In this document: piece after piece, positions 1 through 64,000 of the stretch | Numbering within the stretch: the stretch's first letter is position 1 | Layout of the letters: every line of letters starts with the position of its first letter | Virus record (IMG/VR): IMGVR_UViG_3300018432_000005 | Location: 1 to 64,000 of that record | Length of the DNA: 64,000 bases | Strand: one strand, 5' to 3' | DNA from: a virus | Position numbers and translations under genes: made by a program | The notes under the pieces: generated by a model | Seen by the model: only the letters and a program-made list of their open reading frames with translations | What the model was told of the DNA's origin: nothing | The model's database searches: none

Positions 1-1644
1 AAGCTCCGTATCGACAGCTACGTGACGCCGATGCTGCAGTGGTCGAAGCTGCAGCACCTGATCCAGTCGAGCGACGACACCAACACGCGGCGCACGGGCA
101 AGACCGACAAGAAAATCGAATGGGTGGGCGGGGGCTTCCTCGTCCCCTTCGGCGCGCAGAACGCGAACAAGCTTCGCTCGATCAGCATTCAGATGATGCT
201 GCGCGACGAGATCGACGGATGGCCTGACTCTGTCGGGCGCGACGGCGACCCGATGAAGCTGTCGGCCGACCGCTGCGCCGGCTTCGAGACGTCGCGCAAG
301 ATCCTCGACATCTCGACACCGCTGCTCGAAGGCCAGAGCAAGATCCATCGGCGCTTTCTGCAGGGCGACCAGCGCCGCTACTTCGTGCGCTGCCTGTCCT
401 GCGAGCATCCGCAGGTGCTGCGCTGGCGCACCACGCACGCAGGCGGAGTGATCAGCGGCATCGTCTGGGAAACGGACAACGCCGGCCACCTGGTTGCCGA
501 CTCGGTCCGCTACCTCTGCGAGAACTGCCAGCACCCGCACACGAACGACGACAAGACGAGGCTGCTGTCGCCGAAGTTTGGCGCCGAGTGGCGGCCGACC
601 GCAGTGCCGAGCTCGCCGGACATCCGCAGCTATCACATCTCGGCGCTGTACTCGCCCGTCGGCATGCAGACGTGGGCCGCGTGCGTGCAGAAGTGGCGCG
701 AGGCCTGGGACGAGGAAAACAACCGGCCGAAGGATCTCGCCGAACTGCAGGTGTTTTACAACAACGTGCTCGGCGAGGCGTTCGCGGTTCGTGGTGAGAA
801 GGTGTCGTTCGAGGCCGTCTCGAGCCATCGCCGACAGTGGTATCGCTACGGCGAGATCAAGAACGAGATGGCCGAGCTCTACTGCGGCGGCCCGGTGCTC
901 GTTGTGGTGCTCACCGTCGACGTGCACGCCGATAACCTCGCCGTGGCGGCGTGGGGATGGTGTCGCGACCGTCGCGTCTTGCTGCTCGACTATGAGCGGC
1001 TCTGGGGCGACACGGCGCTGCTCGACGACCCCGCGACCTGGGGCGAGCTCCGAGAGATCATCGACAACAAGACGTACCAGTCCGACGACGGCCGCGAGTA
1101 CCGCATCAGCATGTCGATGATCGACTCGGGCTATCGCACCGACACCGTCTATCAGTTCTGCGCCGAGTACGAAGGCGGCGTGTACCCGGTGAAGGGTCGC
1201 GAGGTTGCTGCCAAGAACGTCCGCGACCGCGAGTTTTCCGACATGGAAAACCCGATGGGCACGAAGGCATTCGGCATCGTCGTCGACTTCTACAAGGACC
1301 GATGGTCGGCCGCGCTTCGGCGCTCTGACTGGGATCAGGGCAGCGGCGTGCAGCCCGTCACGTTCTTCAATGCGCCGGTCGACGCAACAGACAAGCAGCT
1401 CAAAGAGCTCACGGTCGAGACGAAGGTCGCGAAGATCGACCCGCGCACGAAGATGCGCGTCGGCTGGGAATGGCATCGCCCGTCGGGCGCCGCAAATGAG
1501 CTCTGGGATCTCCTCGTCTATGCGAACGCGGCGCTCGACGTGCTCGCCTGGGACCTGTGCAAGCACGAGTTCGAGCTCGAGAGCGTCAACTGGGAAGTCG
1601 TCTACGAGCACCTGCTCGCCAACCTGACCACCGTCGAGAAGTAG
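1..1644 (+). CDS. Terminase large subunit, lambda GpA-like (5' end outside window)
   Basis: Packaging motor and nuclease that loads phage DNA into the prohead. The frame is already open at base 1, so the N-terminal Walker A region lies left of the window; about 547 residues remain and the GTG at 22 is not the real start. Visible are a Walker B-like RDEIDGWP near residue 68, two Cys pairs (CLSC, CENC) about 42 residues apart that look like a zinc-binding insert, and the acidic segments VLTVDVHADN and MIDSGYRTD expected in the GpA nuclease domain. It leads a head operon in lambda order. The family assignment is firm; the small terminase subunit should lie just upstream. Confidence 0.93.
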   Translation, partial: KLRIDSYVTPMLQWSKLQHLIQSSDDTNTRRTGKTDKKIEWVGGGFLVPFGAQNANKLRSISIQMMLRDEIDGWPDSVGRDGDPMKLSADRCAGFETSRKILDISTPLLEGQSKIHRRFLQGDQRRYFVRCLSCEHPQVLRWRTTHAGGVISGIVWETDNAGHLVADSVRYLCENCQHPHTNDDKTRLLSPKFGAEWRPTAVPSSPDIRSYHISALYSPVGMQTWAACVQKWREAWDEENNRPKDLAELQVFYNNVLGEAFAVRGEKVSFEAVSSHRRQWYRYGEIKNEMAELYCGGPVLVVVLTVDVHADNLAVAAWGWCRDRRVLLLDYERLWGDTALLDDPATWGELREIIDNKTYQSDDGREYRISMSMIDSGYRTDTVYQFCAEYEGGVYPVKGREVAAKNVRDREFSDMENPMGTKAFGIVVDFYKDRWSAALRRSDWDQGSGVQPVTFFNAPVDATDKQLKELTVETKVAKIDPRTKMRVGWEWHRPSGAANELWDLLVYANAALDVLAWDLCKHEFELESVNWEVVYEHLLANLTTVEK

Positions 1645-1651
1645 AGGGCCT

Positions 1652-1921
1652 ATGCCGTCGCAGTGGCAGATCGACTTCTGGACTTCGCGTCTCGCGGCCA
1701 AGCTCGCGCTGCTCGAGAAGTACGACATCGCGATGACCGCGCTCGCAGGCGGCGTCACGAGCTACACGATCAACACCGGGCAGACCACGCAGACCGTCAC
1801 GCGCTCGAGCGTGAACATGATCCGCACCGCGATGGGCGCCCTCGAAGCCGAGATCGAAGAGCTACAGGACAAGCTCAACGGCACCGACTCGAACTCGGTT
1901 TACGTCCGCCCCGACTACTGA
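1652..1921 (+). CDS. gpW-like head-tail joining protein
   Basis: 89-residue protein between terminase and portal, the slot of lambda gpW. The C-terminal half (SYTINTGQTTQTVTRSSV, then a helix ending in ALEAEIEELQDKL) has the beta-hairpin plus helix pattern of the gpW family, whose members close the head after packaging and help dock the tail. Starts 8 bases after the terminase stop behind GAGGG. Assignment rests on position and this short pattern, so moderate confidence in function, high in the gene. Confidence 0.68.
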   Translation: MPSQWQIDFWTSRLAAKLALLEKYDIAMTALAGGVTSYTINTGQTTQTVTRSSVNMIRTAMGALEAEIEELQDKLNGTDSNSVYVRPDY

Positions 1922-1939
1922 CCCCAGCCAAGGACCACC

Positions 1940-3640
1940 ATGCTCGACCGCTTTCGCTCGAAGCTCGCCGAAACGCGCGAGCGCGTGATGAGTGCGCTCG
2001 AAGTTGCGCGCGGCGCACTGCCATCGGTCGCGTACAGCGCGCTGTCTCCCTGGGAGGGCATGGGTTCCGGCATCGTCGAGCAGGCCTTCTACAACGGCAG
2101 CAAGTTCGAGGGCGGCTTCGGCCCGACGCGCGTCTACACGGCCGACTACTGGACCCTGCGCGCGCGCTCCGCCCAGCTCTTCAAGACCAACCTCTACGCG
2201 CGCGGTTTGATTCGTCGTCTCGTGACCAACGAGATCGCCGTCGGTCTGCACCTCGAAGCGACGCCGGCCGCCAAGCTTCTCGGCCAAGCAGACGACGCGC
2301 TCGCCGACTGGTCCGAAGACGTCGAAGAGCGCTTCGCCATGTGGCAGTCAGACCCCTGGCTTTGCGACCATCAGGAGCAGAACACCTTCGGGCAACTGCA
2401 GACCCAAGTGCGCATGGAGTCGCTGATCGAGGGCGACGTCTTGTGCGTCATGCGGCAGTCCAAAGAGACGAACCTGCCGCGCGTGCAGATCATCCTTGGC
2501 TCTGCGGTGCGCACCCCCGTCACGTCGACGCTCAAGGTCGCCAAGGGCGAGCGCGTCGTCGAGGGCGTGCACCTGGACGCCCAGGGCCGGCACCTCGGCT
2601 ACTGGGTCACGCAGCCCGACCAGACGTCGAAGTACCTGCCGGCGTCGGGCGAGAAGAGCGGCCGGCGCATCGCCTGGATGGTCTACGGCACCGAGAAGCG
2701 ACACGACGAGGTGCGCGGCGAGCCGCTTCTCTCGCTCGTCCTGCAGTCGATGCGCGAGATCGACCGGTACCGAGACAGCACGCAGCGCAAGGCCGTCGTC
2801 AACTCGATGTTGGCCATGTTCGTCAAGTCCGCGATCGACAAGGCGAGCAGCCGCGTCGTGTCGTCGGGCGCGGTCCGCAAGGGCTCGCTCGTCAGCGGCA
2901 CGGGCGGCGACCCGGCCGCCCCGCGCCGCTTCAATGCCGCGGGGCTGATCCCCGGATGGGTGATCGAAAAGCTGCAACCCGGCGAAGAGCCGGTCGCGTT
3001 CCCGAGCCATGGCACCGACGAGAAGTTCGGCGACTTCGAGCGCGCGATCATTCAGGCCATCGCCTGGGCGCACGAGATCCCGCCCGAGATCCTGATGCTG
3101 TCGTTCAACTCGAACTACAGCGCGAGTCAGGCGGCACTCAACGAGTTCAAGATCTACCTGAACAAGGTCCGAACTCGCTTCGGCGACACCTTCTGCACGC
3201 CCATCTATCAGCAGTGGCTGCTCTCGATGGTGCTCTCGAGCAAGGTCAAGGCGCCGCAGTTGCTCGAGTCGTGGCGAGACAAGTCGCGATACGACGTCTT
3301 CGCTGCGTGGGTCGCCTGCGATTGGTCGGGCAACATCAAGCCCTCGATCGACCTGCCCAAGCTCGTCGCCGGCTACAAGGCGCTGGTCGCCGAAGGTTGG
3401 ATCACGCGCGACCGCGCCTCGCGCGAGCTCACCGGCACGAAGTATTCGCAGAACGCGAAGAAGCTTCTGATCGAGAACAAGCAGCTCGTCGAAGCGTCGC
3501 GCTCGCTCAGAGAGCTCGACCCGAAGTTCGCGAACGCCGCGGCGGCCGAGAGCGACGACAAGCCCGCGCCGGCCGAGGATGACAACGATGCGTCTGACGC
3601 GGCCGAAGACGCGCACAAGCGTCAACTACGCGTCGCCTAG
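1940..3640 (+). CDS. Portal protein, lambda family
   Basis: 566-residue portal, which forms the dodecameric ring at the head vertex through which DNA enters and leaves. Recognised from the lambda portal (gpB) family pattern: YWTLRARSAQLFKTNLYARGLIRRLVTNEI near residue 70, LIEGDVLCVM in the middle, and AWAHEIPPEILMLSFNSNYSASQAALNEF near residue 375. The last 40 residues are Ala/Asp/Glu-rich and probably disordered. Follows the gpW-like gene by 18 bases; its stop codon is directly followed by an octamer-repeat array. Confidence 0.95.
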   Translation: MLDRFRSKLAETRERVMSALEVARGALPSVAYSALSPWEGMGSGIVEQAFYNGSKFEGGFGPTRVYTADYWTLRARSAQLFKTNLYARGLIRRLVTNEIAVGLHLEATPAAKLLGQADDALADWSEDVEERFAMWQSDPWLCDHQEQNTFGQLQTQVRMESLIEGDVLCVMRQSKETNLPRVQIILGSAVRTPVTSTLKVAKGERVVEGVHLDAQGRHLGYWVTQPDQTSKYLPASGEKSGRRIAWMVYGTEKRHDEVRGEPLLSLVLQSMREIDRYRDSTQRKAVVNSMLAMFVKSAIDKASSRVVSSGAVRKGSLVSGTGGDPAAPRRFNAAGLIPGWVIEKLQPGEEPVAFPSHGTDEKFGDFERAIIQAIAWAHEIPPEILMLSFNSNYSASQAALNEFKIYLNKVRTRFGDTFCTPIYQQWLLSMVLSSKVKAPQLLESWRDKSRYDVFAAWVACDWSGNIKPSIDLPKLVAGYKALVAEGWITRDRASRELTGTKYSQNAKKLLIENKQLVEASRSLRELDPKFANAAAAESDDKPAPAEDDNDASDAAEDAHKRQLRVA

Positions 3641-3680
3641 ACGTCTCAACTTCTGAGCGTCTGGACGCTCGAAAGGTCAA
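3641..3680 (+). repeat. Octamer array A (5 units) before the protease gene
   Basis: Five consecutive in-phase octamers: ACGTCTCA, ACTTCTGA, GCGTCTGG, ACGCTCGA, AAGGTCAA. They fill the gap between the portal stop (3638-3640) and the protease ATG at 3685, and the last unit supplies the AAGG of the ribosome binding site. Same consensus (ACGTCTGA-like) as the arrays elsewhere in the window. Proposed binding site for the RHH protein at 41482-41961; that link is inference. Confidence 0.75.
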
Positions 3681-3684
3681 GCAC

Positions 3685-4896
3685 ATGCATGGTTGGTTGA
3701 TCGATGAAGCGGTCGCGCGTCAGATGCACGACGCACGACGCCTACAGCTGCGACCGTCCGCTGCGCAGGTCGAAGCCTTCGAAGCGCGGGCGGGCGCCGA
3801 CTCACGCAGCGGCGCAGACCTCCCGCGCATCATGAAGGTCGCCGGCTCGGTCGCGGAAATCGCGGTCGAGGGCGTGCTGACCAAGGCGCCGGACATCTTC
3901 GCGTACTTTTTCGGCGGGGGGAACACGACCTACCGCGCGATCGTCTCGTCGCTCGCCATCGCGAAGAGCGACCCCTCGATCAAGTCGGCCGTCTTGTTCG
4001 TCGACAGCCCGGGCGGCACCGTCGACGGCCTGTTCGACGCGCTCGCTGCGATCGAGGCGTTCCGCGCGGACAAGCCCCTGATCGTCAAGGCAGCGAACGC
4101 GTTGTCGGCCGCCTATGGCATCAGCGCCGTCGCGGGTCGCATCGAGGCCACGAACGCAGGCTCGCGCATCGGTTCCGTGGGCGTGGCAGCGCAGTATTAC
4201 GTCGACGAGAAGATCGTCGACATCACGAACACCGACTCGCCTAACAAGCGGCCCGACCTCAAGACCGAGGAAGGCAAGGCGACGATTCGCCGCGAGCTCG
4301 ACGCGATTCACGAGCTCTTCGTCGACGCTATCGCGCGCGGCCGCGGCACGACCGCAGACGACGTGCGCGACAAGTTTGGCCGCGGCGCGACGCTGCTCGC
4401 GGGCGAGGCGAAGAAGCTCGGCATGATCGATGCGGTAGCGAAGACGGGACTTCGGCCCGTCGGCACTTCGGCAACTGTCGGCGCGGCCGACGACGAGAAA
4501 AAGGAAGTCACAACCATGGATCTGCGCACCCTCAAAGCCACGCACCCCGACGTCTTCGAAGCTGCCAAGAAAGAGGGCATCAGCGAAGAGCGCGACCGCG
4601 CCTGCGCGCACATCGAGCTCGGCAGCGGAGGCGGCGCCGAGGGCCTCGCCATCGCGCTCGCCGCCATCCAGAGCGGCGAGGGCATGACCATGACCGCGTC
4701 TGCCAAGTATCAGCGCGTCGCCCTCAACCAGCGCGACCGCGACCTGCGTCTGACCGACGAGAAGAAGGTCGAAGAGGCAGCCAACGGTGCGGCGGCCCCC
4801 GTGACCAAGGTCGAAGAGGAAGCGCCCGACCTGGGCGCAGTCGTGGCGGCGCGCATGATGGAGCGCCGCGGAAAGAAGGTTCCTGCGCATGCCTAA
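3685..4896 (+). CDS. S49-type head maturation protease with C-terminal scaffold domain
   Basis: 403-residue counterpart of lambda gpC. Residues about 50-265 are an S49/ClpP-fold serine peptidase: AVLFVDSPGGTVDGLFDAL, then ANALSAAYGIS carrying the likely nucleophile Ser, then SRIGSVGV. The remaining ~125 residues are charged and Ala/Glu-rich, typical of a scaffold that is removed during capsid maturation. An in-frame start inside the gene gives the scaffold alone (see 4516-4896). Overlaps the decoration gene by 8 bases. Confidence 0.92.
   Translation: MHGWLIDEAVARQMHDARRLQLRPSAAQVEAFEARAGADSRSGADLPRIMKVAGSVAEIAVEGVLTKAPDIFAYFFGGGNTTYRAIVSSLAIAKSDPSIKSAVLFVDSPGGTVDGLFDALAAIEAFRADKPLIVKAANALSAAYGISAVAGRIEATNAGSRIGSVGVAAQYYVDEKIVDITNTDSPNKRPDLKTEEGKATIRRELDAIHELFVDAIARGRGTTADDVRDKFGRGATLLAGEAKKLGMIDAVAKTGLRPVGTSATVGAADDEKKEVTTMDLRTLKATHPDVFEAAKKEGISEERDRACAHIELGSGGGAEGLAIALAAIQSGEGMTMTASAKYQRVALNQRDRDLRLTDEKKVEEAANGAAAPVTKVEEEAPDLGAVVAARMMERRGKKVPAHA
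4516..4896 (+). CDS. Nested capsid scaffold protein (internal start, lambda Nu3-like)
   Basis: In-frame ATG at 4516 inside the protease gene, preceded by a strong AAGGAAG (4501-4507) 8 bases upstream, far better than expected by chance inside a gene. The product would be the 126-residue C-terminal domain starting MDLRTLKATHPDVFEAAKK. In lambda the scaffold Nu3 is made the same way from within C. The signal is seen directly; translation from it is inference. Confidence 0.65.
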   Translation: MDLRTLKATHPDVFEAAKKEGISEERDRACAHIELGSGGGAEGLAIALAAIQSGEGMTMTASAKYQRVALNQRDRDLRLTDEKKVEEAANGAAAPVTKVEEEAPDLGAVVAARMMERRGKKVPAHA

Positions 4897-5284
4897 CGCA
4901 ACGATCGACACGAACTACTACGCGAACGCGATCGCGCTCAACCGCTCGCTTTGCCGCGACGAGGTACTCGTCTTCTCGGGCGCCGCGAAGTTGCTGAAAG
5001 GCACGATCCTCGGTCGCGTGACGGCAAGCGGCAAGCTCCGCCCGTACGCGGCGGGCAACAATGACGGGTCGCAAAACCCGATCGCGGTGCTGACCTACGA
5101 GGTCGAGGCGTTGGGCGCGGGCGACATCTCCGCGCGCTGCCTTATCGATGGCGAGGTCAACCGCAACCGCCTCGTCATCGCAGCCGACGGCAACGGCAAC
5201 AACATCACGCCCGCGCTGCTCGACCAGCTTCGCGACTACGGGATCGTTCCCATCGACGTGCAGGCCCTCGGTCAGGTCGTCTAA
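4889..5284 (+). CDS. Head decoration protein, lambda gpD-like
   Basis: 131-residue protein of the HDPD family that binds capsid surface trimers and stabilises the expanded head. The core GTILGRVTASGKLRPYAAGNND and the following AVLTYEVEA pattern match the family. Start ATG lies 8 bases inside the end of the protease gene, suggesting coupled translation. A strong terminator follows its stop codon. Confidence 0.88.
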   Translation: MPNATIDTNYYANAIALNRSLCRDEVLVFSGAAKLLKGTILGRVTASGKLRPYAAGNNDGSQNPIAVLTYEVEALGAGDISARCLIDGEVNRNRLVIAADGNGNNITPALLDQLRDYGIVPIDVQALGQVV

Positions 5285-5320
5285 CCACAACACTCAGAAT
5301 CAACAGACAAGCCGCCATAG

Positions 5321-5354
5321 CGCCCGCCTCCTGATCATCAGGGGCGGGCGTTTT
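5321..5354 (+). terminator. Rho-independent terminator between decoration and capsid genes
   Basis: CGCCCGCC (5321-5328) pairs with GGCGGGCG (5343-5350); an inner CCTGAT-C-ATCAGG extends the stem, with one bulged T. TTTTCG follows. It sits just before the major capsid gene. Either the capsid gene has its own promoter downstream, or partial read-through sets the decoration:capsid ratio. Confidence 0.85.
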
Positions 5355-5386
5355 CGTTGCGGTGCGTCCGCAGGGAGACACGCAAC

Positions 5387-6463
5387 ATGGTTGCTAATAG
5401 CACTGTCCATTTCATCGACATGTACGTCGACGAGGCGACCCCGGTCCCTTTCCTGACGTCCTTCTTCCGCGCACCGCCGAAGAACTTCTACACGTCCGAG
5501 AAGGTGTCGATCGACCTCGTTCGAGACACCGAAGAGATCGCGATTGCGATCCAGGATCTGAGCACCGGCACTCGTGAGAACGAGTTGTCGCTGTATCAGA
5601 ACAAGGGCTTCACGCCCCCGATCTTCGACGAGTCGGCGACGCTGACTGCGTACGACATGATCAAGCGCTTTCCCGGTCAGGACGTCTTCTCGGACCCTGA
5701 CTATCTCGAGAACGCGACCGAGCAGTCGTTCGCAATCTTCCGCAAGCTCGAGAACAAGATCCGTCGCGCCATCGAGCTGCAGTGCGCGCAGGTGCTGCAG
5801 ACCGGAAAGGTCAACCTCGTCGACAAGGCGGGGCGGCCCATGTTCGTGCTCGACTACGGTCCGCGCACCGCGCACTTCCCCACCGTGGGCGTCAACTGGG
5901 ACAGCGGCTCGGCTGTTCCGCTATCGGACCTCGCGACCCTGGGCGAAGCGGTGCGCCGCAACGGCAAGGGCGTTCCCGGGATCCTGATCTTCGGCAAGCG
6001 GGCATGGCGCGACTTCTTCCAGAACGCGGCCGTGCAGAAGCTCTTCGACATTCGCCGGTACGACTTCGGCAGCTTCAAGAACGTCCGTCAGGGCGGCTCG
6101 AGCTCGAAGGGCATGCTGACGATCGACAACTACGACTACGAGATCCACGTCTACGACGGGACCTATCTCGATCCGCAGACGGGCAACACCGTCAACTACG
6201 TCGATCAGGACGCCGTGATCATGATGTCGGAGGCCTCGCGCCTCGACCTCACGTTCGGCGCGATCCCGCTTCTGAAGAAGCCCGATAGTCCCGCGCTGTC
6301 GTTCCTGCCGCCGCGCATCTCGAGCGGCGACGCGAAGCTCGACCTGACGGTCAATGCGTGGTTCTCGCCCGACGGCAAGCACCTGAAGGTCAGCGCCGGT
6401 ACGCGTCCGCTCGCGATTCCGACCGCGATCGACACCTTCGGTTGCTTGAAGACCCGCATCTAA
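5387..6463 (+). CDS. Major capsid protein, lambda gpE family
   Basis: 358-residue major head subunit (HK97 fold, family E). Landmarks are the N-terminal TPVPFLTSFFRAPPKNFYTSEKVSIDLV and the segment QGGSSSKGMLTIDNYDYEIHVYDGTYLD. The ATG at 5387 is chosen because GGGAG lies 9 bases upstream; the GTG at 5357 overlaps the terminator tail and is less likely. Order after the decoration gene matches lambda D-E. Confidence 0.93.
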   Translation: MVANSTVHFIDMYVDEATPVPFLTSFFRAPPKNFYTSEKVSIDLVRDTEEIAIAIQDLSTGTRENELSLYQNKGFTPPIFDESATLTAYDMIKRFPGQDVFSDPDYLENATEQSFAIFRKLENKIRRAIELQCAQVLQTGKVNLVDKAGRPMFVLDYGPRTAHFPTVGVNWDSGSAVPLSDLATLGEAVRRNGKGVPGILIFGKRAWRDFFQNAAVQKLFDIRRYDFGSFKNVRQGGSSSKGMLTIDNYDYEIHVYDGTYLDPQTGNTVNYVDQDAVIMMSEASRLDLTFGAIPLLKKPDSPALSFLPPRISSGDAKLDLTVNAWFSPDGKHLKVSAGTRPLAIPTAIDTFGCLKTRI

Positions 6464-6550
6464 AGCGCCCCCCAAGGCGACGCGCCCCCTCGCGCTGCGC
6501 GTCGCCGCTCTTCGCTCCTGCACCTCGACCTTCCAACCAAGGATCACGCC

Positions 6551-7090
6551 ATGGCATTTCGCGACAAGCTCAAGCCCGAACCCACGTCGACCGACGCGAA
6601 CGCGCCCACGACGCCCACCCCCGACGCGCTGCCGACCTCGGACGTGCTGCCGAGCTCGGACAGTTCGAGCTCGAGCTCGAACTCCGGCTCGAGCAGCACC
6701 AACACCAACCCGGATCCCAACATCGCGCCCTCGACGCATCCCAACGGCGAGCAGAGCGTCGACCGCGCCGAAGACAAGGTGCTGCCCGACAGCACGCCGG
6801 ACGAGATCGCGCCGGTGCCCGATGCCGGTACCGGTGATGCGCCCAAGCAGGCCAAGCCCGCGCCCTCGTCGACCGGCTATCGAGTCGCCCCGGGTAAGTC
6901 GATCACGGGCGGCAACGGCGACGCGCTCGACGCTGGCGCCGAGATCGGCGAGCAGCACGTCGTAGGCGGCGACAAGCGCCTGCAGGAGCTCGTCAAGGCC
7001 GGGTACGTCGTCAAGGCCGAGAAGAAGGCCGAGGGCGCCCAGGGCGAGCCCCACGGCGTCGACGGCAACAAGGTCGAGCGCCAGAAGTGA
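6551..7090 (+). CDS. Disordered head protein in the lambda FI position
   Basis: 179 residues. The first ~115 are low-complexity (Pro, Thr, Asp, and a Ser/Asn run), clearly unstructured. The last ~60 form a small domain with GYRVAPGKSIT, AGAEI and GDKRLQELVKAGYVV. Lies directly after the capsid gene, where lambda encodes gpFI, a packaging accessory. Family not recognised; position is the only clue to role. GTGA overlap with the next gene. Confidence 0.8.
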   Translation: MAFRDKLKPEPTSTDANAPTTPTPDALPTSDVLPSSDSSSSSSNSGSSSTNTNPDPNIAPSTHPNGEQSVDRAEDKVLPDSTPDEIAPVPDAGTGDAPKQAKPAPSSTGYRVAPGKSITGGNGDALDAGAEIGEQHVVGGDKRLQELVKAGYVVKAEKKAEGAQGEPHGVDGNKVERQK

Positions 7091-7473
7091 ATCTGCGCGA
7101 TCTCGCGGCGCTCGACCACGCGGCCATCCTCTCGGATGGTGCGGACGGTTTCGGGTGGCCCGTCGTCGTCGTCGCGCCCAGTGGGCAGATGGCGATCACG
7201 ACCGGCTTCACGTCCGACGTGGGCGAAGTCATCGACCCGCAGTCGGGGATGGCCGTCATCGGGCGCCGCGTGACCGTGCAGCTTCTTCCGGGTCCGATCA
7301 AGACTGCGGGTCTGGGCGACGTGCGCGCCATCGCCGACGGCAACTCGAAGCCGTGGCTCGTGCGCTTTGCCGACGTTCATGGCGTGGGCCGCACGTACAA
7401 GGTGATGGCCGTCTACCCGGATCAGGTGCTGGGCAGCATCCGTTGCGACCTCGAATCCTTCACGGCCGGTTGA
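7087..7473 (+). CDS. Probable head-tail connector (FII position)
   Basis: 128-residue protein starting with GTG overlapping the previous stop (GTGA). Mostly beta-strand pattern with TYKVMAVYPDQVLGSIRCDLE at the C-terminus, which suits a small connector such as lambda FII. No family motif is decisive. The gene is sure from the tight coupling and composition; function is inferred from its place between capsid and tail genes. Confidence 0.8.
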   Translation: MNLRDLAALDHAAILSDGADGFGWPVVVVAPSGQMAITTGFTSDVGEVIDPQSGMAVIGRRVTVQLLPGPIKTAGLGDVRAIADGNSKPWLVRFADVHGVGRTYKVMAVYPDQVLGSIRCDLESFTAG

Positions 7474-7476
7474 GTC

Positions 7477-8178
7477 GTGGCCGCCGTCATTCAACGATTG
7501 ATCGACAAGCTCGACGGCTTCGAGATCGTGCGCAACAAGGTCGGCGCGATCTTACTGCTTGAGAGCCAGCATCAGCAGACGCTCGCGCTCGCAGCGTCTC
7601 GCGACATGAACGACTGGGCGTTTCGAGTCTTCTCCGAGCGCACCAATCCGATCGGCGAGTTTCTCGATATCCCTGACGATGCGAGCTCGCCGCCGCTCGT
7701 GCTGCCCATCGTCAACGTCTGGTACAACGGCACGACCTTCGACAAGTCGGCCTCGAACCTCGTCGAGCGGCAGAAGGGCACGTCGACGATCAACGTCGAC
7801 GTCTACACCTACGCAACGAGCGCCGATCAGTTGGTGGGCCATTCGCCGGGCGACGAGCGCGCCGCGCGCGAGCTTCATCGCGTGGTGCGGCTTGTCCGCA
7901 ACATCCTGATGGCCGGCTCGTACACGTACCTCGGCCTGCGCGGCTTCGTATGGGAGCGCTGGCTACCCGCGATCGAGATCTTCGAGCCGCCGACGGACGG
8001 ACGCGCAGCGCAGCGCATCGGGGCCGCGCGCCTCGGCCTGCAGGTCGTACACAACGAGTTTTCTCCCCAGTACGAGGGGGTCCCTCTCGAAGGCGTGGAC
8101 CTGAGTGTTCTGCGTCGTGAGTCGGGCGAGCTGTACATCGAAGCCGATTTCAACTTTGCAGGAGCAGAATCACCATGA
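7477..8178 (+). CDS. Probable tail terminator / completion protein
   Basis: 233 residues, GTG start 3 bases after the previous stop. Sits immediately before the tail sheath, the usual place of the tail terminator in Mu-type phages (Mu gp37 region). It has an alternating helix/strand pattern, with VYTYATSADQ and the C-terminal LYIEADFNF common in tail-end proteins. ATGA overlap with the sheath gene argues for matched expression. Function is positional inference. Confidence 0.78.
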   Translation: MAAVIQRLIDKLDGFEIVRNKVGAILLLESQHQQTLALAASRDMNDWAFRVFSERTNPIGEFLDIPDDASSPPLVLPIVNVWYNGTTFDKSASNLVERQKGTSTINVDVYTYATSADQLVGHSPGDERAARELHRVVRLVRNILMAGSYTYLGLRGFVWERWLPAIEIFEPPTDGRAAQRIGAARLGLQVVHNEFSPQYEGVPLEGVDLSVLRRESGELYIEADFNFAGAESP

Positions 8179-9947
8179 TCGACGCATCCGCCGTCGCCCG
8201 CGTGCTGGGCATCGAAACCAAGTTTCAGGAAATGCGCACAGGCGGGATTCTGTTCCTTCCGCAGCGCGTCGCGGTCATCGCCCAGGGGCAGAGCGACGTC
8301 GTCTACAGCAGCCAGAAGTTTTCGCCCCTGAGTGCGGGCGAGGTCGGTCGCAAGATGGGCTATCGCTCGCCCGCCTATCTCGCGGCGCTGCAGCTGATGC
8401 CCATCGACGGCGACGGTGTCGGATCGATCCCCGTCACCATCTTGCCGCTGCAGCAGCTCGGAGGCGCGACCGCGTCGACTGGTGACATCACGCCGTCCGG
8501 CACGCAGACGCAGGCAGCGCCCTATCGACTGCGCGTCGGCGGCGTGCGCTCTGCTCCCTTCGTCGTCCCGGCCGGTGCATCCGTCTCGCACATCATCGGC
8601 GCCGCCATGGCAGCCGCGCAGGCCGTGCTCGAGTTCCCCGTCTCGGTCCTGCCCACCTACGGATCTCCGACGACGGCGCCGGGCGGCTCGAACGTCGGCA
8701 ACGGCACCCTCACCGCGCTATCGGTCGTCGGCACGCCGCGGCCGGGCGCGTACAAGCTGACCCTGATCACGGCCGTCGCGAATGGCGGCGTCTTCCGCCT
8801 GACCGACCCGGACGGCAACGTCATCTCGAGCTCGGTCACCATGACCCCCGGCGTCGGCGGCACGACCGTCATCAACGTCGCCGGCCTGCAGTTCACGCTG
8901 ACCGACGCGACGACCGACTTCGCGCTCGGGGACTCCTTCACGATCAACGTGGTCGCGACGAAGCTCAACCTGACGAGCGGTTGGAAGGGCGACAGCGCCA
9001 ACGGGATGAAGGTCGCGATCGAGGGCGACGCGTACGGCGTCACCTGGGCTGTCACGCAGATGGCAGGCGGCGCGGGCAACCCCAGCGTCGTCGACGCACT
9101 TGGGCAGATCGGCAACGTCTGGGAAAGCCTGCTCGTCAACTGCCTCAACGAGAGCGACACGACGGCCCTCAACGCGATCCAATCGGTCGGCGAAGGGCGC
9201 TGGGGCAAGACGGTGCGCAAACCGTTCGTTAGCTTCTCCGGCCAGACCGCAGCCGAGGTCGCGGACGCCACGGCGATCAGTTCGCTGCGCCCGACCGACC
9301 GCATCAACGGCCACATCCCCTCGCCGGGCAGCGAGGATCTACCCTTCGTGGTTGCTGCCCGCGGCGTTGCGCGCATCGCGCGGGTCGCCAACAACTCGCC
9401 CTCGTGCGACTACGGCTCGCAGCCGCTGACGGGCCTCACCCCCGGCCCGGACGGCGCCCAGTGGAACTACGAGCAGCGCGACGCGGCCGTGAAGCTTGGC
9501 AGTTCGACGGTCGAGGTCAAGAACAGCGTCGTCTGCCTGAGCGACGTCGTGACCTACTACCGGCCGACCGGCGAGCTTCCGCCCGCGTACCGGTTCGTCT
9601 GCGACATCGTGAAGCTGCAGAACCTCATCTTCAATCTGTCGCTCGAGTTCGAGTCGCTCGAGTGGGATGGCAAGGCGCTCGTGCCCAACGATCAGCCCGT
9701 CGCGACGCCCGACGCGCGCAAGCCGCGTGACGTGATCGCTGCGGCAAACAACGTGCTCGACGGCGCGGGGCTGCAGGCGCTCATCAGCGACACAGAGACG
9801 GCGAAGAAGCTGACGGCGTGCGTCATCAGCGCGCAGAACCCGAAGCGCTGGGATCTTCGCGTACGCGTGCAGCTGTCCGGCAACTCGAACGTGAAGAGCA
9901 CCGACCTTCTGTTCGGCTTCTACTACGGCGCGCAGATCGCCGCGTAA
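8175..9947 (+). CDS. Contractile tail sheath, Mu gpL-like
   Basis: 590-residue sheath subunit; it forms the outer contractile cylinder of the tail. Typical features are an N-terminal ...GQSDVVYSSQKFSPLSAGEVGRKMGYRSPAYLAALQL, a Gly/Thr-rich variable middle domain (about residues 170-260), and a conserved C-terminal domain ending TDLLFGFYYGAQIAA. Its presence makes this a myovirus. Confidence 0.94.
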   Translation: MIDASAVARVLGIETKFQEMRTGGILFLPQRVAVIAQGQSDVVYSSQKFSPLSAGEVGRKMGYRSPAYLAALQLMPIDGDGVGSIPVTILPLQQLGGATASTGDITPSGTQTQAAPYRLRVGGVRSAPFVVPAGASVSHIIGAAMAAAQAVLEFPVSVLPTYGSPTTAPGGSNVGNGTLTALSVVGTPRPGAYKLTLITAVANGGVFRLTDPDGNVISSSVTMTPGVGGTTVINVAGLQFTLTDATTDFALGDSFTINVVATKLNLTSGWKGDSANGMKVAIEGDAYGVTWAVTQMAGGAGNPSVVDALGQIGNVWESLLVNCLNESDTTALNAIQSVGEGRWGKTVRKPFVSFSGQTAAEVADATAISSLRPTDRINGHIPSPGSEDLPFVVAARGVARIARVANNSPSCDYGSQPLTGLTPGPDGAQWNYEQRDAAVKLGSSTVEVKNSVVCLSDVVTYYRPTGELPPAYRFVCDIVKLQNLIFNLSLEFESLEWDGKALVPNDQPVATPDARKPRDVIAAANNVLDGAGLQALISDTETAKKLTACVISAQNPKRWDLRVRVQLSGNSNVKSTDLLFGFYYGAQIAA

Positions 9948-9953
9948 GCGAGA

Positions 9954-9990
9954 CGCCCGCGCACAGCCGGGCGAATCAGCTTTCTAGAAC
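9954..9990 (+). terminator. Possible weak terminator after the sheath gene
   Basis: CGCCCG (9954-9959) can pair with CGGGCG (9968-9973) across an 8-base loop, followed by AATCAGCTTT. Short stem and poor T tract, so at best a pause or partial terminator between sheath and tube genes. Confidence 0.35.
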
Positions 9991-10011
9991 CCGCCCGACG
10001 ACGGCCTTCGA

Positions 10012-10107
10012 GCGTCCGAGCATCTGAGCGCTTCGGCGCTTGGACGCTCGGACGTCTGTCGTTCTGCACGTCCGACGGTCTGAACGTTTAGACATTTGGG
10101 GGTCTCA
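10012..10107 (+). repeat. Octamer array B (12 units) before the tail tube gene
   Basis: Longest array: twelve consecutive octamers in perfect phase, including GCGTCCGA, GCATCTGA, GCGCTTGG, ACGCTCGG, ACGTCTGT, ACGTCCGA, CGGTCTGA and ending GGGTCTCA, two bases before the tube ATG at 10110. The ribosome binding site (GGGGG) is part of the last two units, so a protein bound here would cover it. Same consensus as the array in front of parA. Confidence 0.82.
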
Positions 10108-10109
10108 TC

Positions 10110-10505
10110 ATGAGCGTTGGTGGCAGCATCGAATCAATCTCGGTTCGCGGGCGGAACTTCTCCGTCGCAGCCGACGCAGACGGCACGCGCAAGCTAGGCG
10201 GATTCTCGAACGCGCTCGAGATGAACGGCGATGCGAGCGCGCGCGTGATCAAGACGCGCGTCGGCTGGGCCCTGAGCGGCATCACCGTCGACGTCAACGA
10301 TGTGCGCGGCGATCACGAGTTCCTGCAGGAGCTTTGCGACGGCAAGCGCGCCGACGCCGACGGCTACTTCCCCATCGTCGTCACGCTGGCTTCGGGCATC
10401 AGCTATTCGGGCAAGGGGCTGATCCTCGACGACCTCGAATACAACACGCAGAACACGACCGCATCGCTCTCGCTGGGCGGTCCGGGCAAGCTGATTCAGC
10501 AGTAA
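10110..10505 (+). CDS. Tail tube protein, Mu gpM-like
   Basis: 131-residue inner tube subunit. The pattern SISVRGRNFSVAADADGTRKLGGF, the central HEFLQELCDG and the C-terminal TTASLSLGGPGKLIQ fit the Mu-type tube family. Follows the sheath and a 12-unit octamer array. Length is normal for the family. Confidence 0.88.
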   Translation: MSVGGSIESISVRGRNFSVAADADGTRKLGGFSNALEMNGDASARVIKTRVGWALSGITVDVNDVRGDHEFLQELCDGKRADADGYFPIVVTLASGISYSGKGLILDDLEYNTQNTTASLSLGGPGKLIQQ

Positions 10506-10578
10506 CTCGCGCCCCCTCTCTCCATCCTCGTCAAAGCGAGCGAGAGGGCCACGGGGCGCCCCTCTCGCTCGCTCAGAA

Positions 10579-10992
10579 ATGAGCCATTCACACATGGGCG
10601 AAGTCGCGACAGAAGTAGCCGAGCAAGAGTTCGAGCGGTTTGCCGAAGCAATGGATCTGGACGTCGACCATTCCAAGATGGACGCCGATGATCGCAAGGG
10701 CTTCGACGACGCAAAGCGCACTCTCGTGCGCGCGCTCGAGACGGGTCACATGACCGTCGACGACAAGGGGCAGCCGGTGCTGCATCCGACGACCGGGGCC
10801 GCCGACCTGACCTTCTACGAGCCGACCGGCGCCACCTTCATGGAGATGGACGGCCAGAAGACGTCCCATCAGATGGGCCGGCTGATCGTGCTGATCGCCG
10901 CGATGACGCGCGTTGCACCGAAGGTGATCTCGTCGCTGCCAAACCGCGACTTCAAGATCTGCAAAACGCTCGTCGTTCTTTTTTTGGGCTGA
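10579..10992 (+). CDS. Tail assembly chaperone, short form
   Basis: 137-residue product upstream of the tape measure gene, the usual place of the tail chaperone pair. Contains a GRLIVLIAAMTRVAPKVISSLPNRDF helix region as in GpE/Mu gp41-type chaperones. It ends in CTT TTT TTG GGC TGA, and the T-run is a slippery site leading into the extension described in the next entry. Confidence 0.82.
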   Translation: MSHSHMGEVATEVAEQEFERFAEAMDLDVDHSKMDADDRKGFDDAKRTLVRALETGHMTVDDKGQPVLHPTTGAADLTFYEPTGATFMEMDGQKTSHQMGRLIVLIAAMTRVAPKVISSLPNRDFKICKTLVVLFLG

Positions 10993-11270
10993 ACGTCTCG
11001 ACGTTACTGGTGCGCGGCGGCGCAGACGCGAGGTTGGTCAAAAGGCTCGACCGCGAGCCCAAAGAACCTGGCCACACACTCCTGCCCGTCTACGTTGAGA
11101 TGCTGCTGCAGTGCTGCATCGACTATCCGGGTCTGCCCGATCCGCGAACGCTGACGATGGGCGAGATCCGATTCTTCTATTCCGGCCGGCGCGGTGCCTT
11201 GAAGAAGGACACCGCGCCGCGACACGAAAAGAAGCCACAACTGACGCGGCGCCCTCGGCGCAAAAGGTAA
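10579..11270 (+). CDS. Tail assembly chaperone, long form by programmed -1 frameshift
   Basis: Slip at T-TTT-TTG (10980-10986) moves ribosomes into the -1 frame, which has no stop from 10986 to 11268. The fusion is about 230 residues. The second frame encodes GHTLLPVYVEMLLQCCIDYPGLPDPRTLTMGEIRFFYSG, a sensible chaperone C-terminus, and has no convincing start of its own. This is the G/GT arrangement of lambda and E/E' of P2. Seen directly: 7 T residues followed by GGG and the open frame. Inferred: that shifting happens. Confidence 0.78.
10993..11008 (+). repeat. Octamer fragment C (2 units)
   Basis: ACGTCTCG and ACGTTACT follow the short-form chaperone stop. Only two units, lying inside the frameshift extension. 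Probably a decayed or nascent copy of the octamer family; weak on its own. Confidence 0.4.
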
Positions 11271-11279
11271 GGTCTGCAC

Positions 11280-13400
11280 ATGGCGGGGAGATACAGCGTC
11301 GACGCGGTCTTCCGCGCGATCGATCGCATGACCGCGCCGATCAACAAGATGCAGTCCCGGATGTCGAAGTTCGTGAAGGCGACCGAGACGGGGATCAAGA
11401 GCCTCGACAAGGCGGCAGACAAGTGGCTCGCCGGCCTCACGCGCGCGAGCGTGGGACTGTCGGTCGCGGCCGCGGCGTCGACGGCTGCCCTTGCGGCCGC
11501 CGCACAACCCGGCATGGAGTTCGAGCAGCAGATCGCCAACCTGGGCGCCGCCTATCTCAAGACGCGCGACCAGATCGCGCCGCTCGAGAAAGAGGCGTTG
11601 CGTCTGGGCGCTGCGACGCAGTTTTCCGCAACCGACGTCGCGGGCGCGCTCGAGTCGATGGCCAAAGCGGGCTTCTCCGAAGAGCAAGCGCTCGCGGGCA
11701 TTGAAGGCATGACCTACGCGGCGGCCGCGGCCGGCGAAGACCTCGTGCAGACCTCGGCCGCGATCGGCGCCGTCATGAAAGGCATGGGCATCGAGACGTC
11801 GCAGACGACCAAAGTCGCCGACCTGCTCGCGCTCGCGAGCGTCAAGACGGCAAGCTCGATCGGCTCGCTGGCCGAGAGCATGTCGAAGGTCGGGCCCGTT
11901 GCGCGGCAGCTCGATATCCCCCTGAAAGACGTGGTCGCGATGGTGGCATCGCTGCAAGACGCGGGGCTCGACGCGTCCGAGGCGGGCAGCGCAACGGCGA
12001 CCATGCTGACGATGATGGCCTCGCCGTCCAAGGCCGTCACCGCCCAGATGAAGAAGCTCGGCATCAGCTTCAAGGACGCGACGGGCAACATGAAGGCGCC
12101 CGCGCTCGTCCTGGGCGAGCTCGTGAAGGCGGGCAAGAAAGCGGGCGGCAACATGGAGCAGCTCGCCTTCTTCGCCGACCTCGTCGGGCTCCGCGGCCAG
12201 AAGGCGGCGATCAACCTCAAAGAGCTCTTCGAGTCAGGCGCCTACGACAAACTAGTCGGCGAGCTCGACGCGGCCGCGGGTACGGCGAAGCAGATGTCGG
12301 ACCTTCGCATGTCGACGCTGACGGGCGACATCGACAAGATGACCGAGAGCGTCAAGACGCTCGCGATCGACGCATACTCGGTTCAGAGCGGAGGCCTGCG
12401 CGGCATCGTCTCGGGCATGACCGAGTGGATCGATAAAAATCGCGAGGTCATCGGTCAGAACGTCAACGGCTTCTTCAAGACGCTCGCCGACAACTTCGAG
12501 TCGATCGTGACGTGGATCCGGCGCATCGGCACCGTGATCGCCGTCATCACCGCCGCGTCGATTGCCGTCAAGCTGTTCGCGGGCGCGGTGCAGATCCTGA
12601 CCTGGGCCATGGCTGCCAACCCCATGACGCTGCTGATCGTCGGCATCGTCGCAGCCCTCGCGCTGATCCTCGCGTTTTGGCCTGAAATCGAGGCCTTCTT
12701 CGGCGCCATGTGGGAGGGCATCGTCAGCATCGCGAGCTCGATCGGCAACGCCATCGGCAGCGCGGTCGGCGCGATCTTCGACTTCTACAAGCGGGCGTGG
12801 ATGGCCATCTTCGAGTTCATCGTCGGACTGTTCACGTTGATCTGGCGCATGGTGAAGCCCGCCATTCAGCCCGCGCTCGACTTCATCCTCTCGATCGCGA
12901 CGACGATCTACGAGTACGTCATCGTTCCGCTCGGGCAGTTCTTCGCAGCGCTCTGGCGAGGCGTGAGCGACGCTGCGGCCGCTGCGTGGCAGTACATCGC
13001 GGACGGCGCGAAATACTGGTTTGACGTCACGGTCGCGATCTGGTCGGTCATCGGCGGCGTCTTCAAGGCCATCTGGGATGGCATCGCGGCCGCCTTCATG
13101 GCGATCCTCGGCCCCGTGTTCGACAAGATCATGTGGGCGATCGACAAGGTGCGCGCGCTCGGACGCGCGACCCTCGGCACCGATGAAGGGGAGGGCACGC
13201 CCGACAGCGCCGCCCCCATGAGCTCGCAGCCACAGGTCATCAGCCCCTCGGACCGCATCGCGCAGTCGATCAGCGAGACGACGACCACGCAGCAAAGCGA
13301 GGTCACGATCCGCGACACGACGGGCAAGGCCACGATCACGAAGAAGCCGGCAGGCGGCGGCATCGGTCTTCGCGTGGCACCGTCGGGGGCGTTCCGGTGA
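11280..13400 (+). CDS. Tape measure protein
   Basis: 706 residues; sets tail length and is threaded through the tube. N-terminal MTAPINKMQSRMSKFVKATE and a conserved domain (about 90-330) with AATQFSATDVAGALESMAKAGF and DLLALASVKTASSIGSLAESMSKVGP are typical of the TIGR01760-like phage tape measure family. A strongly hydrophobic stretch at about 410-460 (ITAASIAVKLFAGAVQI and following) and aromatic amphipathic repeats follow. Shortish, implying a tail of roughly 100 nm by the usual length rule. Confidence 0.92.
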   Translation: MAGRYSVDAVFRAIDRMTAPINKMQSRMSKFVKATETGIKSLDKAADKWLAGLTRASVGLSVAAAASTAALAAAAQPGMEFEQQIANLGAAYLKTRDQIAPLEKEALRLGAATQFSATDVAGALESMAKAGFSEEQALAGIEGMTYAAAAAGEDLVQTSAAIGAVMKGMGIETSQTTKVADLLALASVKTASSIGSLAESMSKVGPVARQLDIPLKDVVAMVASLQDAGLDASEAGSATATMLTMMASPSKAVTAQMKKLGISFKDATGNMKAPALVLGELVKAGKKAGGNMEQLAFFADLVGLRGQKAAINLKELFESGAYDKLVGELDAAAGTAKQMSDLRMSTLTGDIDKMTESVKTLAIDAYSVQSGGLRGIVSGMTEWIDKNREVIGQNVNGFFKTLADNFESIVTWIRRIGTVIAVITAASIAVKLFAGAVQILTWAMAANPMTLLIVGIVAALALILAFWPEIEAFFGAMWEGIVSIASSIGNAIGSAVGAIFDFYKRAWMAIFEFIVGLFTLIWRMVKPAIQPALDFILSIATTIYEYVIVPLGQFFAALWRGVSDAAAAAWQYIADGAKYWFDVTVAIWSVIGGVFKAIWDGIAAAFMAILGPVFDKIMWAIDKVRALGRATLGTDEGEGTPDSAAPMSSQPQVISPSDRIAQSISETTTTQQSEVTIRDTTGKATITKKPAGGGIGLRVAPSGAFR

Positions 13401-14659
13401 CGTGGGAAGACCGCGTTCGACCAGCCGCGTACACGCCTCCGAGCGGCGTGCGCATGGTCTTTCAGTACGAAGACGTGTCACGCGAGGTCGACAAGCGAAC
13501 AACGGGCTTCGAGTTCCCGGATGTTGACGGGGGCTACGTCCAGGACAACGGGCACGGCTCGCGCCGCTACCCGCTGCGCTGCTACTTCTCGGGCGCTAGC
13601 CACGACCTGCAAGCGACCGCGTTCGAGCTCGCGCTGCTCGAGCGGGGTCCGGGTCGGCTCGAGCACCCCTTCTATGGGTCGTTCGACGCGATCGCCTTCG
13701 GGACGATCACCCGGCGCGACGACCTCAAGACGGCGGCCAACCAGAGCATCATCGACGTCGTCTTCTGGACGACCATCGGCGCGCTGTACCCGTCGGGTCT
13801 GATGAGCCCGCGCAACGAACTGTTGGTCGCGCTCGACGCCTTCGACTTTGCCATCGCGACGGAGTTCGAAGAAACGATGCAGCTCGAGCGCGCGGCCGCG
13901 CGCGTGGCCACGAAGGCCAACACGCGTTCGCTGCTGCGCTACGTGTCGGACGCTCTCGAAGGCATTGCCGCAGGCGCCGAGGCCGTCAACCGCGACTTCC
14001 GCGAAGCGCAGTCGGCCGTCAACTACGGCCTCGACGTGCTGGTCGGTCAGCCCCTTCTGCTCGCGCAGCAGATCGGCAACCTCGTCACCGCGCCCGCGCG
14101 CGCGCTCGTCGGGCTCGAGATGCGCCTCGAAGGCTATCGCCAGCTCGCGCAGCGCATCTTCGCGACGACCTCCCTAGGCGCCCCATTTCAGAGCCCGGCC
14201 CTGTCCCGCATGCAGCTCAGTCTGACCAACGGCTACCGCACCGCCGACCTGTTCGCGATGCACGCCGTTGCCGGCTCGCTGCGCGCGGTCATCGAGACGA
14301 CCTTCCAGAGCAAGCCCGCCGCGCTCGCGGCCGCCGACACCGTGCTGACGCAGTTCGACGACGTCGTCGCATGGCGCGACCGGGCGGCCGAGTCTCTGGG
14401 GATCGTCGACCGTGGCGCCGCGCAGCAAGCGCTGCAGCACGCAACCGCGCGCGCAGCCGGCTACCTGATCGAGCAGTCCTACGCGCTCGCAGCAGAGCGG
14501 CGCATCGTGCTCGACCGGCCACGTACGATCATCGACCTGGCTGCCGAGCTGTACGGCAGCGTCGACGACAAGCTCGACCTCTTGATCAGCACCAACGAAC
14601 TCACCGGCGCCGAGGTGCTCGAGCTGCCGCGGGGGACGAGCATTGCCTACTACCGATAG
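13397..14659 (+). CDS. Tail/DNA circulation protein, Mu gpN-like
   Basis: 420 residues with the DNA_circ_N-type N-terminus (VDKRTTGFEFPDVDGGYVQDNGHGSRRYPLRCYFSG), a baseplate component in Mu-type tails despite its historic name. GTG start overlaps the tape measure stop (GTGA). The C-terminal LAAELYGSVDDKLDLLISTNELTG is LysM-like. Order TMP-N-P is that of Mu. Confidence 0.88.
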   Translation: MTWEDRVRPAAYTPPSGVRMVFQYEDVSREVDKRTTGFEFPDVDGGYVQDNGHGSRRYPLRCYFSGASHDLQATAFELALLERGPGRLEHPFYGSFDAIAFGTITRRDDLKTAANQSIIDVVFWTTIGALYPSGLMSPRNELLVALDAFDFAIATEFEETMQLERAAARVATKANTRSLLRYVSDALEGIAAGAEAVNRDFREAQSAVNYGLDVLVGQPLLLAQQIGNLVTAPARALVGLEMRLEGYRQLAQRIFATTSLGAPFQSPALSRMQLSLTNGYRTADLFAMHAVAGSLRAVIETTFQSKPAALAAADTVLTQFDDVVAWRDRAAESLGIVDRGAAQQALQHATARAAGYLIEQSYALAAERRIVLDRPRTIIDLAAELYGSVDDKLDLLISTNELTGAEVLELPRGTSIAYYR

Positions 14660-15731
14660 CCGCGACTCGGTCGCGGTGCTGATCGATGACCGGGCATGGC
14701 GCGGCGTCAATGACATCGAGTTGCATCGCGGCATCGACACGCATCCGACCATCGGCTTTGCGTCCCCGTTCGATCCTGAACGGCGCGAGATGCGCGAGAC
14801 GTTTCGGCCGATGTCCTTCAAGCCGCTCGTCGCCACAATCGGGGGCGAGCCCCTCTTCACGGGCAAGCTCGTCGAGGCCGTCCCCACGCGCGATGCAAAG
14901 TCGAGCGTCGTGCAGTGCAGCGGCTACTCGTTGCCGGCCGAGCTCGAAGACATCAACTTGCCCGGCGACCGCGTGCCCTTCGAGGCTTCGGGCCTGAGTC
15001 TGCGTCAGATTGCCGAGGCGCTCGCGAGCATCAACGGGATCACGGTCCTGATGCTCGTCGACGACGGCGGCGCGTTTTCGAAGGTCCACACGAGGCAGCG
15101 CAGCGTCGACACGCGCGTCGACCACGACACGAAGATCGACGCGTTCCTCGTCGAGCTCGCCAAGCAGCGCGGCATCGTTCGGACGAGCAACGCGCGGGGT
15201 CAGCTCGTCTTCTGGCAGAGCGTGCGACCCGGCAACCCCGTTGCACGCCTTGTCGAGGGCGAGCCCGGCATCGTGTCGGTCGTGCCCTCGTTCAGTCCGC
15301 AGGACTACTACAGCGAGATCACCGGCTTCACCTCTGCCAAGCGCGGCCGCACCGGCTCGCAGTTCACAGAGCGAAACCGTCGCCTGTCTGGCGGCGTGCT
15401 GCGCCCGATGTCGTTCCGCCTCGACGATGTAGAGAAGGGCGACGCCCCGAACGCGGTGCGCGCGAAGATGGCGCGCATGTTCGGCAACGCCGTCAGCTAC
15501 GTCGTGAATCTGCCGTCATGGCGCGGACCCAACGGCGAGCTTTGGGAGCCGAACACGACGATCACGCTGCAGGCGCCGGGCGCGATGGTCTACGGCGAGA
15601 CAGAGCTCCTGATCCGCGACGTCTATCTGAAGCAGTCCGACAGCGAGCAGACCGCGTCGCTGGGCTGCGTGCTACCGGGCGCGTTCTCGGGCGAGCAGCC
15701 TGATCGCATGCCCTGGGATGAGCCGCTATGA
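14643..15731 (+). CDS. Baseplate hub protein, Mu gpP / T4 gp27-like
   Basis: 362 residues forming the central hub under the tube. The pattern MSFKPLVATIGGEPLFTGKLVEAVPTRDAKSSVVQCSGYS and the later DYYSEITGF are typical of the gpD/gpP family. The best start is TTG at 14643, 17 bases inside the gpN gene, behind GGGGGACGAG. ATGA overlap with the spike gene. Confidence 0.88.
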   Translation: MPTTDSRDSVAVLIDDRAWRGVNDIELHRGIDTHPTIGFASPFDPERREMRETFRPMSFKPLVATIGGEPLFTGKLVEAVPTRDAKSSVVQCSGYSLPAELEDINLPGDRVPFEASGLSLRQIAEALASINGITVLMLVDDGGAFSKVHTRQRSVDTRVDHDTKIDAFLVELAKQRGIVRTSNARGQLVFWQSVRPGNPVARLVEGEPGIVSVVPSFSPQDYYSEITGFTSAKRGRTGSQFTERNRRLSGGVLRPMSFRLDDVEKGDAPNAVRAKMARMFGNAVSYVVNLPSWRGPNGELWEPNTTITLQAPGAMVYGETELLIRDVYLKQSDSEQTASLGCVLPGAFSGEQPDRMPWDEPL

Positions 15732-16261
15732 GCCGCATCGGCGAGGTGCTGTCGACAGAGCGCGTGGTCGAAGATGGCGCGTACGGCGTCGACGTGAAGT
15801 TCGATCCAGGGGGCGGCGCGAACGCCACCGCGCCGCACTTCGCCGACCCTGGTGACGACTCCCTGCCGCTGCCCGGCGACTTCCTCGCGCTCGAAGACTC
15901 GGTCGGCGCAGGAGCCGAGCAAGCGACCGGCTACGCGGACACACGCAACGCAGGCAAGGCTCGTCCAGGCGAGAAGCGCATCTACGCGCGCGACGCGTCG
16001 GGCGCCGTCGTCGTCGACCTCTGGCTGCAGCGCGACGGCTCCATCGTCATCAGCAACGGCGCGGGTTCCTTCACCATGAAGAAGACCGGCGCCGTCGAGA
16101 TCAACGGCGTCGTCATCGGCGTCGACGGCAGCATCAGCGCAAAGGGCGAGGTCACCGCGAACGCGTCGACGCCGCTGCCGATCAAACTCTCGGCGCACAC
16201 GCACCTGACGGCAGGCACGGGCACGCCCAGTAAGCCCGTACCCTTTCCCCCAACACCGTAA
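15728..16261 (+). CDS. Baseplate spike, Mu gp45 / gpV-like
   Basis: 177 residues: an OB-like N-terminal half, a repeated beta section (GSIVISNGAGSFTMKKTGAVEINGVVIGVDG) expected for a trimeric beta-helix, and the C-terminal KLSAHTHLTAGTGTPSKP. The HTH segment near the end matches the metal-binding tip of membrane-piercing spikes. Likely punctures the outer membrane. Confidence 0.87.
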   Translation: MSRIGEVLSTERVVEDGAYGVDVKFDPGGGANATAPHFADPGDDSLPLPGDFLALEDSVGAGAEQATGYADTRNAGKARPGEKRIYARDASGAVVVDLWLQRDGSIVISNGAGSFTMKKTGAVEINGVVIGVDGSISAKGEVTANASTPLPIKLSAHTHLTAGTGTPSKPVPFPPTP

Positions 16262-16270
16262 GGCAGACGC

Positions 16271-17314
16271 ATGACGATCTCGTTTGCCGTGCCGAGCGGT
16301 GTGCCACTGCCGCATCGCTACGCGTCGCGCATCTTCACGGCGACGCGTGAGCTTTCCTATTGCTGCGCGCACTTCGTGTCGGGTCCGCAGCGGCCGCAGG
16401 AGTTCGTCTATCGCGACGGGGCTTTCCAGTGGCCGTATCTCGAGAGCAAGCGCGAGGGCGACACGTACACGATCGTCCGCACGGGCGGCTGGCCGCGCAA
16501 CTTGGAATTGCGGCCGAAGGAAGTGCCCGAACAGTCAGGGGCACCGTCGTCGTTCTGGGACACGCTCTACGAAGTCGACCTGCGCACGCTGCCGAGCCAG
16601 TCGATCCCCGTCGGCAACAGTGCCTATCTCTCGTTCGTGCTCGACGGTCAGCCTTGGTACGCGCACACGTCGAACGGCAGCCTTGCTGTCGTCAACGGGC
16701 AAGGCATCGTCGGATCCGCGCAGTACGACGCGAGCGGCGGCAACGGTTACGCAGGCGTGCACTTCGGGCTGCGTGCGTACGCGATGGCCGGATACGACCA
16801 GACCAAGCAGACCGCAGCGCTCGTCAAGTACGCGGGCGACCTGAGCGCTTCGCCTGGCGGGCAGGTGCTGGGCGCATCGAACTGGACGGGGGGCGAGAAC
16901 TGGGGCTACGGCCCCGGCTACACCGCGTCGATCTTGAAAGCCACGAAGTCGGACGTGCACTTTTTCGCTACCAACCAAGGGGCGGGGCCGGGGCTTGCGT
17001 ACGCTGCGCACCCCGGCGAAGACTGGCTCGAGTGGACCTTTGCCACGACGGCTATGCCCATGGTCGGGATGGGCTCGCCTGACTACACGTCACTGCGCAC
17101 GCATGCTCGTATGGGCGCGGTGTTGCGCGGCGGCGTTGACGCTTACGCCGTCATGCCGCCGATGGAAAGTCTCGCAGGCATCGGGATGCGCAACGGCACC
17201 GGCAACGGCGAAAGCTCTTCACTCAAGATCGGCTTCTACGCCGGCTCGAACAACGGCGTCTCGATTCCGTTCCGCGCCACGCACATCAAAGTCGTGCAGA
17301 GGGCAGTGCCATGA
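16271..17314 (+). CDS. Unknown virion protein, copy 1 of a tandem pair
   Basis: 347 residues, not recognised. Paralogous to the next gene over the full length: both open with MT(I/V)(S/T)F(A/S)VP and share GxTYT(I/V)VRxGGWxxxLELxxxEV, xTLYxxDLRTLP, SGGNGYAGxHxxxRA and a C-terminal HI(K/R)VxQ. All-beta, Gly/Ser/Tyr-rich pattern suggests a jelly-roll or lectin-like shell domain. Inserted between the spike (gp45) and gp46 genes, so probably a baseplate-attached receptor-binding or decoration protein; that is inference. Confidence 0.85.
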   Translation: MTISFAVPSGVPLPHRYASRIFTATRELSYCCAHFVSGPQRPQEFVYRDGAFQWPYLESKREGDTYTIVRTGGWPRNLELRPKEVPEQSGAPSSFWDTLYEVDLRTLPSQSIPVGNSAYLSFVLDGQPWYAHTSNGSLAVVNGQGIVGSAQYDASGGNGYAGVHFGLRAYAMAGYDQTKQTAALVKYAGDLSASPGGQVLGASNWTGGENWGYGPGYTASILKATKSDVHFFATNQGAGPGLAYAAHPGEDWLEWTFATTAMPMVGMGSPDYTSLRTHARMGAVLRGGVDAYAVMPPMESLAGIGMRNGTGNGESSSLKIGFYAGSNNGVSIPFRATHIKVVQRAVP

Positions 17315-18357
17315 CGGTCACGTTCTCTGTGCCGACGGGTGAGTTCCTGCCATCGCGCACCGCGCCGCGCGTCTTCACGTGCACGCGCGAGCTTGAGTTT
17401 GCATGCGTGCGGTATCGACCTGACGCTGACAAGCCCGTTCCGCGCGCAGTCGAGATGGTCTGGTTCAACGGAGAGTTTCAATACCCTTACTCGCTCGCTT
17501 CGAACGTCAAAGGCAACACGTACACCGTCGTTCGACAGGGCGGCTGGTCTGAGGATCTCGAGCTTCATGTGCGCGAGGTGACGCCGCTGCCGGCGACGCT
17601 CTGGTCGACGCTCTACCAGAAAGACCTGCGCACGCTGCCCAATCAGGTGATCCTGCCGAAGCTCTACGGCCAGTACCTGGATAGCGGTTACATCCCGGTC
17701 ACGCTCGACGGCGTTGCATGGGCGCTGCAAGCAAACAATGGCATCGCGAGCGTCGTCAACGGCGCAGGCATCGCTGTCACGTCGAACGGGACAGCGAGCG
17801 GCGGCAACGGCTACGCGGGCTGTCACATGAGCATTCGCGCAGACCTGTTGCCTGGCTTTGACCCGGCGAAGAAGACCTGTGTGCAGATTCGCGCGACAGG
17901 CTTGGCGACGCAGCTCAAGCACGTTGGGGCGAGCATGTACACGGGAGCTTCCCAGTACGCGCCGGCAAACGATCATATCGGCGTGCGCTTTGGCGTCGGC
18001 GGATCGGGCGTGCGCGCGAACATCTTCGGCATCGTGGGCACCAACGGCTTTTTCACGGCCAACTACTACGGAGTCGATCCGCTCGTCTCCACACCTGACG
18101 TTGGCAATCGCGTCTTCGCCGTCGCGTGGTCACCCAAGTTCATCGACACGCAGGGCAACCAAAGTCAGGCCCGGTACTCGCTGTTTGGCAGCTGGGGCGG
18201 GGCGATGCCGGCCCCCGAAGACATGGAGCCAGTGAGCGCGAACAAGTTCTCGTTCGACATCAACGATCCTGCGCTCGCGGGCATGTACGTCGGCGCAGAC
18301 TCGGGTGGCGGCGAGCCGATCTTCCACCTGACTCACATTCGGGTGTTGCAGAAATGA
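17311..18357 (+). CDS. Unknown virion protein, copy 2 of a tandem pair
   Basis: 348 residues, overlapping copy 1 by 4 bases (ATGA) and clearly derived from it by tandem duplication, now well diverged. Conserved blocks are the N-terminal FxVPxG, the GGW motif near residue 90, SGGNGYAGCHMSIRA near 170 and the closing LTHIRVLQK. Two diverged copies in the baseplate operon suggest different ligand specificities or a hetero-oligomer. Confidence 0.85.
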   Translation: MTVTFSVPTGEFLPSRTAPRVFTCTRELEFACVRYRPDADKPVPRAVEMVWFNGEFQYPYSLASNVKGNTYTVVRQGGWSEDLELHVREVTPLPATLWSTLYQKDLRTLPNQVILPKLYGQYLDSGYIPVTLDGVAWALQANNGIASVVNGAGIAVTSNGTASGGNGYAGCHMSIRADLLPGFDPAKKTCVQIRATGLATQLKHVGASMYTGASQYAPANDHIGVRFGVGGSGVRANIFGIVGTNGFFTANYYGVDPLVSTPDVGNRVFAVAWSPKFIDTQGNQSQARYSLFGSWGGAMPAPEDMEPVSANKFSFDINDPALAGMYVGADSGGGEPIFHLTHIRVLQK

Positions 18358-18926
18358 CGACCGATTTCGCCGTCTACTACCTGCCCGAAGGCGAGCAGCC
18401 CGAAGCGGGCGACGTCGCCGTCTACCCGCTGCCGCTCGTCACTGAAGAGACGCGCTCGAGTGTCCGCCAGCGCGCGCCCATCTCCGACGTCCGCATGTTT
18501 CACGGACCGGATGGCGGCGACATCGCCTTCGTTGGCGGTCTGCTCGAGATGTCTGACGGTCTGTTCGAGGCGGTCTACCTCTCGCTGTTCGGCGGCAACG
18601 ATCGCGACAGCGGATTGCCGGGCGACCTGTCTAAGCAGTGGTGGGGCAACTTCTCGGAGCCTGACCCCGCCAAGCACTACCGCAGCGAGACGCAGTTCTT
18701 GCTCGACACGTTGCCGCCGACGTCGGGCAACCTCCGCCGCATCGAGGCGGCCGTGACCAATGACCTTGCGTGGCTGACGTCGTCGAAGCTCGTGCGCGCC
18801 GTGCGTGCGACCGTGTCGATGCCCGCGCGCTCGAGCATTCACATCGCGGGCGAGATCGACGTCGACGGCAGCGCCGAAGGCTATCGATTTGCCATCCCGC
18901 GCACCTGGGGAGCACGCGCCGCATGA
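18354..18926 (+). CDS. Baseplate protein, Mu gp46-like
   Basis: 190 residues, GP46 family: FHGPDGGDIAFVGGLLEMSDGLFEAVYLSLFGGN is the diagnostic block, followed by LRRIEAAVTNDLAWL. ATG at 18354 overlaps the previous stop (ATGA), which fixes the start; longer upstream frames are not coding. Acts with gp47 in building baseplate wedges. Confidence 0.87.
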   Translation: MTTDFAVYYLPEGEQPEAGDVAVYPLPLVTEETRSSVRQRAPISDVRMFHGPDGGDIAFVGGLLEMSDGLFEAVYLSLFGGNDRDSGLPGDLSKQWWGNFSEPDPAKHYRSETQFLLDTLPPTSGNLRRIEAAVTNDLAWLTSSKLVRAVRATVSMPARSSIHIAGEIDVDGSAEGYRFAIPRTWGARAA

Positions 18927-20116
18927 GTCAGCAGATCCCGACGACGCAAGCGCTCTCGGAAGACTTCGTCGCGCAGATGGACGCGGCGACCGAGCACACC
19001 ACGCCGCTGCTCGCGCGCGCCTACACGCGCGTGCTCGGCAAGGTGCAGGCCGGCGTGTACGTGCTCCTGTACAAGTACGTCGGCTGGATGCTTCTACAGC
19101 AGTTCATTCAGCACGCGTCCATGCGTGAGACGACGATCCTCGGCCGCAAGATCCGGCCGCTGGTCGAGTGGGGACGGCTCGTCGGTGCTGGCGATCCGCT
19201 CGAAGCGACGCGGGCCGAACTGACGATCGCCGTGCAGGTGCAGGTGCAGACCGGGAGTCTGCCGGCCGGCTCGCAGCTCGTGTTCCCGTCGAGCGGCGTC
19301 GTGTACGTCACGACGGCCTCGATCGCGCTCAATGCCGCGACCGTGTACCCGACCGTCCGCGCCGTCTCGGATCAGCGCGGCGGCGCCGGCGCGGGCACCG
19401 TCGGCAACCTCGCGCCGGGCGCCGTGTTGCAGTTCGCGCAGCCCCTGCCCAACGTCGCGCGACAGGCGCCCGTGACGGCCCAGACGGTCACAGGCGCCAA
19501 CGCAGAGACCGAGCCCGCCTACCGCGCGCGCATCATCCGCCGCGTCCAGGCCAAGCCCCAGGGCGGCGCCGCGGCCGACTTCCGGCTCTGGGGCGAAGAG
19601 AACCCCGGCATCCCCCACGTCTACCCGTACCGGGGCGCCCCGGGCGAGGTCGACTTGTACGTCGAGGCGACCGAGGCGAGCTCGGGCAGTGTCGACGGCA
19701 TCCCCACAAGCGGCCAGCTCGACGCCGTCAAGGCGCTCGTCGAGCTCGACGTCGCCGGCCGCGCCTCGCGCCGCCCCGTGCTCGCCTTCGTCAACGTCCT
19801 GCCGATCACGCGCACGGCCTTCGACGTTCGCGTGACGGGACTCGAGAGCAGCGACGAGGCAGCGGCGGAGGCAGCGATCGAAGATGCCGTCGACGAGTAC
19901 CTGCGCTCTCGCGAGCCCTTCATCGAGGGCCTCGCGGTGCTGCCGCGCCTCGACCGCATCACGCAGGCGGCCATCAGCGGGATCATCGACGACGTCGTCG
20001 CGTCGCTGGGCGGCAGCGTCGCAGCCGTCGCGCTTGAGCAGGGAGGTAACCCCTTGCCCGCGTACACCCTGGCCAAGGGCGAGAAGGCAAAGCTTGGCTC
20101 GGTCACTTCCATCTAA
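18923..20116 (+). CDS. Baseplate wedge protein, Mu gp47 / gpJ-like
   Basis: 397 residues, Baseplate_J family: VTGANAETEPAYRARIIRRVQAKPQGGAAADF, PYRGAPGEVDLYVEA and the C-terminal wedge-dimerisation part. ATG at 18923 overlaps the gp46 stop (ATGA). This protein lines the baseplate periphery and holds the fibres, in keeping with the fibre gene that follows. Confidence 0.92.
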   Translation: MSQQIPTTQALSEDFVAQMDAATEHTTPLLARAYTRVLGKVQAGVYVLLYKYVGWMLLQQFIQHASMRETTILGRKIRPLVEWGRLVGAGDPLEATRAELTIAVQVQVQTGSLPAGSQLVFPSSGVVYVTTASIALNAATVYPTVRAVSDQRGGAGAGTVGNLAPGAVLQFAQPLPNVARQAPVTAQTVTGANAETEPAYRARIIRRVQAKPQGGAAADFRLWGEENPGIPHVYPYRGAPGEVDLYVEATEASSGSVDGIPTSGQLDAVKALVELDVAGRASRRPVLAFVNVLPITRTAFDVRVTGLESSDEAAAEAAIEDAVDEYLRSREPFIEGLAVLPRLDRITQAAISGIIDDVVASLGGSVAAVALEQGGNPLPAYTLAKGEKAKLGSVTSI

Positions 20117-20137
20117 CGAGGGCGAGCGAACAACACC

Positions 20138-21004
20138 ATGGCGATCAAACCGAAAGAGCGATACCCGGCGCAGATCGAGGTCAGCGATCCGGGCTATCCC
20201 TGGGGCAAGGCGCGCAACGTCGGGACGGCGGGCGACGGCTCGGGCACGCCTTGGACGGCTGCTGTAGCCAACGACATCTTCGGCTTTTTTCAGGCCCTCT
20301 TGCACGCAGGCGGCAACATCGAGCCGAGCGACGAACCCGACAAGCTCGGCGCATCGCAGTATCTCGATGCCATCCTCGCGATCATCGGGAGCGGCTTCAA
20401 CGTGCTTGCCGGCACGCTGTATCAGAAGGCGGCGTTTCTCAATAAGAACTACGCCTGGAGTGGCACGCACACGATCTACGCGCTGATCGCCGACTACTCG
20501 TTCAAGCTCGGCAGCAGCAGCGCGATCGAGACGGCCATGCCGCTTGCTGTCAGGACCATGGCGCCCCTGACATCCGCGCAAGCCCTTCGCTTCAACAACT
20601 CGATGGTCTGTTACTTCTCCATCGATCGTCTGTACGTGAAGAGCGACGGCGCAAACCCGATGGCCGTTCGCTTCAACGTGCGGATCCCGTCTGGCTGCGA
20701 GTTGCTCGACGTGATCGTGTCCGGCAAGCCGAACGCGGACCCCATCACCGTGACGCTTCATCGACTGACAAAGTCGATCCTCGTGGGCAACCCCGGCTCG
20801 CACACGGAATTGTCGCTGACTGTTGCGGCGACGATCACGGGCAGCGCGAACAACGTGACCGCGACCCTGCAGGTGCCCGAAGTCATCAACAACGCGACGA
20901 GCGAGTATTGGGTCGAGGTCAACGTCGGCAATGACGCTACGACGCTCGCTCATATCCACTTCGTCGAGCTGCATTGGGTTCCGAAGTTTCTGTCGGCGCG
21001 TTGA
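20138..21004 (+). CDS. Tail fibre protein (short)
   Basis: 288 residues. The N-terminal TPWTAAVANDIFGFFQALLHAGGNIEPSDEPDKLGASQYLDAI is the conserved phage fibre attachment segment also seen in lambda Stf-type proteins. The rest is an all-beta tip domain without a recognised family. Placed between gp47 and gp48, unlike Mu where fibres follow gp48. Confidence 0.82.
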   Translation: MAIKPKERYPAQIEVSDPGYPWGKARNVGTAGDGSGTPWTAAVANDIFGFFQALLHAGGNIEPSDEPDKLGASQYLDAILAIIGSGFNVLAGTLYQKAAFLNKNYAWSGTHTIYALIADYSFKLGSSSAIETAMPLAVRTMAPLTSAQALRFNNSMVCYFSIDRLYVKSDGANPMAVRFNVRIPSGCELLDVIVSGKPNADPITVTLHRLTKSILVGNPGSHTELSLTVAATITGSANNVTATLQVPEVINNATSEYWVEVNVGNDATTLAHIHFVELHWVPKFLSAR

Positions 21005-21005
21005 G

Positions 21006-21233
21006 ATGAGACGCCGCGTCGGCCCTGATATCGTCAAGCGAGCCGAGCTCGTCGACACCGCGATGCGGCACTGTCACGTCGACGTCGACCGGTTGACCGG
21101 CGTCGCGCTGATCTTGCTGGGCGTCGAGTTGCTCGAAGACGACGGCCGCTCGCCTGACGACCTGCGCAACTTCTTCGAGAAGGTGCTCGCCGCAGCGCCG
21201 CGCGATGTTCGCGCGGACACGGCCGGTACTTAG
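21006..21233 (+). CDS. Small protein of unknown function
   Basis: 75 residues, ATG at 21006 one base after the fibre stop. Charged, helical (VDRLTGVALILLGVELLEDDGRSPDDLRNFFEKVLA). Its stop codon overlaps the 3' end of the convergent lipoprotein gene by 4 bases. No family recognised; could be a fibre chaperone from its place. Confidence 0.6.
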   Translation: MRRRVGPDIVKRAELVDTAMRHCHVDVDRLTGVALILLGVELLEDDGRSPDDLRNFFEKVLAAAPRDVRADTAGT

Positions 21234-22024
21234 CGGCAGGTCTGCATGCGCAGTTGGGTCTTGCGGGGTGCGCCGCAGGTCCAGCTCGTCTCGCGGGTGT
21301 AGTCGAGCTCGACGCCAAAGAGCGCGACCTCGCCGCACTTGGGCGCAGTCAGCCACCAACCTTCGCGCGGGCCATCCCAGCGCGCGCGAAGCACCTCGTA
21401 ACACTCTTGCTGGTTGGGGTAGTCGCCCGCTTCCCAATCGAAGTTCGCAGGCGGACAGCGGTAGTCGTCGGGTGTGAAGGTCGGGCACTGCGCCACCTCG
21501 GTCACGAGCGCGGTCTCTACGCCGTCGCAGTCGAAGTCGAAGGAACCATCGCCGCGGTGCTCGCCGGATCCGCCGACGGGGCGACCGGGGTAGGCGCGCG
21601 CGTTGCCGTCGTAGCAGTCGCTACCGTTGGTGACGTAGCCGCTCGGCAGGGTCAGCGTGCACGACGCGAGCGCCGTCGCGGGGTCGCCAAAGCCGTCGCC
21701 GTCGCTGTCGCGGTAGATGAGGGTCTCGCAGCGCGGGCGCTCGTAGACGGGCAGCGAGCCGGCGTCGGGCACCACGGCTCCGGCGTCGTGCTCGAGCGCA
21801 GCGGCATCGGCGACGGCGCTGGCGTCGGCCGCGATGGTGCCGGCGTCGGCAGGCTGCTCGAGCACGGCGGCGTCGCCCTGGGCGAGCTCGCTGCCGGCGT
21901 CGCGTTCGACGGCAGGACGCGCGACGACGGCATCGCCCTCGACCGGCGCCGCGAGCTCGAGCTCGTCGTCGCAGCCAACAAGCACACACATCGCCAACAC
22001 GCACACCGTCAGACTTTTCAACAT
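21230..22024 (-). CDS. MopE-like repeat lipoprotein, probable lysogenic-conversion gene
   Basis: 264-residue lipoprotein encoded against the tail operon. Signal peptide 1-17 with lipobox LVGC (lipidated Cys18), an Ala/Asp-rich linker to about residue 95, then a Cys-rich domain with DSDGDGFGDP (106-115), GSDCYDGNARAYPG (135-148) and FDCDGVE (164-170). This is the D-x-DGDGxGD ... DCxDxNAxxxPG ... DCDG layout of MopE-type putative metal-binding domains, common on the surface of myxobacteria and relatives. Not a virion gene by its strand. Most likely expressed in the lysogen and placed in the outer membrane, perhaps blocking superinfection; that role is inference. Confidence 0.85.
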   Translation of the reverse strand: MLKSLTVCVLAMCVLVGCDDELELAAPVEGDAVVARPAVERDAGSELAQGDAAVLEQPADAGTIAADASAVADAAALEHDAGAVVPDAGSLPVYERPRCETLIYRDSDGDGFGDPATALASCTLTLPSGYVTNGSDCYDGNARAYPGRPVGGSGEHRGDGSFDFDCDGVETALVTEVAQCPTFTPDDYRCPPANFDWEAGDYPNQQECYEVLRARWDGPREGWWLTAPKCGEVALFGVELDYTRETSWTCGAPRKTQLRMQTCR

Positions 22025-22084
22025 CGCTCGTTCGCCTCTGCCCGATCATATCGGACGGAAAGTGACGCAGCTTGAGAGGGGCGC

Positions 22085-22825
22085 ATGCTCTTTTTCCGCG
22101 TGCTGCAGCACCTACTGCCCCAGGCAACTGCGTGGCGGATCACGGTGCAGAAGACCTTACGGTCTTTCTTCGAGGGCCTCGCCGTCGCTCCGTCCGACGT
22201 GCGCGACTTTGCCGACGCAGCTTGGCTCGACATCTTCCCCACGACGACGCGTGAGCTTGACCGCTACGAGACGCAGTTCGGCCTGACGCCGGCTGCGACC
22301 GACGCCGCGCGCCGGCAGCAATACGCGGCCGCATGGAGCGCCCAGGGCGGGCAGTCGCCCAAGTACCTGCAGGACGTGGTGCGCGCGGCGGGCTTCGACG
22401 TGTACCTGCACGAGTGGTGGATCCCCGGCACGCAGCCGCCGACCAAGCGCGACCCGCGCGCCTACACGACGCTGCCCGAGATCGGTACCGTCCAGTGCGG
22501 CGAGCCGCTCGCCCAGTGCACCGAGCCCGACGCGCCGCAGCCCGACCCGTTGCCCGTTGGCGTCGAGGTCTGGGAGCTCTACCCGCAGTGCAACGAATGG
22601 CTCGTCAATGACCCCGGCTATCTGGTCAATCGCGACCTGACACGACGTGCGCCGCCACCGGTGCCGAGTGATCCCGCGCGCTGGCCTTACTTCGTCTACT
22701 GGTGCGGCGAGACGTTCGGTCAAAAGGCCAACGTCCCCGCAGCGCGCCGCGGAGAGTTCGAGCGCCTCTTGCTCAAGCTCTGCCCGGAATACGCCTGGAT
22801 CGTCATCTACGTCGACTACGTCTGA
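22085..22825 (+). CDS. Tail protein, Mu gp48-like (YmfQ family)
   Basis: 246 residues. DIFPTTTRELDRYETQFGL is the signature of the gp48/YmfQ (DUF2313) family. Four Cys pairs in the C-terminal half (CGEP..C, ECNEW-like, WCGE, CPEY) could bind metal. Separated from gp47 by fibre and lipoprotein genes. Its stop codon is the TGA inside the first unit of octamer array D. Confidence 0.85.
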   Translation: MLFFRVLQHLLPQATAWRITVQKTLRSFFEGLAVAPSDVRDFADAAWLDIFPTTTRELDRYETQFGLTPAATDAARRQQYAAAWSAQGGQSPKYLQDVVRAAGFDVYLHEWWIPGTQPPTKRDPRAYTTLPEIGTVQCGEPLAQCTEPDAPQPDPLPVGVEVWELYPQCNEWLVNDPGYLVNRDLTRRAPPPVPSDPARWPYFVYWCGETFGQKANVPAARRGEFERLLLKLCPEYAWIVIYVDYV

Positions 22826-22857
22826 ACGTCCGAGCGTTCGAGCGCTTGGGGAGGTTG
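22818..22857 (+). repeat. Octamer array D (5 units)
   Basis: ACGTCTGA, ACGTCCGA, GCGTTCGA, GCGCTTGG, GGAGGTTG in phase. The first unit provides the TGA stop of the gp48 gene, and the last provides the GGAGG ribosome binding site of the next gene (ATG 22864). The whole intergenic region is therefore made of array. Confidence 0.75.
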
Positions 22858-22863
22858 TTGCAA

Positions 22864-23727
22864 ATGGACTATCAGATCGTGAAGTACGAGAGCGGCGTTG
22901 TGCCTGGTGCCAACGCGGATCCGTACGTGCTTTTCAACAGCCTCGTCTATCGCGGCCAGAACCGCCCCGTCCGCTTCACCGACTTCGCGCGCTACGTGCT
23001 GTCGATCAAGAACCCGGCAGCGGGCACGCTCCGCGCCTACGCACGCGACAATGGGTCGAGTTGGGAACAGTTCTGGGAAGTGGCAGTGCCTGCCGCGACC
23101 ATGCGCAACAACCTGATCGGCATCCCGATCGAGCCGCACGACGATGTGCGAATCGATTGGGTCAACGGCGGCGTAGCGCAGACCGGATGGTCGCTGACGC
23201 AGGCGCTTGACGACGGCCTCGTCGACCTTCGTCTGTTCTTCGCGGACAGCTCGGGCAACGCCGCGCCGACGACCATCATCAGCGGGCAACTGCCGACGTC
23301 GCTGGGGCAGAAGACCAGCGCGCAGAGTCTGAGCGTCGTCGAGGCAAGCGACAGCGCCGTGCGCAAGGCGGCGAGCCTGCGTGGCTGCGTGCGTGGCGAG
23401 ATTTTGGCGATCACCGTCGGGCTGAACAGTAAAACGTTCAACGTGCCGGCTGCGTGGAAAGGCTACCACGTTCGCATCCAGGCCGACGGCTGCGACCTCT
23501 ACTATCAGATCTCGACGACGAGCACGGCAGCCGTTGCAGACAAGAATGCGCGTGCGCAAGAGGTGAACAGCCCGATCGACCTGACCGCGAGTGCATCGGG
23601 GAACGGCTGCTTCAAGATCCCCAACGGGACGAGCTTCGACATTCCATTCCCCGCCAGCTCGACCACGTTCGCGCTGCAGGCCAGCGTCGACGCCAGCGTC
23701 GCGCGCGCGCACCTGGCGGAGTCCTAA
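22864..23727 (+). CDS. Unknown virion-associated protein
   Basis: 287 residues, ATG at 22864 behind GGGAGG. Beta-rich with two domains: an N-terminal part containing IKNPAAGTLRAYARDNGSSWEQFWEVAVP, and a C-terminal part with YHVRIQADGCDLYYQIST reminiscent of small fibre-tip beta sandwiches. Not recognised. Between gp48 and the large fibre, so probably a fibre connector or tip. Confidence 0.8.
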   Translation: MDYQIVKYESGVVPGANADPYVLFNSLVYRGQNRPVRFTDFARYVLSIKNPAAGTLRAYARDNGSSWEQFWEVAVPAATMRNNLIGIPIEPHDDVRIDWVNGGVAQTGWSLTQALDDGLVDLRLFFADSSGNAAPTTIISGQLPTSLGQKTSAQSLSVVEASDSAVRKAASLRGCVRGEILAITVGLNSKTFNVPAAWKGYHVRIQADGCDLYYQISTTSTAAVADKNARAQEVNSPIDLTASASGNGCFKIPNGTSFDIPFPASSTTFALQASVDASVARAHLAES

Positions 23728-23730
23728 GCG

Positions 23731-26700
23731 ATGGGGCCGCTTCGTCGTCGACCAACAGACTGCGCGCCGTCGCTGTCGCCATGCGATCGCGCGTTCGACC
23801 GTCACCCTGCGCTCGCGCGTCGCGTAGGAGGCGGAGGCAACCGCGGCCGCGGCGGGCGGCGCGAACAGGCGCTAGTGGGGGTCACGAACTTTTCAGCCGG
23901 TAATCGGCTCGAGTCTGCGGGCGGCGAAGCGGGCGCCGTGACTGGTTTCGGCGTCGTGCTGCTCGGCAGGCTCGACCGCGTGGTCGCCGCCTACCGCGTG
24001 CTCTGTCGTCGTTACAACGGCGCCAACGGATACGCGATCGACATGCTCGCGAACAACGGGGCTTTCGCTTTCGCCGCGCTCGCCGATGACGGCACGCTCA
24101 AGCAAGCGCAGCGGTTCTTCGCGCAGTCCGACGTGGGGCGCATCGTGCTCTTCACGTGCCTGCTTCAAAACGGCGCGCTGCAGTTGTACGTGGGCCGCGA
24201 GCTCGTCGCGTCGACGCCCATCGTGGGCTATCGCGTGGCGACTGCAACGGCGAGCGGATTCGGTGCGGATGTTTCAGGCGTCACGCCCGCTGTAGACGCG
24301 ACGCTGATCGCGCACCTGACACTGCGCGGCACCCCGACGGCCGCCAACGTTGCCGCGTTTGCAGACGAAGTGCGTCTGACTGGCGACCTGCCCGAGAGCT
24401 TCCCCGGCGCGACGGTCACGCATAGACATAGCGTCAGAGACGAACTTCGCGACAAGCCCAACAACACGGGGCGTAAGACGCACGGGGCGCGCAACTTCAG
24501 CGCAGCGAATCACTTCGTCACCAACGCCGGGATGGTCGGTGCGGCGACGGGGTTCGCCGTCGCGATCGAGGGACGCTTCGATTCGATTCCGAGCGGCGCC
24601 AACGCGCGCATGTTCGGCAAGAGCAACTCTTTTAGCGCCGGCTGGCGGTTGTGCTGCATCAACGCTGCCTGGCAACTCAACGCGTTTGGCAACGCTGGTT
24701 CGGCGGACGAAAAAAACAGCCCGGCGTACACGGTCACAGCGGCCGACCTCGGTAGAAAGCGCCGCGCGCTCTTCGTTCACGATGGAACGAAGTTGCGGAC
24801 CTATGTCGAAGGCTACGGCCAGATCGGCGACGGCACAGCGATCACCGGATTCACGCCATCACCGGGCAGCCCGCAGTATTTCGGGCGCGACTTCGGCGGC
24901 GCAGAGGCGTCGGCCATGTCGCTCTTTGCGGCATGCACGGGACAAGTGGTGTTGTCGCCTGCGCAGGCGCTCGCCTACCTCGCGCAGTGCGAAGCAGCCG
25001 ACGCGCTCGTGCCGTTCGCCGGTGCTGAGCACTTCTACGATCTGACGCTCGACACCGGCAATGGAACGACTGTGTCGGCGACGATGACGGATCGGATCGG
25101 TACCGATCACATGGCGCGCGTGGGCGCGCTCGAGCTCGCGGTCGACATCGTCAAGGGACCCGCCGCGCCTGCGCAGATTACGGACACCGCCACGAAGGCG
25201 GGGGGCGATGCGCTTGTGGTCAAGGGAAAGCCCGAGATCGTCACGATCGACCCGTCTGTCGAGGGGCGGCGCACGCTGGGGGCGCAGGGTTTTTCGTCGT
25301 CGAGCTGCCTACGCACCGCGGACGGGGCGGGCATCCGTGGCGCCTCGACGGGCTTCCACATCCGAACCGTCGTGACCTTTGGCAGCCTCTCGGGTATCGA
25401 GTATTTCGCGAGTTGCGCGAACGCCTCGGCGACTAGGGGTTGGTCGTTTCTCAGGCTCAACGCAACGTTGTATGCCTATGCCGGCAACGACACGGCGGGG
25501 CAGTCGATCCGCACGCTGACCGCAGCCGACCTCAATATCCCGCACCTGCTCGAGCTCACGTACGACGGAGCAAAGATCGAGATGATCTACGACGGCGTGC
25601 CGTGTGGCGCCGCGACTGCGGGGTACACGCCCGTTGCCACGTCTCCCATGCTGATCGGCAACCTGACGGGGCTTGCCTATCCAGCCGCGTCAACGAGCGT
25701 GTATCTGCTCGAGGGCGGCAACTTCGCCAGCACGTTGGCCGAGACGCAAGCGGCTTACGCGTACTGGCAGCGCACCGGCAAGCTCGAACAGACCCCGAAG
25801 TCTGAGCACCTCTACGACCTGACTGCAGACATCGCCGCCAGCGGCGTCGATGCTGTGCCGGCGCAGGTGCCCGACCGCATCGGCACCGATCACCTGACGC
25901 GCGTAGGCCCTGATGTGCAGGTGGCGGGGAAGCGCGGGCTCGCGCTCTCGGCCAACGGCTACATGCGCGGCGCCCCGGGCACCACAACGGGGATCGCGGG
26001 CGCTCCTACCGCGCTCACCGTGTCCGTGCTGTGGCACGCGACGGCGAACATCCTCGCCTCGCACTACCTTGCTGCCAAGTGGGGGCCGGAAAGCGGGGGA
26101 CGAGGTTGGTTTATCGGCCGGTGGGGCGGAGCGGGATCAACAGGCGGGATTTACGTTCAACTGAACGGCACGCTGGTCGCCGCCTACGGTCTCCCAGCAA
26201 ATCTCATTGGTCAACTCATAGTGGTGTCGATCACGTACGACGGCACCAACCTACGGACCTATGTCGACGGTGCGCTCGTCAACACGAGCGCTGTCGCTAG
26301 CTACACGATCACGGATGCCGCCTTCACGGTGGGCACGCGCAGCGACGGCAACACATCGGGCGATGGTTCGTCGTTCTATGGTATCGACGGCGGCGCGTAC
26401 GTCGCCACGCAGGCCGAACTTGCCACGCAAGCGACTGCGAGCAAGGCTGCGGGGCGCGTGGTAGCCATCCCTGGCAAGAACGCCGATCGTCGATACAACT
26501 TCGACGAAGACGCAGTCGAGCAGGCGACGACACTGCCACTGCGCAGCATCAACCGTGCGAACGCGACCGATGATCCCCTTTTGCGCGTCGGCTCGGGTCT
26601 TACGCTCGCGCAGCGCACAGAGCGACTCTTCAGCTACGAGACGAGCCCCATCTGCACGTCTGTCGAAGATCTGTCGGTCGCCAACAACCTGCAGACTGCA

Positions 26701-27369
26701 GGTGGCCCGGTCGGGTCCGCTGCTGGTCTTCACTTCGGCATGCTGTGGCGCCCCACGCTGCAAAGTGGGTCCGCAACGCGCGTGCTGCTCGAGAAGATCA
26801 ACACTGGTTACCTCGGCGGGTACGACTTCTTTACGTCCGGTCTGCACTCGATCCTGCAGTGGCAGATCTTCACTGCTGCCGGCGTCGGGACCGTCGCCAC
26901 CGGGCTTACCATCACAGCAACAGACATCGGCAAACTGATGTTCGTTGCGGGCGTGCTCGAGCCTAGTGGCAGCGGCTGGACATCGAAGCTGTACGCCAAG
27001 CGCGCGCTTCAAGGCAGTGGCACCGCGATCGCCACGTACGCGCCGCCCACGCAGCCGCTGTTCGTTGGCGCGCGCGGCACGGGGGGCTTGCAGTTGCCCG
27101 CCACGAACAGCGGGATCTTGGGCATCGTCGGCGGCGACTGCGCGCTGACTGCGGCTGAATACTTCGCGCTGCATGACGCCGTCATGCACACCGAAGAGAT
27201 TCGCGGCATCGAAGGCAAGTCGAACTTTATGGTCAACTTCAAGCGCGATGCAGACGCGAACGGCGGCGTGCTGCCGGCGCAGTGCCTCGACCGTTTGGGC
27301 GCTGCGCACCTGACGCGCAACGGATCACCGATTGCAACGCCCGTCTACGCGCGGGCATGGAGCATCTGA
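23731..27369 (+). CDS. Large modular tail fibre with five LamG-like repeats
   Basis: 1212 residues. After an Arg-rich start, five concanavalin/LamG-like modules begin at about residues 50, 253, 517, 733 and 977, each with a first strand like (G)xxxFSxxNxxxxxGxxGxxTGF. Four linker blocks at about 433, 692, 919 and 1165 share (H)xYDLTxDxxxGxxVxAxxxDRIGTDHxxRVG, spaced roughly 230-260 residues. Such modules bind surface carbohydrate, so this is the main candidate receptor-binding protein. The assignment to LamG is by pattern only. Confidence 0.82.
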   Translation: MGPLRRRPTDCAPSLSPCDRAFDRHPALARRVGGGGNRGRGGRREQALVGVTNFSAGNRLESAGGEAGAVTGFGVVLLGRLDRVVAAYRVLCRRYNGANGYAIDMLANNGAFAFAALADDGTLKQAQRFFAQSDVGRIVLFTCLLQNGALQLYVGRELVASTPIVGYRVATATASGFGADVSGVTPAVDATLIAHLTLRGTPTAANVAAFADEVRLTGDLPESFPGATVTHRHSVRDELRDKPNNTGRKTHGARNFSAANHFVTNAGMVGAATGFAVAIEGRFDSIPSGANARMFGKSNSFSAGWRLCCINAAWQLNAFGNAGSADEKNSPAYTVTAADLGRKRRALFVHDGTKLRTYVEGYGQIGDGTAITGFTPSPGSPQYFGRDFGGAEASAMSLFAACTGQVVLSPAQALAYLAQCEAADALVPFAGAEHFYDLTLDTGNGTTVSATMTDRIGTDHMARVGALELAVDIVKGPAAPAQITDTATKAGGDALVVKGKPEIVTIDPSVEGRRTLGAQGFSSSSCLRTADGAGIRGASTGFHIRTVVTFGSLSGIEYFASCANASATRGWSFLRLNATLYAYAGNDTAGQSIRTLTAADLNIPHLLELTYDGAKIEMIYDGVPCGAATAGYTPVATSPMLIGNLTGLAYPAASTSVYLLEGGNFASTLAETQAAYAYWQRTGKLEQTPKSEHLYDLTADIAASGVDAVPAQVPDRIGTDHLTRVGPDVQVAGKRGLALSANGYMRGAPGTTTGIAGAPTALTVSVLWHATANILASHYLAAKWGPESGGRGWFIGRWGGAGSTGGIYVQLNGTLVAAYGLPANLIGQLIVVSITYDGTNLRTYVDGALVNTSAVASYTITDAAFTVGTRSDGNTSGDGSSFYGIDGGAYVATQAELATQATASKAAGRVVAIPGKNADRRYNFDEDAVEQATTLPLRSINRANATDDPLLRVGSGLTLAQRTERLFSYETSPICTSVEDLSVANNLQTAGGPVGSAAGLHFGMLWRPTLQSGSATRVLLEKINTGYLGGYDFFTSGLHSILQWQIFTAAGVGTVATGLTITATDIGKLMFVAGVLEPSGSGWTSKLYAKRALQGSGTAIATYAPPTQPLFVGARGTGGLQLPATNSGILGIVGGDCALTAAEYFALHDAVMHTEEIRGIEGKSNFMVNFKRDADANGGVLPAQCLDRLGAAHLTRNGSPIATPVYARAWSI

Positions 27370-27371
27370 CT

Positions 27372-27956
27372 ATGACGTTTGCGCGAATCCCTGACATTGA
27401 CCAATCACGCGTCGACTACTGGCGCGCACTCAATCACGACGCAGCCTCGACCGACACGGATCTGCCCGTCGAAGAGCGACGCGACCGCGCTGACGTCATC
27501 CCCGGTAGCTTCATCAAACGCGATGATGATCTGCTGCTGTATGACGCGATCCCGTACCGCGTGATCGGTCCGGGCCGCGGCGCATGGTGCGTGATCGGGT
27601 ACTACCCCGAATGGTTCGGCGACATGACGGTCGAACTCGAGTTCGTTGCCGAGACGGTCACCGACCGCGCGCCGGCCGACACAAACGAAGCACCCATGCC
27701 GGTGTTCCCTGCGCCGATCCTCTTGCGTACGGCGGGCGGGCAGCGCGCAAACCCTAGTGCAGCGACGACCGCAGAGCGCAAGCGAGCGAAGCGTCGCGAC
27801 CTTCACGCGTTCATCGCCAAGCAGAAGCCCAGTGTGCAGGCACAACTTCGCGCAGCACTTGCTCGCGCGGGCGTACTGGACAGCCCCAAGCCTCGCCCCT
27901 GGATCTGCCGCCTCTGGCTGCGTCTCGTGCGCGGCATCGAGCGCACGCCGTACTGA
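27372..27956 (+). CDS. Unknown protein after the fibre gene
   Basis: 194 residues, ATG at 27372 three bases after the fibre stop. N-terminal half soluble and acidic (DIDQSRVDYWRALNHDAASTDTDLPVEERRDRAD), C-terminal half basic with KRAKRRDLHAFIAKQKPSVQAQLRAALARAGV. No recognised family; may be a fibre chaperone or the first lysis-cassette gene. Confidence 0.7.
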   Translation: MTFARIPDIDQSRVDYWRALNHDAASTDTDLPVEERRDRADVIPGSFIKRDDDLLLYDAIPYRVIGPGRGAWCVIGYYPEWFGDMTVELEFVAETVTDRAPADTNEAPMPVFPAPILLRTAGGQRANPSAATTAERKRAKRRDLHAFIAKQKPSVQAQLRAALARAGVLDSPKPRPWICRLWLRLVRGIERTPY

Positions 27957-28591
27957 TGCAGCTCGGGAATGCGGCGGCGATCGGCTTTTGGACCGGCGCC
28001 GCATCCCTGTTCGCGCTGTTCTGCGGCTGGCTGTCACGACGCGCGACGAAGAAGTGGCAGGCCGAAGACGCGCGGGAGGAAGCGCAGCGCGCGGTCGACA
28101 CGGCTGCTCGAGCGGCGGCCGCGCTGCCTCCGCCCGCCGCGGCCGCCGCACTCCCGCCAGCCATGGAACTGACCGTCACGCGGATGGCGCTGCAGCGCGC
28201 GCAGTTGCGCGTCGAAGAACTGCAGCTCGCCATCGCGCGCGTTCGGCACACGGCCGAAGAAGACCTACGCCGCCAGCGCAAAGCGATGGACGGCCTCTTG
28301 CTCGAAGACGACCGCAAGTCGCAGGCGATCAACGCCGGCCGCGCACGCGAGGAAGCGATGCGCGACGAGCTCGCCACGCTGCGCAAGCAACTCACCACCG
28401 GGGGGACTTATGTTGACCGACCTGACGCCCGACGACGCCCAGTCATTGAGCGCGGCAGTGATGCTCGCGATCGGCGCGCTGTTCAGCCTGATCCTCGTGT
28501 TCGGCCTACGCCTGGCGCGCAAGGCGACCAAGCAGTTCGAGGTAGCCACGGGGATCAAGCTGACCGAGGCCCAGCACCGCACGATCGATGA
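27956..28591 (+). CDS. Membrane-anchored coiled-coil protein (i-spanin-like?), 3' end doubtful
   Basis: N-terminal membrane segment (FWTGAASLFALFCGWL, residues 10-25) followed by an Ala/Pro linker and a long coiled coil to about residue 145, the layout of inner-membrane spanins. It overlaps the next gene by 182 bases and the last ~60 residues look like the next gene read in the wrong frame. A one-base change in the run of six G (28400-28405) would end the protein at the TGA at 28413, giving the short overlap normal here. So the true product is probably about 150 residues. Confidence 0.55.
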   Translation: MQLGNAAAIGFWTGAASLFALFCGWLSRRATKKWQAEDAREEAQRAVDTAARAAAALPPPAAAAALPPAMELTVTRMALQRAQLRVEELQLAIARVRHTAEEDLRRQRKAMDGLLLEDDRKSQAINAGRAREEAMRDELATLRKQLTTGGTYVDRPDARRRPVIERGSDARDRRAVQPDPRVRPTPGAQGDQAVRGSHGDQADRGPAPHDR

Positions 28592-28961
28592 CGTGGTGAC
28601 CAAGGGCATCCACCTCGCCCAGGAGCACGCCCGCAAGGTCGCACGCGGTCTGCTGACGAGCGCGAGCGTCACGCCGCAGGACAAGCTCGAGATCGCGAAG
28701 TCGGCCGCGCGCAGCCTCGCCCCGAAAGCACTGGCCGAGGTCAGCGAAGACCAACTCGAGATCCTGATCGAGGCCAAGCTCGCCAGCATGCGCCCCCCGC
28801 CTGACCCCTCGGCGCGGCGCCTGCAACCCTCGTCACCGGCTCCGCGCCACAGCATCCCGCCCCCCGGCGCCATCCCCTACTACGAGCACGGGCACGCGCC
28901 CTTCAGCCCCAGCGCGGCAACGCCTGTCCCAGGTCGAAGCCGTCGACCGCAAGACGTCTGA
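28410..28961 (+). CDS. Holin-like membrane protein (LLH type)
   Basis: 183 residues: one N-terminal membrane helix (AAVMLAIGALFSLILVFGLRLA, about 16-37), then the soluble helical pattern TEAQHRTIDDVVTKGIHLAQEHARK found in LL-H-type phage holins, and a Pro-rich tail. GGGGGG lies 4 bases before the ATG. Likely part of host lysis. The TGA stop is inside the first unit of octamer array E. Confidence 0.65.
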   Translation: MLTDLTPDDAQSLSAAVMLAIGALFSLILVFGLRLARKATKQFEVATGIKLTEAQHRTIDDVVTKGIHLAQEHARKVARGLLTSASVTPQDKLEIAKSAARSLAPKALAEVSEDQLEILIEAKLASMRPPPDPSARRLQPSSPAPRHSIPPPGAIPYYEHGHAPFSPSAATPVPGRSRRPQDV

Positions 28962-29033
28962 ACATCTAACCGTCTGCCTGTCTCAACGTTCTACCGTTCA
29001 ACCGTCCGAACGTTTGGACGGTTCGAGGTGTTG
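28954..29033 (+). repeat. Octamer array E (10 units)
   Basis: Ten in-phase octamers filling the whole gap between the holin-like gene and the next ATG (29036): ACGTCTGA, ACATCTAA, CCGTCTGC, CTGTCTCA, ACGTTCTA, CCGTTCAA, CCGTCCGA, ACGTTTGG, ACGGTTCG, AGGTGTTG. The first unit holds the upstream stop codon, and the last carries the GAGGTG ribosome binding site of the next gene. Confidence 0.82.
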
Positions 29034-29035
29034 CC

Positions 29036-29437
29036 ATGTTCCTACGTCTCGCCATGATGCTCGCGCTGTTCCTGATCACGTGCTGCGTGCCCGGCTCGAG
29101 CTCGACGGCGGAGCTCCGCGCCCGCACCGCCCTCAACGCCCTCGCCGACGTCGTCGACCCCGCTTACGACCTGGCGATGCTCGGCTGCCGGGACCTCGAA
29201 GACCGCGTGATGCGCGAGGGCGAGGCGGGCCAGCGCAGCGCGGTCAGCACAGAGACCACCATCGCGGCGATCAGCCAGCGCTGTCACAAGGTGCGCAGCG
29301 CGTTCGACGAGCTCCGCGCCTACCACGAACAGGCCGTGCAACTCGTGATGCGCGGCGACTACGAGCAGGCCCTCGCCATCCTGCAGCAGACGCGCGAGGC
29401 GTGGCAGACGCTGCGCGAAAGGACCATCGACCCATGA
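29036..29437 (+). CDS. Small lipoprotein in the lysis region (o-spanin-like?)
   Basis: 133 residues with a signal sequence (LRLAMMLALFLITCCVPGSSS) containing a lipobox-like LITC; the rest is helical. A lipoprotein next to a membrane coiled-coil protein and a holin suggests the outer-membrane spanin partner, but no spanin family motif is seen. Preceded by octamer array E. Confidence 0.65.
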   Translation: MFLRLAMMLALFLITCCVPGSSSTAELRARTALNALADVVDPAYDLAMLGCRDLEDRVMREGEAGQRSAVSTETTIAAISQRCHKVRSAFDELRAYHEQAVQLVMRGDYEQALAILQQTREAWQTLRERTIDP

Positions 29438-29709
29438 GCAAGCTAGCGAAACTCGACTGGCTCAAGTTCTTCGCGCTGCTGCTGCCCGAGTTGCGTGCGC
29501 TCGCCCGCAAGCTGTACGAGCGGCACGGCGGCGACTTGAAGGAGGCAATCGTCGAGCTCAAGCACATCGGCGATCACGGCAAGCAGCTGGTCCTATTCGA
29601 GCAGGAGTTGCAGCGCCGTATGGCCGAGCTCAAAGCCCGCAGCGCTGCACGAGACGCAGAGCGCGCGGCCGCGACCGCATTCGCCAAGCGTGACGAGGGC
29701 GGCGAATGA
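29434..29709 (+). CDS. Small helical protein, lysis region
   Basis: 91 residues; ATG at 29434 overlaps the previous stop (ATGA). Amphipathic helices with LAKLDWLKFFALLLPELRALARKLYERHGGDLKEA and a coiled-coil C-terminus. No recognised family; tightly coupled to both neighbours. Confidence 0.65.
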   Translation: MSKLAKLDWLKFFALLLPELRALARKLYERHGGDLKEAIVELKHIGDHGKQLVLFEQELQRRMAELKARSAARDAERAAATAFAKRDEGGE

Positions 29710-30413
29710 AGATGCTCGTCTTCGTGCCCGACCAAGACACACCGGGTAAGCGCGACGTGTCGGGCGCGTTCCTGCCCGAAGCTCGAGCTTTCGCCCGCTA
29801 CCACCTCGCCGCCCCCGAAGACGTGATCAAGCGCTTCCCAGCAAACGCGCCGCTCGAGCAGCGCCGCGCAACCTGCACGCTCGCGATCAAGACGGCGGCC
29901 GCGCCGCTCGATGTCATCGCGTTCTTCTGCCACGGCTGGCGGGCCGGCATTCAAGCGGGCTTCATGCGTCAGCACAACCTGCTATTGGCGAGGCTGCTGC
30001 GCGTGCATGCCAAGCCCGATGCGCACGTGCTGTTCTACGCGTGCGACACCGGACGCGATGAAGACGCGCTGACCGCGGACGACCGCGAGCCCGGCCCAGG
30101 TGGCGACGGCGGCTTCGCGGACGGCGTGCGCGATGCGTGCGAAGCCCTCGGCATGCGCGTCACGGTGCTCGGCCATACTACTGCCGGGCATTGTACAGAG
30201 AATGCTCACGCGCGGTACTTCGCGCCGGGCTGCGGAGGCAAGGGCGGGCATTGGTACGTCGAGCCGGGCAGCGCGTTGTGGCCCATGTGGCGCGCTGCGC
30301 TGCGTGACCCGCGATCGAACCTGCGCTATCGGTTTTGGGAGATGACCCCCGATGAGATCGCGGCCGAGCTCCGCGGCCCTGCAGCACCACCCCCCGCCCC
30401 GCTAGTCGCGTGA
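29706..30413 (+). CDS. Caspase/CHAT-like putative cysteine peptidase in the lysis cassette
   Basis: 235 residues. Two motifs have the form of a caspase-fold dyad: hydrophobic strand plus His in DVIAFFCHGWRAG (His76) and hydrophobic strand plus Cys in AHVLFYACDTGRDED (Cys113). A conserved-looking Asp/Gly loop (GGDGGFADGVRDACEALGM) and VTVLGHTTAGHC follow. In caspase, CHAT and gingipain-type folds the His and Cys lie at the ends of adjacent strands about 35-45 residues apart, as here. Its place between lysis-type genes suggests a role late in infection. No family was recognised by name; the peptidase call is inference. Confidence 0.55.
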   Translation: MKMLVFVPDQDTPGKRDVSGAFLPEARAFARYHLAAPEDVIKRFPANAPLEQRRATCTLAIKTAAAPLDVIAFFCHGWRAGIQAGFMRQHNLLLARLLRVHAKPDAHVLFYACDTGRDEDALTADDREPGPGGDGGFADGVRDACEALGMRVTVLGHTTAGHCTENAHARYFAPGCGGKGGHWYVEPGSALWPMWRAALRDPRSNLRYRFWEMTPDEIAAELRGPAAPPPAPLVA

Positions 30414-30706
30414 TGATCACCTACGTACAGCGAGCCGAGCTCGTGCAGCACTTCGCGAGCCGGATCATCCCGCTCGCGTGGGTGTGCTTCGCGGCCAACG
30501 TGGGCGGCACGCTCTGGAACCTGTACGAGCGCGAGTGGTTTGCTGCCGTGTCGACGGCCGCCGTCTCGGGGATCGTCTACTACGCAACGCGCCTACTGCA
30601 GATGCTCGCGATCGCGGCCGCCATCGTGAAGCCGCTCGAGCAGCACCTCGAACCGTTCATGCACGAGGGCGGTCAGCCGAGTGGGGATCGACCGCCGAAG
30701 AAGTAG
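30410..30706 (+). CDS. Small membrane protein, lysis region
   Basis: 98 residues, GTG at 30410 overlapping the previous stop (an ATG follows at 30413). Two membrane segments: IIPLAWVCFAANVGGTLWNLY and the stretch around VSTAAVSGIVYYATRLLQMLAIAAA. Charged C-terminus. Could be a second holin or an antiholin; not assignable further. Confidence 0.68.
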   Translation: MMITYVQRAELVQHFASRIIPLAWVCFAANVGGTLWNLYEREWFAAVSTAAVSGIVYYATRLLQMLAIAAAIVKPLEQHLEPFMHEGGQPSGDRPPKK

Positions 30707-30725
30707 CAAGGTAGACTCGCAGCCC

Positions 30726-31064
30726 ATGGGCTACGTCAGACATCACGCCATCGTCGTTACTTCGTCGCGCGAGCAAGACATCACGGGCGGCATCGCGAAA
30801 GCGACCGAGCTCGGGCTCGTCGCGTCGGTGCAAAGCCCGCGCACCGTCAACGGCTACCGCTCTTTTTTGGTCTGCCCGGACGGCAGCAAAGAGGGATGGG
30901 CCGAGAGCGATGAAGGCGACGTTGCGCGCGAGGCGTTCATCGCTTGGCTTCGAGCACAGCGCTACGACGATGGAAGCTCGAACATCGAGTGGGTCGAGGT
31001 CTCTTACGGCTCCGACGACAAGAGTGCGCGCATCGAGCGCTCGGAGTGGCGGCCGCGCAACTGA
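30726..31064 (+). CDS. Unknown protein at the end of the late operon
   Basis: 112 residues, ATG at 30726. Sequence (GYVRHHAIVVTSSREQDITGGIAKATELGLVASVQSPRTVNGYRSFLVCPDGSKEGW) resembles small globular proteins found in many phage genomes, but I cannot name the family. Last clear + strand gene of the structural block. Confidence 0.75.
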   Translation: MGYVRHHAIVVTSSREQDITGGIAKATELGLVASVQSPRTVNGYRSFLVCPDGSKEGWAESDEGDVAREAFIAWLRAQRYDDGSSNIEWVEVSYGSDDKSARIERSEWRPRN

Positions 31065-31097
31065 CCAAGCACCCCGCGCCTCGTGCGCCCCACCAAT

Positions 31098-31433
31098 TCA
31101 GCCCGGCTCGCCGACGCCCCCGCGTCCCGCCGCTTTGCGCTGCTCGAGCTCGTGCTGCTCGATCATCAGGCCGGCGTTGTTGACGACGATGTCTAGCGGC
31201 CCAGCGAGCACGCGCTCGAGCTCATCGTCGAGGCAGGCGAGGGCGACGTGCTCGCGGTCGTCGCGGTCGACCAGCACCACGGCCGCATGGTCGCCCTGTC
31301 GCTGGGCCTCGATGTACAGGTCGCGCGCGCGCACCTGCAGCGGGCACTCGAGAATCACGTACGCGCGGGCGTGTTTGGTGCAGCCGACCATGGGCGGGGG
31401 ATCCGTTCTAGCGGGGGGCCTGTCCCCGCTCAT
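31098..31433 (-). CDS. Possible small protein, minus strand
   Basis: Up to 111 residues (ATG 31433) or 97 (ATG 31391). The central part KHARAYVILECPLQVRARDLYIEAQRQGDHAAVVLVDRDDREHV is protein-like. Start overlaps the stop of the next upstream ORF as ATGA, typical of real phage genes. No good ribosome binding site and no recognised family. Confidence 0.42.
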   Translation of the reverse strand: MSGDRPPARTDPPPMVGCTKHARAYVILECPLQVRARDLYIEAQRQGDHAAVVLVDRDDREHVALACLDDELERVLAGPLDIVVNNAGLMIEQHELEQRKAAGRGGVGEPG

Positions 31434-31777
31434 ATATCCGCACTTCGGAAAACCCCACGAACAAAGATCGGGCCAAGGGCGATTTGCCGTCCAGGCGCCC
31501 GCCTACGCCTCCCGTCGACGCGGATACCCCAGCCTGCGACCCCTCTCGAGAAAGACGCCTGCGCGGACGTCAGCAGCGCGGCGAGGGCTTGTTGACGGGT
31601 CCGCATCACCCACCCCATCCCAAGCCCGTACGGTGCGCTGACGATGGCGCGAAGAAGCACGCGAGAGCGTGACCGTGGTGCGCGCGGGGAGGGCGTCACG
31701 AGTCGCCCATCGGGCGCGAGAATGGTCGTCCGGTAACCCCCTGCTCGAGCAGCAAGGCGAGCCGGCGTTCTCCCCAT
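31430..31777 (-). CDS. Possible small protein, minus strand, weak
   Basis: 115 residues, Arg-rich, with GYRTTILAPDGRLVTPSPRAP. Supported mainly by the ATGA junction with the downstream ORF. Codon usage is less biased than in neighbouring genes, so it may be spurious. Confidence 0.3.
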   Translation of the reverse strand: MGRTPARLAARAGGYRTTILAPDGRLVTPSPRAPRSRSRVLLRAIVSAPYGLGMGWVMRTRQQALAALLTSAQASFSRGVAGWGIRVDGRRRRAPGRQIALGPIFVRGVFRSADI

Positions 31778-32152
31778 GTGGGAAGCGGCCGCGCCTCCCC
31801 TGCACCCCTACGCTGCGAGCGCTCCGCGACCGGGCCCTGACGCGGCGACCGCATCAGATCAACGGAAAGGCATCGCAGCGGGCAAACCCGCTACGAAGCG
31901 TAGTAGGACGGCCCGCTAGGATCGTCTTGCCCGTTGATCACAGCCGATCCCCGCGCTGTCCCCATCCTGCAGCGCGGCTTGCTCGGTATTTCGTCAGCGT
32001 TCGGTCGGCTCCGAGCGGCACTCGGGGCTTTCGAGCGAGCCCACGACGCCGCTACCACTGAACGGAAGAACCGCAGAGCGACGCTCGGGGCCTTCTTTTC
32101 AGGGTGTTTCGGACTGCAGACGGATCTCGCCCTTGGCGGATCAGGAGCGTCG
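31778..32152. other. Non-coding, hairpin-rich stretch (375 bases)
   Basis: No convincing gene in either strand. Adjacent hairpins AGCGGG-CAAA-CCCGCT (31877-31892) and CTACG-AAG-CGTAG (31891-31903); CCGCGCTG (31951-31958) pairing with CAGCGCGG (31970-31977); and a GCTCCGAG/CTCGGGGC stem (32009-32029) followed by TTT. It could hold a structured RNA, a replication or recombination site, or merely the terminators ending the + strand late transcript. Confidence 0.5.
32009..32032 (+). terminator. Probable terminator of rightward late transcription
   Basis: GCTCCGAG-CGGCA-CTCGGGGC (one G-T pair) followed by TTTCG. A second T-rich element (GGCCTTCTTTTC, 32089-32100) follows a weaker stem. Both face the 3' end of the minus-strand gene at 32153, where a convergent terminator is expected. 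Confidence 0.45.
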
Positions 32153-33040
32153 TCAGCCGGCGCGCAGCTCGCGGTGCAGATCGGCGAGCTCGCCCAGGTC
32201 GTCGGGCAGCCCGTCGACGGCGATGCGCTCGCGTGCGGTCAGCGGCTCGTCATCGATGTCGGTCGACGTCGACGGCGCAAAGCAGCGCAGCATCTCGCGC
32301 GAGGGCGGCAGCAGCAGCCGCGCCTGCGCGTAGGCGTACTTCGAGCCTTCCGCGCGCGGCCGCACGGCGCCATCGGCGTCGAACTTCGGCTGCCACACGT
32401 GCACGAGCCCATGCATATCGGACTTGCCGCGCGGGGTCTGACGGTCTGCGCCGCGCAGGATGCGCTTGTAGGCGTCGAGCGTGCGCGGCGCGAGGTCTTC
32501 GCGCGCGGACAAGCCCTGGGCGCGCGCCTTGGGCACGTGATGCAGTCGCACCTTGCCCTCGCACTCGAAGACCTCGCCCGATTCGGGGTCGATGACCTCT
32601 TTGATCTCGGGCCGCAGCTCGTGCTTGTGCCCGACGAATCCGCCCGCATCGACGACGCGATATTGCGAGCCATGTAGTGTCACCGCGGACCACCAACGGA
32701 AGAAGAAGTGCACGACGCGGCGTCTTTTGCCGATGGTCGGGATCTGCTCGAGCAGCCGCTGCATGGCGCGCTGCCAGATGCGGCCGCCATCGTCGTCACC
32801 GAATGCCGCGCGCAGCACGTCGGGCAGGCTACGGCCCTCGTGCAGCATCGCGAGCACGTGCCCGAAGCCGACGGCCTTGGGCTTCTTCTTCGGCTTGGGG
32901 CGCTGGCGCCTGGGCTGCCACCTACTACCGCGGTCGAACGAGCGGTCGCCCACGCGGTTGCGGGGTGTCCTCTTTCGAGTCGTGCGGGAGGGTGCGCACC
33001 TGGCTTGCGCACCGGCCGCGGCGCTGTTAGCGTCGGCCAT
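32153..33040 (-). CDS. Unknown DNA-related protein, possible replication initiator
   Basis: 295 residues. Basic, disordered N-terminus (about 1-55, rich in Arg/Lys/Pro), then a helical domain (GFGHVLAMLHEGRSLPDVLRAAFGDDDGG) and a mixed domain with SDMHGLVHVWQPKFDADGAVRPRAEGSKYAYAQARLLLP. No family recognised. It stands alone on the minus strand behind a long leader (33041-33208) that contains a strong hairpin and a TTGACA. A lone, leader-controlled basic protein in a phage with a partition system makes a plasmid-type initiator conceivable, nothing more. Confidence 0.72.
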   Translation of the reverse strand: MADANSAAAGAQARCAPSRTTRKRTPRNRVGDRSFDRGSRWQPRRQRPKPKKKPKAVGFGHVLAMLHEGRSLPDVLRAAFGDDDGGRIWQRAMQRLLEQIPTIGKRRRVVHFFFRWWSAVTLHGSQYRVVDAGGFVGHKHELRPEIKEVIDPESGEVFECEGKVRLHHVPKARAQGLSAREDLAPRTLDAYKRILRGADRQTPRGKSDMHGLVHVWQPKFDADGAVRPRAEGSKYAYAQARLLLPPSREMLRCFAPSTSTDIDDEPLTARERIAVDGLPDDLGELADLHRELRAG

Positions 33041-33051
33041 AACTAGTAGGG

Positions 33052-33092
33052 AGCACCGGGGAGCCTGTCAGGGCGTCGATCCGGTGCTTTTT
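33052..33092 (+). terminator. Hairpin plus T-tract in the leader of the 33040 gene
   Basis: AGCACCGG (33052-33059) pairs with CCGGTGCT (33081-33088) and is followed on the + strand by TTTT, so it reads as a rightward terminator. On the minus strand it is a leader hairpin 12 bases before the start codon of the 32153-33040 gene. It could end a rightward antisense RNA covering that start, or protect the accessory genes to the right from read-through. Confidence 0.6.
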
Positions 33093-33202
33093 CGTTTCCG
33101 TCTTGCTGGGGTTTTTTGTGTCGGGTCTGTGCTTCGTACGCTGACCAACGTTGGCCCGGCAAGCTTTCAGTGCAGATATGAAAGGCTAGCCCGCAACTTT
33201 GC

Positions 33203-33208
33203 TGTCAA
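33203..33208 (-). promoter_or_regulatory. Possible -35 (TTGACA) for the 33040 gene
   Basis: Perfect TTGACA on the minus strand about 165 bases before the start. No clean -10 at 17 bases (CCTTTC), so the promoter is tentative. This region (33041-33280) is visibly more AT-rich than its surroundings. Confidence 0.3.
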
Positions 33209-33347
33209 TTCCTGTTGCTGTACGTCTTTGGATACGATCTGCCACGATCGCGCCCTTGCACTCCTTCCTAAACTAGCAATGATTTCGCGCATGAAACCGA
33301 TAGTCGAAAGGCGTCGCCCCGCATCCTCCATTCAGGTCAGGGCGCCG

Positions 33348-33764
33348 ATGGCGCAGCGGACAAGCGGATCGGGATCGTCACTTGGTCCGCAGCGACCCGC
33401 CGCGGAGGCCCAGCCGCCGAAGAAGAAGCAGCCCGCGCCGCCGCCCATCGCGGCCGAGGTGTTGGCGCGCGAGAAGCGCATCGCCCTGCAGCGCAACGCA
33501 CGGCGTGAAGAGATTGCCGAGGTCGTCCGCGCCATCGTCATCCACCTGGGTAACGAGGCGCTGATCGAGCTGGCCGAGGCCGAGCTCGCCGCGCGCAACC
33601 TCGCCGGGCCGCCGAAGACGAAGCGCGAGGGGGCGCCCAGGCGATACACGACCTACCTGCCGGAAGCACTCGGCGCTCGCCTGAACGCCCATGCGAAGAC
33701 CGAAGCCGTCAGTCCGCAATCGATTGTAGTGCGCGCTCTGGAGTTGTATTTGACGGACCGATGA
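33348..33764 (+). CDS. Ribbon-helix-helix protein
   Basis: 138 residues from ATG 33348 (AGG about 10 bases upstream); in-frame ATGs at 33279 and 33291 would add up to 23 residues but lack a ribosome binding site. Lys/Pro/Ala-rich N-terminus, then helices, then a C-terminal RHH: RRYTTYLPEALGARLNAHAKTEAVSPQSIVVRALELYL. Probably a DNA-binding regulator of the operon that follows. One of three RHH proteins in the window. Confidence 0.75.
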   Translation: MAQRTSGSGSSLGPQRPAAEAQPPKKKQPAPPPIAAEVLAREKRIALQRNARREEIAEVVRAIVIHLGNEALIELAEAELAARNLAGPPKTKREGAPRRYTTYLPEALGARLNAHAKTEAVSPQSIVVRALELYLTDR

Positions 33765-34009
33765 CGACGATCGACCCCCTCACGCAGCGGCCGTGCCTTG
33801 CGTTCCTCCCGGGTGGCGTCCAGTGCCGCGCCGTCGCGACCTCGGTCTGTAAGAACGTCGACGGCCTCGCATGGTGGGCCTGCGACGAACACGCGAAGCT
33901 AGGCCCCATCGACGACGGCAGCGGCAACGTCGTCGCGACGGTGACGCCGATCGACGATTGGTTTCTCTCGGCGGGCCTCTTGCCGCCGTCTGAGCGCAAG
34001 CCTTCGTGA
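33761..34009 (+). CDS. Small Cys-rich protein
   Basis: 82 residues, ATGA overlap with the RHH gene. Four spaced Cys and a His (RPCLAF, VQCRA, SVCKN, ACDEH) suggest one bound zinc. Function unknown. Confidence 0.7.
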   Translation: MTTIDPLTQRPCLAFLPGGVQCRAVATSVCKNVDGLAWWACDEHAKLGPIDDGSGNVVATVTPIDDWFLSAGLLPPSERKPS

Positions 34010-34266
34010 CGGGCAAGAGGGACCGCGCGCACGTGGTGTTCGAACCCAAGCGCATCGGGACGAAGTGGTTCGTCGAGGTGCTGACCTACGTCAATGACGA
34101 GCTGACCGAGCGCTACACCTCGAAAGGCACTTTCGCGTCGTACGCGCTCGCCGACGCGGCCGGTGCGCAGATGGCGAGATCGATCTCGGACGAGCTACGC
34201 GCAATCCCGAACGTGCGCGACGTCGAGCTCTTCGAGACGTTCCCACAACCCAAAGGCAACGCATGA
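34006..34266 (+). CDS. Small unknown protein
   Basis: 86 residues, GTG start in a GTGA overlap. Beta-beta-alpha pattern (KWFVEVLTYVNDELTERYTSKGTFASYALADAAGAQM). No family recognised; translationally coupled to both neighbours. Confidence 0.68.
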   Translation: MTGKRDRAHVVFEPKRIGTKWFVEVLTYVNDELTERYTSKGTFASYALADAAGAQMARSISDELRAIPNVRDVELFETFPQPKGNA

Positions 34267-34481
34267 AGCACGCGACCGCGTCAGGTGAGATCGAAAACGG
34301 CCAGCTCGTCGGTAACCACGGCGGCGACGTCGTCGTCGTCCTGCCTCGCGTCCGCATGTCCCGGCGCGAGGCCCTTGTCCACGCAGCGTGGCTCGTTGCC
34401 GTGGCGGAGTCGTGCGACGACACCGACGAGGATGCCGGCGCCGAGTTTCTCGCGATTCTCGATCGGGTGCGCAATACCTAG
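34263..34481 (+). CDS. Small unknown protein
   Basis: 72 residues, ATGA overlap. HTASGEIENGQLV-type strand start, then a helix REALVHAAWLVAVAE and an acidic end. Similar short proteins are common in phage early operons; function unknown. Confidence 0.65.
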   Translation: MKHATASGEIENGQLVGNHGGDVVVVLPRVRMSRREALVHAAWLVAVAESCDDTDEDAGAEFLAILDRVRNT

Positions 34482-34528
34482 GTGGGCAACAGACAGACGA
34501 CAGCAGACCCAACTAGGAGCGCTCCCCT

Positions 34529-34822
34529 ATGTCGACAAGCGATTTCACGTTACCACTTGGCGCGAAGGTCAAAGACAAGGTCACCGGCTTCGTCGGCATC
34601 GTGCATTCGCGCAGTGAATGGCTGTATGGATGCCGCCGCTACGGTGTGGCGCCCATCGAGCTCAAAGACGGTCGACCGCAGGAGCATTGCGGCTTCGACG
34701 AAGATGCGCTCGAGCTCGTCGAGTCGCCGGCCGAGGAACACGTCGTTAAGAACACGGGCGGTACGGCTCCCGTCGCCAAGCGCGCGCCCGACGTCACCCG
34801 CGCGGCCGCCCCTCGCCGCTAG
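34529..34822 (+). CDS. Conserved small phage protein
   Basis: 97 residues. FTLPLGAKVKDKVTGFVGIVHSRSEWLYGCRRYGVAP is a recognisable small SH3-like phage protein of unknown role found in many tailed phages. Its last 29 bases overlap the convergent membrane-protein gene. Confidence 0.78.
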   Translation: MSTSDFTLPLGAKVKDKVTGFVGIVHSRSEWLYGCRRYGVAPIELKDGRPQEHCGFDEDALELVESPAEEHVVKNTGGTAPVAKRAPDVTRAAAPRR

Positions 34823-34976
34823 GCCCTCGGCCGCGCTCGCGCCGCACCGACCACGCACAAAGCCCCAGCACGCCGACCACTTGCGGCACCCACCTCGGCA
34901 CGAGGCCGACCGCCCAGGCGAGCAAGCTCGCCCAAGCGACCCAACTGCCAATGCGGATCACGCGTTCGAGCGTCAC
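34794..34976 (-). CDS. Small membrane protein
   Basis: 60 residues, GTG start overlapping the upstream stop (GTGA). Two membrane segments: IGSWVAWASLLAWAVGLVP and WVPQVVGVLGLCAW; basic C-terminus. Last gene of the minus-strand operon headed by parA. Confidence 0.6.
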   Translation of the reverse strand: MTLERVIRIGSWVAWASLLAWAVGLVPRWVPQVVGVLGLCAWSVRRERGRGPSGEGRPRG

Positions 34977-35251
34977 AGCTGCAGGCCAGCGCCTGCGCGC
35001 GCTTCGGCGGTCAGGCGCTCGACCCGTGCGCGCATCGACTGCAGCGTCTCTTTGACCTGCCGCCGCACGCGGTCGGGGTCGGCGCGCGTGTGCGCGTTCG
35101 AGAATCGAAAGCGCATCGTCGACGTGTGGATCGTGATGATCTCTCCGCGCTTGCCGAAGGTGTCGCAGTCGAGCGTGACGCCGGGCCAGACGCCGGCCGC
35201 AAGCTCGCGCAGTTCGCTGATTGGGATCGTCGGCTTCGTCTGTCTGGGCAT
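34973..35251 (-). CDS. Small unknown protein
   Basis: 92 residues from ATG 35251 behind AAAGGA. Pattern ISELRELAAGVWPGVTLDCDTFGKRGEIITIHTS then RVRRQVKETLQSMRARVERL. Unknown. The gap to the next gene upstream holds a strong hairpin. Confidence 0.68.
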   Translation of the reverse strand: MPRQTKPTIPISELRELAAGVWPGVTLDCDTFGKRGEIITIHTSTMRFRFSNAHTRADPDRVRRQVKETLQSMRARVERLTAEARAGAGLQL

Positions 35252-35355
35252 GCCCCACGCGTCCTTTGTACTAGTCAGGATCATTGACTACTACTTGGGT
35301 ACAACATAAACCGGGCCGGGATTGGGATACGAAGGCGCCTTGCCCCCAAGGCGTC

Positions 35356-35385
35356 CGCCCGCTCGGCATTGGTGTCGAGCGGGCG
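35356..35385 (-). terminator. Hairpin after the 35390 gene
   Basis: CGCCCGCTCG and CGAGCGGGCG pair over 10 bases with a 10-base loop. No T-tract on the minus side (GACGCC follows), so termination would be partial or the hairpin may protect the transcript end. Confidence 0.5.
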
Positions 35386-35389
35386 CATT

Positions 35390-35752
35390 CTATCGGCCCG
35401 GCCGGTCTGCCGGGGTATACGCGCGGGCGAGCTCGAGCGCTTTTGCAAACGCACCGGGCCCTGCATCGCGGTCGTACAGGTCTTCGCTGTGTTCGTCGAG
35501 CTCGAGCGAGTCGAGCTTCGCGCGCACCTTGATCGGCCGGCCGTTGCAGTAGTCGACCGAGAAGCCGCCCGCTTGCTCGAGCCACACGAGCGCATCCGAG
35601 TAGCCCATCGGTCGCCCCAAGTCGTGAAGCATCCCGAGCCCCACGGAGCGCGTACCGTTGTGCAGCGCAGCGAGCAGCGCAGGCGCGTCGATCCTTTCGC
35701 CCTTGTAGATGACGAATCGGACCGTCTCTGGATCGAGTCTGTTGCTGTTCAC
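35390..35752 (-). CDS. Small unknown protein
   Basis: 120 residues, GTG start overlapping the YkgJ-like stop (GTGA). Contains IDAPALLAALHNGTRSVGLGMLHDLGRPMGYSDALVWLEQAGGFSVDYCNGRPIKV, a compact alpha/beta pattern. No family recognised. Confidence 0.68.
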   Translation of the reverse strand: MNSNRLDPETVRFVIYKGERIDAPALLAALHNGTRSVGLGMLHDLGRPMGYSDALVWLEQAGGFSVDYCNGRPIKVRAKLDSLELDEHSEDLYDRDAGPGAFAKALELARAYTPADRPGR

Positions 35753-36435
35753 TTGAGATCCTTTCCGGCTTTGTCCTTTGCCCTCTGCTCCCACGCGTCG
35801 AGCAGCGTGTCGGCAAACGTACCCATTCGCAGATGTCCGCCGCGCACCTTCGCGACTTCGTTCAGCAGCGCGTGATGGCCCATCGTGCGCGTACCACCGA
35901 CGTCCATCACGAGCGCCCCGCCGTGCTTGACGGCGCACTGCTCGGACGGCGAGACGACGAAGTACGTGCGGCAGGGATTGGGCCGCACGTCGTAGATGGT
36001 GCACTCGTTGGTGATGGGGTCGAGCAGCCCGCACGGCTCGTGCAGGTCGGTGTACGCGGCCGCAACGCGCTTGAGCGCATCCTGATCGCCGCGCATGGTC
36101 ACGGCGTCGCGGTCGGCCCGCGTCGTGACCATCTGCAGGCGAGCCTGTTGCCGGCGAAGCTGGGGCAGCGCGCGCTCGACTTCCTTCGGGTAGAGGTCGA
36201 CGACCGCCTGCGCCTCCGCAGCTTCCACGTAGACGATGAAGTAACAGCAGTGCGCGCAGCCCTTCGTGCACGAGGGCTTGTGCGACGCGTCGGCCGCGTT
36301 CAGCAGCCGTCCCTGATGCTCGTCGACGAGCTCGTAATGCGTCAGCACCACCTGCCGAAGCCGCTTGTTCGCGCGCGCCCGTGCTTCGGTCTCTTCGGCC
36401 TGCGAACGCAGCACGCGATGGCTGACCCGCTTCAT
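35749..36435 (-). CDS. YkgJ-like Cys-cluster protein
   Basis: 228 residues. Cys layout CTKGCAHCC (56-64) followed by EPCGLL, NECTIYDVRPNPCRTYF is that of the YkgJ/CxxCxxCC family, proteins thought to bind zinc or an iron-sulphur cluster. Start ATG 36435 overlaps the upstream stop (ATGA). Unusual cargo for a phage; substrate unknown. Confidence 0.75.
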   Translation of the reverse strand: MKRVSHRVLRSQAEETEARARANKRLRQVVLTHYELVDEHQGRLLNAADASHKPSCTKGCAHCCYFIVYVEAAEAQAVVDLYPKEVERALPQLRRQQARLQMVTTRADRDAVTMRGDQDALKRVAAAYTDLHEPCGLLDPITNECTIYDVRPNPCRTYFVVSPSEQCAVKHGGALVMDVGGTRTMGHHALLNEVAKVRGGHLRMGTFADTLLDAWEQRAKDKAGKDLK

Positions 36436-37019
36436 GGCTGCGGCAGCTTCCACGCGTCCGAGTCGCAGAAGTAGTCGACGAGCACGTTCGCAGGGCGGCG
36501 CTTGCTCTCGCCCTTGCGCACCGCCTCGCACGCTTTGTTGTACACGAGGTGCATGTATTCGACGTTTGGCATCGTGCGCGCCTGCGACGCGCGTCCAAAC
36601 AGAGTCGGGAAGGCGGGGAGCTCGCGCACCTCGATCTCGCGGCGCTGCGCGAAGGCGCGCGCGATCCCATAGAACATGCCGCGCGAGATGCCCAGGTCGA
36701 CGAAGACGACAGAGCGCGTCGCGAACGTACCCCAGACGAGCCCGCCCTCGATGCCTAGCGCCCGCTCGAGCAGATGGTCGTCGTCGAGCACGCCCTCTTG
36801 CGTGTAGAGCATGTGCGAGGCGTACGCGGCTTCGCTGTAGACGAGGAAGCAGTGACGCATGCAGGCGCGCGCGTATCGCAGGTTCAGGGCGACGTCGCCT
36901 GCGTAGGGCGACTCGAGTAGCACCGGCCGCAGTCGGAATGATTCGAGCGGAGGGGTCGGCGAGTCTTCGGCCGAGAGCAGCGCGCGCGAGAGGCGCAGGT
37001 CGGCGGGCGGCTTGATCAT
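36432..37019 (-). CDS. DUF4406/DUF7768-like protein (deoxyribosyltransferase fold)
   Basis: 195 residues. RPVLLESPYAGDVALNLRYARACMRHCFLVYSEAAYASHMLYTQEGVLDD and ALGIEGGLVWG...VFVDLGISRGM match a phage family with the nucleoside 2-deoxyribosyltransferase-like fold. Members may act in nucleotide salvage or signalling. ATG 37019 behind AAGGAAGG. Confidence 0.72.
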   Translation of the reverse strand: MIKPPADLRLSRALLSAEDSPTPPLESFRLRPVLLESPYAGDVALNLRYARACMRHCFLVYSEAAYASHMLYTQEGVLDDDHLLERALGIEGGLVWGTFATRSVVFVDLGISRGMFYGIARAFAQRREIEVRELPAFPTLFGRASQARTMPNVEYMHLVYNKACEAVRKGESKRRPANVLVDYFCDSDAWKLPQP

Positions 37020-37023
37020 CAGG

Positions 37024-37335
37024 TCAGCCTTCCTTTGCGAGCGTTTCAAGGAACGCGGCCGCCGTGACGAGCTCGCGGACGAGGTCGCCGGCCGCCGCGG
37101 TTCCCTCGACCGTCTCGATCACGTCGCGCAGCGCGCGCGCCGCCTCCATGAGCGTCGGGCCGGCTGGGACGCCTAGCCGCAGGCGCGACCCCTCGATGAA
37201 GCCGAGCAGGTACATGACGTGCGTCGATGCCGTCTTGAGCTTCTCGCGCAGCGCGGCCGCGTCGTCGCCCTCGGCCGGATGCAGATCGTCGCGGTTGTAC
37301 CACTGCGCGCGGATGCTCTGAAAAGGGGTCGTCAT
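37024..37335 (-). CDS. Small unknown protein
   Basis: 103 residues; ATGA overlap with the gene upstream. Helical: REKLKTASTHVMYLLGFIEGSRLRLG and ALRDVIETVEGTAAAGDLVREL. Unknown. Confidence 0.65.
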   Translation of the reverse strand: MTTPFQSIRAQWYNRDDLHPAEGDDAAALREKLKTASTHVMYLLGFIEGSRLRLGVPAGPTLMEAARALRDVIETVEGTAAAGDLVRELVTAAAFLETLAKEG

Positions 37336-37637
37336 GCGGGGGTCACTCCACCGATCGTAAGTTTGAAACTGTCCTTGCCGGGTCGCGGCGGCCAGATCTT
37401 GATATCCCACTGCCGCGTGCGCGGGAAGGTCACGTGCAACACGACGGCGGCGAGCATGCCCATCAGTGCCCACGCGTTGTACTCGGACAACTCGATGACC
37501 TGCGTTTCCTTGCCACTGTCGTCTGTCGTGATGATGGCAAGGCGGTTGCCGGCCACGACGCGACAACCGATGTACTGGTCGTCTTCGGGATCGCGCGCGG
37601 GCTGCCGCTTGCCCCGCTTGAACTCGCCGAGTGTCAT
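37332..37637 (-). CDS. Small protein with a possible membrane segment
   Basis: 101 residues; ATGA overlaps on both sides. Basic N-terminus, QVIELSEYNAWALMGMLAAVVLHVTF with a hydrophobic core at about 50-70. Unknown. Confidence 0.65.
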   Translation of the reverse strand: MTLGEFKRGKRQPARDPEDDQYIGCRVVAGNRLAIITTDDSGKETQVIELSEYNAWALMGMLAAVVLHVTFPRTRQWDIKIWPPRPGKDSFKLTIGGVTPA

Positions 37638-38164
37638 GGTCGTCGCTCCAACAGTCGTCCTTTGAAGGGCGTGATGACGTCGGCGACCGTGTGCTCTGTC
37701 TGCTTGCGCGGGTCGTAGTTGATCCGGTCACCCTCGTCGTCGTCCATGTAACTCCAGAACCATTCCTCGCAGACCGAGGTCTGATTCCAGGCGAGGAACT
37801 CGCCGCCCTGGGCGTAGGCTTCGCGGATGGCGACCGCCTGCTCGAGCAGCGTGCACACGCGGTCGCCGGGCGGGTGCGCCTCGACGAACTGCTCGAAGCT
37901 ATCGGCGATCGCGAGCATATCGCCGCGCTGCACCACGTATCGATCGTAGGTCGTCACGAGCGCATTGTGCTCGAACGGCTCGAGCGGCTTGCCCTCTGAA
38001 TGGTACTTCCAGACGTTGGGCCATCTAGACCTGTGGTCGCCGGTGATGCCATACGCCTGCGCGAGCTTGTCCCAGATGAACGGAGCCGAGCCCCATCCGT
38101 TCTGAAACTCGTACCCCTTCTCAAAGCCGCCCGCGAACGCGACGGCGAGGGTCGTGCGACTCAT
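37634..38164 (-). CDS. Unknown protein
   Basis: 176 residues; ATGA overlaps. Aromatic-rich (KGYEFQNGWGSAPFIWDKLAQAY, EEWFWSYMDDDEGDRINYD). Resembles uncharacterised phage proteins of early regions; no motif assigns a function. Confidence 0.72.
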   Translation of the reverse strand: MSRTTLAVAFAGGFEKGYEFQNGWGSAPFIWDKLAQAYGITGDHRSRWPNVWKYHSEGKPLEPFEHNALVTTYDRYVVQRGDMLAIADSFEQFVEAHPPGDRVCTLLEQAVAIREAYAQGGEFLAWNQTSVCEEWFWSYMDDDEGDRINYDPRKQTEHTVADVITPFKGRLLERRP

Positions 38165-38478
38165 GGGTACGCCTTTCGTCGACGGTACTGTTTGACAAGC
38201 TGCACGGGCGCGGGGTCCTTCACATACCGATCGCGCGTAGCGGCGATGACGTCGCGGATCTCGTCGGCGAGGTACTTGTCTTGCTCGAGCTCGCAGACGC
38301 GCTCGATGGGCCCCAGCAACTGATCGCGGTAGCCGGCGAGCGCGTGCGCGAGTTCTTCGTCGAGGTTGGCAATGGTGGGGCCGAGGGCCATCAGACGGAT
38401 CCGAATCTTGCGCGCGAGCGTGCGCTCGTGATCGGTTGGCGGCCGCGCGGCGCGACGCTGCTCGAGCGCGGTCGTCAT
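38161..38478 (-). CDS. Small helical protein
   Basis: 105 residues; ATGA overlaps. Predicted helices LARKIRIRLMALGPTIANLDEELAHALAGYRDQLLGPIERVCELEQDKYLADEI. Unknown. Confidence 0.65.
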   Translation of the reverse strand: MTTALEQRRAARPPTDHERTLARKIRIRLMALGPTIANLDEELAHALAGYRDQLLGPIERVCELEQDKYLADEIRDVIAATRDRYVKDPAPVQLVKQYRRRKAYP

Positions 38479-38783
38479 CGCTTGGCTGCCTTTCGCTTGG
38501 CAGGCTTCTTCACGGCTGGCGCAGCGCCAGCCAGAGGCGGCGCACCACGCTGGCGGCCCGATAGAATGACGAGGTCGACGACGCGCGGCGTGGTCATCAG
38601 GTCCGTGATGCCCGAGCCGACCTTCGCTTTCCAGCCGCGTTTCTTGAGCTCGTGCGCGAGCAAGACGGCCTCGTCTTCACTCGCGCAGTGCAAGTTTCCC
38701 TTGCCGTTCTTGCTGATGATGGTCGGCTCGAACAGGTCGGCGAGCGTCTTCGCGGTGCGCTTGGGCGTCTTCGTCTTCGTCAT
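38475..38783 (-). CDS. Small basic protein
   Basis: 102 residues; ATG 38783 in an ATGA overlap. KTLADLFEPTIISKNGKGNLHCASEDEAVLLAHELKKRGWKAKVGSG, then an Ala/Lys-rich basic tail that could bind nucleic acid. Unknown. Confidence 0.65.
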   Translation of the reverse strand: MTKTKTPKRTAKTLADLFEPTIISKNGKGNLHCASEDEAVLLAHELKKRGWKAKVGSGITDLMTTPRVVDLVILSGRQRGAPPLAGAAPAVKKPAKRKAAKR

Positions 38784-39277
38784 CGTCCCGACCCCAGCAT
38801 CAGCGGCGGCATGTCGCCTGATTCGTAGCTCGCAGCGATACGCGGCAGCATGGCTTCGCCGACCGTCTCGCCGTTGGGCAAGAGGATGTCGGCGAGGAAC
38901 TCGCGACCGACGTCGCTCTCGCCGCTCGAGATCATCTCGAGTTTGCCTTTGACGATCAGCAAGAGGGCCCGCCAGCGGCGCCGCCATTCCTGGGCGACCA
39001 TGCTCTCGACCTCGGCCGGCGTGCGCTTGCGGGGCGGGCTGTACTTGTTCTGCGGGGGGATCGTCTCGAACGGCTTGGGGTCGGGCGCCTTGACGACCTG
39101 ACGCACCATGCGGCCGGCGAGCTTGAAGATCACCGTCGTCCGGTCGACGTCGACGTGCAGCAGAAACTGCTCTGCGCCGTGTTGCTTGAGCAGCTTCTCT
39201 AACTCCGCGCGCGACTTGTCCGCGTCGACGTCGGTCCCCTCGGCAAACCGACGCACCTTTGCTTTTGCCGTTGCCAT
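38780..39277 (-). CDS. Conserved phage protein, unknown function
   Basis: 165 residues. Opens MATAKAKVRRFAEGTDVDADKSRAELEKLLKQHGAEQFLLHVDVDRTTVIFKLAGR, a pattern seen in uncharacterised phage proteins near recombination genes; later EWRRRWRALLLIVKGKLEMISSGESDVGREFLADI. Role unknown. Confidence 0.75.
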   Translation of the reverse strand: MATAKAKVRRFAEGTDVDADKSRAELEKLLKQHGAEQFLLHVDVDRTTVIFKLAGRMVRQVVKAPDPKPFETIPPQNKYSPPRKRTPAEVESMVAQEWRRRWRALLLIVKGKLEMISSGESDVGREFLADILLPNGETVGEAMLPRIAASYESGDMPPLMLGSGR

Positions 39278-39576
39278 CACAACACCTCGACAGGTTCTCG
39301 GCCCGTGCCGGCGCAGCGATGGCACCGCACGATCTTCGACTTCGGGTCGCTCGTCGCATGCCACTTGCCTAGGCCGTTGCATTCATCGCAGAGCGTCGCC
39401 TCGTACTTCGCGCGCCACTGCGCCGCCAGCGCGACCGCCTGGTCGAACACTTCGAGCATGTAGCGTCGATCGCGCGCCGCCTGACTCGCGTTGCTCTCAC
39501 GCGGGCCGGGCTTGTAGGCAGCATCGCGCGCGCGGATGGCGGCGACGTCGAGCGACTGCGGTTCCCTCTTACCCAT
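39277..39576 (-). CDS. Small zinc-finger protein
   Basis: 99 residues, ATG 39576. Two CxxC pairs (LCDECNGLGKW and VRCHRCAGTGREP), each followed by a Gly-rich turn as in DnaJ-type zinc fingers. Unknown partner. Confidence 0.68.
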   Translation of the reverse strand: MGKREPQSLDVAAIRARDAAYKPGPRESNASQAARDRRYMLEVFDQAVALAAQWRAKYEATLCDECNGLGKWHATSDPKSKIVRCHRCAGTGREPVEVL

Positions 39577-39871
39577 GGCTGTGCGTCCGTTCCAGGTCGC
39601 GCACCGCGCGTACCGTCCTGCGCGAGGCTCGGAGCTCGGCAGCCGTCTCGGTAATCGTCTTGCCACGCTGCAGCGCCTGCCTGATGGCCTCGCGTCGCTG
39701 CGCGTCGAGCTTGGGCGGCCCGCGCCGGCCGACACCGGCCGCGCGCGCCCAGTAGGACACCGTGCCCTGCGAGACGCCGTGGGCCGCGCCGGCTCGCAGG
39801 GTCGTCTCGCCGGCCTGGACGAGCTCGAGCACGGCCGCCTTGACGTGTGGGGGGTGCGCGGCGGGATTCAT
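39569..39871 (-). CDS. Helix-turn-helix protein
   Basis: 100 residues with two HTH-like units: VLELVQAGETTLRAGAAHGVSQGTVSYWARAAG and REAIRQALQRGKTITETAAELRASRRTVRAV. Layout resembles transposase-type or small-terminase-type DNA-binding domains. Likely regulatory. Confidence 0.75.
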   Translation of the reverse strand: MNPAAHPPHVKAAVLELVQAGETTLRAGAAHGVSQGTVSYWARAAGVGRRGPPKLDAQRREAIRQALQRGKTITETAAELRASRRTVRAVRDLERTHSHG

Positions 39872-40149
39872 GGCCGGGGGCCCTTGGCGAGCTCGTTGCG
39901 CGCGGTCGAGTCCCAGGGAACCGTCAGGCAGCCACGCGCCACGCTCGCAACGGCCGGGGTCAGGCCCTTGCGCTTGATCATCTTGATCACGAGCGCGGCC
40001 ATCGCACCTGCGGCGGCAGACATCGCGACGACCTCGGCGCTGACGGGGTTCAGGCTATCCGTGTGCGCCTTGATCACGCGCAACAGTTCGTCGATCAGAG
40101 CACTCTCGCGCTCGTTGAACTCGTCGGGGCCCATACCCATCATGTTCAC
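39868..40149 (-). CDS. Small unknown protein
   Basis: 93 residues from GTG 40149 (AAAGGGA upstream) or 91 from ATG 40143. Helix LNPVSAEVVAMSAAAGAMAALVIKMIKRKG may sit in or at a membrane. ATGA overlap downstream. Confidence 0.65.
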   Translation of the reverse strand: MNMMGMGPDEFNERESALIDELLRVIKAHTDSLNPVSAEVVAMSAAAGAMAALVIKMIKRKGLTPAVASVARGCLTVPWDSTARNELAKGPRP

Positions 40150-40165
40150 GACTCGAGAGTCCCTT

Positions 40166-40561
40166 TCACTTGTCGGCAAGGCAATCTCCGTCCGTGTTGT
40201 AGGGGTCGAAGGCGAGGCTACAGACGCGCGCGTGCGGGCACGCGTCGCACGTGAACTCGACGGGCCTGCTCTCGGGAAACGCACGCATGACCCACTCGCG
40301 CGCCGCGCGGCGTTCGTCGACGAGCCGCCAGAGCGTGACGGGCTCGCGCCGCTCGTCGACGGCGAGCTCGTCGGGCGGGGGCTCTGGCGTGGCCGCGCCG
40401 TGCGTGAGGTCGAGCAGCGTCTCGAGCTCCGCAACTGCGGTCAGGTAGATCACGGCCGACCCCAGCGCGCCGCGCCTCTTTGCGTCCTGCGCGCGCTCCC
40501 TCCAAGCGTCGACCAGACCGTCGAGCTTGCCCCGTAGCCGCGTCTCAATCTGCGCCGTCAT
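40166..40561 (-). CDS. Small unknown protein
   Basis: 131 residues. Helical N-terminal half (LVDAWRERAQDAKRRGALGSAVIYLTAVAELETLL), C-terminal FTCDACPHARVCSLAFDPYNTDGDC with four Cys as in a short zinc site. Unknown. Confidence 0.68.
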   Translation of the reverse strand: MTAQIETRLRGKLDGLVDAWRERAQDAKRRGALGSAVIYLTAVAELETLLDLTHGAATPEPPPDELAVDERREPVTLWRLVDERRAAREWVMRAFPESRPVEFTCDACPHARVCSLAFDPYNTDGDCLADK

Positions 40562-41118
40562 GGCGGCGCCTCCATGCCGTGCACGTCGGGATCCGGGTGC
40601 AGGTCGGAGAAGCTTTTCCAGCCGAGTTCGGTGAACTGCTTGCTGTACACCTCGCCGCGCGGCAGCACCGGCGTGCGCCAGTCAGGCGTCAGGAACAGGC
40701 GATAGTGGTAGACGTCGCGCGTCTTGCCCTTGTCGGTGTAGGGCGGCTCGACCCACAGGTATCGCAGGCGGTCAGCGCCGAAGAAGCCCAGGCACCACAG
40801 ACGCGCTCGAGCGTGGTCGTGCTGCACCGCCTCGCCGGGCACGAAGAACGCGAGCGACAGGTGCTCGCAGCGCTCGTAGTCGGGGTTCTTCCACCATCCC
40901 GACGAGTGCATGCCCTCGTCGCGCGTGAAGATGACCGTCGCGGCGAGGTCAGGGCCGTGGCGAAAGACCTGCCTGCAGGCGTTGATCGTGTGCTGGTCGG
41001 CCGCGGTGCTGTAGCCGGTGTAAGGCGTGAACGAGGCAGCCCGCAGGCGGCCGACGGCGACCGCCTGCAACATGGCTTTGGTGGGCTCGGTCGGGGGGAC
41101 GTTGATCAGCACCGTCAA
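40558..41118 (-). CDS. Unknown protein
   Basis: 186 residues; ATGA overlaps. Contains TVIFTRDEGMHSSGWWKNPDYERCEHLSLAFFVPG and a beta-rich C-terminal half. No recognised family. Confidence 0.7.
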   Translation of the reverse strand: MTVLINVPPTEPTKAMLQAVAVGRLRAASFTPYTGYSTAADQHTINACRQVFRHGPDLAATVIFTRDEGMHSSGWWKNPDYERCEHLSLAFFVPGEAVQHDHARARLWCLGFFGADRLRYLWVEPPYTDKGKTRDVYHYRLFLTPDWRTPVLPRGEVYSKQFTELGWKSFSDLHPDPDVHGMEAPP

Positions 41119-41297
41119 TGCTCCGATCCGTCGTCATCGACGTTCGGGCAGCGGTCGAGCGACACGCCGGCATAGTCAGGCGCGAGCGACTTGTGCACAT
41201 AGACCATGTGCTCGTGCTCGAGCGGGCAGGACAATGAGACGGTCACGATCACCTCGTTGCCGTGCTCGTCGAGGTCGTAGATCGACGGCGCGTTCAT
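41115..41297 (-). CDS. Small unknown protein
   Basis: 60 residues; ATGA overlaps. Acidic, beta-rich (YDLDEHGNEVIVTVSLSCPLEHEHMVYV). Unknown. Confidence 0.62.
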   Translation of the reverse strand: MNAPSIYDLDEHGNEVIVTVSLSCPLEHEHMVYVHKSLAPDYAGVSLDRCPNVDDDGSEH

Positions 41298-41482
41298 CGG
41301 GTCGACCTTCGCCCTGCGCGCCGACGAGACAGGCCTCGCATCGCACGCACGTCGGCGATGACCTCCACCACGACGAAGGGAAGGGCGACGAGCAGGATCG
41401 GCGAGCCGGTCCGCGCGAAGCCGTAGACGGCGAGGGCGCCGACGGCCAGATCGAGCAGCACCATCGGCAGAGCGACGAGCAT
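41294..41482 (-). CDS. Small membrane protein
   Basis: 62 residues from ATG 41482 (a GTG directly before it is possible). Two membrane segments (LVALPMVLLDLAVGALAVYGF and ILLVALPFVVVEVIADV) and a basic tail. Directly downstream of the RHH partition partner. Confidence 0.62.
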   Translation of the reverse strand: MLVALPMVLLDLAVGALAVYGFARTGSPILLVALPFVVVEVIADVRAMRGLSRRRAGRRSTR

Positions 41483-41961
41483 CACGCGCGGCCCTTCTTC
41501 TTCGCGACCGCCTTCTTCTTCGCCGCGGGCTTGCCGGTCGGCTTCTTCGTGCGGTAGGCGGGGCCGCGGCTGGTCTGCGCGGCCGGGGGCTCGACGCCGA
41601 TACCGATGGCCGCGAGCGCGCGGTCGACCGTGTCGCTCATCGACTCGCGGGTCGCGCGCGCGTGCTCTTCGAGCGCCATGCCCCGCGCGGCAGGGATGTT
41701 GATCGTCATCTTGCGCAAGAGACGCGCACCGCGTCGGGACCCGTCGCCCAGCACGCGGCCGGCCCTTTGGATGTAGCGCGGATCGTTGTCTGGCAGTCCG
41801 AGCGCTTGAGCGGTCAGACTGCTGGACGTCTGAACGATCGTACGTCCGTACGTCAGGGCGTCTGACCCTTCGAACTTGCGCTCGAGCTGCTTTGTTGCCG
41901 CCTCACGCTGTTCGCTTGAGAGGGCACGAGGGCGCACGACAGGGACCTTTTTAGACGGCAC
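41482..41961 (-). CDS. RHH centromere-binding partner of ParA (type Ib ParB-like)
   Basis: 159 residues from GTG 41961, behind AGGAG, overlapping the parA end by 11 bases. Basic N-terminal arm, then a ribbon-helix-helix in the second half: LLRKMTINIPAARGMALEEHARATRESMSDTVDRALAAIG (about residues 85-130), and a Lys/Pro/Ala-rich tail. Small ParA followed by an RHH protein is the ParF-ParG / delta-omega arrangement, in which the RHH dimer binds short tandem repeats and often represses transcription. Not homologous to HTH-type ParB. Its own coding region carries an octamer array (41786-41873). Confidence 0.78.
   Translation of the reverse strand: MPSKKVPVVRPRALSSEQREAATKQLERKFEGSDALTYGRTIVQTSSSLTAQALGLPDNDPRYIQRAGRVLGDGSRRGARLLRKMTINIPAARGMALEEHARATRESMSDTVDRALAAIGIGVEPPAAQTSRGPAYRTKKPTGKPAAKKKAVAKKKGRA
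41786..41873 (+). repeat. Octamer array H (11 units) inside the RHH gene
   Basis: Eleven in-phase octamers within the coding sequence: TTGTCTGG, CAGTCCGA, GCGCTTGA, GCGGTCAG, ACTGCTGG, ACGTCTGA, ACGATCGT, ACGTCCGT, ACGTCAGG, GCGTCTGA, CCCTTCGA. Because 8 is not a multiple of 3 the repeat runs through all three codon phases, so it is selected as DNA, not as peptide. It encodes the Ser/Thr-rich stretch before the RHH domain. Confidence 0.8.
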
Positions 41962-42640
41962 GCTTTGCACTCCTGTTCTTGCGCTGCAGGCGGCCGTCAA
42001 GCTCGCTGCACAGTGCTTGGATCTCTTCTGATGCGACGCTCTTTAGGTCGTACGTGGTCGGCCCGAGCCCCAGCGCGTAGCACTCGCTGTAGTTGACGAG
42101 CAGCGTCAGGTCGGTCTTCGCGACCGCGATTTGCGCTTCCGAGAAGCTCTCGCGCAACTGCCGCGCAATCGTCGTGCCGCGCTGCAGCTTGCACAGCACG
42201 ATCACCGCGTCGATGTCGGGCCGCAGCTCGAGCGCGTCGCCGACCTTCGACATCGTCTCGCCCATCGCCTCGACCTCGATGGGCGCAGGTCCACACGGCA
42301 GCACGACCAGATGGCTAAACCCCATCGCGACGGCCGCCGTGCGGTCGATGGTGCCCGGCAGGTCGATGACGACGACGTCATAGTTTCGCGCTGTCGCCTC
42401 AAACTCGATCTTGAAGTTCTCTTTCGTCATCGGCACGACCATCGGGCCGCCCTCGACCTCGTGCTCTTCGGCGTTGCGGTAGAACTTCGTCGAGGCGCGC
42501 TGCTCGACGTCCAGGTCGAGGATCACCACGCGAAGGCCGCGCCGGCTCCACTCGCACCCGCACGCGATGGCGAGCGTCGATTTCCCGATGCCCCCCTTCA
42601 CGCCTACGAACGCGATCACGACCTTGCGACGTTTGACCAT
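41951..42640 (-). CDS. parA: ParA partition ATPase (small, type Ib)
   Basis: 229 residues. Deviant Walker A GVKGGIGKST (13-22) with the signature Lys15, Walker A' in VVILDLDVEQRAST, Walker B in YDVVVIDLPG. No N-terminal HTH, so it is of the short Soj/ParF type. ParA forms ATP-dependent gradients on the nucleoid that move the partner-centromere complex; it ensures plasmid inheritance. Here it implies that the prophage can live as a low-copy plasmid. Octamer array F lies between its promoter and its start. Confidence 0.92.
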   Translation of the reverse strand: MVKRRKVVIAFVGVKGGIGKSTLAIACGCEWSRRGLRVVILDLDVEQRASTKFYRNAEEHEVEGGPMVVPMTKENFKIEFEATARNYDVVVIDLPGTIDRTAAVAMGFSHLVVLPCGPAPIEVEAMGETMSKVGDALELRPDIDAVIVLCKLQRGTTIARQLRESFSEAQIAVAKTDLTLLVNYSECYALGLGPTTYDLKSVASEEIQALCSELDGRLQRKNRSAKRAV

Positions 42641-42644
42641 CTAC

Positions 42645-42684
42645 CCGTCCGAACTTTCAACCGTCCGAACGCTCAGACGGTCGG
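42645..42684 (+). repeat. Octamer array F (5 clear units) upstream of parA, candidate centromere
   Basis: CCGTCCGA, ACTTTCAA, CCGTCCGA, ACGCTCAG, ACGGTCGG in phase, with weaker units continuing to about 42708. It occupies the parA leader, 5 bases from the start codon, in the place where parS/parH-type centromeres and operators lie in type Ib systems. Confidence 0.8.
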
Positions 42685-42689
42685 GCCGC

Positions 42690-42718
42690 AGAATGTCGCA
42701 GCGTTCCGGCGAGTGCAA
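42690..42718 (-). promoter_or_regulatory. Probable parA promoter
   Basis: TTGCAC (42718-42713) and CATTCT (42695-42690) with 17 bases between. Transcription would start near 42683, at the edge of octamer array F, so a protein bound to the array would block parA transcription. Confidence 0.6.
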
Positions 42719-42891
42719 GACAAAGTGCAGGATTGACGGCGTGTGGTGTTCGGGCTGACGCTCGCTCTCGACCCTCGCGTGCGCAACCGCGTGCATCCCC
42801 GCTGCCGTCTGCGACCGCTTTTGCTCGAGCTTGGCTACTCGTTTGGCTGGTTCCTCCTACCTGCCCGACTCGGCCCGCGCGAGGGTCACCC

Positions 42892-42921
42892 TTGCCCGGT
42901 GCGTAGCGCAGGCAGTACGGT
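42892..42921 (+). promoter_or_regulatory. Promoter for a leaderless gene at 42929
   Basis: TTGCCC (42892-42897), 18 bases, TACGGT (42916-42921), then 7 bases to the ATG. No room for a ribosome binding site. Same spacing as the promoters at 48841, 49178 and 59970 but without the AAACGCTTGC dyad. Confidence 0.6.
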
Positions 42922-42928
42922 GCGCGCC

Positions 42929-43324
42929 ATGCTGACCCCCGAGCAAGTCGAGCGACTCAAGCGCAAGCGTGAGACGACGGCCGCGCCCGTCGCGACCGCT
43001 GCCCCCGCGCCTGCAACGCCTGCAACGCCTGCAACGCCTGCAACGCCTGCAACCCCAGCCGTCGAGCGCGCACCGGGCCGCTATCGCGCGACCCCCTCGC
43101 AACTCGACGCGCTGCTGCAGCTCGGCCAGCGCATGACGGACGCCGGCATGGTCAGCAGCGCCGACCTTGCCGACGCGTGCCTCGCGATGGCGGCGCTCAC
43201 CCTGACCAATCCACTGGCACCGCCGATCAGCCGCGCGCGCTTCATCGAGCTCGCCGCGGCCGCTTTCGACAACGCCGACACCATCCCACTCGACCAGCGC
43301 GCCAAGCCAGAGCCGACACCATGA
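42929..43324 (+). CDS. Small protein with Pro-Ala-Thr repeat
   Basis: 131 residues, probably from a leaderless transcript. Residues about 20-45 are an Ala/Pro/Thr linker made of Pro-Ala-Thr triplets; the rest is a helical domain (QLDALLQLGQRMTDAGMVSSADLADACLAMAALTLTN). Unknown. ATGA overlap with the next gene. Confidence 0.7.
   Translation: MLTPEQVERLKRKRETTAAPVATAAPAPATPATPATPATPATPAVERAPGRYRATPSQLDALLQLGQRMTDAGMVSSADLADACLAMAALTLTNPLAPPISRARFIELAAAAFDNADTIPLDQRAKPEPTP
43008..43056 (+). repeat. 9-bp tandem repeat (GCAACGCCT)
   Basis: About five head-to-tail copies of GCAACGCCT, the source of the Pro-Ala-Thr repeat. In frame (multiple of 3), so length change would only alter linker length. 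Confidence 0.85.
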
Positions 43325-43830
43325 GAAGCGACGAAGAGATCAGCGATGAAGTTTGCTGGGCGTTCCGCCTGGACATGCAGACGTGGGTGCGCACGGGCGT
43401 CGACCTGCGCGCCAAGTGGCCCCAGCTCGTCGGCGAGGCCCTCAACGGCGTTACCCGGACCGGTTCACTCCTGATGCCCATCTGGCGCGAGGTGTTGGCG
43501 GTCAACGCGCTACTCGTGTTCGTGCGCGCGCTTGGTCCACAGCCCAATCGCAAGTTCTGGTGCTGGCTTGAGACGACGGACGATGCGGACGGCGCCAAGC
43601 TCTGGGCTCGTAACGCCGCGAGCGCCGCGTGCGGGTTTGCGGCAGATCGATGGATGGAGACGCACGACGAAGGGCTATTCGTCGTCTGCACGCGCGATGT
43701 GGAAAAGCGAACGCGGCGCTTCGAAGTCGAGGTGTCGACATGCGCCGCGATCCTCAAAGGCGGGCGCGAGGGCCTGCATCTGACGACCGCTGCCAAGCCG
43801 CTCGACGGCCGCTCGATACTCGAAGATTGA
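43321..43830 (+). CDS. Unknown protein
   Basis: 169 residues, ATGA overlap. MRSDEEISDEVCWAFRLDMQTWVRTGVDLRAKWPQLVGEAL, later RKFWCWLETTDDADGAKLWARNAASAACGFAADRWMETHDEG. Mixed alpha/beta. No family recognised. Followed by a terminator. Confidence 0.7.
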   Translation: MRSDEEISDEVCWAFRLDMQTWVRTGVDLRAKWPQLVGEALNGVTRTGSLLMPIWREVLAVNALLVFVRALGPQPNRKFWCWLETTDDADGAKLWARNAASAACGFAADRWMETHDEGLFVVCTRDVEKRTRRFEVEVSTCAAILKGGREGLHLTTAAKPLDGRSILED

Positions 43831-43836
43831 ACAAAT

Positions 43837-43860
43837 ACCGATCCCGATTGGGATCGGTTT
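43837..43860 (+). terminator. Rho-independent terminator
   Basis: ACCGATCCC-GATT-GGGATCGGT followed by TTTG; the left flank has AAATA so it may also work leftward. Seven bases after the stop of the 43321 gene. Confidence 0.75.
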
Positions 43861-43906
43861 GCAATCGAGTGCAATGGCCCCGCGATCTTCGACTGACTAG
43901 ACACAC

Positions 43907-44506
43907 ATGCCTATGGCTAGAGCAAAGTCCAAGGGCGCTTACAAACGACCAGATCCAGACATCCGACCTTCGCGCGGCGGCGTACTCGTCGACGGCATCG
44001 ACGAGTATTCGCGCGCCGTGATGGGCGAGGCCCCCCACGACTTCCCCGATCTCGTGCAGTTCGCGGTCGACGTGCTGCCCGTCGCGGCCGAAGTCTGCGG
44101 CATCGACGAGCGCGCAGAACGCCCGCCCGACGAGCTCGCGCGCGACCGACGCCGCCTCAGCGACATGCTTCTGCTCGCGGCGTGGTCGCTGCGTGCCCAG
44201 GGCGGCGACGGCGAGCACCCGATCGCGTTCGTCCAGCGCGCCAAGCAGGTGATCGCATGGTGCCAACCGAAGAAAGACCGGCCGCCGATGCTCCTCGAGC
44301 ACCTCGAAGCCAAGGGGCGCGAAATCGCGCGCATCATCGGCGAGCGCCTCACCCGCGCCGAAGAGTTTGTGCTGCTGATCAAGACGGAGGGGGGCGGCAT
44401 GGACGGCCACATGACGTGGCTGACGAGCGTCGAACGCAACACGACGATCAAACTGCTCGACGAGACGCTGACCCTACTGCGCGAGGATCAGAAGGGGCGG
44501 TCGTGA
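43907..44506 (+). CDS. Unknown protein
   Basis: 199 residues, start ATG 43907 (ATG 43913 also possible). Helical C-terminal domain with LEHLEAKGREIARIIGERLTRAEEFVLLIKTEGGG. No recognised family. First gene after the terminator, so it must have its own promoter, not identified. Confidence 0.68.
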   Translation: MPMARAKSKGAYKRPDPDIRPSRGGVLVDGIDEYSRAVMGEAPHDFPDLVQFAVDVLPVAAEVCGIDERAERPPDELARDRRRLSDMLLLAAWSLRAQGGDGEHPIAFVQRAKQVIAWCQPKKDRPPMLLEHLEAKGREIARIIGERLTRAEEFVLLIKTEGGGMDGHMTWLTSVERNTTIKLLDETLTLLREDQKGRS

Positions 44507-44790
44507 GCGCGGCCGCGCGCAAGTCGGAGCCGGCGCCGAAGAAGAAGGCCTGCAAGGGCCGCACGAAGCAGGGTTACCCGTGCCGGGGCACGCTGACAGG
44601 GGACAACGAGTATTGCCGCGCGCACGGCGGCGCGTGGACCCCTGTCCCTGTCACCGCTCGCTGTGCCGGCACCAACAACACTGGCGCGCGCTGCCACACC
44701 CGCGTGCAGGTCGAGGGCGACTACTGCGGCGAACACGGGTGGCAGCGTCGAACGCGACCGCGCCGAGTCGTGCAACAGTGGAGCCGATGA
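44503..44790 (+). CDS. Tandem zinc-site protein
   Basis: 95 residues, GTGA overlap. Two copies of CxGxTxxGxxCxxxxxxxxxYCxxH: CKGRTKQGYPCRG...EYCRAHGG and RCAGTNNTGARCHTR...DYCGEHGW. Each copy offers three Cys and one His for zinc, with basic surroundings, so nucleic-acid or protein binding is likely. Confidence 0.75.
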   Translation: MSAAARKSEPAPKKKACKGRTKQGYPCRGTLTGDNEYCRAHGGAWTPVPVTARCAGTNNTGARCHTRVQVEGDYCGEHGWQRRTRPRRVVQQWSR

Positions 44791-45101
44791 CAGACCCCGA
44801 GATCGTGATCTGCGCAGCCATCCGCTTGCCCGATGGCCGCATCATCCGCGGCCATCGTCACGGTGACTGCATGCACACCGCCCGTGTCTTGATCGATTAC
44901 CGGCACTCGATCGGGCTCGAGCCCGCGCCATGGGCGGACGTCTGCAACCAACTGGGGCCGGACGGGCAGGGCTTCATCACCTCGACGAACCGCTACGTCG
45001 ACCGCGCCGAGGGCCTGCGCCTGCAGCACGCGGCCGGCATCCCCAGCGCGTGCCCGAGCGGCTACAGACGGGGCAACCTGTTCAGCGAGGATCTCTACTA
45101 G
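44787..45101 (+). CDS. Small unknown protein
   Basis: 104 residues, ATGA overlap. EIVICAAIRLPDGRIIRGHRHGDCMHTARVLID, then QGFITSTNRYVDRAEGLRLQHAAGIPSA; the pattern is found in uncharacterised phage proteins. Unknown function. Confidence 0.72.
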   Translation: MTDPEIVICAAIRLPDGRIIRGHRHGDCMHTARVLIDYRHSIGLEPAPWADVCNQLGPDGQGFITSTNRYVDRAEGLRLQHAAGIPSACPSGYRRGNLFSEDLY

Positions 45102-45298
45102 TGCCGCCGCACGTCTACCGTGTGTTCAACGGCTGGACGGGCAACGGCGCGATCCATCGCGTCGTGTTGGCCGAGTCGGAAGTCGAGGCGATTCGGAAAG
45201 TCAGACGCTTCTGCGATGCGACATGGTTCGCGACGCCCAAGGCCGAGCGCGTGATGCTTGACGAGCACGGCATCGAAACCGACGACATCGACCTATGA
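45101..45298 (+). CDS. Small unknown protein
   Basis: 65 residues, GTG sharing its G with the previous TAG stop. PHVYRVFNGWTGNGAIHRVVLAESEVEAIRKVRRFCDATWF. Unknown. Confidence 0.65.
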   Translation: MPPHVYRVFNGWTGNGAIHRVVLAESEVEAIRKVRRFCDATWFATPKAERVMLDEHGIETDDIDL

Positions 45299-45462
45299 CC
45301 TTGCTCGTCGTGCTGACGCCTGACCCGCGGGGGCTTCGGCACTACGTCCGCGGGGGCCTCGAAAGAACGCTCTGCGGCCTGCGTTGCGATTGGTGGCTGC
45401 TCGATCCACTCGGCGGCGCTGCGAGTTTTGCAAGCGGTGCAAGACGACCTACGACCGGCTAG
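45295..45462 (+). CDS. Very small protein
   Basis: 55 residues, ATGA overlap with the previous gene. LLVVLTPDPRGLRHYVRGGLERTLCGLRCDWWLLDPLGG. Last gene of this + strand operon; convergent with the minus-strand gene ending at 45449. Confidence 0.5.
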   Translation: MTLLVVLTPDPRGLRHYVRGGLERTLCGLRCDWWLLDPLGGAASFASGARRPTTG

Positions 45463-45643
45463 CCCGCTCGCGCTCGTAGATGGCCGCCTCGACTGCGTAG
45501 TACAGCGTCGCGCCGTGCTGCCCGAGCTCGGCACGCACGGGCAGCGCGAGCCCCAGGTACAGGCCCGCGCTGACGAAGTGACCGGCCCGCGCGCAGTGCA
45601 CAGCCGATGCGAGGCGTACGACGAAGAGATCGAGCTCGGTCAT
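45449..45643 (-). CDS. Small unknown protein
   Basis: 64 residues, ATG 45643 overlapping the zinc-ribbon stop (TGATG). TELDLFVVRLASAVHCARAGHFVSAGLYLGLALPVRAEL is helical and hydrophobic. Unknown. Confidence 0.6.
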   Translation of the reverse strand: MTELDLFVVRLASAVHCARAGHFVSAGLYLGLALPVRAELGQHGATLYYAVEAAIYERERASRS

Positions 45644-45849
45644 CAGTGCCAGCGCGCCGGCTGCGCGCGCCACAGCAGCATCATCGTTTGGCCGCATCGA
45701 CACCGGATCGCGGCGTCGTGGCGCGGCACCTGGGCGACGAACTCGAAGCCGCAGTGCGGGCACTGCATCTCGAGCTGGTCGCACGGCGTGCCCTCGTGCC
45801 AGCTGACGCGCTGAGACGGCGCACCGGGCGGCGTCGCTACGCGCCTCAC
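45643..45849 (-). CDS. Zinc-ribbon protein
   Basis: 68 residues, GTG start. CPHCGFEFVAQVPRHDAAIRCRCGQTMML holds two CxxC/CxC knuckles spaced 18 residues as in zinc ribbons. Probably nucleic-acid binding. Confidence 0.62.
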   Translation of the reverse strand: MRRVATPPGAPSQRVSWHEGTPCDQLEMQCPHCGFEFVAQVPRHDAAIRCRCGQTMMLLWRAQPARWH

Positions 45850-45886
45850 CCGGCCCCACCCGTTGCTCGGTCTCGCCCGAAGCTCA

Positions 45887-46342
45887 TCAGCGATGACCCT
45901 TGCCCGCGCTCGAGCGCGCGCGGGTCAGCTGAGAGACCAGATTCGCGCCCTCGGCTCGCACACTCGAGAGCGTGTCTTTGTCGCCGGCAGCCGCGCGAAA
46001 TACGCGCTGCAGCCATGCCGCGCGCGCGAGCCCGCATTCGGCCGCCGCTTCGTCGATCCATTCGGCCTCGTCGGTCGGCACGAAGAACGAGATCGCGACC
46101 CCATCGGACCCCTCTCCGAGGCGCCCATCTTCGAGCGCTGCGCCGCGGGTCGGCTTGGCTTCGCGGCGAATCTCGGTCGCCCTCTCGAGCTTGCCCGCAG
46201 CCGTCATGCACCAGATGCGGTAACAGATGCGCGGCAGGTAGCCCGATGCGTGCGTGGCTGCGCGCACGAGCTCGCGCGACTCCACATCCCGCATGCGGAC
46301 GCTGATCTGTTTCTGCGGCACCGCCGACTTGTGTCTTCCCAT
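45887..46342 (-). CDS. Tandem RHH-like DNA-binding protein, leaderless
   Basis: 151 residues from ATG 46342. Two RHH-like segments: QKQISVRMRDVESRELVRAATHASGYLPRICYRI near residue 15, and VAISFFVPTDEAEWIDEAAAECGLARAAWLQRVF near residue 90. A strand-helix-helix pair twice in one chain would act as an intramolecular dimer. Driven by a dyad promoter with the start codon 7 bases from the -10, so it may be a regulator of, or regulated with, that promoter family. Confidence 0.7.
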   Translation of the reverse strand: MGRHKSAVPQKQISVRMRDVESRELVRAATHASGYLPRICYRIWCMTAAGKLERATEIRREAKPTRGAALEDGRLGEGSDGVAISFFVPTDEAEWIDEAAAECGLARAAWLQRVFRAAAGDKDTLSSVRAEGANLVSQLTRARSSAGKGHR

Positions 46343-46349
46343 GACTACG

Positions 46350-46385
46350 ATCCTACGCGCTGTCACTGGCAACGCGCAAGCGTTT
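46350..46385 (-). promoter_or_regulatory. Dyad promoter P1 (gene 46342)
   Basis: Minus strand: AAACGCTTGC (46385-46376), TTGCGC as -35, 18 bases, TAGGAT (46355-46350) as -10. The right half-site is degenerate (GCCAGTGACA). Leaderless start follows. Confidence 0.6.
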
Positions 46386-46706
46386 ATCGATCGCGCGCCG
46401 GGCGCGATTGTCGAGCAACTGCGCACGCAACCTGCGCAACGCGCGCCTGCGGTACTTCCAGCCCCGATACCAGCAAGCGTTGCACGCGGGGTCGTCGCCC
46501 CCGCCGTCGTCGAACAGGCGCCACAGATGGCAGCACACGCAGCGAAAGACGCCGCAGGGCTCGCAGTAGAACTCGCGACCGGGGGGCGGGTCCAGGCGCC
46601 GCCCGCACGCCGGGCAGCCGGTCAGATGGGCACGCAGCACGACCGGGATGCACCGCCCGAGCGGCAGTAGGCGCACGACGGGCTCGGGTCGTCGACGCGC
46701 GGTCAT
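46353..46706 (-). CDS. Cys-rich zinc protein
   Basis: 117 residues, ATG 46706 in an ATGA overlap. GCPACGRRLD, YCEPCGVFRCVCCHLW and PACNACWYRGWKYRRR give nine Cys in CxxC pairs, enough for two zinc ions, with a basic C-terminus. Overlaps promoter P1 at its 3' end. Confidence 0.65.
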   Translation of the reverse strand: MTARRRPEPVVRLLPLGRCIPVVLRAHLTGCPACGRRLDPPPGREFYCEPCGVFRCVCCHLWRLFDDGGGDDPACNACWYRGWKYRRRALRRLRAQLLDNRARRAIDKRLRVASDSA

Positions 46707-46978
46707 TCGGGCTCCGCGTCTTGCGCCAGCCACGCGCGACCGAGTTCGGTGACCTCGCCGTGCGGCTCGCACGGGCCGGTCGTGATGAGCCCCTTCGCGC
46801 ATAGCGCGTCGCCCACGCGCACGACGTTGCGCCATGCGATCTCGGCGTTAGGGGCCGCGCGCACCGCCCACGCGGTCACGTCACCCCAGTCAAAGCTCTC
46901 TCGCGAGCTGCCGCAGATTCGCAGCATGCGCGCCTGCGCGGGCGTGATCTTCGGGGGGGTCACCCGTACCTCCGTCAT
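46703..46978 (-). CDS. Winged-helix-like small protein
   Basis: 91 residues. ITPAQARMLRICGSSRESFDWGDVTAWAVRA...VVRVGDALCAKGLITTG...GEVTELGRAWLA has the helix-helix-wing pattern of winged-helix DNA-binding proteins (CAKGLI and VTELG are typical). Driven by promoter P2. Confidence 0.65.
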   Translation of the reverse strand: MTEVRVTPPKITPAQARMLRICGSSRESFDWGDVTAWAVRAAPNAEIAWRNVVRVGDALCAKGLITTGPCEPHGEVTELGRAWLAQDAEPE

Positions 46979-47028
46979 GGTGTCGGCTCCCGGCTCGCGT
47001 CGCAGCGTCTCTCGCTGCCGACAAAACT

Positions 47029-47064
47029 AGAATACTGCCAACTACTGGCGCTGTGCAAGCGTTT
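47029..47064 (-). promoter_or_regulatory. Dyad promoter P2 (gene 46978)
   Basis: AAACGCTTGC (47064-47055), TTGCAC as -35, 18 bases, TATTCT (47034-47029). The upstream gene's TAA stop lies 3 bases before the dyad. A leader of about 45 bases follows. Confidence 0.68.
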
Positions 47065-47066
47065 AT

Positions 47067-47354
47067 TTACTCTGCCGCAGTGAGCTCGACGTGCAGCTCG
47101 ACCAGCCGGTGCCGCAGGGTGCGCGCTTCGGCAGCGTCGCGGCGCAGCTTGGCGGCCTGCACGGTCAGCTCGACGTTCTTGGCATGGTCGGCGCTGTCGA
47201 CGGTTCGTGCGAGCAACAGTCGATCGGCCTGCCGGTCCGCTTTGATCTCGGCGCGCATCAGCGCGACGATGGCCGCGCGGGCTTCGGCGCGCGAGAACGT
47301 CGCCGCAAACTCAAGTGCCAATGCCAGAGCTTCGGAACCGCTTGCTGTCCACAT
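47067..47354 (-). CDS. Small helical protein
   Basis: 95 residues from ATG 47354; a longer frame to 47432 starts upstream of the promoter's -10 and is excluded. SEALALALEFAATFSRAEARAAIVALMRAEIKADRQADRLLLARTVDSADHAKNVELTVQAAKL is one long helical bundle. Shares a leader (CAGAAAG then CAGTACCCGA before ATG) with the gene at 48625. Confidence 0.62.
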   Translation of the reverse strand: MWTASGSEALALALEFAATFSRAEARAAIVALMRAEIKADRQADRLLLARTVDSADHAKNVELTVQAAKLRRDAAEARTLRHRLVELHVELTAAE

Positions 47355-47409
47355 GATCGGGTACTGCTCTTTCTGCGGGGGCTGCGTCGCGCTGCCCTGC
47401 CACTTCTCT

Positions 47410-47445
47410 AGAGTCTCACAAGACGCTTGCACGTGGCAAGTGTTT
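47410..47445 (-). promoter_or_regulatory. Dyad promoter P3 (gene 47354)
   Basis: AAACACTTGC-N5-GCAAGCGTCT dyad, TTGCCA as -35, 18 bases, GACTCT (47415-47410) as -10. One of the most symmetric copies. Confidence 0.68.
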
Positions 47446-47447
47446 AT

Positions 47448-47720
47448 CTAGCGGCGTTTGCCGAGGTCGGTGCGCGGCACGCACGGCAGCGCATCGATGC
47501 GCGCTTGCTCTTCGGCCGTCAGCGTCTCTTCGACCTCGACGCGGAGCGGGCGAGGCGCCTTGCGGGCGGCCAGCTTGGCAAGGCAGCGCGCGCAGGTCAC
47601 GGCGCTGGCGTTGGGGCTCATGATGCCGCCGCGCAGGCCCGTGCGGTGCTGCGCCTGCCCGCAGTACATGCGAGCGAAGGTTCCGAGGTTGTCCGCGTGC
47701 TGGTAGTGGGTCTTCGTCAT
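47448..47720 (-). CDS. Small unknown protein
   Basis: 90 residues, ATG 47720. YCGQAQHRTGLRGGIMSPNASAVTCARCLAKLAARKA carries a Cys...CARC site as in short zinc proteins; EEQARIDALP is helical. Own promoter (P4). Confidence 0.65.
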   Translation of the reverse strand: MTKTHYQHADNLGTFARMYCGQAQHRTGLRGGIMSPNASAVTCARCLAKLAARKAPRPLRVEVEETLTAEEQARIDALPCVPRTDLGKRR

Positions 47721-47770
47721 GAGGGGTGGCTCCGAGCTCGTCGGCGCGTTTCGTCGCTGCTGACTTACCT

Positions 47771-47806
47771 AGAGTCTCACACTACGCTTGCTAGGAGCAA
47801 GCGTTT
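47771..47806 (-). promoter_or_regulatory. Dyad promoter P4 (gene 47720)
   Basis: AAACGCTTGC-N5-GCAAGCGTAG, TTGCTC as -35, 18 bases, GACTCT (47776-47771). Shares about 20 bases after the -10 (TAAGTCAGCAGCGACG) with P5, so the promoter-leader unit has been copied. Confidence 0.72.
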
Positions 47807-47808
47807 AT

Positions 47809-48022
47809 TCAGGCGCGCATGGCCTCGGCAAGCGCAAGGCAGAGCGTCGTCGCGCGCGTCTGCAGGGTGGGGTCGTCGATCTCGGCGGCCATCAACTCGG
47901 CCTGCCCGACGTGGCGCCCTTGCGTCCAGCGTCTGACCCGCGCGAAAGGCATGGACTGCGTTGCTCGTGAAGAAGGCGACCTGCAGGAAAGAGCGGTTGT
48001 CGGCGCGGCTGACGTTCAACAT
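47809..48022 (-). pseudogene. Frameshifted small gene
   Basis: ATG 48022 has a good AGGAG 9 bases upstream and encodes LNVSRADNRSFLQVAFFTSNAVHAF. That frame then runs on as Arg-rich nonsense through the next promoter. Skipping one base at TTT-C (near 47946) joins it to RVRRWTQGRHVGQAELMAAEIDDPTLQTRATTLCLALAEAMRA, ending at the TGA at 47809 just before promoter P4, as for the neighbouring genes. So it is either broken, subject to +1 frameshifting, or a sequence error. Confidence 0.55.
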
Positions 48023-48070
48023 GGGGGGGTACTCCTGACTCGTCGCAGCGTCCGTCGCTGCTGACTTATC

Positions 48071-48105
48071 TAGAGTCTCATAGTCGCTTGCTTGCTGCAA
48101 GCGTT
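48071..48105 (-). promoter_or_regulatory. Dyad promoter P5 (gene 48022)
   Basis: AAACGCTTGC-N5-GCAAGCGACT, TTGCAG as -35, 17 bases, GACTCT (48076-48071), then the TAAGTCAGCAGCGACG leader shared with P4. Confidence 0.7.
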
Positions 48106-48109
48106 TATA

Positions 48110-48625
48110 TCAGTCAGCGAGGCGCACCGCGACCGCGCGCAGGTACACGCGGGGCTTTGCGGCAGCAGCTGCCGCGCGCCGCTCTGCGGTCAGGCGTGCC
48201 GCGATGCGCTCGCGGCTGGCTGCAACGAGCGCGCTGTCAACGTCGATGTGCAGGTAGAAATTAACGTTCCAGCACTTGTCGCCGCCGTCGTCGGTCGAGT
48301 TGTCTTCGTGGTAGGCGCGCGCAATCGCGTCGATCTTGGCGACCAGCGCGGTGCCCTCGGGGCTGTAGCGGTCGCGGCAGCGTTCGGGCATGTTCCAGTA
48401 GGTGCCTTCGGGGTGGTCGAGCCTGTAGTCGACTTGGTCGGCGTTCGCGATCTCGAAGCCGTCGGGCACCCCGGTCAGCTCGACGCGAATCGAGCTGCCG
48501 CCCGCGAAGTTGCTCGTGCGCACGCTGACGGTCACGGCCGGCAGGCTGCCCGACTTGGTTGCGGCTTTGAGGTCGGCGCGGATCTGCTTGGCAATCTCTG
48601 CGGTGCTGGTCGTGCGGCGTGCCAT
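48110..48625 (-). CDS. LPD29-like protein
   Basis: 171 residues from ATG 48625. TAEIAKQIRADLKAATKSGSLPAVTVSVRTSNFAGGSSIRVELTG, then YSPEGTALVAKIDAIARAYHEDNSTDDG..NVNFYLHIDVD resemble the LPD29 domain seen in plasmid and phage polyvalent proteins. Function unknown. Leader shared with the 47354 gene. Confidence 0.68.
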   Translation of the reverse strand: MARRTTSTAEIAKQIRADLKAATKSGSLPAVTVSVRTSNFAGGSSIRVELTGVPDGFEIANADQVDYRLDHPEGTYWNMPERCRDRYSPEGTALVAKIDAIARAYHEDNSTDDGGDKCWNVNFYLHIDVDSALVAASRERIAARLTAERRAAAAAAKPRVYLRAVAVRLAD

Positions 48626-48676
48626 GGTCGGGTACTGCTTTCTGCGGGCGGGCGTTTCGTGCCGCTCACAAGAGAT

Positions 48677-48712
48677 AGAATATCGCCAAACGCTGGCACG
48701 AGGCAAGCGTTT
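48677..48712 (-). promoter_or_regulatory. Dyad promoter P6 (gene 48625)
   Basis: AAACGCTTGC (48712-48703), degenerate right half GCCAGCGTTT, TTGCCT as -35, 18 bases, TATTCT (48682-48677). Confidence 0.68.
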
Positions 48713-48806
48713 ATTTAGAGCTGCGCACGAGCTCGACGAACTTCGTCGGATCGCCGTTGTTGGCGCGCACTGCCGCGTCGCCCAGGCGGTTGGCATGCGC
48801 ACCCAT
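48711..48806 (-). CDS. Short ORF, possible remnant
   Basis: 31 residues from ATG 48806 (GAHANRLGDAAVRANNGDPTKFVELVRSSK). The open frame continues upstream as protein-like sequence (RETLAACKRFAADAHQRRG) across the dyad of promoter P7 but meets a stop with no start codon, so it looks like the 3' end of a gene whose start was replaced by the promoter. Confidence 0.35.
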   Translation of the reverse strand: MGAHANRLGDAAVRANNGDPTKFVELVRSSK

Positions 48807-48834
48807 GCCGCGGCGCTGGTGAGCGTCTGCCGCG

Positions 48835-48870
48835 AAACGCTTGCATGCCGCAAGCGTTTCGCGGTACTCT
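48835..48870 (+). promoter_or_regulatory. Dyad promoter P7 (gene 48876), perfect dyad
   Basis: AAACGCTTGC (48835-48844), N5, GCAAGCGTTT (48850-48859): the 10-base arms are exactly complementary. TTGCAT (-35) is inside the left arm, 18 bases, TACTCT (48865-48870), and the ATG is 5 bases later, so the transcript is leaderless. Confidence 0.78.
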
Positions 48871-48875
48871 TAGAC

Positions 48876-49169
48876 ATGGCAAACGAAGTAGCAAAGACGA
48901 TTGTGCAGCAACTCGGAAACCTCGCCCTGTCCATGATGGGCGCCTATCAGTTGGTCGCCCTCGACGACGGGCTGCAGTTCGCGATTCGCGGGTCGCGCGC
49001 GGTCAGCAAGATCGTGATCAAGCTCGACGCCGGGACCGACACCTACACCGTCAGCTTTCACACGGGCCGCGGGCTGGCGCTGAAACTCGTCAGCGAGTCT
49101 GACGGCGTCTACGTCGACGCGCTGCACCGCGTGATCGAGAGCGCGACCGGGCTCGCGACACGGCTCTAA
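48876..49169 (+). CDS. Small protein from a leaderless transcript
   Basis: 97 residues, ATG 48876. ANEVAKTIVQQLGNLALSMMGAYQLVALDDGLQFAIRGSRAVSKIVIKLDAGTDTYTVSFHTG: a helix followed by a beta sheet, pattern of many small phage/plasmid proteins of unknown role. Its TAA is three bases before promoter P8. Confidence 0.72.
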   Translation: MANEVAKTIVQQLGNLALSMMGAYQLVALDDGLQFAIRGSRAVSKIVIKLDAGTDTYTVSFHTGRGLALKLVSESDGVYVDALHRVIESATGLATRL

Positions 49170-49171
49170 AT

Positions 49172-49207
49172 AAACGCTTGCGTTGTGCGAGCGTCTTCCG
49201 CTATGCT
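49172..49207 (+). promoter_or_regulatory. Dyad promoter P8 (gene 49214)
   Basis: AAACGCTTGC (49172-49181), TTGCGT as -35, 18 bases, TATGCT (49202-49207), ATG 6 bases later. The right arm is partial (GCGAGCGTCT). Leaderless. Confidence 0.72.
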
Positions 49208-49213
49208 TATCTC

Positions 49214-49414
49214 ATGGCAGACGGAAAGAGTGACGACGGCTTCACCGGCTTCAAGACAGCGGCCGCGGCGGCCAGACGGCTGGGAGAGTTGCAGAGCGCG
49301 CAGGGGGTCGCGGGCGGGTGCGTTGCCAGGCTGGCGGAGGGCACCTACGCGGCGAAGCTCGACGGCCGCCTGTACGGCAAGGGTGGAGCCATCAGGGCGG
49401 CTGGCGGCGGCTGA
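49214..49414 (+). CDS. Small protein from a leaderless transcript
   Basis: 66 residues, ATG 49214. DDGFTGFKTAAAAARRLGELQSAQG, then a beta hairpin AEGTYAAKLDGRLYGKGGAI. Unknown. Its transcript probably ends at the terminator at 49504. Confidence 0.62.
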   Translation: MADGKSDDGFTGFKTAAAAARRLGELQSAQGVAGGCVARLAEGTYAAKLDGRLYGKGGAIRAAGGG

Positions 49415-49503
49415 GAGGTTGGCGACGGTCGGCGCAACGCGGTAAGCTCACGGCGGTCTGCACGCAAAGCGAGAGGCGTTCTTCGACCATGCGTGACCAA
49501 GGG

Positions 49504-49523
49504 GAAGGCGAAAGCCTTCTTTT
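49504..49523 (+). terminator. Strong rho-independent terminator
   Basis: GAAGGC-GAAA-GCCTTC (stable GNRA tetraloop) followed by TTTT. Ends the short rightward unit 48876-49414 about 90 bases after its last stop. Confidence 0.88.
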
Positions 49524-49550
49524 GTCGGCGCGAGTCGCTCGTGCAGGCTC

Positions 49551-49727
49551 TTACGACGGCCCGGTGACGCACTCGACTGGGCCCGTGGTGTCTCGGATGC
49601 CGTCGTGTCTGTGATAGGCGAGAAACTCGCCCACGATGGCGACGAACGCCCCGAACGCCATGCCGCAGACGAAGACGAGGATCAGTGTGCTGGGCTCGGG
49701 CTCTGCGGGCTCTTTCCAGAGGATCAC
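49551..49727 (-). CDS. Very small membrane protein
   Basis: 58 residues, GTG 49727 overlapping the upstream stop (GTGA). One membrane segment (LILVFVCGMAFGAFVAIVGEFLA) after a short Pro/Glu-rich start. Last gene of the recombination/replication operon. Confidence 0.55.
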   Translation of the reverse strand: MILWKEPAEPEPSTLILVFVCGMAFGAFVAIVGEFLAYHRHDGIRDTTGPVECVTGPS

Positions 49728-49951
49728 GACAGCCCCCGGGCAGCGTTGATCAGCTCGTCGAGCAGCCGCACCACGCGTTCATCCCCGAGCGCCTCGAAGT
49801 CTTTTCGGAGCTCGATGAAGGGCCGCAGGACGTCTTCGCGATGACCTGCGAGCATCTTCGCGAGCGCGATCGCGTGCACGTGCGACACCGCGGCCGCTTC
49901 GGCGAGCTCGACCTCGTGCCGGGTCGGAGTGGGGTCGTCGAGCGATGTCAC
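49724..49951 (-). CDS. Small helical protein
   Basis: 75 residues, GTG 49951 (GTGA overlap). EVELAEAAAVSHVHAIALAKMLAGHREDVLRPFIELRKDFEAL. Unknown. Confidence 0.62.
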   Translation of the reverse strand: MTSLDDPTPTRHEVELAEAAAVSHVHAIALAKMLAGHREDVLRPFIELRKDFEALGDERVVRLLDELINAARGLS

Positions 49952-50160
49952 GTCAGGCGCTCCCGCTCGAGCAGCTCGGCCCGCGCGGCCAGCGCCTGGA
50001 CCTTCTTCGGCCATCGACTGACGAGGATCGCATCGTAGACGCGCTCGCCGCCCTCGACCGTGTGCCAGCGACGAATGCCCCAGCCGCCGACCGTCTTCAA
50101 GACGTCGTACCCCGAGCGAGGTGCAGCCGGCGCCGGGCGCGTGCTGATCGTCCGCGTCAC
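49948..50160 (-). CDS. Small unknown protein
   Basis: 70 residues, GTG 50160. SGYDVLKTVGGWGIRRWHTVEGGERVYDAILVSRWPKKVQALAARAELLERERL. Starts 4 bases after the helicase stop. Unknown. Confidence 0.62.
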   Translation of the reverse strand: MTRTISTRPAPAAPRSGYDVLKTVGGWGIRRWHTVEGGERVYDAILVSRWPKKVQALAARAELLERERLT

Positions 50161-50164
50161 GCCT

Positions 50165-51466
50165 TCACCATGGGATCTCGTCTCCGTTGTCGTTCTCGAC
50201 GCTCCCCGCGAGCGCGTTGGCCTCGTCGAGCTCGCCGTCGCTGTCGAAGTCGTCGTCGCCCAGGTCGTCGAACGCGTCGCTTTGCGGCATCGTGTCGGCG
50301 TAGGCCTTCATGCGGGCAACGAGCGCGGTGTTTCGGACGGGGGGCGCTTTGGCGCTGGTCGCGACGGCGATCCCCTTCTGGTTGCCGATCAGAATCACGC
50401 CCACCTTCGCGCGCGTGATCGCGGTGTAGAAGAGCTGCCGCGTCAGCATGTACGAGTGCGACGAGTGCACCACGCACACGACCCAACCGAACTCGCTGCC
50501 CTGGCACTTGTGCACCGTCAGCGCGTACGCGAGGTCGAGCGCGAACGCGTCGGCCTTGCTGTAGGTCACCTGCCGGTCGCCGTAGTCGACGATCAGGCGC
50601 TCGTGATCAAGCGCGAGGATCTCGCCGACCTCGCCATTGAAGACGCGCAAGTCGTAGTTGTTGACCGTGTGGATCACGCGGTCGCCCAGGCGCAGCACCG
50701 TGTCGCTGATCTTCCATTCGGCCCCGGGCCCGCGCGAGGGATTGAGCGTGCGTTGCAGAGCCAGATTGAGCGACTCGACGCCCGCTGCGCCCGTCCGCTG
50801 CGGCGAGAGCACCTGCGCCCCGGGATGCTCGGGCGAGGTCACCACGCGGCACACGGCGGCCGCGACGTCGTCGCTCGACTCGGCCTCGATGAATCGGAAG
50901 TCAGGGAGGTCGACGAGCTCGAGCTCGGTCCCCGCGAGCACCTTCGGCGCGTTGCGACATATCCACGACTCGGCCGCCGCTCGATGCACGTGCGTCAGGC
51001 GCGCGATCGGCACCGCGTCAGACTCGACGAGGTCGGCGAGCACGCGGCCCGGGCCGACGCTCGGCAGTTGGTTGGCATCGCCGACGAAGATGATCCGCGC
51101 GCGCTTGTCGACCGCCGTGACGAGGTCGGCGGCGAGCTCGACGTCGAGCATCGAGCTTTCGTCGATGATGACCACGTCGAAGGGCAAGAGGTTGTGGGCG
51201 TTGTAGGTCCACCCCATCCGTGTCCAGCCTAGAAGCCGGTGAATCGTCGAGGCCTCGTAGCCGGTCGCTTCGCTCATTCGTCGCGCTGCCTTGCCCGTAG
51301 GCGCCGCCAGCGCGACGCGTTGGCCCTCCTGCAGCAGTTGCGCGAGCGTCGTGCGCAGCGTCGTCGACTTGCCCGTACCGGGCCCGCCCGTGATGACGCA
51401 GAAGGGAGCATGCGCCATCAGCTCGACGGCGCGCTGCTGCGAGGGGTCAAGATCAAACTGCTGCAT
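50165..51466 (-). CDS. RecD2-like helicase core (C-terminal half of a split RecD2)
   Basis: 433 residues, ATG 51466. SF1B helicase: Walker A GGPGTGKST (27-35), APTGKAARR, Walker B DVVIIDESSMLD (97-108), FVGDANQLPSVGPG, and the C-terminal YALTVHKCQGSEF and LFYTAITRAK motifs. It lacks the OB/HhH N-terminal domain of RecD2, which is encoded separately at 52622-53530 in the same operon. 5'-3' DNA unwinding in repair or recombination is expected. Confidence 0.88.
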   Translation of the reverse strand: MQQFDLDPSQQRAVELMAHAPFCVITGGPGTGKSTTLRTTLAQLLQEGQRVALAAPTGKAARRMSEATGYEASTIHRLLGWTRMGWTYNAHNLLPFDVVIIDESSMLDVELAADLVTAVDKRARIIFVGDANQLPSVGPGRVLADLVESDAVPIARLTHVHRAAAESWICRNAPKVLAGTELELVDLPDFRFIEAESSDDVAAAVCRVVTSPEHPGAQVLSPQRTGAAGVESLNLALQRTLNPSRGPGAEWKISDTVLRLGDRVIHTVNNYDLRVFNGEVGEILALDHERLIVDYGDRQVTYSKADAFALDLAYALTVHKCQGSEFGWVVCVVHSSHSYMLTRQLFYTAITRAKVGVILIGNQKGIAVATSAKAPPVRNTALVARMKAYADTMPQSDAFDDLGDDDFDSDGELDEANALAGSVENDNGDEIPW

Positions 51467-51689
51467 TCTTCTGCCGCCCTTCGATCTCGATGTGCGCCTC
51501 GAAGAAAGGAATCGGCGCGAAGTACACATGCAGCGACTCGGCCGGCGCGATGCAGTCGACGACGTCGCCGCTAGGCAGCGCGATCGACTTCTTCACCCGT
51601 CGGCCGTCGCTGCTCGAGCAGCGGCCCCAGAACAGACCGACGCCCAGATTGCCGGGCTCGAACTTCACGTGCCACCTGACGACCCTCAC
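51453..51689 (-). CDS. Small unknown protein inside the split RecD2
   Basis: 78 residues, GTG 51689 (GTGA overlap). VVRWHVKFEPGNLGVGLFWGRCSSSDGRRVKKSIALPSGDVVDCIAPAESLHVYFAPIPFFEAHIEI, beta-rich. Overlaps the helicase start by 14 bases. Unknown. Confidence 0.65.
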   Translation of the reverse strand: MRVVRWHVKFEPGNLGVGLFWGRCSSSDGRRVKKSIALPSGDVVDCIAPAESLHVYFAPIPFFEAHIEIEGRQKNAAV

Positions 51690-52003
51690 GACGTCACCAA
51701 CTTCTTTGCGCGTGCCATCAGCCCATCGAGCGCGACATCTGCGCGGGCCTCGAACTCGGCCTGCTCGTCAGCCTGGGCCTTGTGCGCGGGGCAGTAGTGA
51801 CGCCGACCGACGGTCGTCCAGCGGTCTTTCATCTGATCTTCGAGGCACCACGTGGACCCTGCGTCGATGCCGGCGCGGCACTCGTCGCCGTTCTCGTCTC
51901 GCGCAGCGCAGCGCACGCTCGCGGGCGGCTTCGGCATGCCCTGTCCGACTTCACCCGAACGCAGATTCGCGTCAGAATCTTCACCTTTGGCTTTGGTCGC
52001 CAT
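51686..52003 (-). CDS. Small Cys-rich protein
   Basis: 105 residues. SVRCAARDENGDECRAG, TWCLEDQ and HYCPAHKAQADEQAEF: four Cys and two His as in a zinc site, then a coiled coil. Unknown. Confidence 0.65.
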   Translation of the reverse strand: MATKAKGEDSDANLRSGEVGQGMPKPPASVRCAARDENGDECRAGIDAGSTWCLEDQMKDRWTTVGRRHYCPAHKAQADEQAEFEARADVALDGLMARAKKLVTS

Positions 52004-52202
52004 CCTCGCCCCCTTCCGCTTCGAACACCCTTGCCATGACCTCGCGCCTGTCGTCGTCGGTCAGCGTCGCCCAGATGGCGCGCAGCATCCGCTCGCTGGC
52101 CCTCGCGCGCTCGAGCTCGTGCGCGGTCGTGTTGAGCTCGGCGCACTTCTCGCGCGTGGTCGCTTCGAGGCGCACGCAGTTGGGGCAGCGAACGAAGCTC
52201 AC
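51981..52202 (-). CDS. Small coiled-coil protein with CxxC
   Basis: 73 residues, GTG 52202. FVRCPNCVRLEATTREKCAELNTTAHELERARASERML: short Cys motif then coiled coil. Overlaps the next gene by 23 bases. Unknown. Confidence 0.6.
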   Translation of the reverse strand: MSFVRCPNCVRLEATTREKCAELNTTAHELERARASERMLRAIWATLTDDDRREVMARVFEAEGGEDGDQSQR

Positions 52203-52208
52203 GGCCGC

Positions 52209-52562
52209 CTATGCCTCGTCGCGCGGAGCGATCGGCGTATTGCCCAGGTCGAACGCGGGCGAGTCGTAGGCCGAGGGCGCCTCGTAAGGGGCGGCGACCA
52301 CGCGGCCGCGCACCGGCTCGTCGTCGTCGGTCGTCTGCCCGGGCGGGTTACGCTGCACGAGGCGCAGCCGGCGCGCATCGAACGGTCGACGATGCGGGCC
52401 CGAGTCGTCGGCCGCAAACCACACGCAGCCGATATCGACGCGGCCGCCTTCGGTCTGCTCGATCTTCTCGACCGTCATGTGCAGTCCGGGCGCGAGCTTG
52501 AGCTCGACGACGTCGCCGGGAATGAACGTCGAGGGGCCTTCTTCTTCTTTGCGGTGCGGCAT
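52209..52562 (-). CDS. YodC/DUF2158-like small protein
   Basis: 117 residues, ATG 52562 behind AAAGGGA. FIPGDVVELKLAPGLHMTVEKIEQTEGGRVDIGCVWFAADD matches the DUF2158 (YodC) core FxxGDVVxLKxGxxxMTVxxI...CxWF; a disordered acidic tail follows. Role unknown in any host. Confidence 0.7.
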   Translation of the reverse strand: MPHRKEEEGPSTFIPGDVVELKLAPGLHMTVEKIEQTEGGRVDIGCVWFAADDSGPHRRPFDARRLRLVQRNPPGQTTDDDEPVRGRVVAAPYEAPSAYDSPAFDLGNTPIAPRDEA

Positions 52563-52621
52563 GGATAGTCCCTTTCGTAGAAACAGACAGGCGGCGATCA
52601 CTTCTTCCGTCGCGCTGCGCG

Positions 52622-53530
52622 TCACGCGGCAGACTCCCGCGCGCGCTGGGCTCGACGCGCGAACGCCATCGCGAGCGAGCCTTCGGCGTCGGCGATGCGG
52701 GGGAGGTAGATGTTTTGCTCGAGCCGCTCGAGCTTGCCCGTGCGGATCAGGAGCTCGAGCGCGTTGCGCACCGCGCGCTCGTCGCTGATGCAGACGACCT
52801 TGTTCGTCGTCAGCGCGACGAGCTTGCCCGACGCGACGAAGCAGTGACCCGACTGCGTCGCGGTATCCATCGCGTGCATGAGGCCCGCACAGAGGCGGGC
52901 AGGGTCGTCTCTGCGCACGCCCATGCGCATCGCGACGTCGTCAGAACGTTGCCAGCCGAAGCCGCGCACGCACTCCATGAGCTTGTACGGGTTTTCGCTG
53001 ATGCGCGACTCGGCATCGCTGCCCCACATCTCGACGACCTTCGCCACTTGGTTGTCGGTCAAGCCCCACTGCTTGAAGCGGACCATGCGATCGCGGTCGT
53101 GCTTGTGCGCGCGGTAGGCGGCGAGGATCTCGTCGGCGCGCGGCGGGGTGATGCCGTCGACGACGCACAGACCCATGTGGTCGCCCGTGTCGAGCATCTG
53201 CCAAAGGCCATCGACGCCGAAGCGCTCGACGAGCTGTTCCGCGCGGCGCTTGGAGATCTGCGGGAGCTTGGCGGCAAGCCATCCGACAACGCCGCTTTGG
53301 TCTGCAGGCAGCACGACGCGACACGTCTTGACCTTGAACTGCTTTCCGTACTTCTGATGATGCGCGAGGTCGCCTTCGAGCTCGAGCGTATCGCCGGGAT
53401 TGGCGCCGACGAGCTTGCCGACGATCGAGAGGTTGCCCCCGTCGTGCAGCGTGCGCAGCGTGCCGAAGCCCCAGAAGTCGGAGCCGGCGACGCGGAACGA
53501 GACGAGCTCGCCACGGATAGAGTCAGGCAC
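52622..53530 (-). CDS. RecD2 N-terminal half (OB and helix-hairpin-helix domains)
   Basis: 302 residues, GTG 53530 behind AAGGAAGG. RGELVSFRVAGSDFWGFGTLRTLHDGGNLSIVGKLVGANPGDTLELEGDL is the RecD2 OB-fold start (residues 1-70); KRRAEQLVERFG and AYRAHKHDRDRMVRFKQWGLTDNQVAKVVEMWG...ISENPYKLM are the HhH repeats. The chain ends before the helicase core, which is the separate gene at 50165-51466. The two halves together make one normal RecD2. Confidence 0.82.
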   Translation of the reverse strand: MPDSIRGELVSFRVAGSDFWGFGTLRTLHDGGNLSIVGKLVGANPGDTLELEGDLAHHQKYGKQFKVKTCRVVLPADQSGVVGWLAAKLPQISKRRAEQLVERFGVDGLWQMLDTGDHMGLCVVDGITPPRADEILAAYRAHKHDRDRMVRFKQWGLTDNQVAKVVEMWGSDAESRISENPYKLMECVRGFGWQRSDDVAMRMGVRRDDPARLCAGLMHAMDTATQSGHCFVASGKLVALTTNKVVCISDERAVRNALELLIRTGKLERLEQNIYLPRIADAEGSLAMAFARRAQRARESAA

Positions 53531-54053
53531 AAGCCACCTTCCTTTGACTGACGCCGCGGCCGCGCGTCTTCGATGCCGTCAGCGCCTGCTCGACCGGCAT
53601 GCCCTCGCGCACGCGTCGATACACCATGCCGACCGTGATGCCGAAGCGCTGCGCCCACTCGGGCAGCGTGCGCGTCACACCGTCGATCGTGACCATGCGC
53701 GCGGGGCGCACGATGCCCTGCGCGACGCGCTGCCGGGCGGCGCACTTGGGCGAGCAGTAGCGCGTGCCGTCCTGAACCTGCGCAGCCGTCAGCGCCCACA
53801 TGCGGCGGCAGCACGGGCAGCACCGGACGATGGCGTCGCGCTGCTTGTTGCGCACGCGGCGCGCGCGCTCGTAGCTGCGATGGTAGGCGCGGCCGTGCTC
53901 GCGCGAGCGGCGCTCGAGCTGCTTGACGTGGCTGTGCTCCCGCTCGAGTTGCAGGCGCTGCCACGCAACCGACTCGATCCGGTCCCAGATGTCGCCGCCT
54001 GAGAGCGACAAGAACTCGCCCTCGATGCGCGCGAACTCGACCGGCTCAAACAC
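53523..54053 (-). CDS. Zinc-finger plus HTH protein
   Basis: 176 residues, GTG 54053. Coiled N-terminus, CCPCCRRMW...RYCSPKCAARQ zinc site near residue 95, and a C-terminal HTH-like TLPEWAQRFGITVGMVYRRVREGMPVEQAL as found at the end of many phage HNH or AP2-type proteins. DNA binding likely; no nuclease motif seen. Confidence 0.7.
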   Translation of the reverse strand: MFEPVEFARIEGEFLSLSGGDIWDRIESVAWQRLQLEREHSHVKQLERRSREHGRAYHRSYERARRVRNKQRDAIVRCCPCCRRMWALTAAQVQDGTRYCSPKCAARQRVAQGIVRPARMVTIDGVTRTLPEWAQRFGITVGMVYRRVREGMPVEQALTASKTRGRGVSQRKVACA

Positions 54054-54732
54054 TGGGCTTCCCCTCGCGCTCGGGCCCGTGCTGCATCGCCGCGGCCGGG
54101 TGCCCGGTGTGCGTCCAGGTGCCGTCCGGCAGCTCGCGCATGCCGACTTGGTCGAGCGTCTCGCGGTAGCCCGGGTGCTCGACCTGGGCGCGCTCGAGCC
54201 GGTCCTGCCAGCCGGCCGGGGGGTAGTGGTGCGGCTCTGCGGCGTCGGGCCATTCGGCGAGCTTTGCCCGCGTCGCGGCCGCGCGCGACTCGAGTTGCTC
54301 GACGAAGGTCGGCGCGTACTGCCCGCGCGCGAACAGCCGCCCACGATCGAGCGCGCGCTGCAGCGAGTCGCGGATCTCGAACGGCTCGCGGTCGAGCGCG
54401 CGTTCGTCGCACTCGTCGAGCTCGAGCCGCAGTTCGCGCGCTAGCTTCCAAGGCAGGTCGCACAGCCGCCGATGCTGCACGAAGCGGTCAACCTCGCCCT
54501 GCACCATGAAGACGTCCCGCCACGGCACCACGCGCAGGCCGACACCTTGCTCGACGTACAGCGCGCGCGCGTCGAGCCGCAGCCCCGGTGTCGACAGCTT
54601 GCAGGCGAAGCTCGCCTCGGCCTGTCCAAACCAGTAGTGCAGCGTGGCGAGCTCGCCGGCTTCCAGCGTGCGCGCGACGACGCGGCCGAAGTGCGACAGG
54701 CGTCGATCCGAAGGGGCGTCGAGCTCAAGCAT
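54046..54732 (-). CDS. Unknown protein
   Basis: 228 residues. RVVARTLEAGELATLHYWFGQAEASFACKLSTPGLRLDARALYVEQGVGLRVVPWRDVFMVQGEV is beta-rich; the C-terminal part is helical. No family recognised. Confidence 0.68.
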   Translation of the reverse strand: MLELDAPSDRRLSHFGRVVARTLEAGELATLHYWFGQAEASFACKLSTPGLRLDARALYVEQGVGLRVVPWRDVFMVQGEVDRFVQHRRLCDLPWKLARELRLELDECDERALDREPFEIRDSLQRALDRGRLFARGQYAPTFVEQLESRAAATRAKLAEWPDAAEPHHYPPAGWQDRLERAQVEHPGYRETLDQVGMRELPDGTWTHTGHPAAAMQHGPEREGKPSV

Positions 54733-54973
54733 CGAGCCCCCCTTTCGGCGAGTACGACAGCCCGGCCGAGAAGATCAGCCATGAGATCTGCAGGTCGACG
54801 CCGCCGCAGCGGTACGGCCCGCGCTGCACGACATCCTCGTTTCGCTTGAGCTCGGGCAGCGGCTTGAACCACGCCCGCTCGCCCCCCTCGAAGCGCGCCG
54901 CGGTGCATGCAAACAGGTGCACGTAGTGCCCGAGTGCAGAGAGGGAGAGAGCCGCGTGCGTGTTCCTCGACAT
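54725..54973 (-). CDS. Small unknown protein
   Basis: 82 residues, ATG 54973 (TGATG overlap). LSLSALGHYVHLFACTAARFEGGERAWFKPLPELKRNEDVV. Unknown. Confidence 0.62.
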   Translation of the reverse strand: MSRNTHAALSLSALGHYVHLFACTAARFEGGERAWFKPLPELKRNEDVVQRGPYRCGGVDLQISWLIFSAGLSYSPKGGLDA

Positions 54974-55212
54974 CACACCCTCTCGCAGTCGCCGGGGAAC
55001 GCGAGCACCCATCGGCCCTTGGGGTCGCCGTGTGTATCGGGGAACGGGTGCACGGCCGCGTCGACGCAGCGCTCGTCGAGCTCGATCCACGCGCAGTCAT
55101 CGCTGCGACGCAGGCGCTCGACTCGGCCGACCAAGTTGACGGGGCGGTCTTCGTGGTCGCGCAAGACGCGCACGCGTTGACCACGCTCGAACAGCTTGAC
55201 CGGCCGGGCCAT
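54973..55212 (-). CDS. Small unknown protein
   Basis: 79 residues from ATG 55212 (GTG 55215 also possible). VKLFERGQRVRVLRDHEDRPVNLVGRVERLRRSDDCAWIELDE looks like a small SH3-like barrel. Unknown. Confidence 0.65.
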   Translation of the reverse strand: MARPVKLFERGQRVRVLRDHEDRPVNLVGRVERLRRSDDCAWIELDERCVDAAVHPFPDTHGDPKGRWVLAFPGDCERV

Positions 55213-55589
55213 CACTCTTCCTCGCTGCGCGCAGCCTTGAAGCGCCCGCCCTCGAACGTGCCGAGCAGACGATCCCGGTGCTTGAACGTGGCGACGGGGC
55301 TGCTCGACAGCAGCTCGACGTCGACGCGAGGCGAGTAGCCGTTTTCAGACAGCGACAGCGCGACGGCCACCATAGGCTGCCCGTCGTCGTGGTCTTTGGG
55401 CAGGGAGACCGTTGCACGCCAGCCGACCTGTCCCGAGTGCTCGTAGTCGATGACCACGCGGCCGCGCTCGCCGTCGTCGACCATGATCGTGGTCGTGTTG
55501 TCGTAACAGCCGAGCTCGTCGACGACCTTGCCGTCGATTGCAATCTCGAGCAGGTCGTCGCTCGCGCCCCAGACAGACAGCCGCGTCAC
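55212..55589 (-). CDS. Small unknown protein
   Basis: 125 residues, GTG 55589. LSVWGASDDLLEIAIDGKVVDELGCYDNTTTIMVDDGERGRVVIDYEHSGQVGWRATVSL: all-beta. Unknown. Confidence 0.68.
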   Translation of the reverse strand: MTRLSVWGASDDLLEIAIDGKVVDELGCYDNTTTIMVDDGERGRVVIDYEHSGQVGWRATVSLPKDHDDGQPMVAVALSLSENGYSPRVDVELLSSSPVATFKHRDRLLGTFEGGRFKAARSEEE

Positions 55590-55810
55590 CGCTCGACCTG
55601 TCCTTCTCGCTCGACCACGATGCGCGCCCACAGCGCGTGAATGAACGAGGTCATGCCCACGCTGACGAGCGTCAGGATCAGCGATCCCGTCGCGAGGAAC
55701 ACGCCGGCCGCGGACATCACGATCGCCGGCCCCGTGCGCAGTGTCGCCATGTCCTGAAACGTGCCCGTCAGGTCGTCGCCGACGGGCTTTCGAAGCGTGA
55801 GCTTGTCCAT
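55586..55810 (-). CDS. Small membrane protein
   Basis: 74 residues, ATG 55810. One or two membrane segments (GPAIVMSAAGVFLATGSLILTLVSVGMTSFIHALWA). Unknown. Confidence 0.6.
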   Translation of the reverse strand: MDKLTLRKPVGDDLTGTFQDMATLRTGPAIVMSAAGVFLATGSLILTLVSVGMTSFIHALWARIVVEREGQVER

Positions 55811-55845
55811 GGTGCATTCCTGTCGAGAGTGTGAGAGGGGAAGGG

Positions 55846-55986
55846 TCAGGGGGCCGCGATGCAGAACGACAGCGCGACCGCCAACGCGATGACCAGCATC
55901 AGCAGCGCCGCGTACGGCGGCCCGCCGATGGGCTCACGCGAGGGCGGCGGAGGCGGCCGCGGCGGAGGCTGCGGCTTGGCGGGCAT
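55846..55986 (-). CDS. Very small membrane protein
   Basis: 46 residues, ATG 55986 overlapping the vWA stop (TGATG). Pro-rich start (KPQPPPRPPPPPSRE) and a membrane segment PYAALLMLVIALAVALSFCIAA. Unknown. Confidence 0.5.
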   Translation of the reverse strand: MPAKPQPPPRPPPPPSREPIGGPPYAALLMLVIALAVALSFCIAAP

Positions 55987-56579
55987 CAGTCGTGCAGCGC
56001 GGCGGAAAACGCGCTGATGAAGTCGACCTCTTCGAGCGTCTTGACGTCGACGATGTCGTGCGCGGCGCCCTTCAAGTCGTCGTCGAGGCCGTCGAGAAAC
56101 GACTTGAGTGAGGGATCGATCTGACCAACCGTCAGGAACGAGATCGCGAACTCGTGCTCGTCTTTGATCTCCTTCGTGATGTCGACGATCGCCTTCTGCA
56201 CTGCCTTGGGGTCGCTGGGCTGACCGTCGGTCGCGATGAACAAGACGGTCTGCTTGTAGCCGCCTGCCTTGTGCAGCTTGAAGGCCTCTTGGATCAGCGC
56301 GTGAGTCTGCGTCGCGCCCTCGTTGGCCTTGAGCTTGCCGACGATCTCTTCTGCCTTTTCTGCCGTCACGCCCTTGTACGAGGTCACGGTCTGGCCGAAC
56401 GTGAGCACGTCGATCCCGTCCTCGTCGTACTTGCCGGCTTCCTTGGCGAAGGTGATCACCTTCTCTTTGAGGTACTGGATGCGCTGCGCACCACCGGGGC
56501 AGTCGCTGGCCTGCATGCTGGCCGAGACGTCGACGCCGAAGATGAAGTTGTCGCCCTGGTTGAGTTCGAGTTGTGACAT
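55986..56579 (-). CDS. von Willebrand factor A (vWA) domain protein
   Basis: 197 residues, essentially one vWA domain. MIDAS metal site: DVSASM (D17-S19-S21), a central Thr region TQTHALIQEAF and IATDGQPSD. Lys/Glu-rich with fewer Arg than its neighbours, hinting at a different origin. ATG 56579 behind AGAGG. Such domains hold protein complexes through a divalent metal; a vWA protein inside a phage recombination operon is unusual and the partner is unknown. Confidence 0.82.
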   Translation of the reverse strand: MSQLELNQGDNFIFGVDVSASMQASDCPGGAQRIQYLKEKVITFAKEAGKYDEDGIDVLTFGQTVTSYKGVTAEKAEEIVGKLKANEGATQTHALIQEAFKLHKAGGYKQTVLFIATDGQPSDPKAVQKAIVDITKEIKDEHEFAISFLTVGQIDPSLKSFLDGLDDDLKGAAHDIVDVKTLEEVDFISAFSAALHD

Positions 56580-56660
56580 GTGGATCCGCCTCTTTTGGTC
56601 TGTGTCGGGTTGTTGGTCTGGTACTGCTTGAGATCCCCGCCTATCGGAGATCGAAAGGGG

Positions 56661-57020
56661 TCACTCGAACTCGACTCGCTCGCCGCGTGAGGCTGCGAGA
56701 CGAAGCCCGTCGGCAAAGCGTCGCGCTCTTGTTCGAAGGTGGTCGACGCGCGTGTCGTCGTCGGACGTGATCAGCGGCCCGAGCTCGTCAAGGCGCGCGG
56801 CCAGCGGCAAGAGGTGCTCAACCTCGATCTCGCCTTCGTTGTCGGCGTGGTTGAGCAGCACGTGCAGCACGTCGGGCGCGAGGCTTTCCCACGCGACCTC
56901 GCCGCCAAAACCCCGCATCGCATTGAGGTCGATGCCGGCTGCCGCAGCGAGGCGCTTGCGCCAGTAGTGAAAACTGGTGCACGTGCCGCTGTAGCAATCG
57001 TGAGAGACGTCGAGGCCCAT
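56661..57020 (-). CDS. Unknown protein
   Basis: 119 residues, ATG 57020. LDVSHDCYSGTCTSFHYWRKRLAAAAGIDLNAMRGFGG...LAPDVLHVLLNHADNEGEIEVEHLLPLAARL. The opening resembles small Ser/Thr-type phosphoesterase-adjacent proteins but no motif is decisive. Confidence 0.66.
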   Translation of the reverse strand: MGLDVSHDCYSGTCTSFHYWRKRLAAAAGIDLNAMRGFGGEVAWESLAPDVLHVLLNHADNEGEIEVEHLLPLAARLDELGPLITSDDDTRVDHLRTRARRFADGLRLAASRGERVEFE

Positions 57021-57023
57021 GGG

Positions 57024-57288
57024 TCAGGCCTCTGGCCCGTGCACGATGGTCGCGAGCTTCGGGGACAGCGCGCCGGCCGGCTGCTTGCCGAACTCGCTTC
57101 GCGCCCACATGCGAAACGACATCGAGCGAGGCGCGCGTCGACGTTCGCGGCTGCTGCACCTTGCCGCTTGCGTCGTAGGCGGCCGGTGCGGTCGTCACGC
57201 GCTCGGCATAGGCGCGACGCGCACGCGCGAGCGTCAGGACCGTGGGGAGAGACGTAGCGACGTCTCGAATGCTGGTCTTCTTCGACAT
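57024..57288 (-). CDS. Small protein, probably frameshifted in this sequence
   Basis: ATG 57288 encodes SKKTSIRDVATSLPTVLTLARARRAYAERVTTAPAAYDASGKVQQPRTSTRASLD, but that frame then overlaps the next gene by about 200 bases as Arg-rich sequence. A one-base shift near 57120 gives SFRMWARSEFGKQPAGALSPKLATIVHGPEA and a stop at 57024, matching the usual short spacing. Either two frames are joined by slippage or there is an indel. Confidence 0.42.
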
Positions 57289-57332
57289 GGGGGTAGGGCC
57301 TTCCTTGGCGCTAGGGGTAGATCAGAAGTGGA

Positions 57333-58283
57333 TCAGGTAACGAAGTCGTCGCCGCGCATCTCGCCGCCCGCGCCCGCACGCGAGTTGTCGCCCGCTTCGT
57401 GGCGCTGCTCCTGCGAGTCGGCCGCCTCGCTGGCGATGTCGCTGACCTGGGCGAAGAGCTTTGCCTGATCGGCAAGCAGGTCGATGGTCGTCTTTGGCAG
57501 GATCTCGCCGCGCGTGATCAGCGGCGTTGCGAAGTTGCCGTTTTTCGAGATCTCGAGCGTCAGCGTGCACGCGAAGGTGTACAGCGGCACGTTCACGCGC
57601 GACCCGTTGGGCAGGATGCGGCGGCCGAGGTGATGCTTCTGCATGTGCGTCTTGAGCGGCGGCAGACCCGTGCGCTTGAAGCGCAGAAGAAAGCCATCGG
57701 TCGGCCGGTTCTGCTCGTCCAAGTGCGCGGCGAAGATGCCGTACACGGGATCGCAGTTGCGAATGTTCTTGCCGGCGCTGTTCTGATGCCAGTCGGAGTC
57801 CGGGCACGTCTTGCAGTCGCGCACGGTGCCCTGGACGATGGGCAGGAGCTCGCCGCGCGGCCCCTTCAACTGCAGCCCGTCGGGGTGCTTCTCGCGCATC
57901 CTGCCAGTCACGCCGTCTTTGCTCGAGCAGTAGATGACGTTCTCGTTCGTGTCGTTATTGAACCGCGAGAACAGCCGCGTCTTGTGCAGGTGCACGAACG
58001 CGACGCGCAACTGACGGTGCGAAACCTCGTTCAGCGTGTCGTAGAACTCGTCGAGGCGGCGAAGCTCGTTCGTCTTGGGATCCTTGCCCTTCATGTTCCA
58101 GACGATGACGGGCAGCCGCATGTCGTCGCTGTCGGCCTCCTGCAGGCCGTCGTCTTCGACCTTCGTATCGCCATAGAGCGCGGCGAGTTGCTCGGCTTCG
58201 GTCTGCGGCGCGGCCGCGAGCGCCGACGTCGCACTGTTGTCTGCCGTCGAGAGCGCAGCGGCCGTCGCGTCTTTCTTCACCAT
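57333..58283 (-). CDS. Putative recombination-associated (ssDNA-binding-like) protein
   Basis: 316 residues from ATG 58283 (GGGGGA 4 bases upstream; ATG 58298 and GTG 58313 are alternatives). RLDEFYDTLNEVSHRQLRVAFVHLHKTRLFSRFNND..., VRDCKTCPDSDW with a Cys site, and a beta-rich C-terminal half. Similar proteins stand beside Cas4/RecB-type nucleases in phages, where an annealing or ssDNA-binding protein is expected. Function inferred from position. Confidence 0.72.
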   Translation of the reverse strand: MVKKDATAAALSTADNSATSALAAAPQTEAEQLAALYGDTKVEDDGLQEADSDDMRLPVIVWNMKGKDPKTNELRRLDEFYDTLNEVSHRQLRVAFVHLHKTRLFSRFNNDTNENVIYCSSKDGVTGRMREKHPDGLQLKGPRGELLPIVQGTVRDCKTCPDSDWHQNSAGKNIRNCDPVYGIFAAHLDEQNRPTDGFLLRFKRTGLPPLKTHMQKHHLGRRILPNGSRVNVPLYTFACTLTLEISKNGNFATPLITRGEILPKTTIDLLADQAKLFAQVSDIASEAADSQEQRHEAGDNSRAGAGGEMRGDDFVT

Positions 58284-58325
58284 GGCTTCCCCCACCATCC
58301 TTGGCGCCCACACCCGAGCGCATAA

Positions 58326-58389
58326 CTGTCTGAACGTTTCACCGTCTCAACGCCCGAACGTTCGACCGTTCAAGCGTCTGGATGCTTAG
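58326..58389 (+). repeat. Octamer array G (8 units)
   Basis: CTGTCTGA, ACGTTTCA, CCGTCTCA, ACGCCCGA, ACGTTCGA, CCGTTCAA, GCGTCTGG, ATGCTTAG in phase. Lies between two minus-strand genes; the last unit contains the stop codon of the nuclease gene (58386-58388). Confidence 0.8.
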
Positions 58390-59675
58390 TCGTCGATGCT
58401 GAGTTCGTCGGTCGCGCCCAGGTCGACGCCCCGCAGTGCGTCGCGCATCTGCTTGGCCTCGTCGCCGTCGAGCTCGAAGCCCGACGTCAGGCACGGGCCG
58501 CTGTACGGACAGCGGTCGCATTTTTCGCCAACGGCCTCGACGAAGCGCCCAAAGCGCACCCACCCGACCACCGAGCGCAATTGCCGCTCGAGCCGCGTGA
58601 CGTCGTCGGCCCTGCGCTGCACGGTCAGCCACGCGCCCCCGCGGTACTGCCCCGGCTCGTACTTGATCTTCTCGTCGCGCTTGACCTCGCGTCCGAAGAC
58701 GCGCGACCAGTATTCGAGGTCTTCGGGCCGCTTGACCTGCTTGTCGCCCTTCTTCGTGTACGGGATGTAGTCGCGCAGTTGGGTCAAGCGGATCACGTCG
58801 GGGAACTTCTCGAAGCGCACCGCGCCCTCGACGAGCACGCCCTCGGTCTCCCGCTTCTTCGCGACAGCACGCAGAGACAGGTGCATCGCCGCGCGCTCCG
58901 TGGGCGCGGCGCCGATGGCCTTGACGTCCCAGGGGTCGAGCGGCACGTCGGCGAGCCGGTCTTCGTTCGCTGCCTGCCGCCACGCATCGAGCACCGTCGT
59001 CGGGAGAAAGGTCCCTTCGGCCAGCGCGTGCGCGTAGATGCCGCCCTCGTAGCCATGATCGAGACGCTTCTGATGCGGCTTTTGCGCGCCCGTTTTCCAG
59101 TCCGTGAAGGCGAGCGACTCGGGCGCCTCGACGGGGCGGTAGATCAGGTCGGTGTGACCTTCGAGCCAGAGCTCGCCCATCTTGACGATGAAGCCGGCCT
59201 CGACGAGCTCGACGGCCGCGACGTACCGATGCATGTCGGCAAACAGCCCCGTCACCATCGCGACGCCTTCGTCGAGCGCCTTCTGCGCCTCGCTCTTTCC
59301 GTACCAACGGACCTCACGGCCGGCGACGGTGCGCGCGAACTCCGTCTCGAGCACGCTGGTCAGCCGCTCGGCCGACGTAGCGGGCTTGCCGGCGAGGATG
59401 CTGTCGCGGACCGCCTGGTTTCGAAGCGCGCGCGCGATGGTCTCGTGCACGGCCGTTCCCATCTCGGTTTTGCCCGAACACGTCTCACGCGCTGCGTGTA
59501 CGAGTTCGGCGATGCGGTCGAACTTGAACTGCTGCGTGCACGCGTACTCGCCGATCAGCGTGGACATGTGGCTTTTGTGAATGGGGTCGGCGAGCGTCCC
59601 CCACTTTCGAAAGTCCCAACGCGGGGGCTTGCTCGGGGTGACGACGGGCAGCCGACGCGCACTCGTCGCAGTCAC
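58386..59675 (-). CDS. Cas4/RecB-like PD-(D/E)XK nuclease with Fe-S cluster Cys
   Basis: 429 residues, GTG 59675. Nuclease core: His77 in GTAVHETI, EGHTDLIYR (Asp175), AFTDWKTGAQ (Asp192, Lys194), then a QxxxY-like GYEGGIYAHAL. Cys46 (YACTQQF) with the C-terminal CDRCPYSGPC would hold a 4Fe-4S cluster as in AddB and Cas4. Likely end resection for recombination, paired with the protein at 57333. Confidence 0.88.
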   Translation of the reverse strand: MTATSARRLPVVTPSKPPRWDFRKWGTLADPIHKSHMSTLIGEYACTQQFKFDRIAELVHAARETCSGKTEMGTAVHETIARALRNQAVRDSILAGKPATSAERLTSVLETEFARTVAGREVRWYGKSEAQKALDEGVAMVTGLFADMHRYVAAVELVEAGFIVKMGELWLEGHTDLIYRPVEAPESLAFTDWKTGAQKPHQKRLDHGYEGGIYAHALAEGTFLPTTVLDAWRQAANEDRLADVPLDPWDVKAIGAAPTERAAMHLSLRAVAKKRETEGVLVEGAVRFEKFPDVIRLTQLRDYIPYTKKGDKQVKRPEDLEYWSRVFGREVKRDEKIKYEPGQYRGGAWLTVQRRADDVTRLERQLRSVVGWVRFGRFVEAVGEKCDRCPYSGPCLTSGFELDGDEAKQMRDALRGVDLGATDELSIDD

Positions 59676-60006
59676 GAGCGACCCCCGTCGATTGCTTGCT
59701 GACCCACTTGGGCGGGGAGTGTCGTGGTCGTCGTGTGCGACATGATCTTACTGTCGTCCAGACACTCAGATCGACTCGCGCCGCGTTCTGTCGCGTGTGT
59801 CAGTTTTCGTCCGGTCACAGACGGGACCATGACAGTTCACGACCTGCGCGCGAAGTGGTTTTCGACGTGGGGCAACATCTGGGGCTAGAAGTGTCCGGGC
59901 GTAAAATGTCGAGCAGTCAGACTTGCTCGTGCCCAGTCTGCAGACGTGTCTGTTCGTGCGATTAGCACCTTGCGTAACTGACATTCCGCGCCCTACTCTC
60001 CGGGTC
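59676..60006. promoter_or_regulatory. Regulatory region between the nuclease operon and the XRE gene
   Basis: 330 bases with no convincing gene, separating divergent units. Repeated CAGAC/GTCTG words, including CAGAC-GT-GTCTG (59941-59952) and CAGACACTCAGATC at about 59760, look like operator half-sites. The rightward promoter is annotated separately; no clear leftward promoter was found. Confidence 0.5.
59970..59999 (+). promoter_or_regulatory. Promoter of the XRE regulator (leaderless)
   Basis: TTGCGT (59970-59975), 18 bases, TACTCT (59994-59999), ATG 7 bases later. Same core as P7, without the AAACGCTTGC dyad. Confidence 0.68.
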
Positions 60007-60225
60007 ATGGTGGGGCTCGGGAAGAATCTGCGGATGGCGCGCGTCGACGCGAACGTCTCCGTGCAAGAGGCGGCAGAGAAGACCGGGTATTCCGTGCGCA
60101 CGATCCAGCGCTGGGAGACGGACCGCTTCGAGCCCAACGCGGACGGCTTCAATGCGCTGGCGGAGGCGTACGGCTGCACGCTCGACAAGCTGATCACGGG
60201 ACGCGAGCGAGCGCGCGCCGCGTAA
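60007..60225 (+). CDS. XRE-family (Cro/CI-like) regulator
   Basis: 72 residues: LGKNLRMARVDANVSVQEAAEKTGYSVRTIQRWETDRFEPNADGFNALAEAYGCTLDKLITG is a complete XRE HTH domain. ATG 60007 fits a leaderless transcript. Lying between divergent operons at the early end, it is the best Cro-like candidate for controlling lytic growth. Confidence 0.88.
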   Translation: MVGLGKNLRMARVDANVSVQEAAEKTGYSVRTIQRWETDRFEPNADGFNALAEAYGCTLDKLITGRERARAA

Positions 60226-60291
60226 GGGCAGGGGCGCCCAAACGCCGGGCGCGCACGACGAGAGCAAACGAGCACACGGCCGGGGGGCGAC

Positions 60292-60489
60292 GTGACGGTG
60301 CAGGCATCAGCGATGGTCAGGACAGCAGCGAGCCAGCTCTCGACCGGGGAGCTTGTGGGGCTGTTTGCGATGATCGTGCTCGCGCTCGTGTCCATCGTGC
60401 TGATCGAGTGGACCTTCGACCGCGCCAGCGCCGACGACAACGATCAGGACATGCGCGGACCGCGCGACCGCCGCGATGGTGACGGCTGA
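60292..60489 (+). CDS. Small membrane protein
   Basis: 65 residues, GTG 60292 behind GGGGGG. Membrane segment ELVGLFAMIVLALVSIVLIEW, acidic/Arg-rich tail. Its stop overlaps the methyltransferase start (TGATG). Confidence 0.6.
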   Translation: MTVQASAMVRTAASQLSTGELVGLFAMIVLALVSIVLIEWTFDRASADDNDQDMRGPRDRRDGDG

Positions 60490-61220
60490 TGGGGGCGACG
60501 TCGCTCATCCGCTTTCGCCTGGGCCGCCAAGAAAAGGCGCTCGCGGATGTCCAAGCCGTCGACCACGTGATCACCGACCCCCCTTACAGCGCGCGCACCC
60601 ACAAGGGGCAGAAGCACGCGCGCTCGAGCGCGATCAACGCGTCGGCCATCTCGGAGGCCGGGATCTCGTACCCCTTCTTCACGCCCGAGCTCGTCGACGC
60701 GTTCGTCGACAGCTGGGCGCCGCGCACGCGCAAATGGTTCTGCGTCTTCACGTCGCACGACCTCGTGCCCGCCTACGAAGAAGCCTTGCGGCGGCATGAC
60801 CGCTACGTGTTCGCGCCGCTTCCGTGCGTGCAGCGCGGCAGCAACGTGCGCCTTGCCGGCGACGGTCCTGCCAACTGGACCGCGCATCTGCTCGTGTCGA
60901 GGCCTCGCGCGATGCGGCCGCTCTGGGGCGCGCTGCCGGGCGAGTACCGCGCCGCGCCCGAGCGCCGCAAGGATGGCCTGCGCATCGCGGGAAGTAAGCC
61001 GCTCCTGATGATGCTCGACATCGTGCAGGACTACTCGCACGAGGGCGACCTCGTGGCCGACCCCTACGCAGGCGCCGCCGTGACGCTCGCCGCGTGTGCT
61101 CTTCGCGGCCGCAAAGCCGTCGGCGCCGAGTGTGACGGTGCGACGTTCGCGCTCGGGCAGCGCCGCATCGCAGCCGAGCTCGCGTTCCCGCGCGCGACCC
61201 TTGCTCGGGAGGCAGTCTGA
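60489..61220 (+). CDS. DNA methyltransferase (N6-adenine/N4-cytosine type)
   Basis: 243 residues. Catalytic DPPY (30-33) in VDHVITDPPYSARTH and the SAM-binding DPYAGAAVTLAACALRGRKAVGAECD near the C-terminus, i.e. catalytic motif first, as in beta-class enzymes. The 30-base order DPPY...DPYAG and the short length suit an orphan phage methyltransferase that protects against host restriction or marks its DNA. No restriction enzyme beside it. Confidence 0.88.
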   Translation: MGATSLIRFRLGRQEKALADVQAVDHVITDPPYSARTHKGQKHARSSAINASAISEAGISYPFFTPELVDAFVDSWAPRTRKWFCVFTSHDLVPAYEEALRRHDRYVFAPLPCVQRGSNVRLAGDGPANWTAHLLVSRPRAMRPLWGALPGEYRAAPERRKDGLRIAGSKPLLMMLDIVQDYSHEGDLVADPYAGAAVTLAACALRGRKAVGAECDGATFALGQRRIAAELAFPRATLAREAV

Positions 61221-61423
61221 TGATCCTGCCAAGGTCCACGCGCCGCCCTCTGACCATCATCGTCGTCGAGATCGGTGACGACGGCTCGCTGTACGCGCGA
61301 GCCAACTTCACGCGCGACCCCGCCGTCGACGCCGGCCCAAACGACACGCTGTCGGGCTGTCTCGATGTCCTGCAACGCAACATCTGCGATTCCGGCGCGC
61401 TCGAGCGCGCGCGAAAGGTCTGA
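61220..61423 (+). CDS. Small unknown protein
   Basis: 67 residues, ATG 61220 overlapping the methyltransferase stop (TGATG). RRPLTIIVVEIGDDGSLYARANFTRDPAVDAGPNDTLSGCLDVL. Unknown. Confidence 0.62.
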   Translation: MILPRSTRRPLTIIVVEIGDDGSLYARANFTRDPAVDAGPNDTLSGCLDVLQRNICDSGALERARKV

Positions 61424-61427
61424 CCTG

Positions 61428-61847
61428 ATGCAAGCCGCCAAAACCGTCGAACAGCTCGCCGTTCCCCTCACACCCGAAGAAGTGCTGATGAAGGGCAAGC
61501 AGTTGACGCAGCGCTGCATCGAGGTCGCCAAGCTCGAAGCCGAAAAGAAGCTGCAGGCCAGCGCGATCAAGTCGGACATCGACGCGGTCAAAGAGAAGAT
61601 CAAAGACCTCGTCGTCGAGATCGACCGCGGCGAAGAGATTCGTCCGATCGAGTGCTACGAGCGGCCCCGCTACGGCGCGCAGATGGTCGACATCATCCGC
61701 ACCGATACGGGTGCGGTCGTCCGCCAGCGCGCCATGCACCCCAACGAACGGCAGGCCGCCTTCGACATGGGTGAGGAACTGCCCCCGCCCAAGCAGGAGC
61801 GCAAGCGCGGCAAAAAGCCGACCGACGAAGCCGAAGGCGCGCACTAA
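61428..61847 (+). CDS. Conserved coiled-coil phage protein
   Basis: 139 residues, ATG 61428. Long helix VLMKGKQLTQRCIEVAKLEAEKKLQASAIKSDIDAVKEKIKDLVVEIDRGEEIRPIECYERPRYGAQMVDIIRTDTGAVVRQRAM: coiled coil then a beta hairpin, a pattern often found next to phage replication genes. Unknown. Confidence 0.7.
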   Translation: MQAAKTVEQLAVPLTPEEVLMKGKQLTQRCIEVAKLEAEKKLQASAIKSDIDAVKEKIKDLVVEIDRGEEIRPIECYERPRYGAQMVDIIRTDTGAVVRQRAMHPNERQAAFDMGEELPPPKQERKRGKKPTDEAEGAH

Positions 61848-61853
61848 GCGCCG

Positions 61854-64000
61854 ATGTCGTCTGCCTTCGACAGCACGCGGTACACCGCAGCGCAGATAGC
61901 CGAGCTTCAAGCCTCGGCCATCTCGCCCGAGATTGCAGATCGTCAGGGTCTGTTCTCGATCGATGACCCGCGTGCGGCGTCGAAGCTCTTCGGACGGACG
62001 GCGAAGATGTGGGAAGGGCACCTGCCGGTGCTCGTCTACCCGTACAAGATGCCGCTGCAGAGAGACCCGGTGCTCTTTCGTGGCAAGCCGGCCGTGCCGT
62101 TCGAGACGCGTCGCAAAGACCAGTCGATCGAACTGACGAAGTACGTGCAGGCCAAAGACTCCGGTACGCACATCATGTTCGGGCCGTCGCTGCTCGACCC
62201 GGCCGCGCTGCGCGACGTGAAGATCCCCGTCGTCATCACGGAGGGCGAAAAGAAGATGCTCGCGGCCGAGTCGGCCGGCATCAGCGCGATCGCCTTGCCC
62301 GGCGTGACGCAGTGGCACGTCAAAGGCGAGCGCTCGCTGCACCCGTACTTCGTGCACCTGGCGCTGCGCGAGCGCGAGGTGATGCTCTGCTTTGACTGTG
62401 ACGCCCTGTCGAACAAGGACGTACGAAAGCAGGAACTCGCGTTCGGGCGCGCGCTGCAGGCCATCGGCGCGCGCGTGTACATCGTCCGCTTTCCTCCGAG
62501 CGCGCCCAAGCTCGACGACTTCCTCGCGACGCACGAGCTCTCGGAGCTTCACGACCTGTTCGACGACGCGCGCAAGAACGGCCAGCTTCCGCCCGACACC
62601 ACGATGGCGGGCGCCTCGGACGAGAACTGGGCGCCCGTGCTGCCCAAGCTCCGCAGGGACGCAGAGTCGAACCTGCCGATCAAGGACGTCGACAACATCG
62701 CCCGCGTGCTGATGCTGCATCCGGCCTGGGCGGGTGTGCTCGCGTTCGACGCGCGCAGAGAGCGGCAAATCTTCCAACTCGTGCCGCCCTTCGCTGACGA
62801 CATGGCGGTCGAACGCGCGACGGTGCCTCGACCGCTGATCGATAGCGACGTGACGCGCGTCGGCGATTGGCTCGTCGCGCAAGGCTGTCTAGGTTGGGCG
62901 ACGCAGCCGCAGCCCTCGCAGCTCGAGCGCGCCATCGCGCTGACCTGTGAGCGCAACCGCATCGAGCGCGTGCGCGACTACCTGATCGCGCTCGTCTGGG
63001 ACCAAGTGCCGCGCCTGGACACCATGGCGCCCGTGTACTTCGGCGCCAAAGACACGACTTACACGCGGACGGTCGTCGCCAAGTGGATGCTGTCGGCGGT
63101 CGCGCGCGTGCGCACGCCGGGCTGCCAGGTCGACCATGTGCTCGTCCTCGAGGGAAAGCAGGGCATCGGCAAGTCGACGGCGCTGCGCACGCTCGCGGGC
63201 GACGACAACTTCTCGGACTCGCTGCCCGACATCACGACAAAGGACGCGCTCGAGCACTGCATCGGGCCGTGGATCATCGAGCTGGCCGAGCTCGACCATA
63301 TGAAGAAGAGCGAAGTCTCGACGCTCAAAGCCTTCGTGTCGCAGCGCGCGCCCGCCTTCCGCTCCGCCTACGCGCACCGGACGATGGAGCATCCCCGCCG
63401 CTGCGTGTTCGCGGCGTCGACGAACGAGTCGAGCTACCTCGTCGACCCGACGGGCGGTCGGCGCTTCTGGCCCATCGAGTGTCTGCGCATCGACACCGAC
63501 GGCCTCGCGCGCGACCGCGATCAACTCTGGGCAGAGGCGTTGCACCGCGTGCGGGCCGGCGAGTCGTGGCACATCACCGACCCCGAAGTACGCGCCCAGG
63601 CCGAAGAAGAGCAAGCCGACCGGCGACAGGTCGACCCATGGCACGAGGTCGTCGGGCCGTTCCTCAAGACGCGCAAGGTCGTCACCATCGGCGACGTGCT
63701 CGACCATCTCGGCTTTGGCCCCGAAGAGACGGTGCCCAGCTCTTTCAGCTCGTACGTGCGGCCGGCGTCGACGTCGACGCGCAAGGGATGGAAGTACGAC
63801 CAGCGCTCGAGCAACCGGGTCTCGGCCATCCTGCGCGAGCTCGGATGGGTGCGCCGTCAGGTGCGCATCGGAGGGGAACGTGTGTGGAAGTACGTCCTAG
63901 ACGACCCTCCCGGCACCACTAGTGGGAACACTGGTGACATAGTGGGGACAGCGCAACTCTTCGACATCAAAGGGAAGTCACCGGTGTCACCAGTGTCACC
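61854..64000 (+). CDS. Toprim-VapE primase-helicase (3' end outside window)
   Basis: At least 715 residues; open to the window end. N-terminal Toprim-like region with PVVITEGEKKMLAA and MLCFDCDALSN (DUF3854-type), then a VapE/SF3-like helicase domain: Walker A LEGKQGIGKST, Walker B WIIELAELD, KKSEVSTLKAFVSQR and ASTNESSYLVDPTGGRRFWPIE. Combines primer or ssDNA handling with unwinding at the phage origin. The C-terminal segment (after about residue 680) is encoded by 9-bp repeats. Confidence 0.88.
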   Translation, partial: MSSAFDSTRYTAAQIAELQASAISPEIADRQGLFSIDDPRAASKLFGRTAKMWEGHLPVLVYPYKMPLQRDPVLFRGKPAVPFETRRKDQSIELTKYVQAKDSGTHIMFGPSLLDPAALRDVKIPVVITEGEKKMLAAESAGISAIALPGVTQWHVKGERSLHPYFVHLALREREVMLCFDCDALSNKDVRKQELAFGRALQAIGARVYIVRFPPSAPKLDDFLATHELSELHDLFDDARKNGQLPPDTTMAGASDENWAPVLPKLRRDAESNLPIKDVDNIARVLMLHPAWAGVLAFDARRERQIFQLVPPFADDMAVERATVPRPLIDSDVTRVGDWLVAQGCLGWATQPQPSQLERAIALTCERNRIERVRDYLIALVWDQVPRLDTMAPVYFGAKDTTYTRTVVAKWMLSAVARVRTPGCQVDHVLVLEGKQGIGKSTALRTLAGDDNFSDSLPDITTKDALEHCIGPWIIELAELDHMKKSEVSTLKAFVSQRAPAFRSAYAHRTMEHPRRCVFAASTNESSYLVDPTGGRRFWPIECLRIDTDGLARDRDQLWAEALHRVRAGESWHITDPEVRAQAEEEQADRRQVDPWHEVVGPFLKTRKVVTIGDVLDHLGFGPEETVPSSFSSYVRPASTSTRKGWKYDQRSSNRVSAILRELGWVRRQVRIGGERVWKYVLDDPPGTTSGNTGDIVGTAQLFDIKGKSPVSPVS
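63918..64000 (+). repeat. Inverted 9-bp repeats at the end of the primase gene
   Basis: GTCACCGGT, GTCACCAGT and GTCACC in direct tandem (63977-64000), with reverse-oriented copies ACTGGTGAC (63930-63938) and the degenerate ACTAGTGGG and ATAGTGGGG nearby. They encode a disordered Ser/Pro/Val/Thr-rich tail. Iteron-like layout; continues beyond the window. Confidence 0.65.

Follow-up and report, generated by a model that had tools for sequence, protein, structure and literature searches.

A ParF-like partition gene, an overlapping RHH-like partner and dispersed octamer arrays in a circular myophage genome

The DNA analysed here (the window) comprises positions 1-64000 of a virus record 73,138 bp long, and its genes were called with a simple codon-usage script written for the analysis and not with a standard gene finder. 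On the minus strand, parA (41951-42640) encodes a ParF-like partition ATPase of 229 aa, the single ParA match in the whole record. As an initial annotation of this DNA had proposed, the protein is short and has a deviant Walker A motif (KGGIGKST, residues 15-22); it also lacks an N-terminal HTH domain, and this combination is that of type Ib ParA proteins. The profile PHROG_164 (ParA) matched it with E 2.5e-31, the best PDB match was ParF (4dzz, E 1.2e-10), and the NCBIfam model ParA_partition (NF041546) covered the whole domain from residue 8 with 129.8 bits, which falls below the curated cut-off of 180 bits. The nearest named relatives are the ParA proteins of the Sandaracinus plasmid pSa001 (35%) and of the Myxococcus plasmid pMF1. 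Upstream of parA the next called gene is divergent (42929-43324, plus strand). A promoter had been annotated upstream of parA, but none was detected by a consensus scan, a method that misses some types of promoter.

Overlapping parA is a gene for a candidate centromere-binding protein of 159 aa (41482-41961, minus strand), hereafter the partner. Its frame is open up to 42000, and our preferred start is the GTG at 41961, which has AGGAG eight bases upstream and creates an 11-nt overlap with the parA stop. The codon-usage gene caller begins the gene at 41709. The coding signal is strong from about 41712 down and weak above, where the N-terminal region is encoded across an octamer array, and the true start could therefore lie further down. 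We favour 41961 over 41709 because of the Shine-Dalgarno sequence, the overlap with parA and the same layout in a myxobacterial contig (L054, described below). The C-terminal end of the partner is a Lys-rich tail. Searches of the partner against Pfam, including the ParG profile, PDB, NCBIfam and plasmids gave no match, and against phages it yielded weak partial matches to Streptomyces phages only.

We compared six RHH segments (ParG, pMF1 ParB and four candidates) without gaps with 17,352 windows of the phage proteome. Partner residues 84-120 ranked second (z 4.3), and this segment can be aligned gaplessly with the RHH domain of ParG and with those of the other five proteins, which are partition binders or candidates for that role. 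With the PDB sequence of ParG, the partner and the top-ranked protein (33348-33764) kept this order. A custom RHH HMM scored the partner weakly (9.3 and 5.9 bits), and AlphaFold predictions from single sequences of the full-length protein and its C-terminal 82 aa were of low confidence. An RHH segment in the partner is thus weakly supported by sequence comparison. The gene overlap described in the initial annotation stands, while the RHH assignment is weaker than was stated there, and the phage encodes another RHH protein.

Tandem octamers had also been reported upstream of parA, and they are confirmed. The array at 42645-42684 consists of five units, CCGTCCGA ACTTTCAA CCGTCCGA ACGCTCAG ACGGTCGG, and is a candidate centromere and operator. 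Type Ib centromeres are tandem repeats of 7-8 bp, with at least four contiguous units, upstream of parA, and these five units have that form. The unit consensus is ACGTYYRR, and arrays of it occur at eight sites round the phage genome, one inside the partner gene and most others at gene junctions; the interval covered by the initial annotation (41482-42718) holds just two of the eight. We scored each array with a matrix from whose training it had been left out, and used 60 order-3 Markov genomes as the null. The array upstream of parA scored 27.4 (highest null genome: 19.1) and that in the 5' half of the partner gene (41794-41873) scored 22.9 (null maximum: 18.5). Within the virion genes, an array fills the 44-bp gap between the portal and head protease genes (3641-3680; score 32.3), and another, in two registers, lies between the tail sheath gene and the next gene, from gene order presumably the tube gene (10004-10107; scores 20.7 and 29.6). 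Further arrays were found at a tail-region gene junction (22818-22849, four units; 35.4), at another gene junction (28954-29025, nine units; 30.6) and in the early region (58310-58389, ten units; 34.1), between the minus-strand genes 57333-58298 and 58386-59567, the latter exonuclease-like. The eighth array lies outside the window, at 69401-69440 of the record (22.2). Every phage array has four or more units; in pSM19035, at least four contiguous repeats are needed to activate ParA (PMC9499535). A same-strand polarity of the arrays was considered and rejected, because the reverse complement of ACGTYYRR is a cyclic permutation of the same octamer and the orientation of an array is therefore uninformative.

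The window is GC-rich and holds many short repeats of other periods, which could suggest that the octamers arose by chance or from base composition, or that ParA and its partner are decayed remnants. We regard this as hardly credible: every array site, when left out of training, scored above all 60 null genomes, the phage genome with the arrays cut out reached a maximum of 14.0, and ParA is intact and matches its family over the full length.

The closest counterpart of the octamer was found in the parCAB system of the Myxococcus fulvus plasmid pMF1 (PMC3235114, PMC7843461), whose type Ib-like ParA is about 30% identical to that of the phage and whose small binder gene likewise follows parA. 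By EMSA or footprint, pMF1 ParB binds octamer iterons with the motif AGATGTCT at ItA-ItF, six dispersed sites that lie partly inside genes (PMC3235114). A matrix trained on the phage arrays alone ranked six places of pMF1 at the top (20.7-29.0), followed by a seventh at 8.1; the maximum of a Markov null for pMF1 was 15.8 in 200. Two of these six are ItA and ItB at their printed coordinates, and the other four fall within the region described for ItC-ItF (PMC3235114). The pMF1 iterons (AYGTYTRR) are nearly the same as the phage octamer and are dispersed, also inside genes, in both replicons; a plasmid with six sites stands against a phage with eight. The two systems differ in that the phage partner is longer than pMF1 ParB and not detectably similar to it outside the RHH segment, and in the kind of evidence, binding for the pMF1 sites and sequence for the phage arrays. 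In pMF1 the parC gene stands immediately ahead of parA; in the phage the called gene on that side is the divergent 42929-43324. The octamers of pSa001 and of mycobacteriophage RedRock differ in sequence from the phage octamer, indicating that systems of this kind do not generally match each other as the phage and pMF1 do. The repeat had been presented as new in the initial annotation, which the nearly identical dispersed iterons of pMF1 contradict.

We also searched 379 genomes from the phylum of G014, a MAG titled Deltaproteobacteria SZUA-265. ParA was found at E up to 1e-15 in 24 genomes and the octamer pattern in six, with two matches in all for the reversed control. In one of these 24 genomes, the myxobacterial contig L054 carries parA, an overlapping RHH gene with a weak Pfam ParG match, and several arrays of the phage octamer, one of them inside the RHH gene as in the phage. 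The phage, pMF1 and one myxobacterial contig thus each combine ParA with octamer arrays.

These comparisons bear on which protein binds the octamers. The second RHH protein (33348-33764, plus strand; 138 aa) has no match in a Pfam search, but ranked first among the 17,352 windows of the gapless comparison and was detected by the custom RHH HMM at its C-terminal residues 98-136 (E 3.4e-6). It is much closer than the partner to the binders of related ParA systems (summed score 184 vs 45) and has the usual binder shape, a long N-terminal tail followed by a C-terminal RHH. The octamers could accordingly be the centromere of the ParA system while their binder is this unlinked protein. We consider that unlikely: the RHH gene comes immediately after parA in pMF1, pSa001 and L054, as the partner gene does here; the parA-linked gene contains an array, as does the L054 RHH gene; and no array lies near 33348. 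A further protein of 144 aa (45887-46321, minus strand) has two RHH-looking stretches and weak matches to NikA-like and VapB antitoxin models.

The placement of the arrays could instead point to transcriptional control. They avoid coding sequence (only 1 in 20,000 random placements had as few coding bases, the partner-gene array being counted as coding), most lie at gene junctions, and several of these are within the virion gene block. On this evidence the arrays might mainly serve a phage-wide repressor as operators or roadblocks, much like the stoperators of mycobacteriophages, with a minor role in partition or none. However, the phage octamer matches the sites of a proven partition binder, pMF1 ParB; the wide gaps at 31392-32152, 32954-33347 and 59568-60033 are free of arrays; and terminase relatives that lack ParA also lack arrays, and we therefore judge this explanation very unlikely. 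The relatives in question are 13 terminase-related viral records, in which ParA was not detected and in which an array scan of the parts present (several records are fragments) found none, with one weak score of 17.3; the parts scanned include the portal-protease and sheath-tube junctions of some records. At the portal-protease junction the genes abut or overlap in six of them (gap -20 to 14 bp) vs a gap of 44 bp in the phage. Between sheath and tube genes, four relatives have 52-108 bp and the phage 162 bp. The initial annotation had called for a search of related phages for the parA pair and its octamers; apart from these records, neither ParA nor the partner nor the major capsid protein recovered a relative when searched against viral contigs, and no close relative with the parA pair was found there.

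Partition by octamer repeats has been described in a phage before. In RedRock, two parS loci consist of eight 8-bp direct repeats, and the prophage is extrachromosomal at 2.4 copies (PMC7157519), so that the phage setting, too, is less novel than had been claimed. RedRock and its relatives resemble the present phage, in which no integrase was detected, in having no integrase, in a ParA gene overlapped by an RHH-like ParB gene and, for RedRock, in a parS of 8-bp direct repeats that adjoins the par genes. They differ in carrying just two or three parS loci, near parAB (PMC7157519), and RedRock also in its repeat sequence and in a ParA about 24% identical to that of the phage. To ParF-ParG of TP228 the phage system is linked by the ParF match of its ParA and by the gapless alignment of the partner RHH segment to ParG; in contrast, it is located on a phage genome, has dispersed arrays and has a longer partner with a Lys-rich C-terminal tail. 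Dispersed centromeres are also listed for prophage N15, RK2 and pSM19035 (PMC3235114). With these the phage shares several centromere sites across one replicon, but not the repeat. The partition systems of N15 and RK2 are of other types. The phage par system is therefore a further example of an already known kind. In pSa001 itself, a long octamer run (CTCACRAG and relatives) lies directly upstream of parA (L023:5109-5950) and is a candidate centromere with a different code.

The ends of the record share a 123-bp overlap and the terminase frame runs across both, which shows that the record, and with it the 73-kb phage genome, is circular. Genes for the large terminase, portal, head protease, major capsid, tail sheath, tape measure and baseplate mark the phage as a myophage; a primase-helicase, RecD-like pieces, a methyltransferase and an HTH_3 protein are also encoded. 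No match to tyrosine recombinases (PF00589) or resolvase-type serine recombinases (PF00239) was found in the record, and by these profiles the genome is without a detectable integrase. Structural and partition genes thus lie together on a circular replicon without a detectable integrase, as in plasmid prophages. Given the ParF-like ParA, the overlapping RHH-like gene, the pMF1-like arrays, the circularity and the lack of a recombinase match, we conclude with a probability of roughly 78% that the locus is a type Ib-like ParABS system with dispersed centromeres, which segregates a circular low-copy plasmid prophage. A type Ib system in a low-copy plasmid prophage was also the proposal of the initial annotation and is the best-supported reading, on a less certain RHH assignment. 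The host is probably myxobacterium-like, judged from relatives only.

We infer octamer binding, ATPase stimulation, segregation, autorepression and lysogeny for this system along the following lines. The product of the parA-overlapping gene would form RHH dimers, each occupying a single octamer, and these would bind cooperatively along the arrays. The array-bound complexes would then engage nucleoid-bound ParA-ATP and stimulate its ATPase, and the stimulated ParA would move phage copies apart before division. By occupying the array that precedes parA, the binder could also act as repressor of its own operon, and the spread over eight sites would add partition complexes to each phage molecule. 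Dispersed arrays may also restrain nearby transcription during lysogeny.

If so, a myophage joins mycobacteriophages and a Myxococcus plasmid among the replicons with octamer-type partition, and the relatives of this myophage point to Myxococcota. Since the phage repeats so closely match the sites proven for pMF1, cross-binding and incompatibility are predicted. The arrays at virion gene junctions and in the binder's own gene raise the question of a link between partition and late-gene control. That one partition protein both segregates the prophage and, through the virion-junction arrays, silences late genes is a speculative extension which we think unlikely; if it were true, partition and lysogeny would depend on a common set of sites distributed round the genome, and a prophage deprived of the binder would become unstable and be induced.

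Octamer scans of viral contigs yielded mostly simple repeats, and ParA was not detected in the best candidates, which were rejected. The 109-kb viral record of L098 contains 80 bp of tandem phage octamers (L164:19915-19994) and gave no ParA match. A 58.6-kb contig (G089:C33; L155, L168-L170) carries at least five arrays close to the phage octamer and no ParA by the profile used. Besides the ParA of L054, the genome to which this contig belongs encodes one that goes with a different octamer, of the ACGTTATA type (L055, L052). Lastly, in a genome of the G014 phylum, a 576-bp run of 72 octamers of the ACGCTTCG and ACGTCCCG types lies near a ParA gene (L056:7118-7693).
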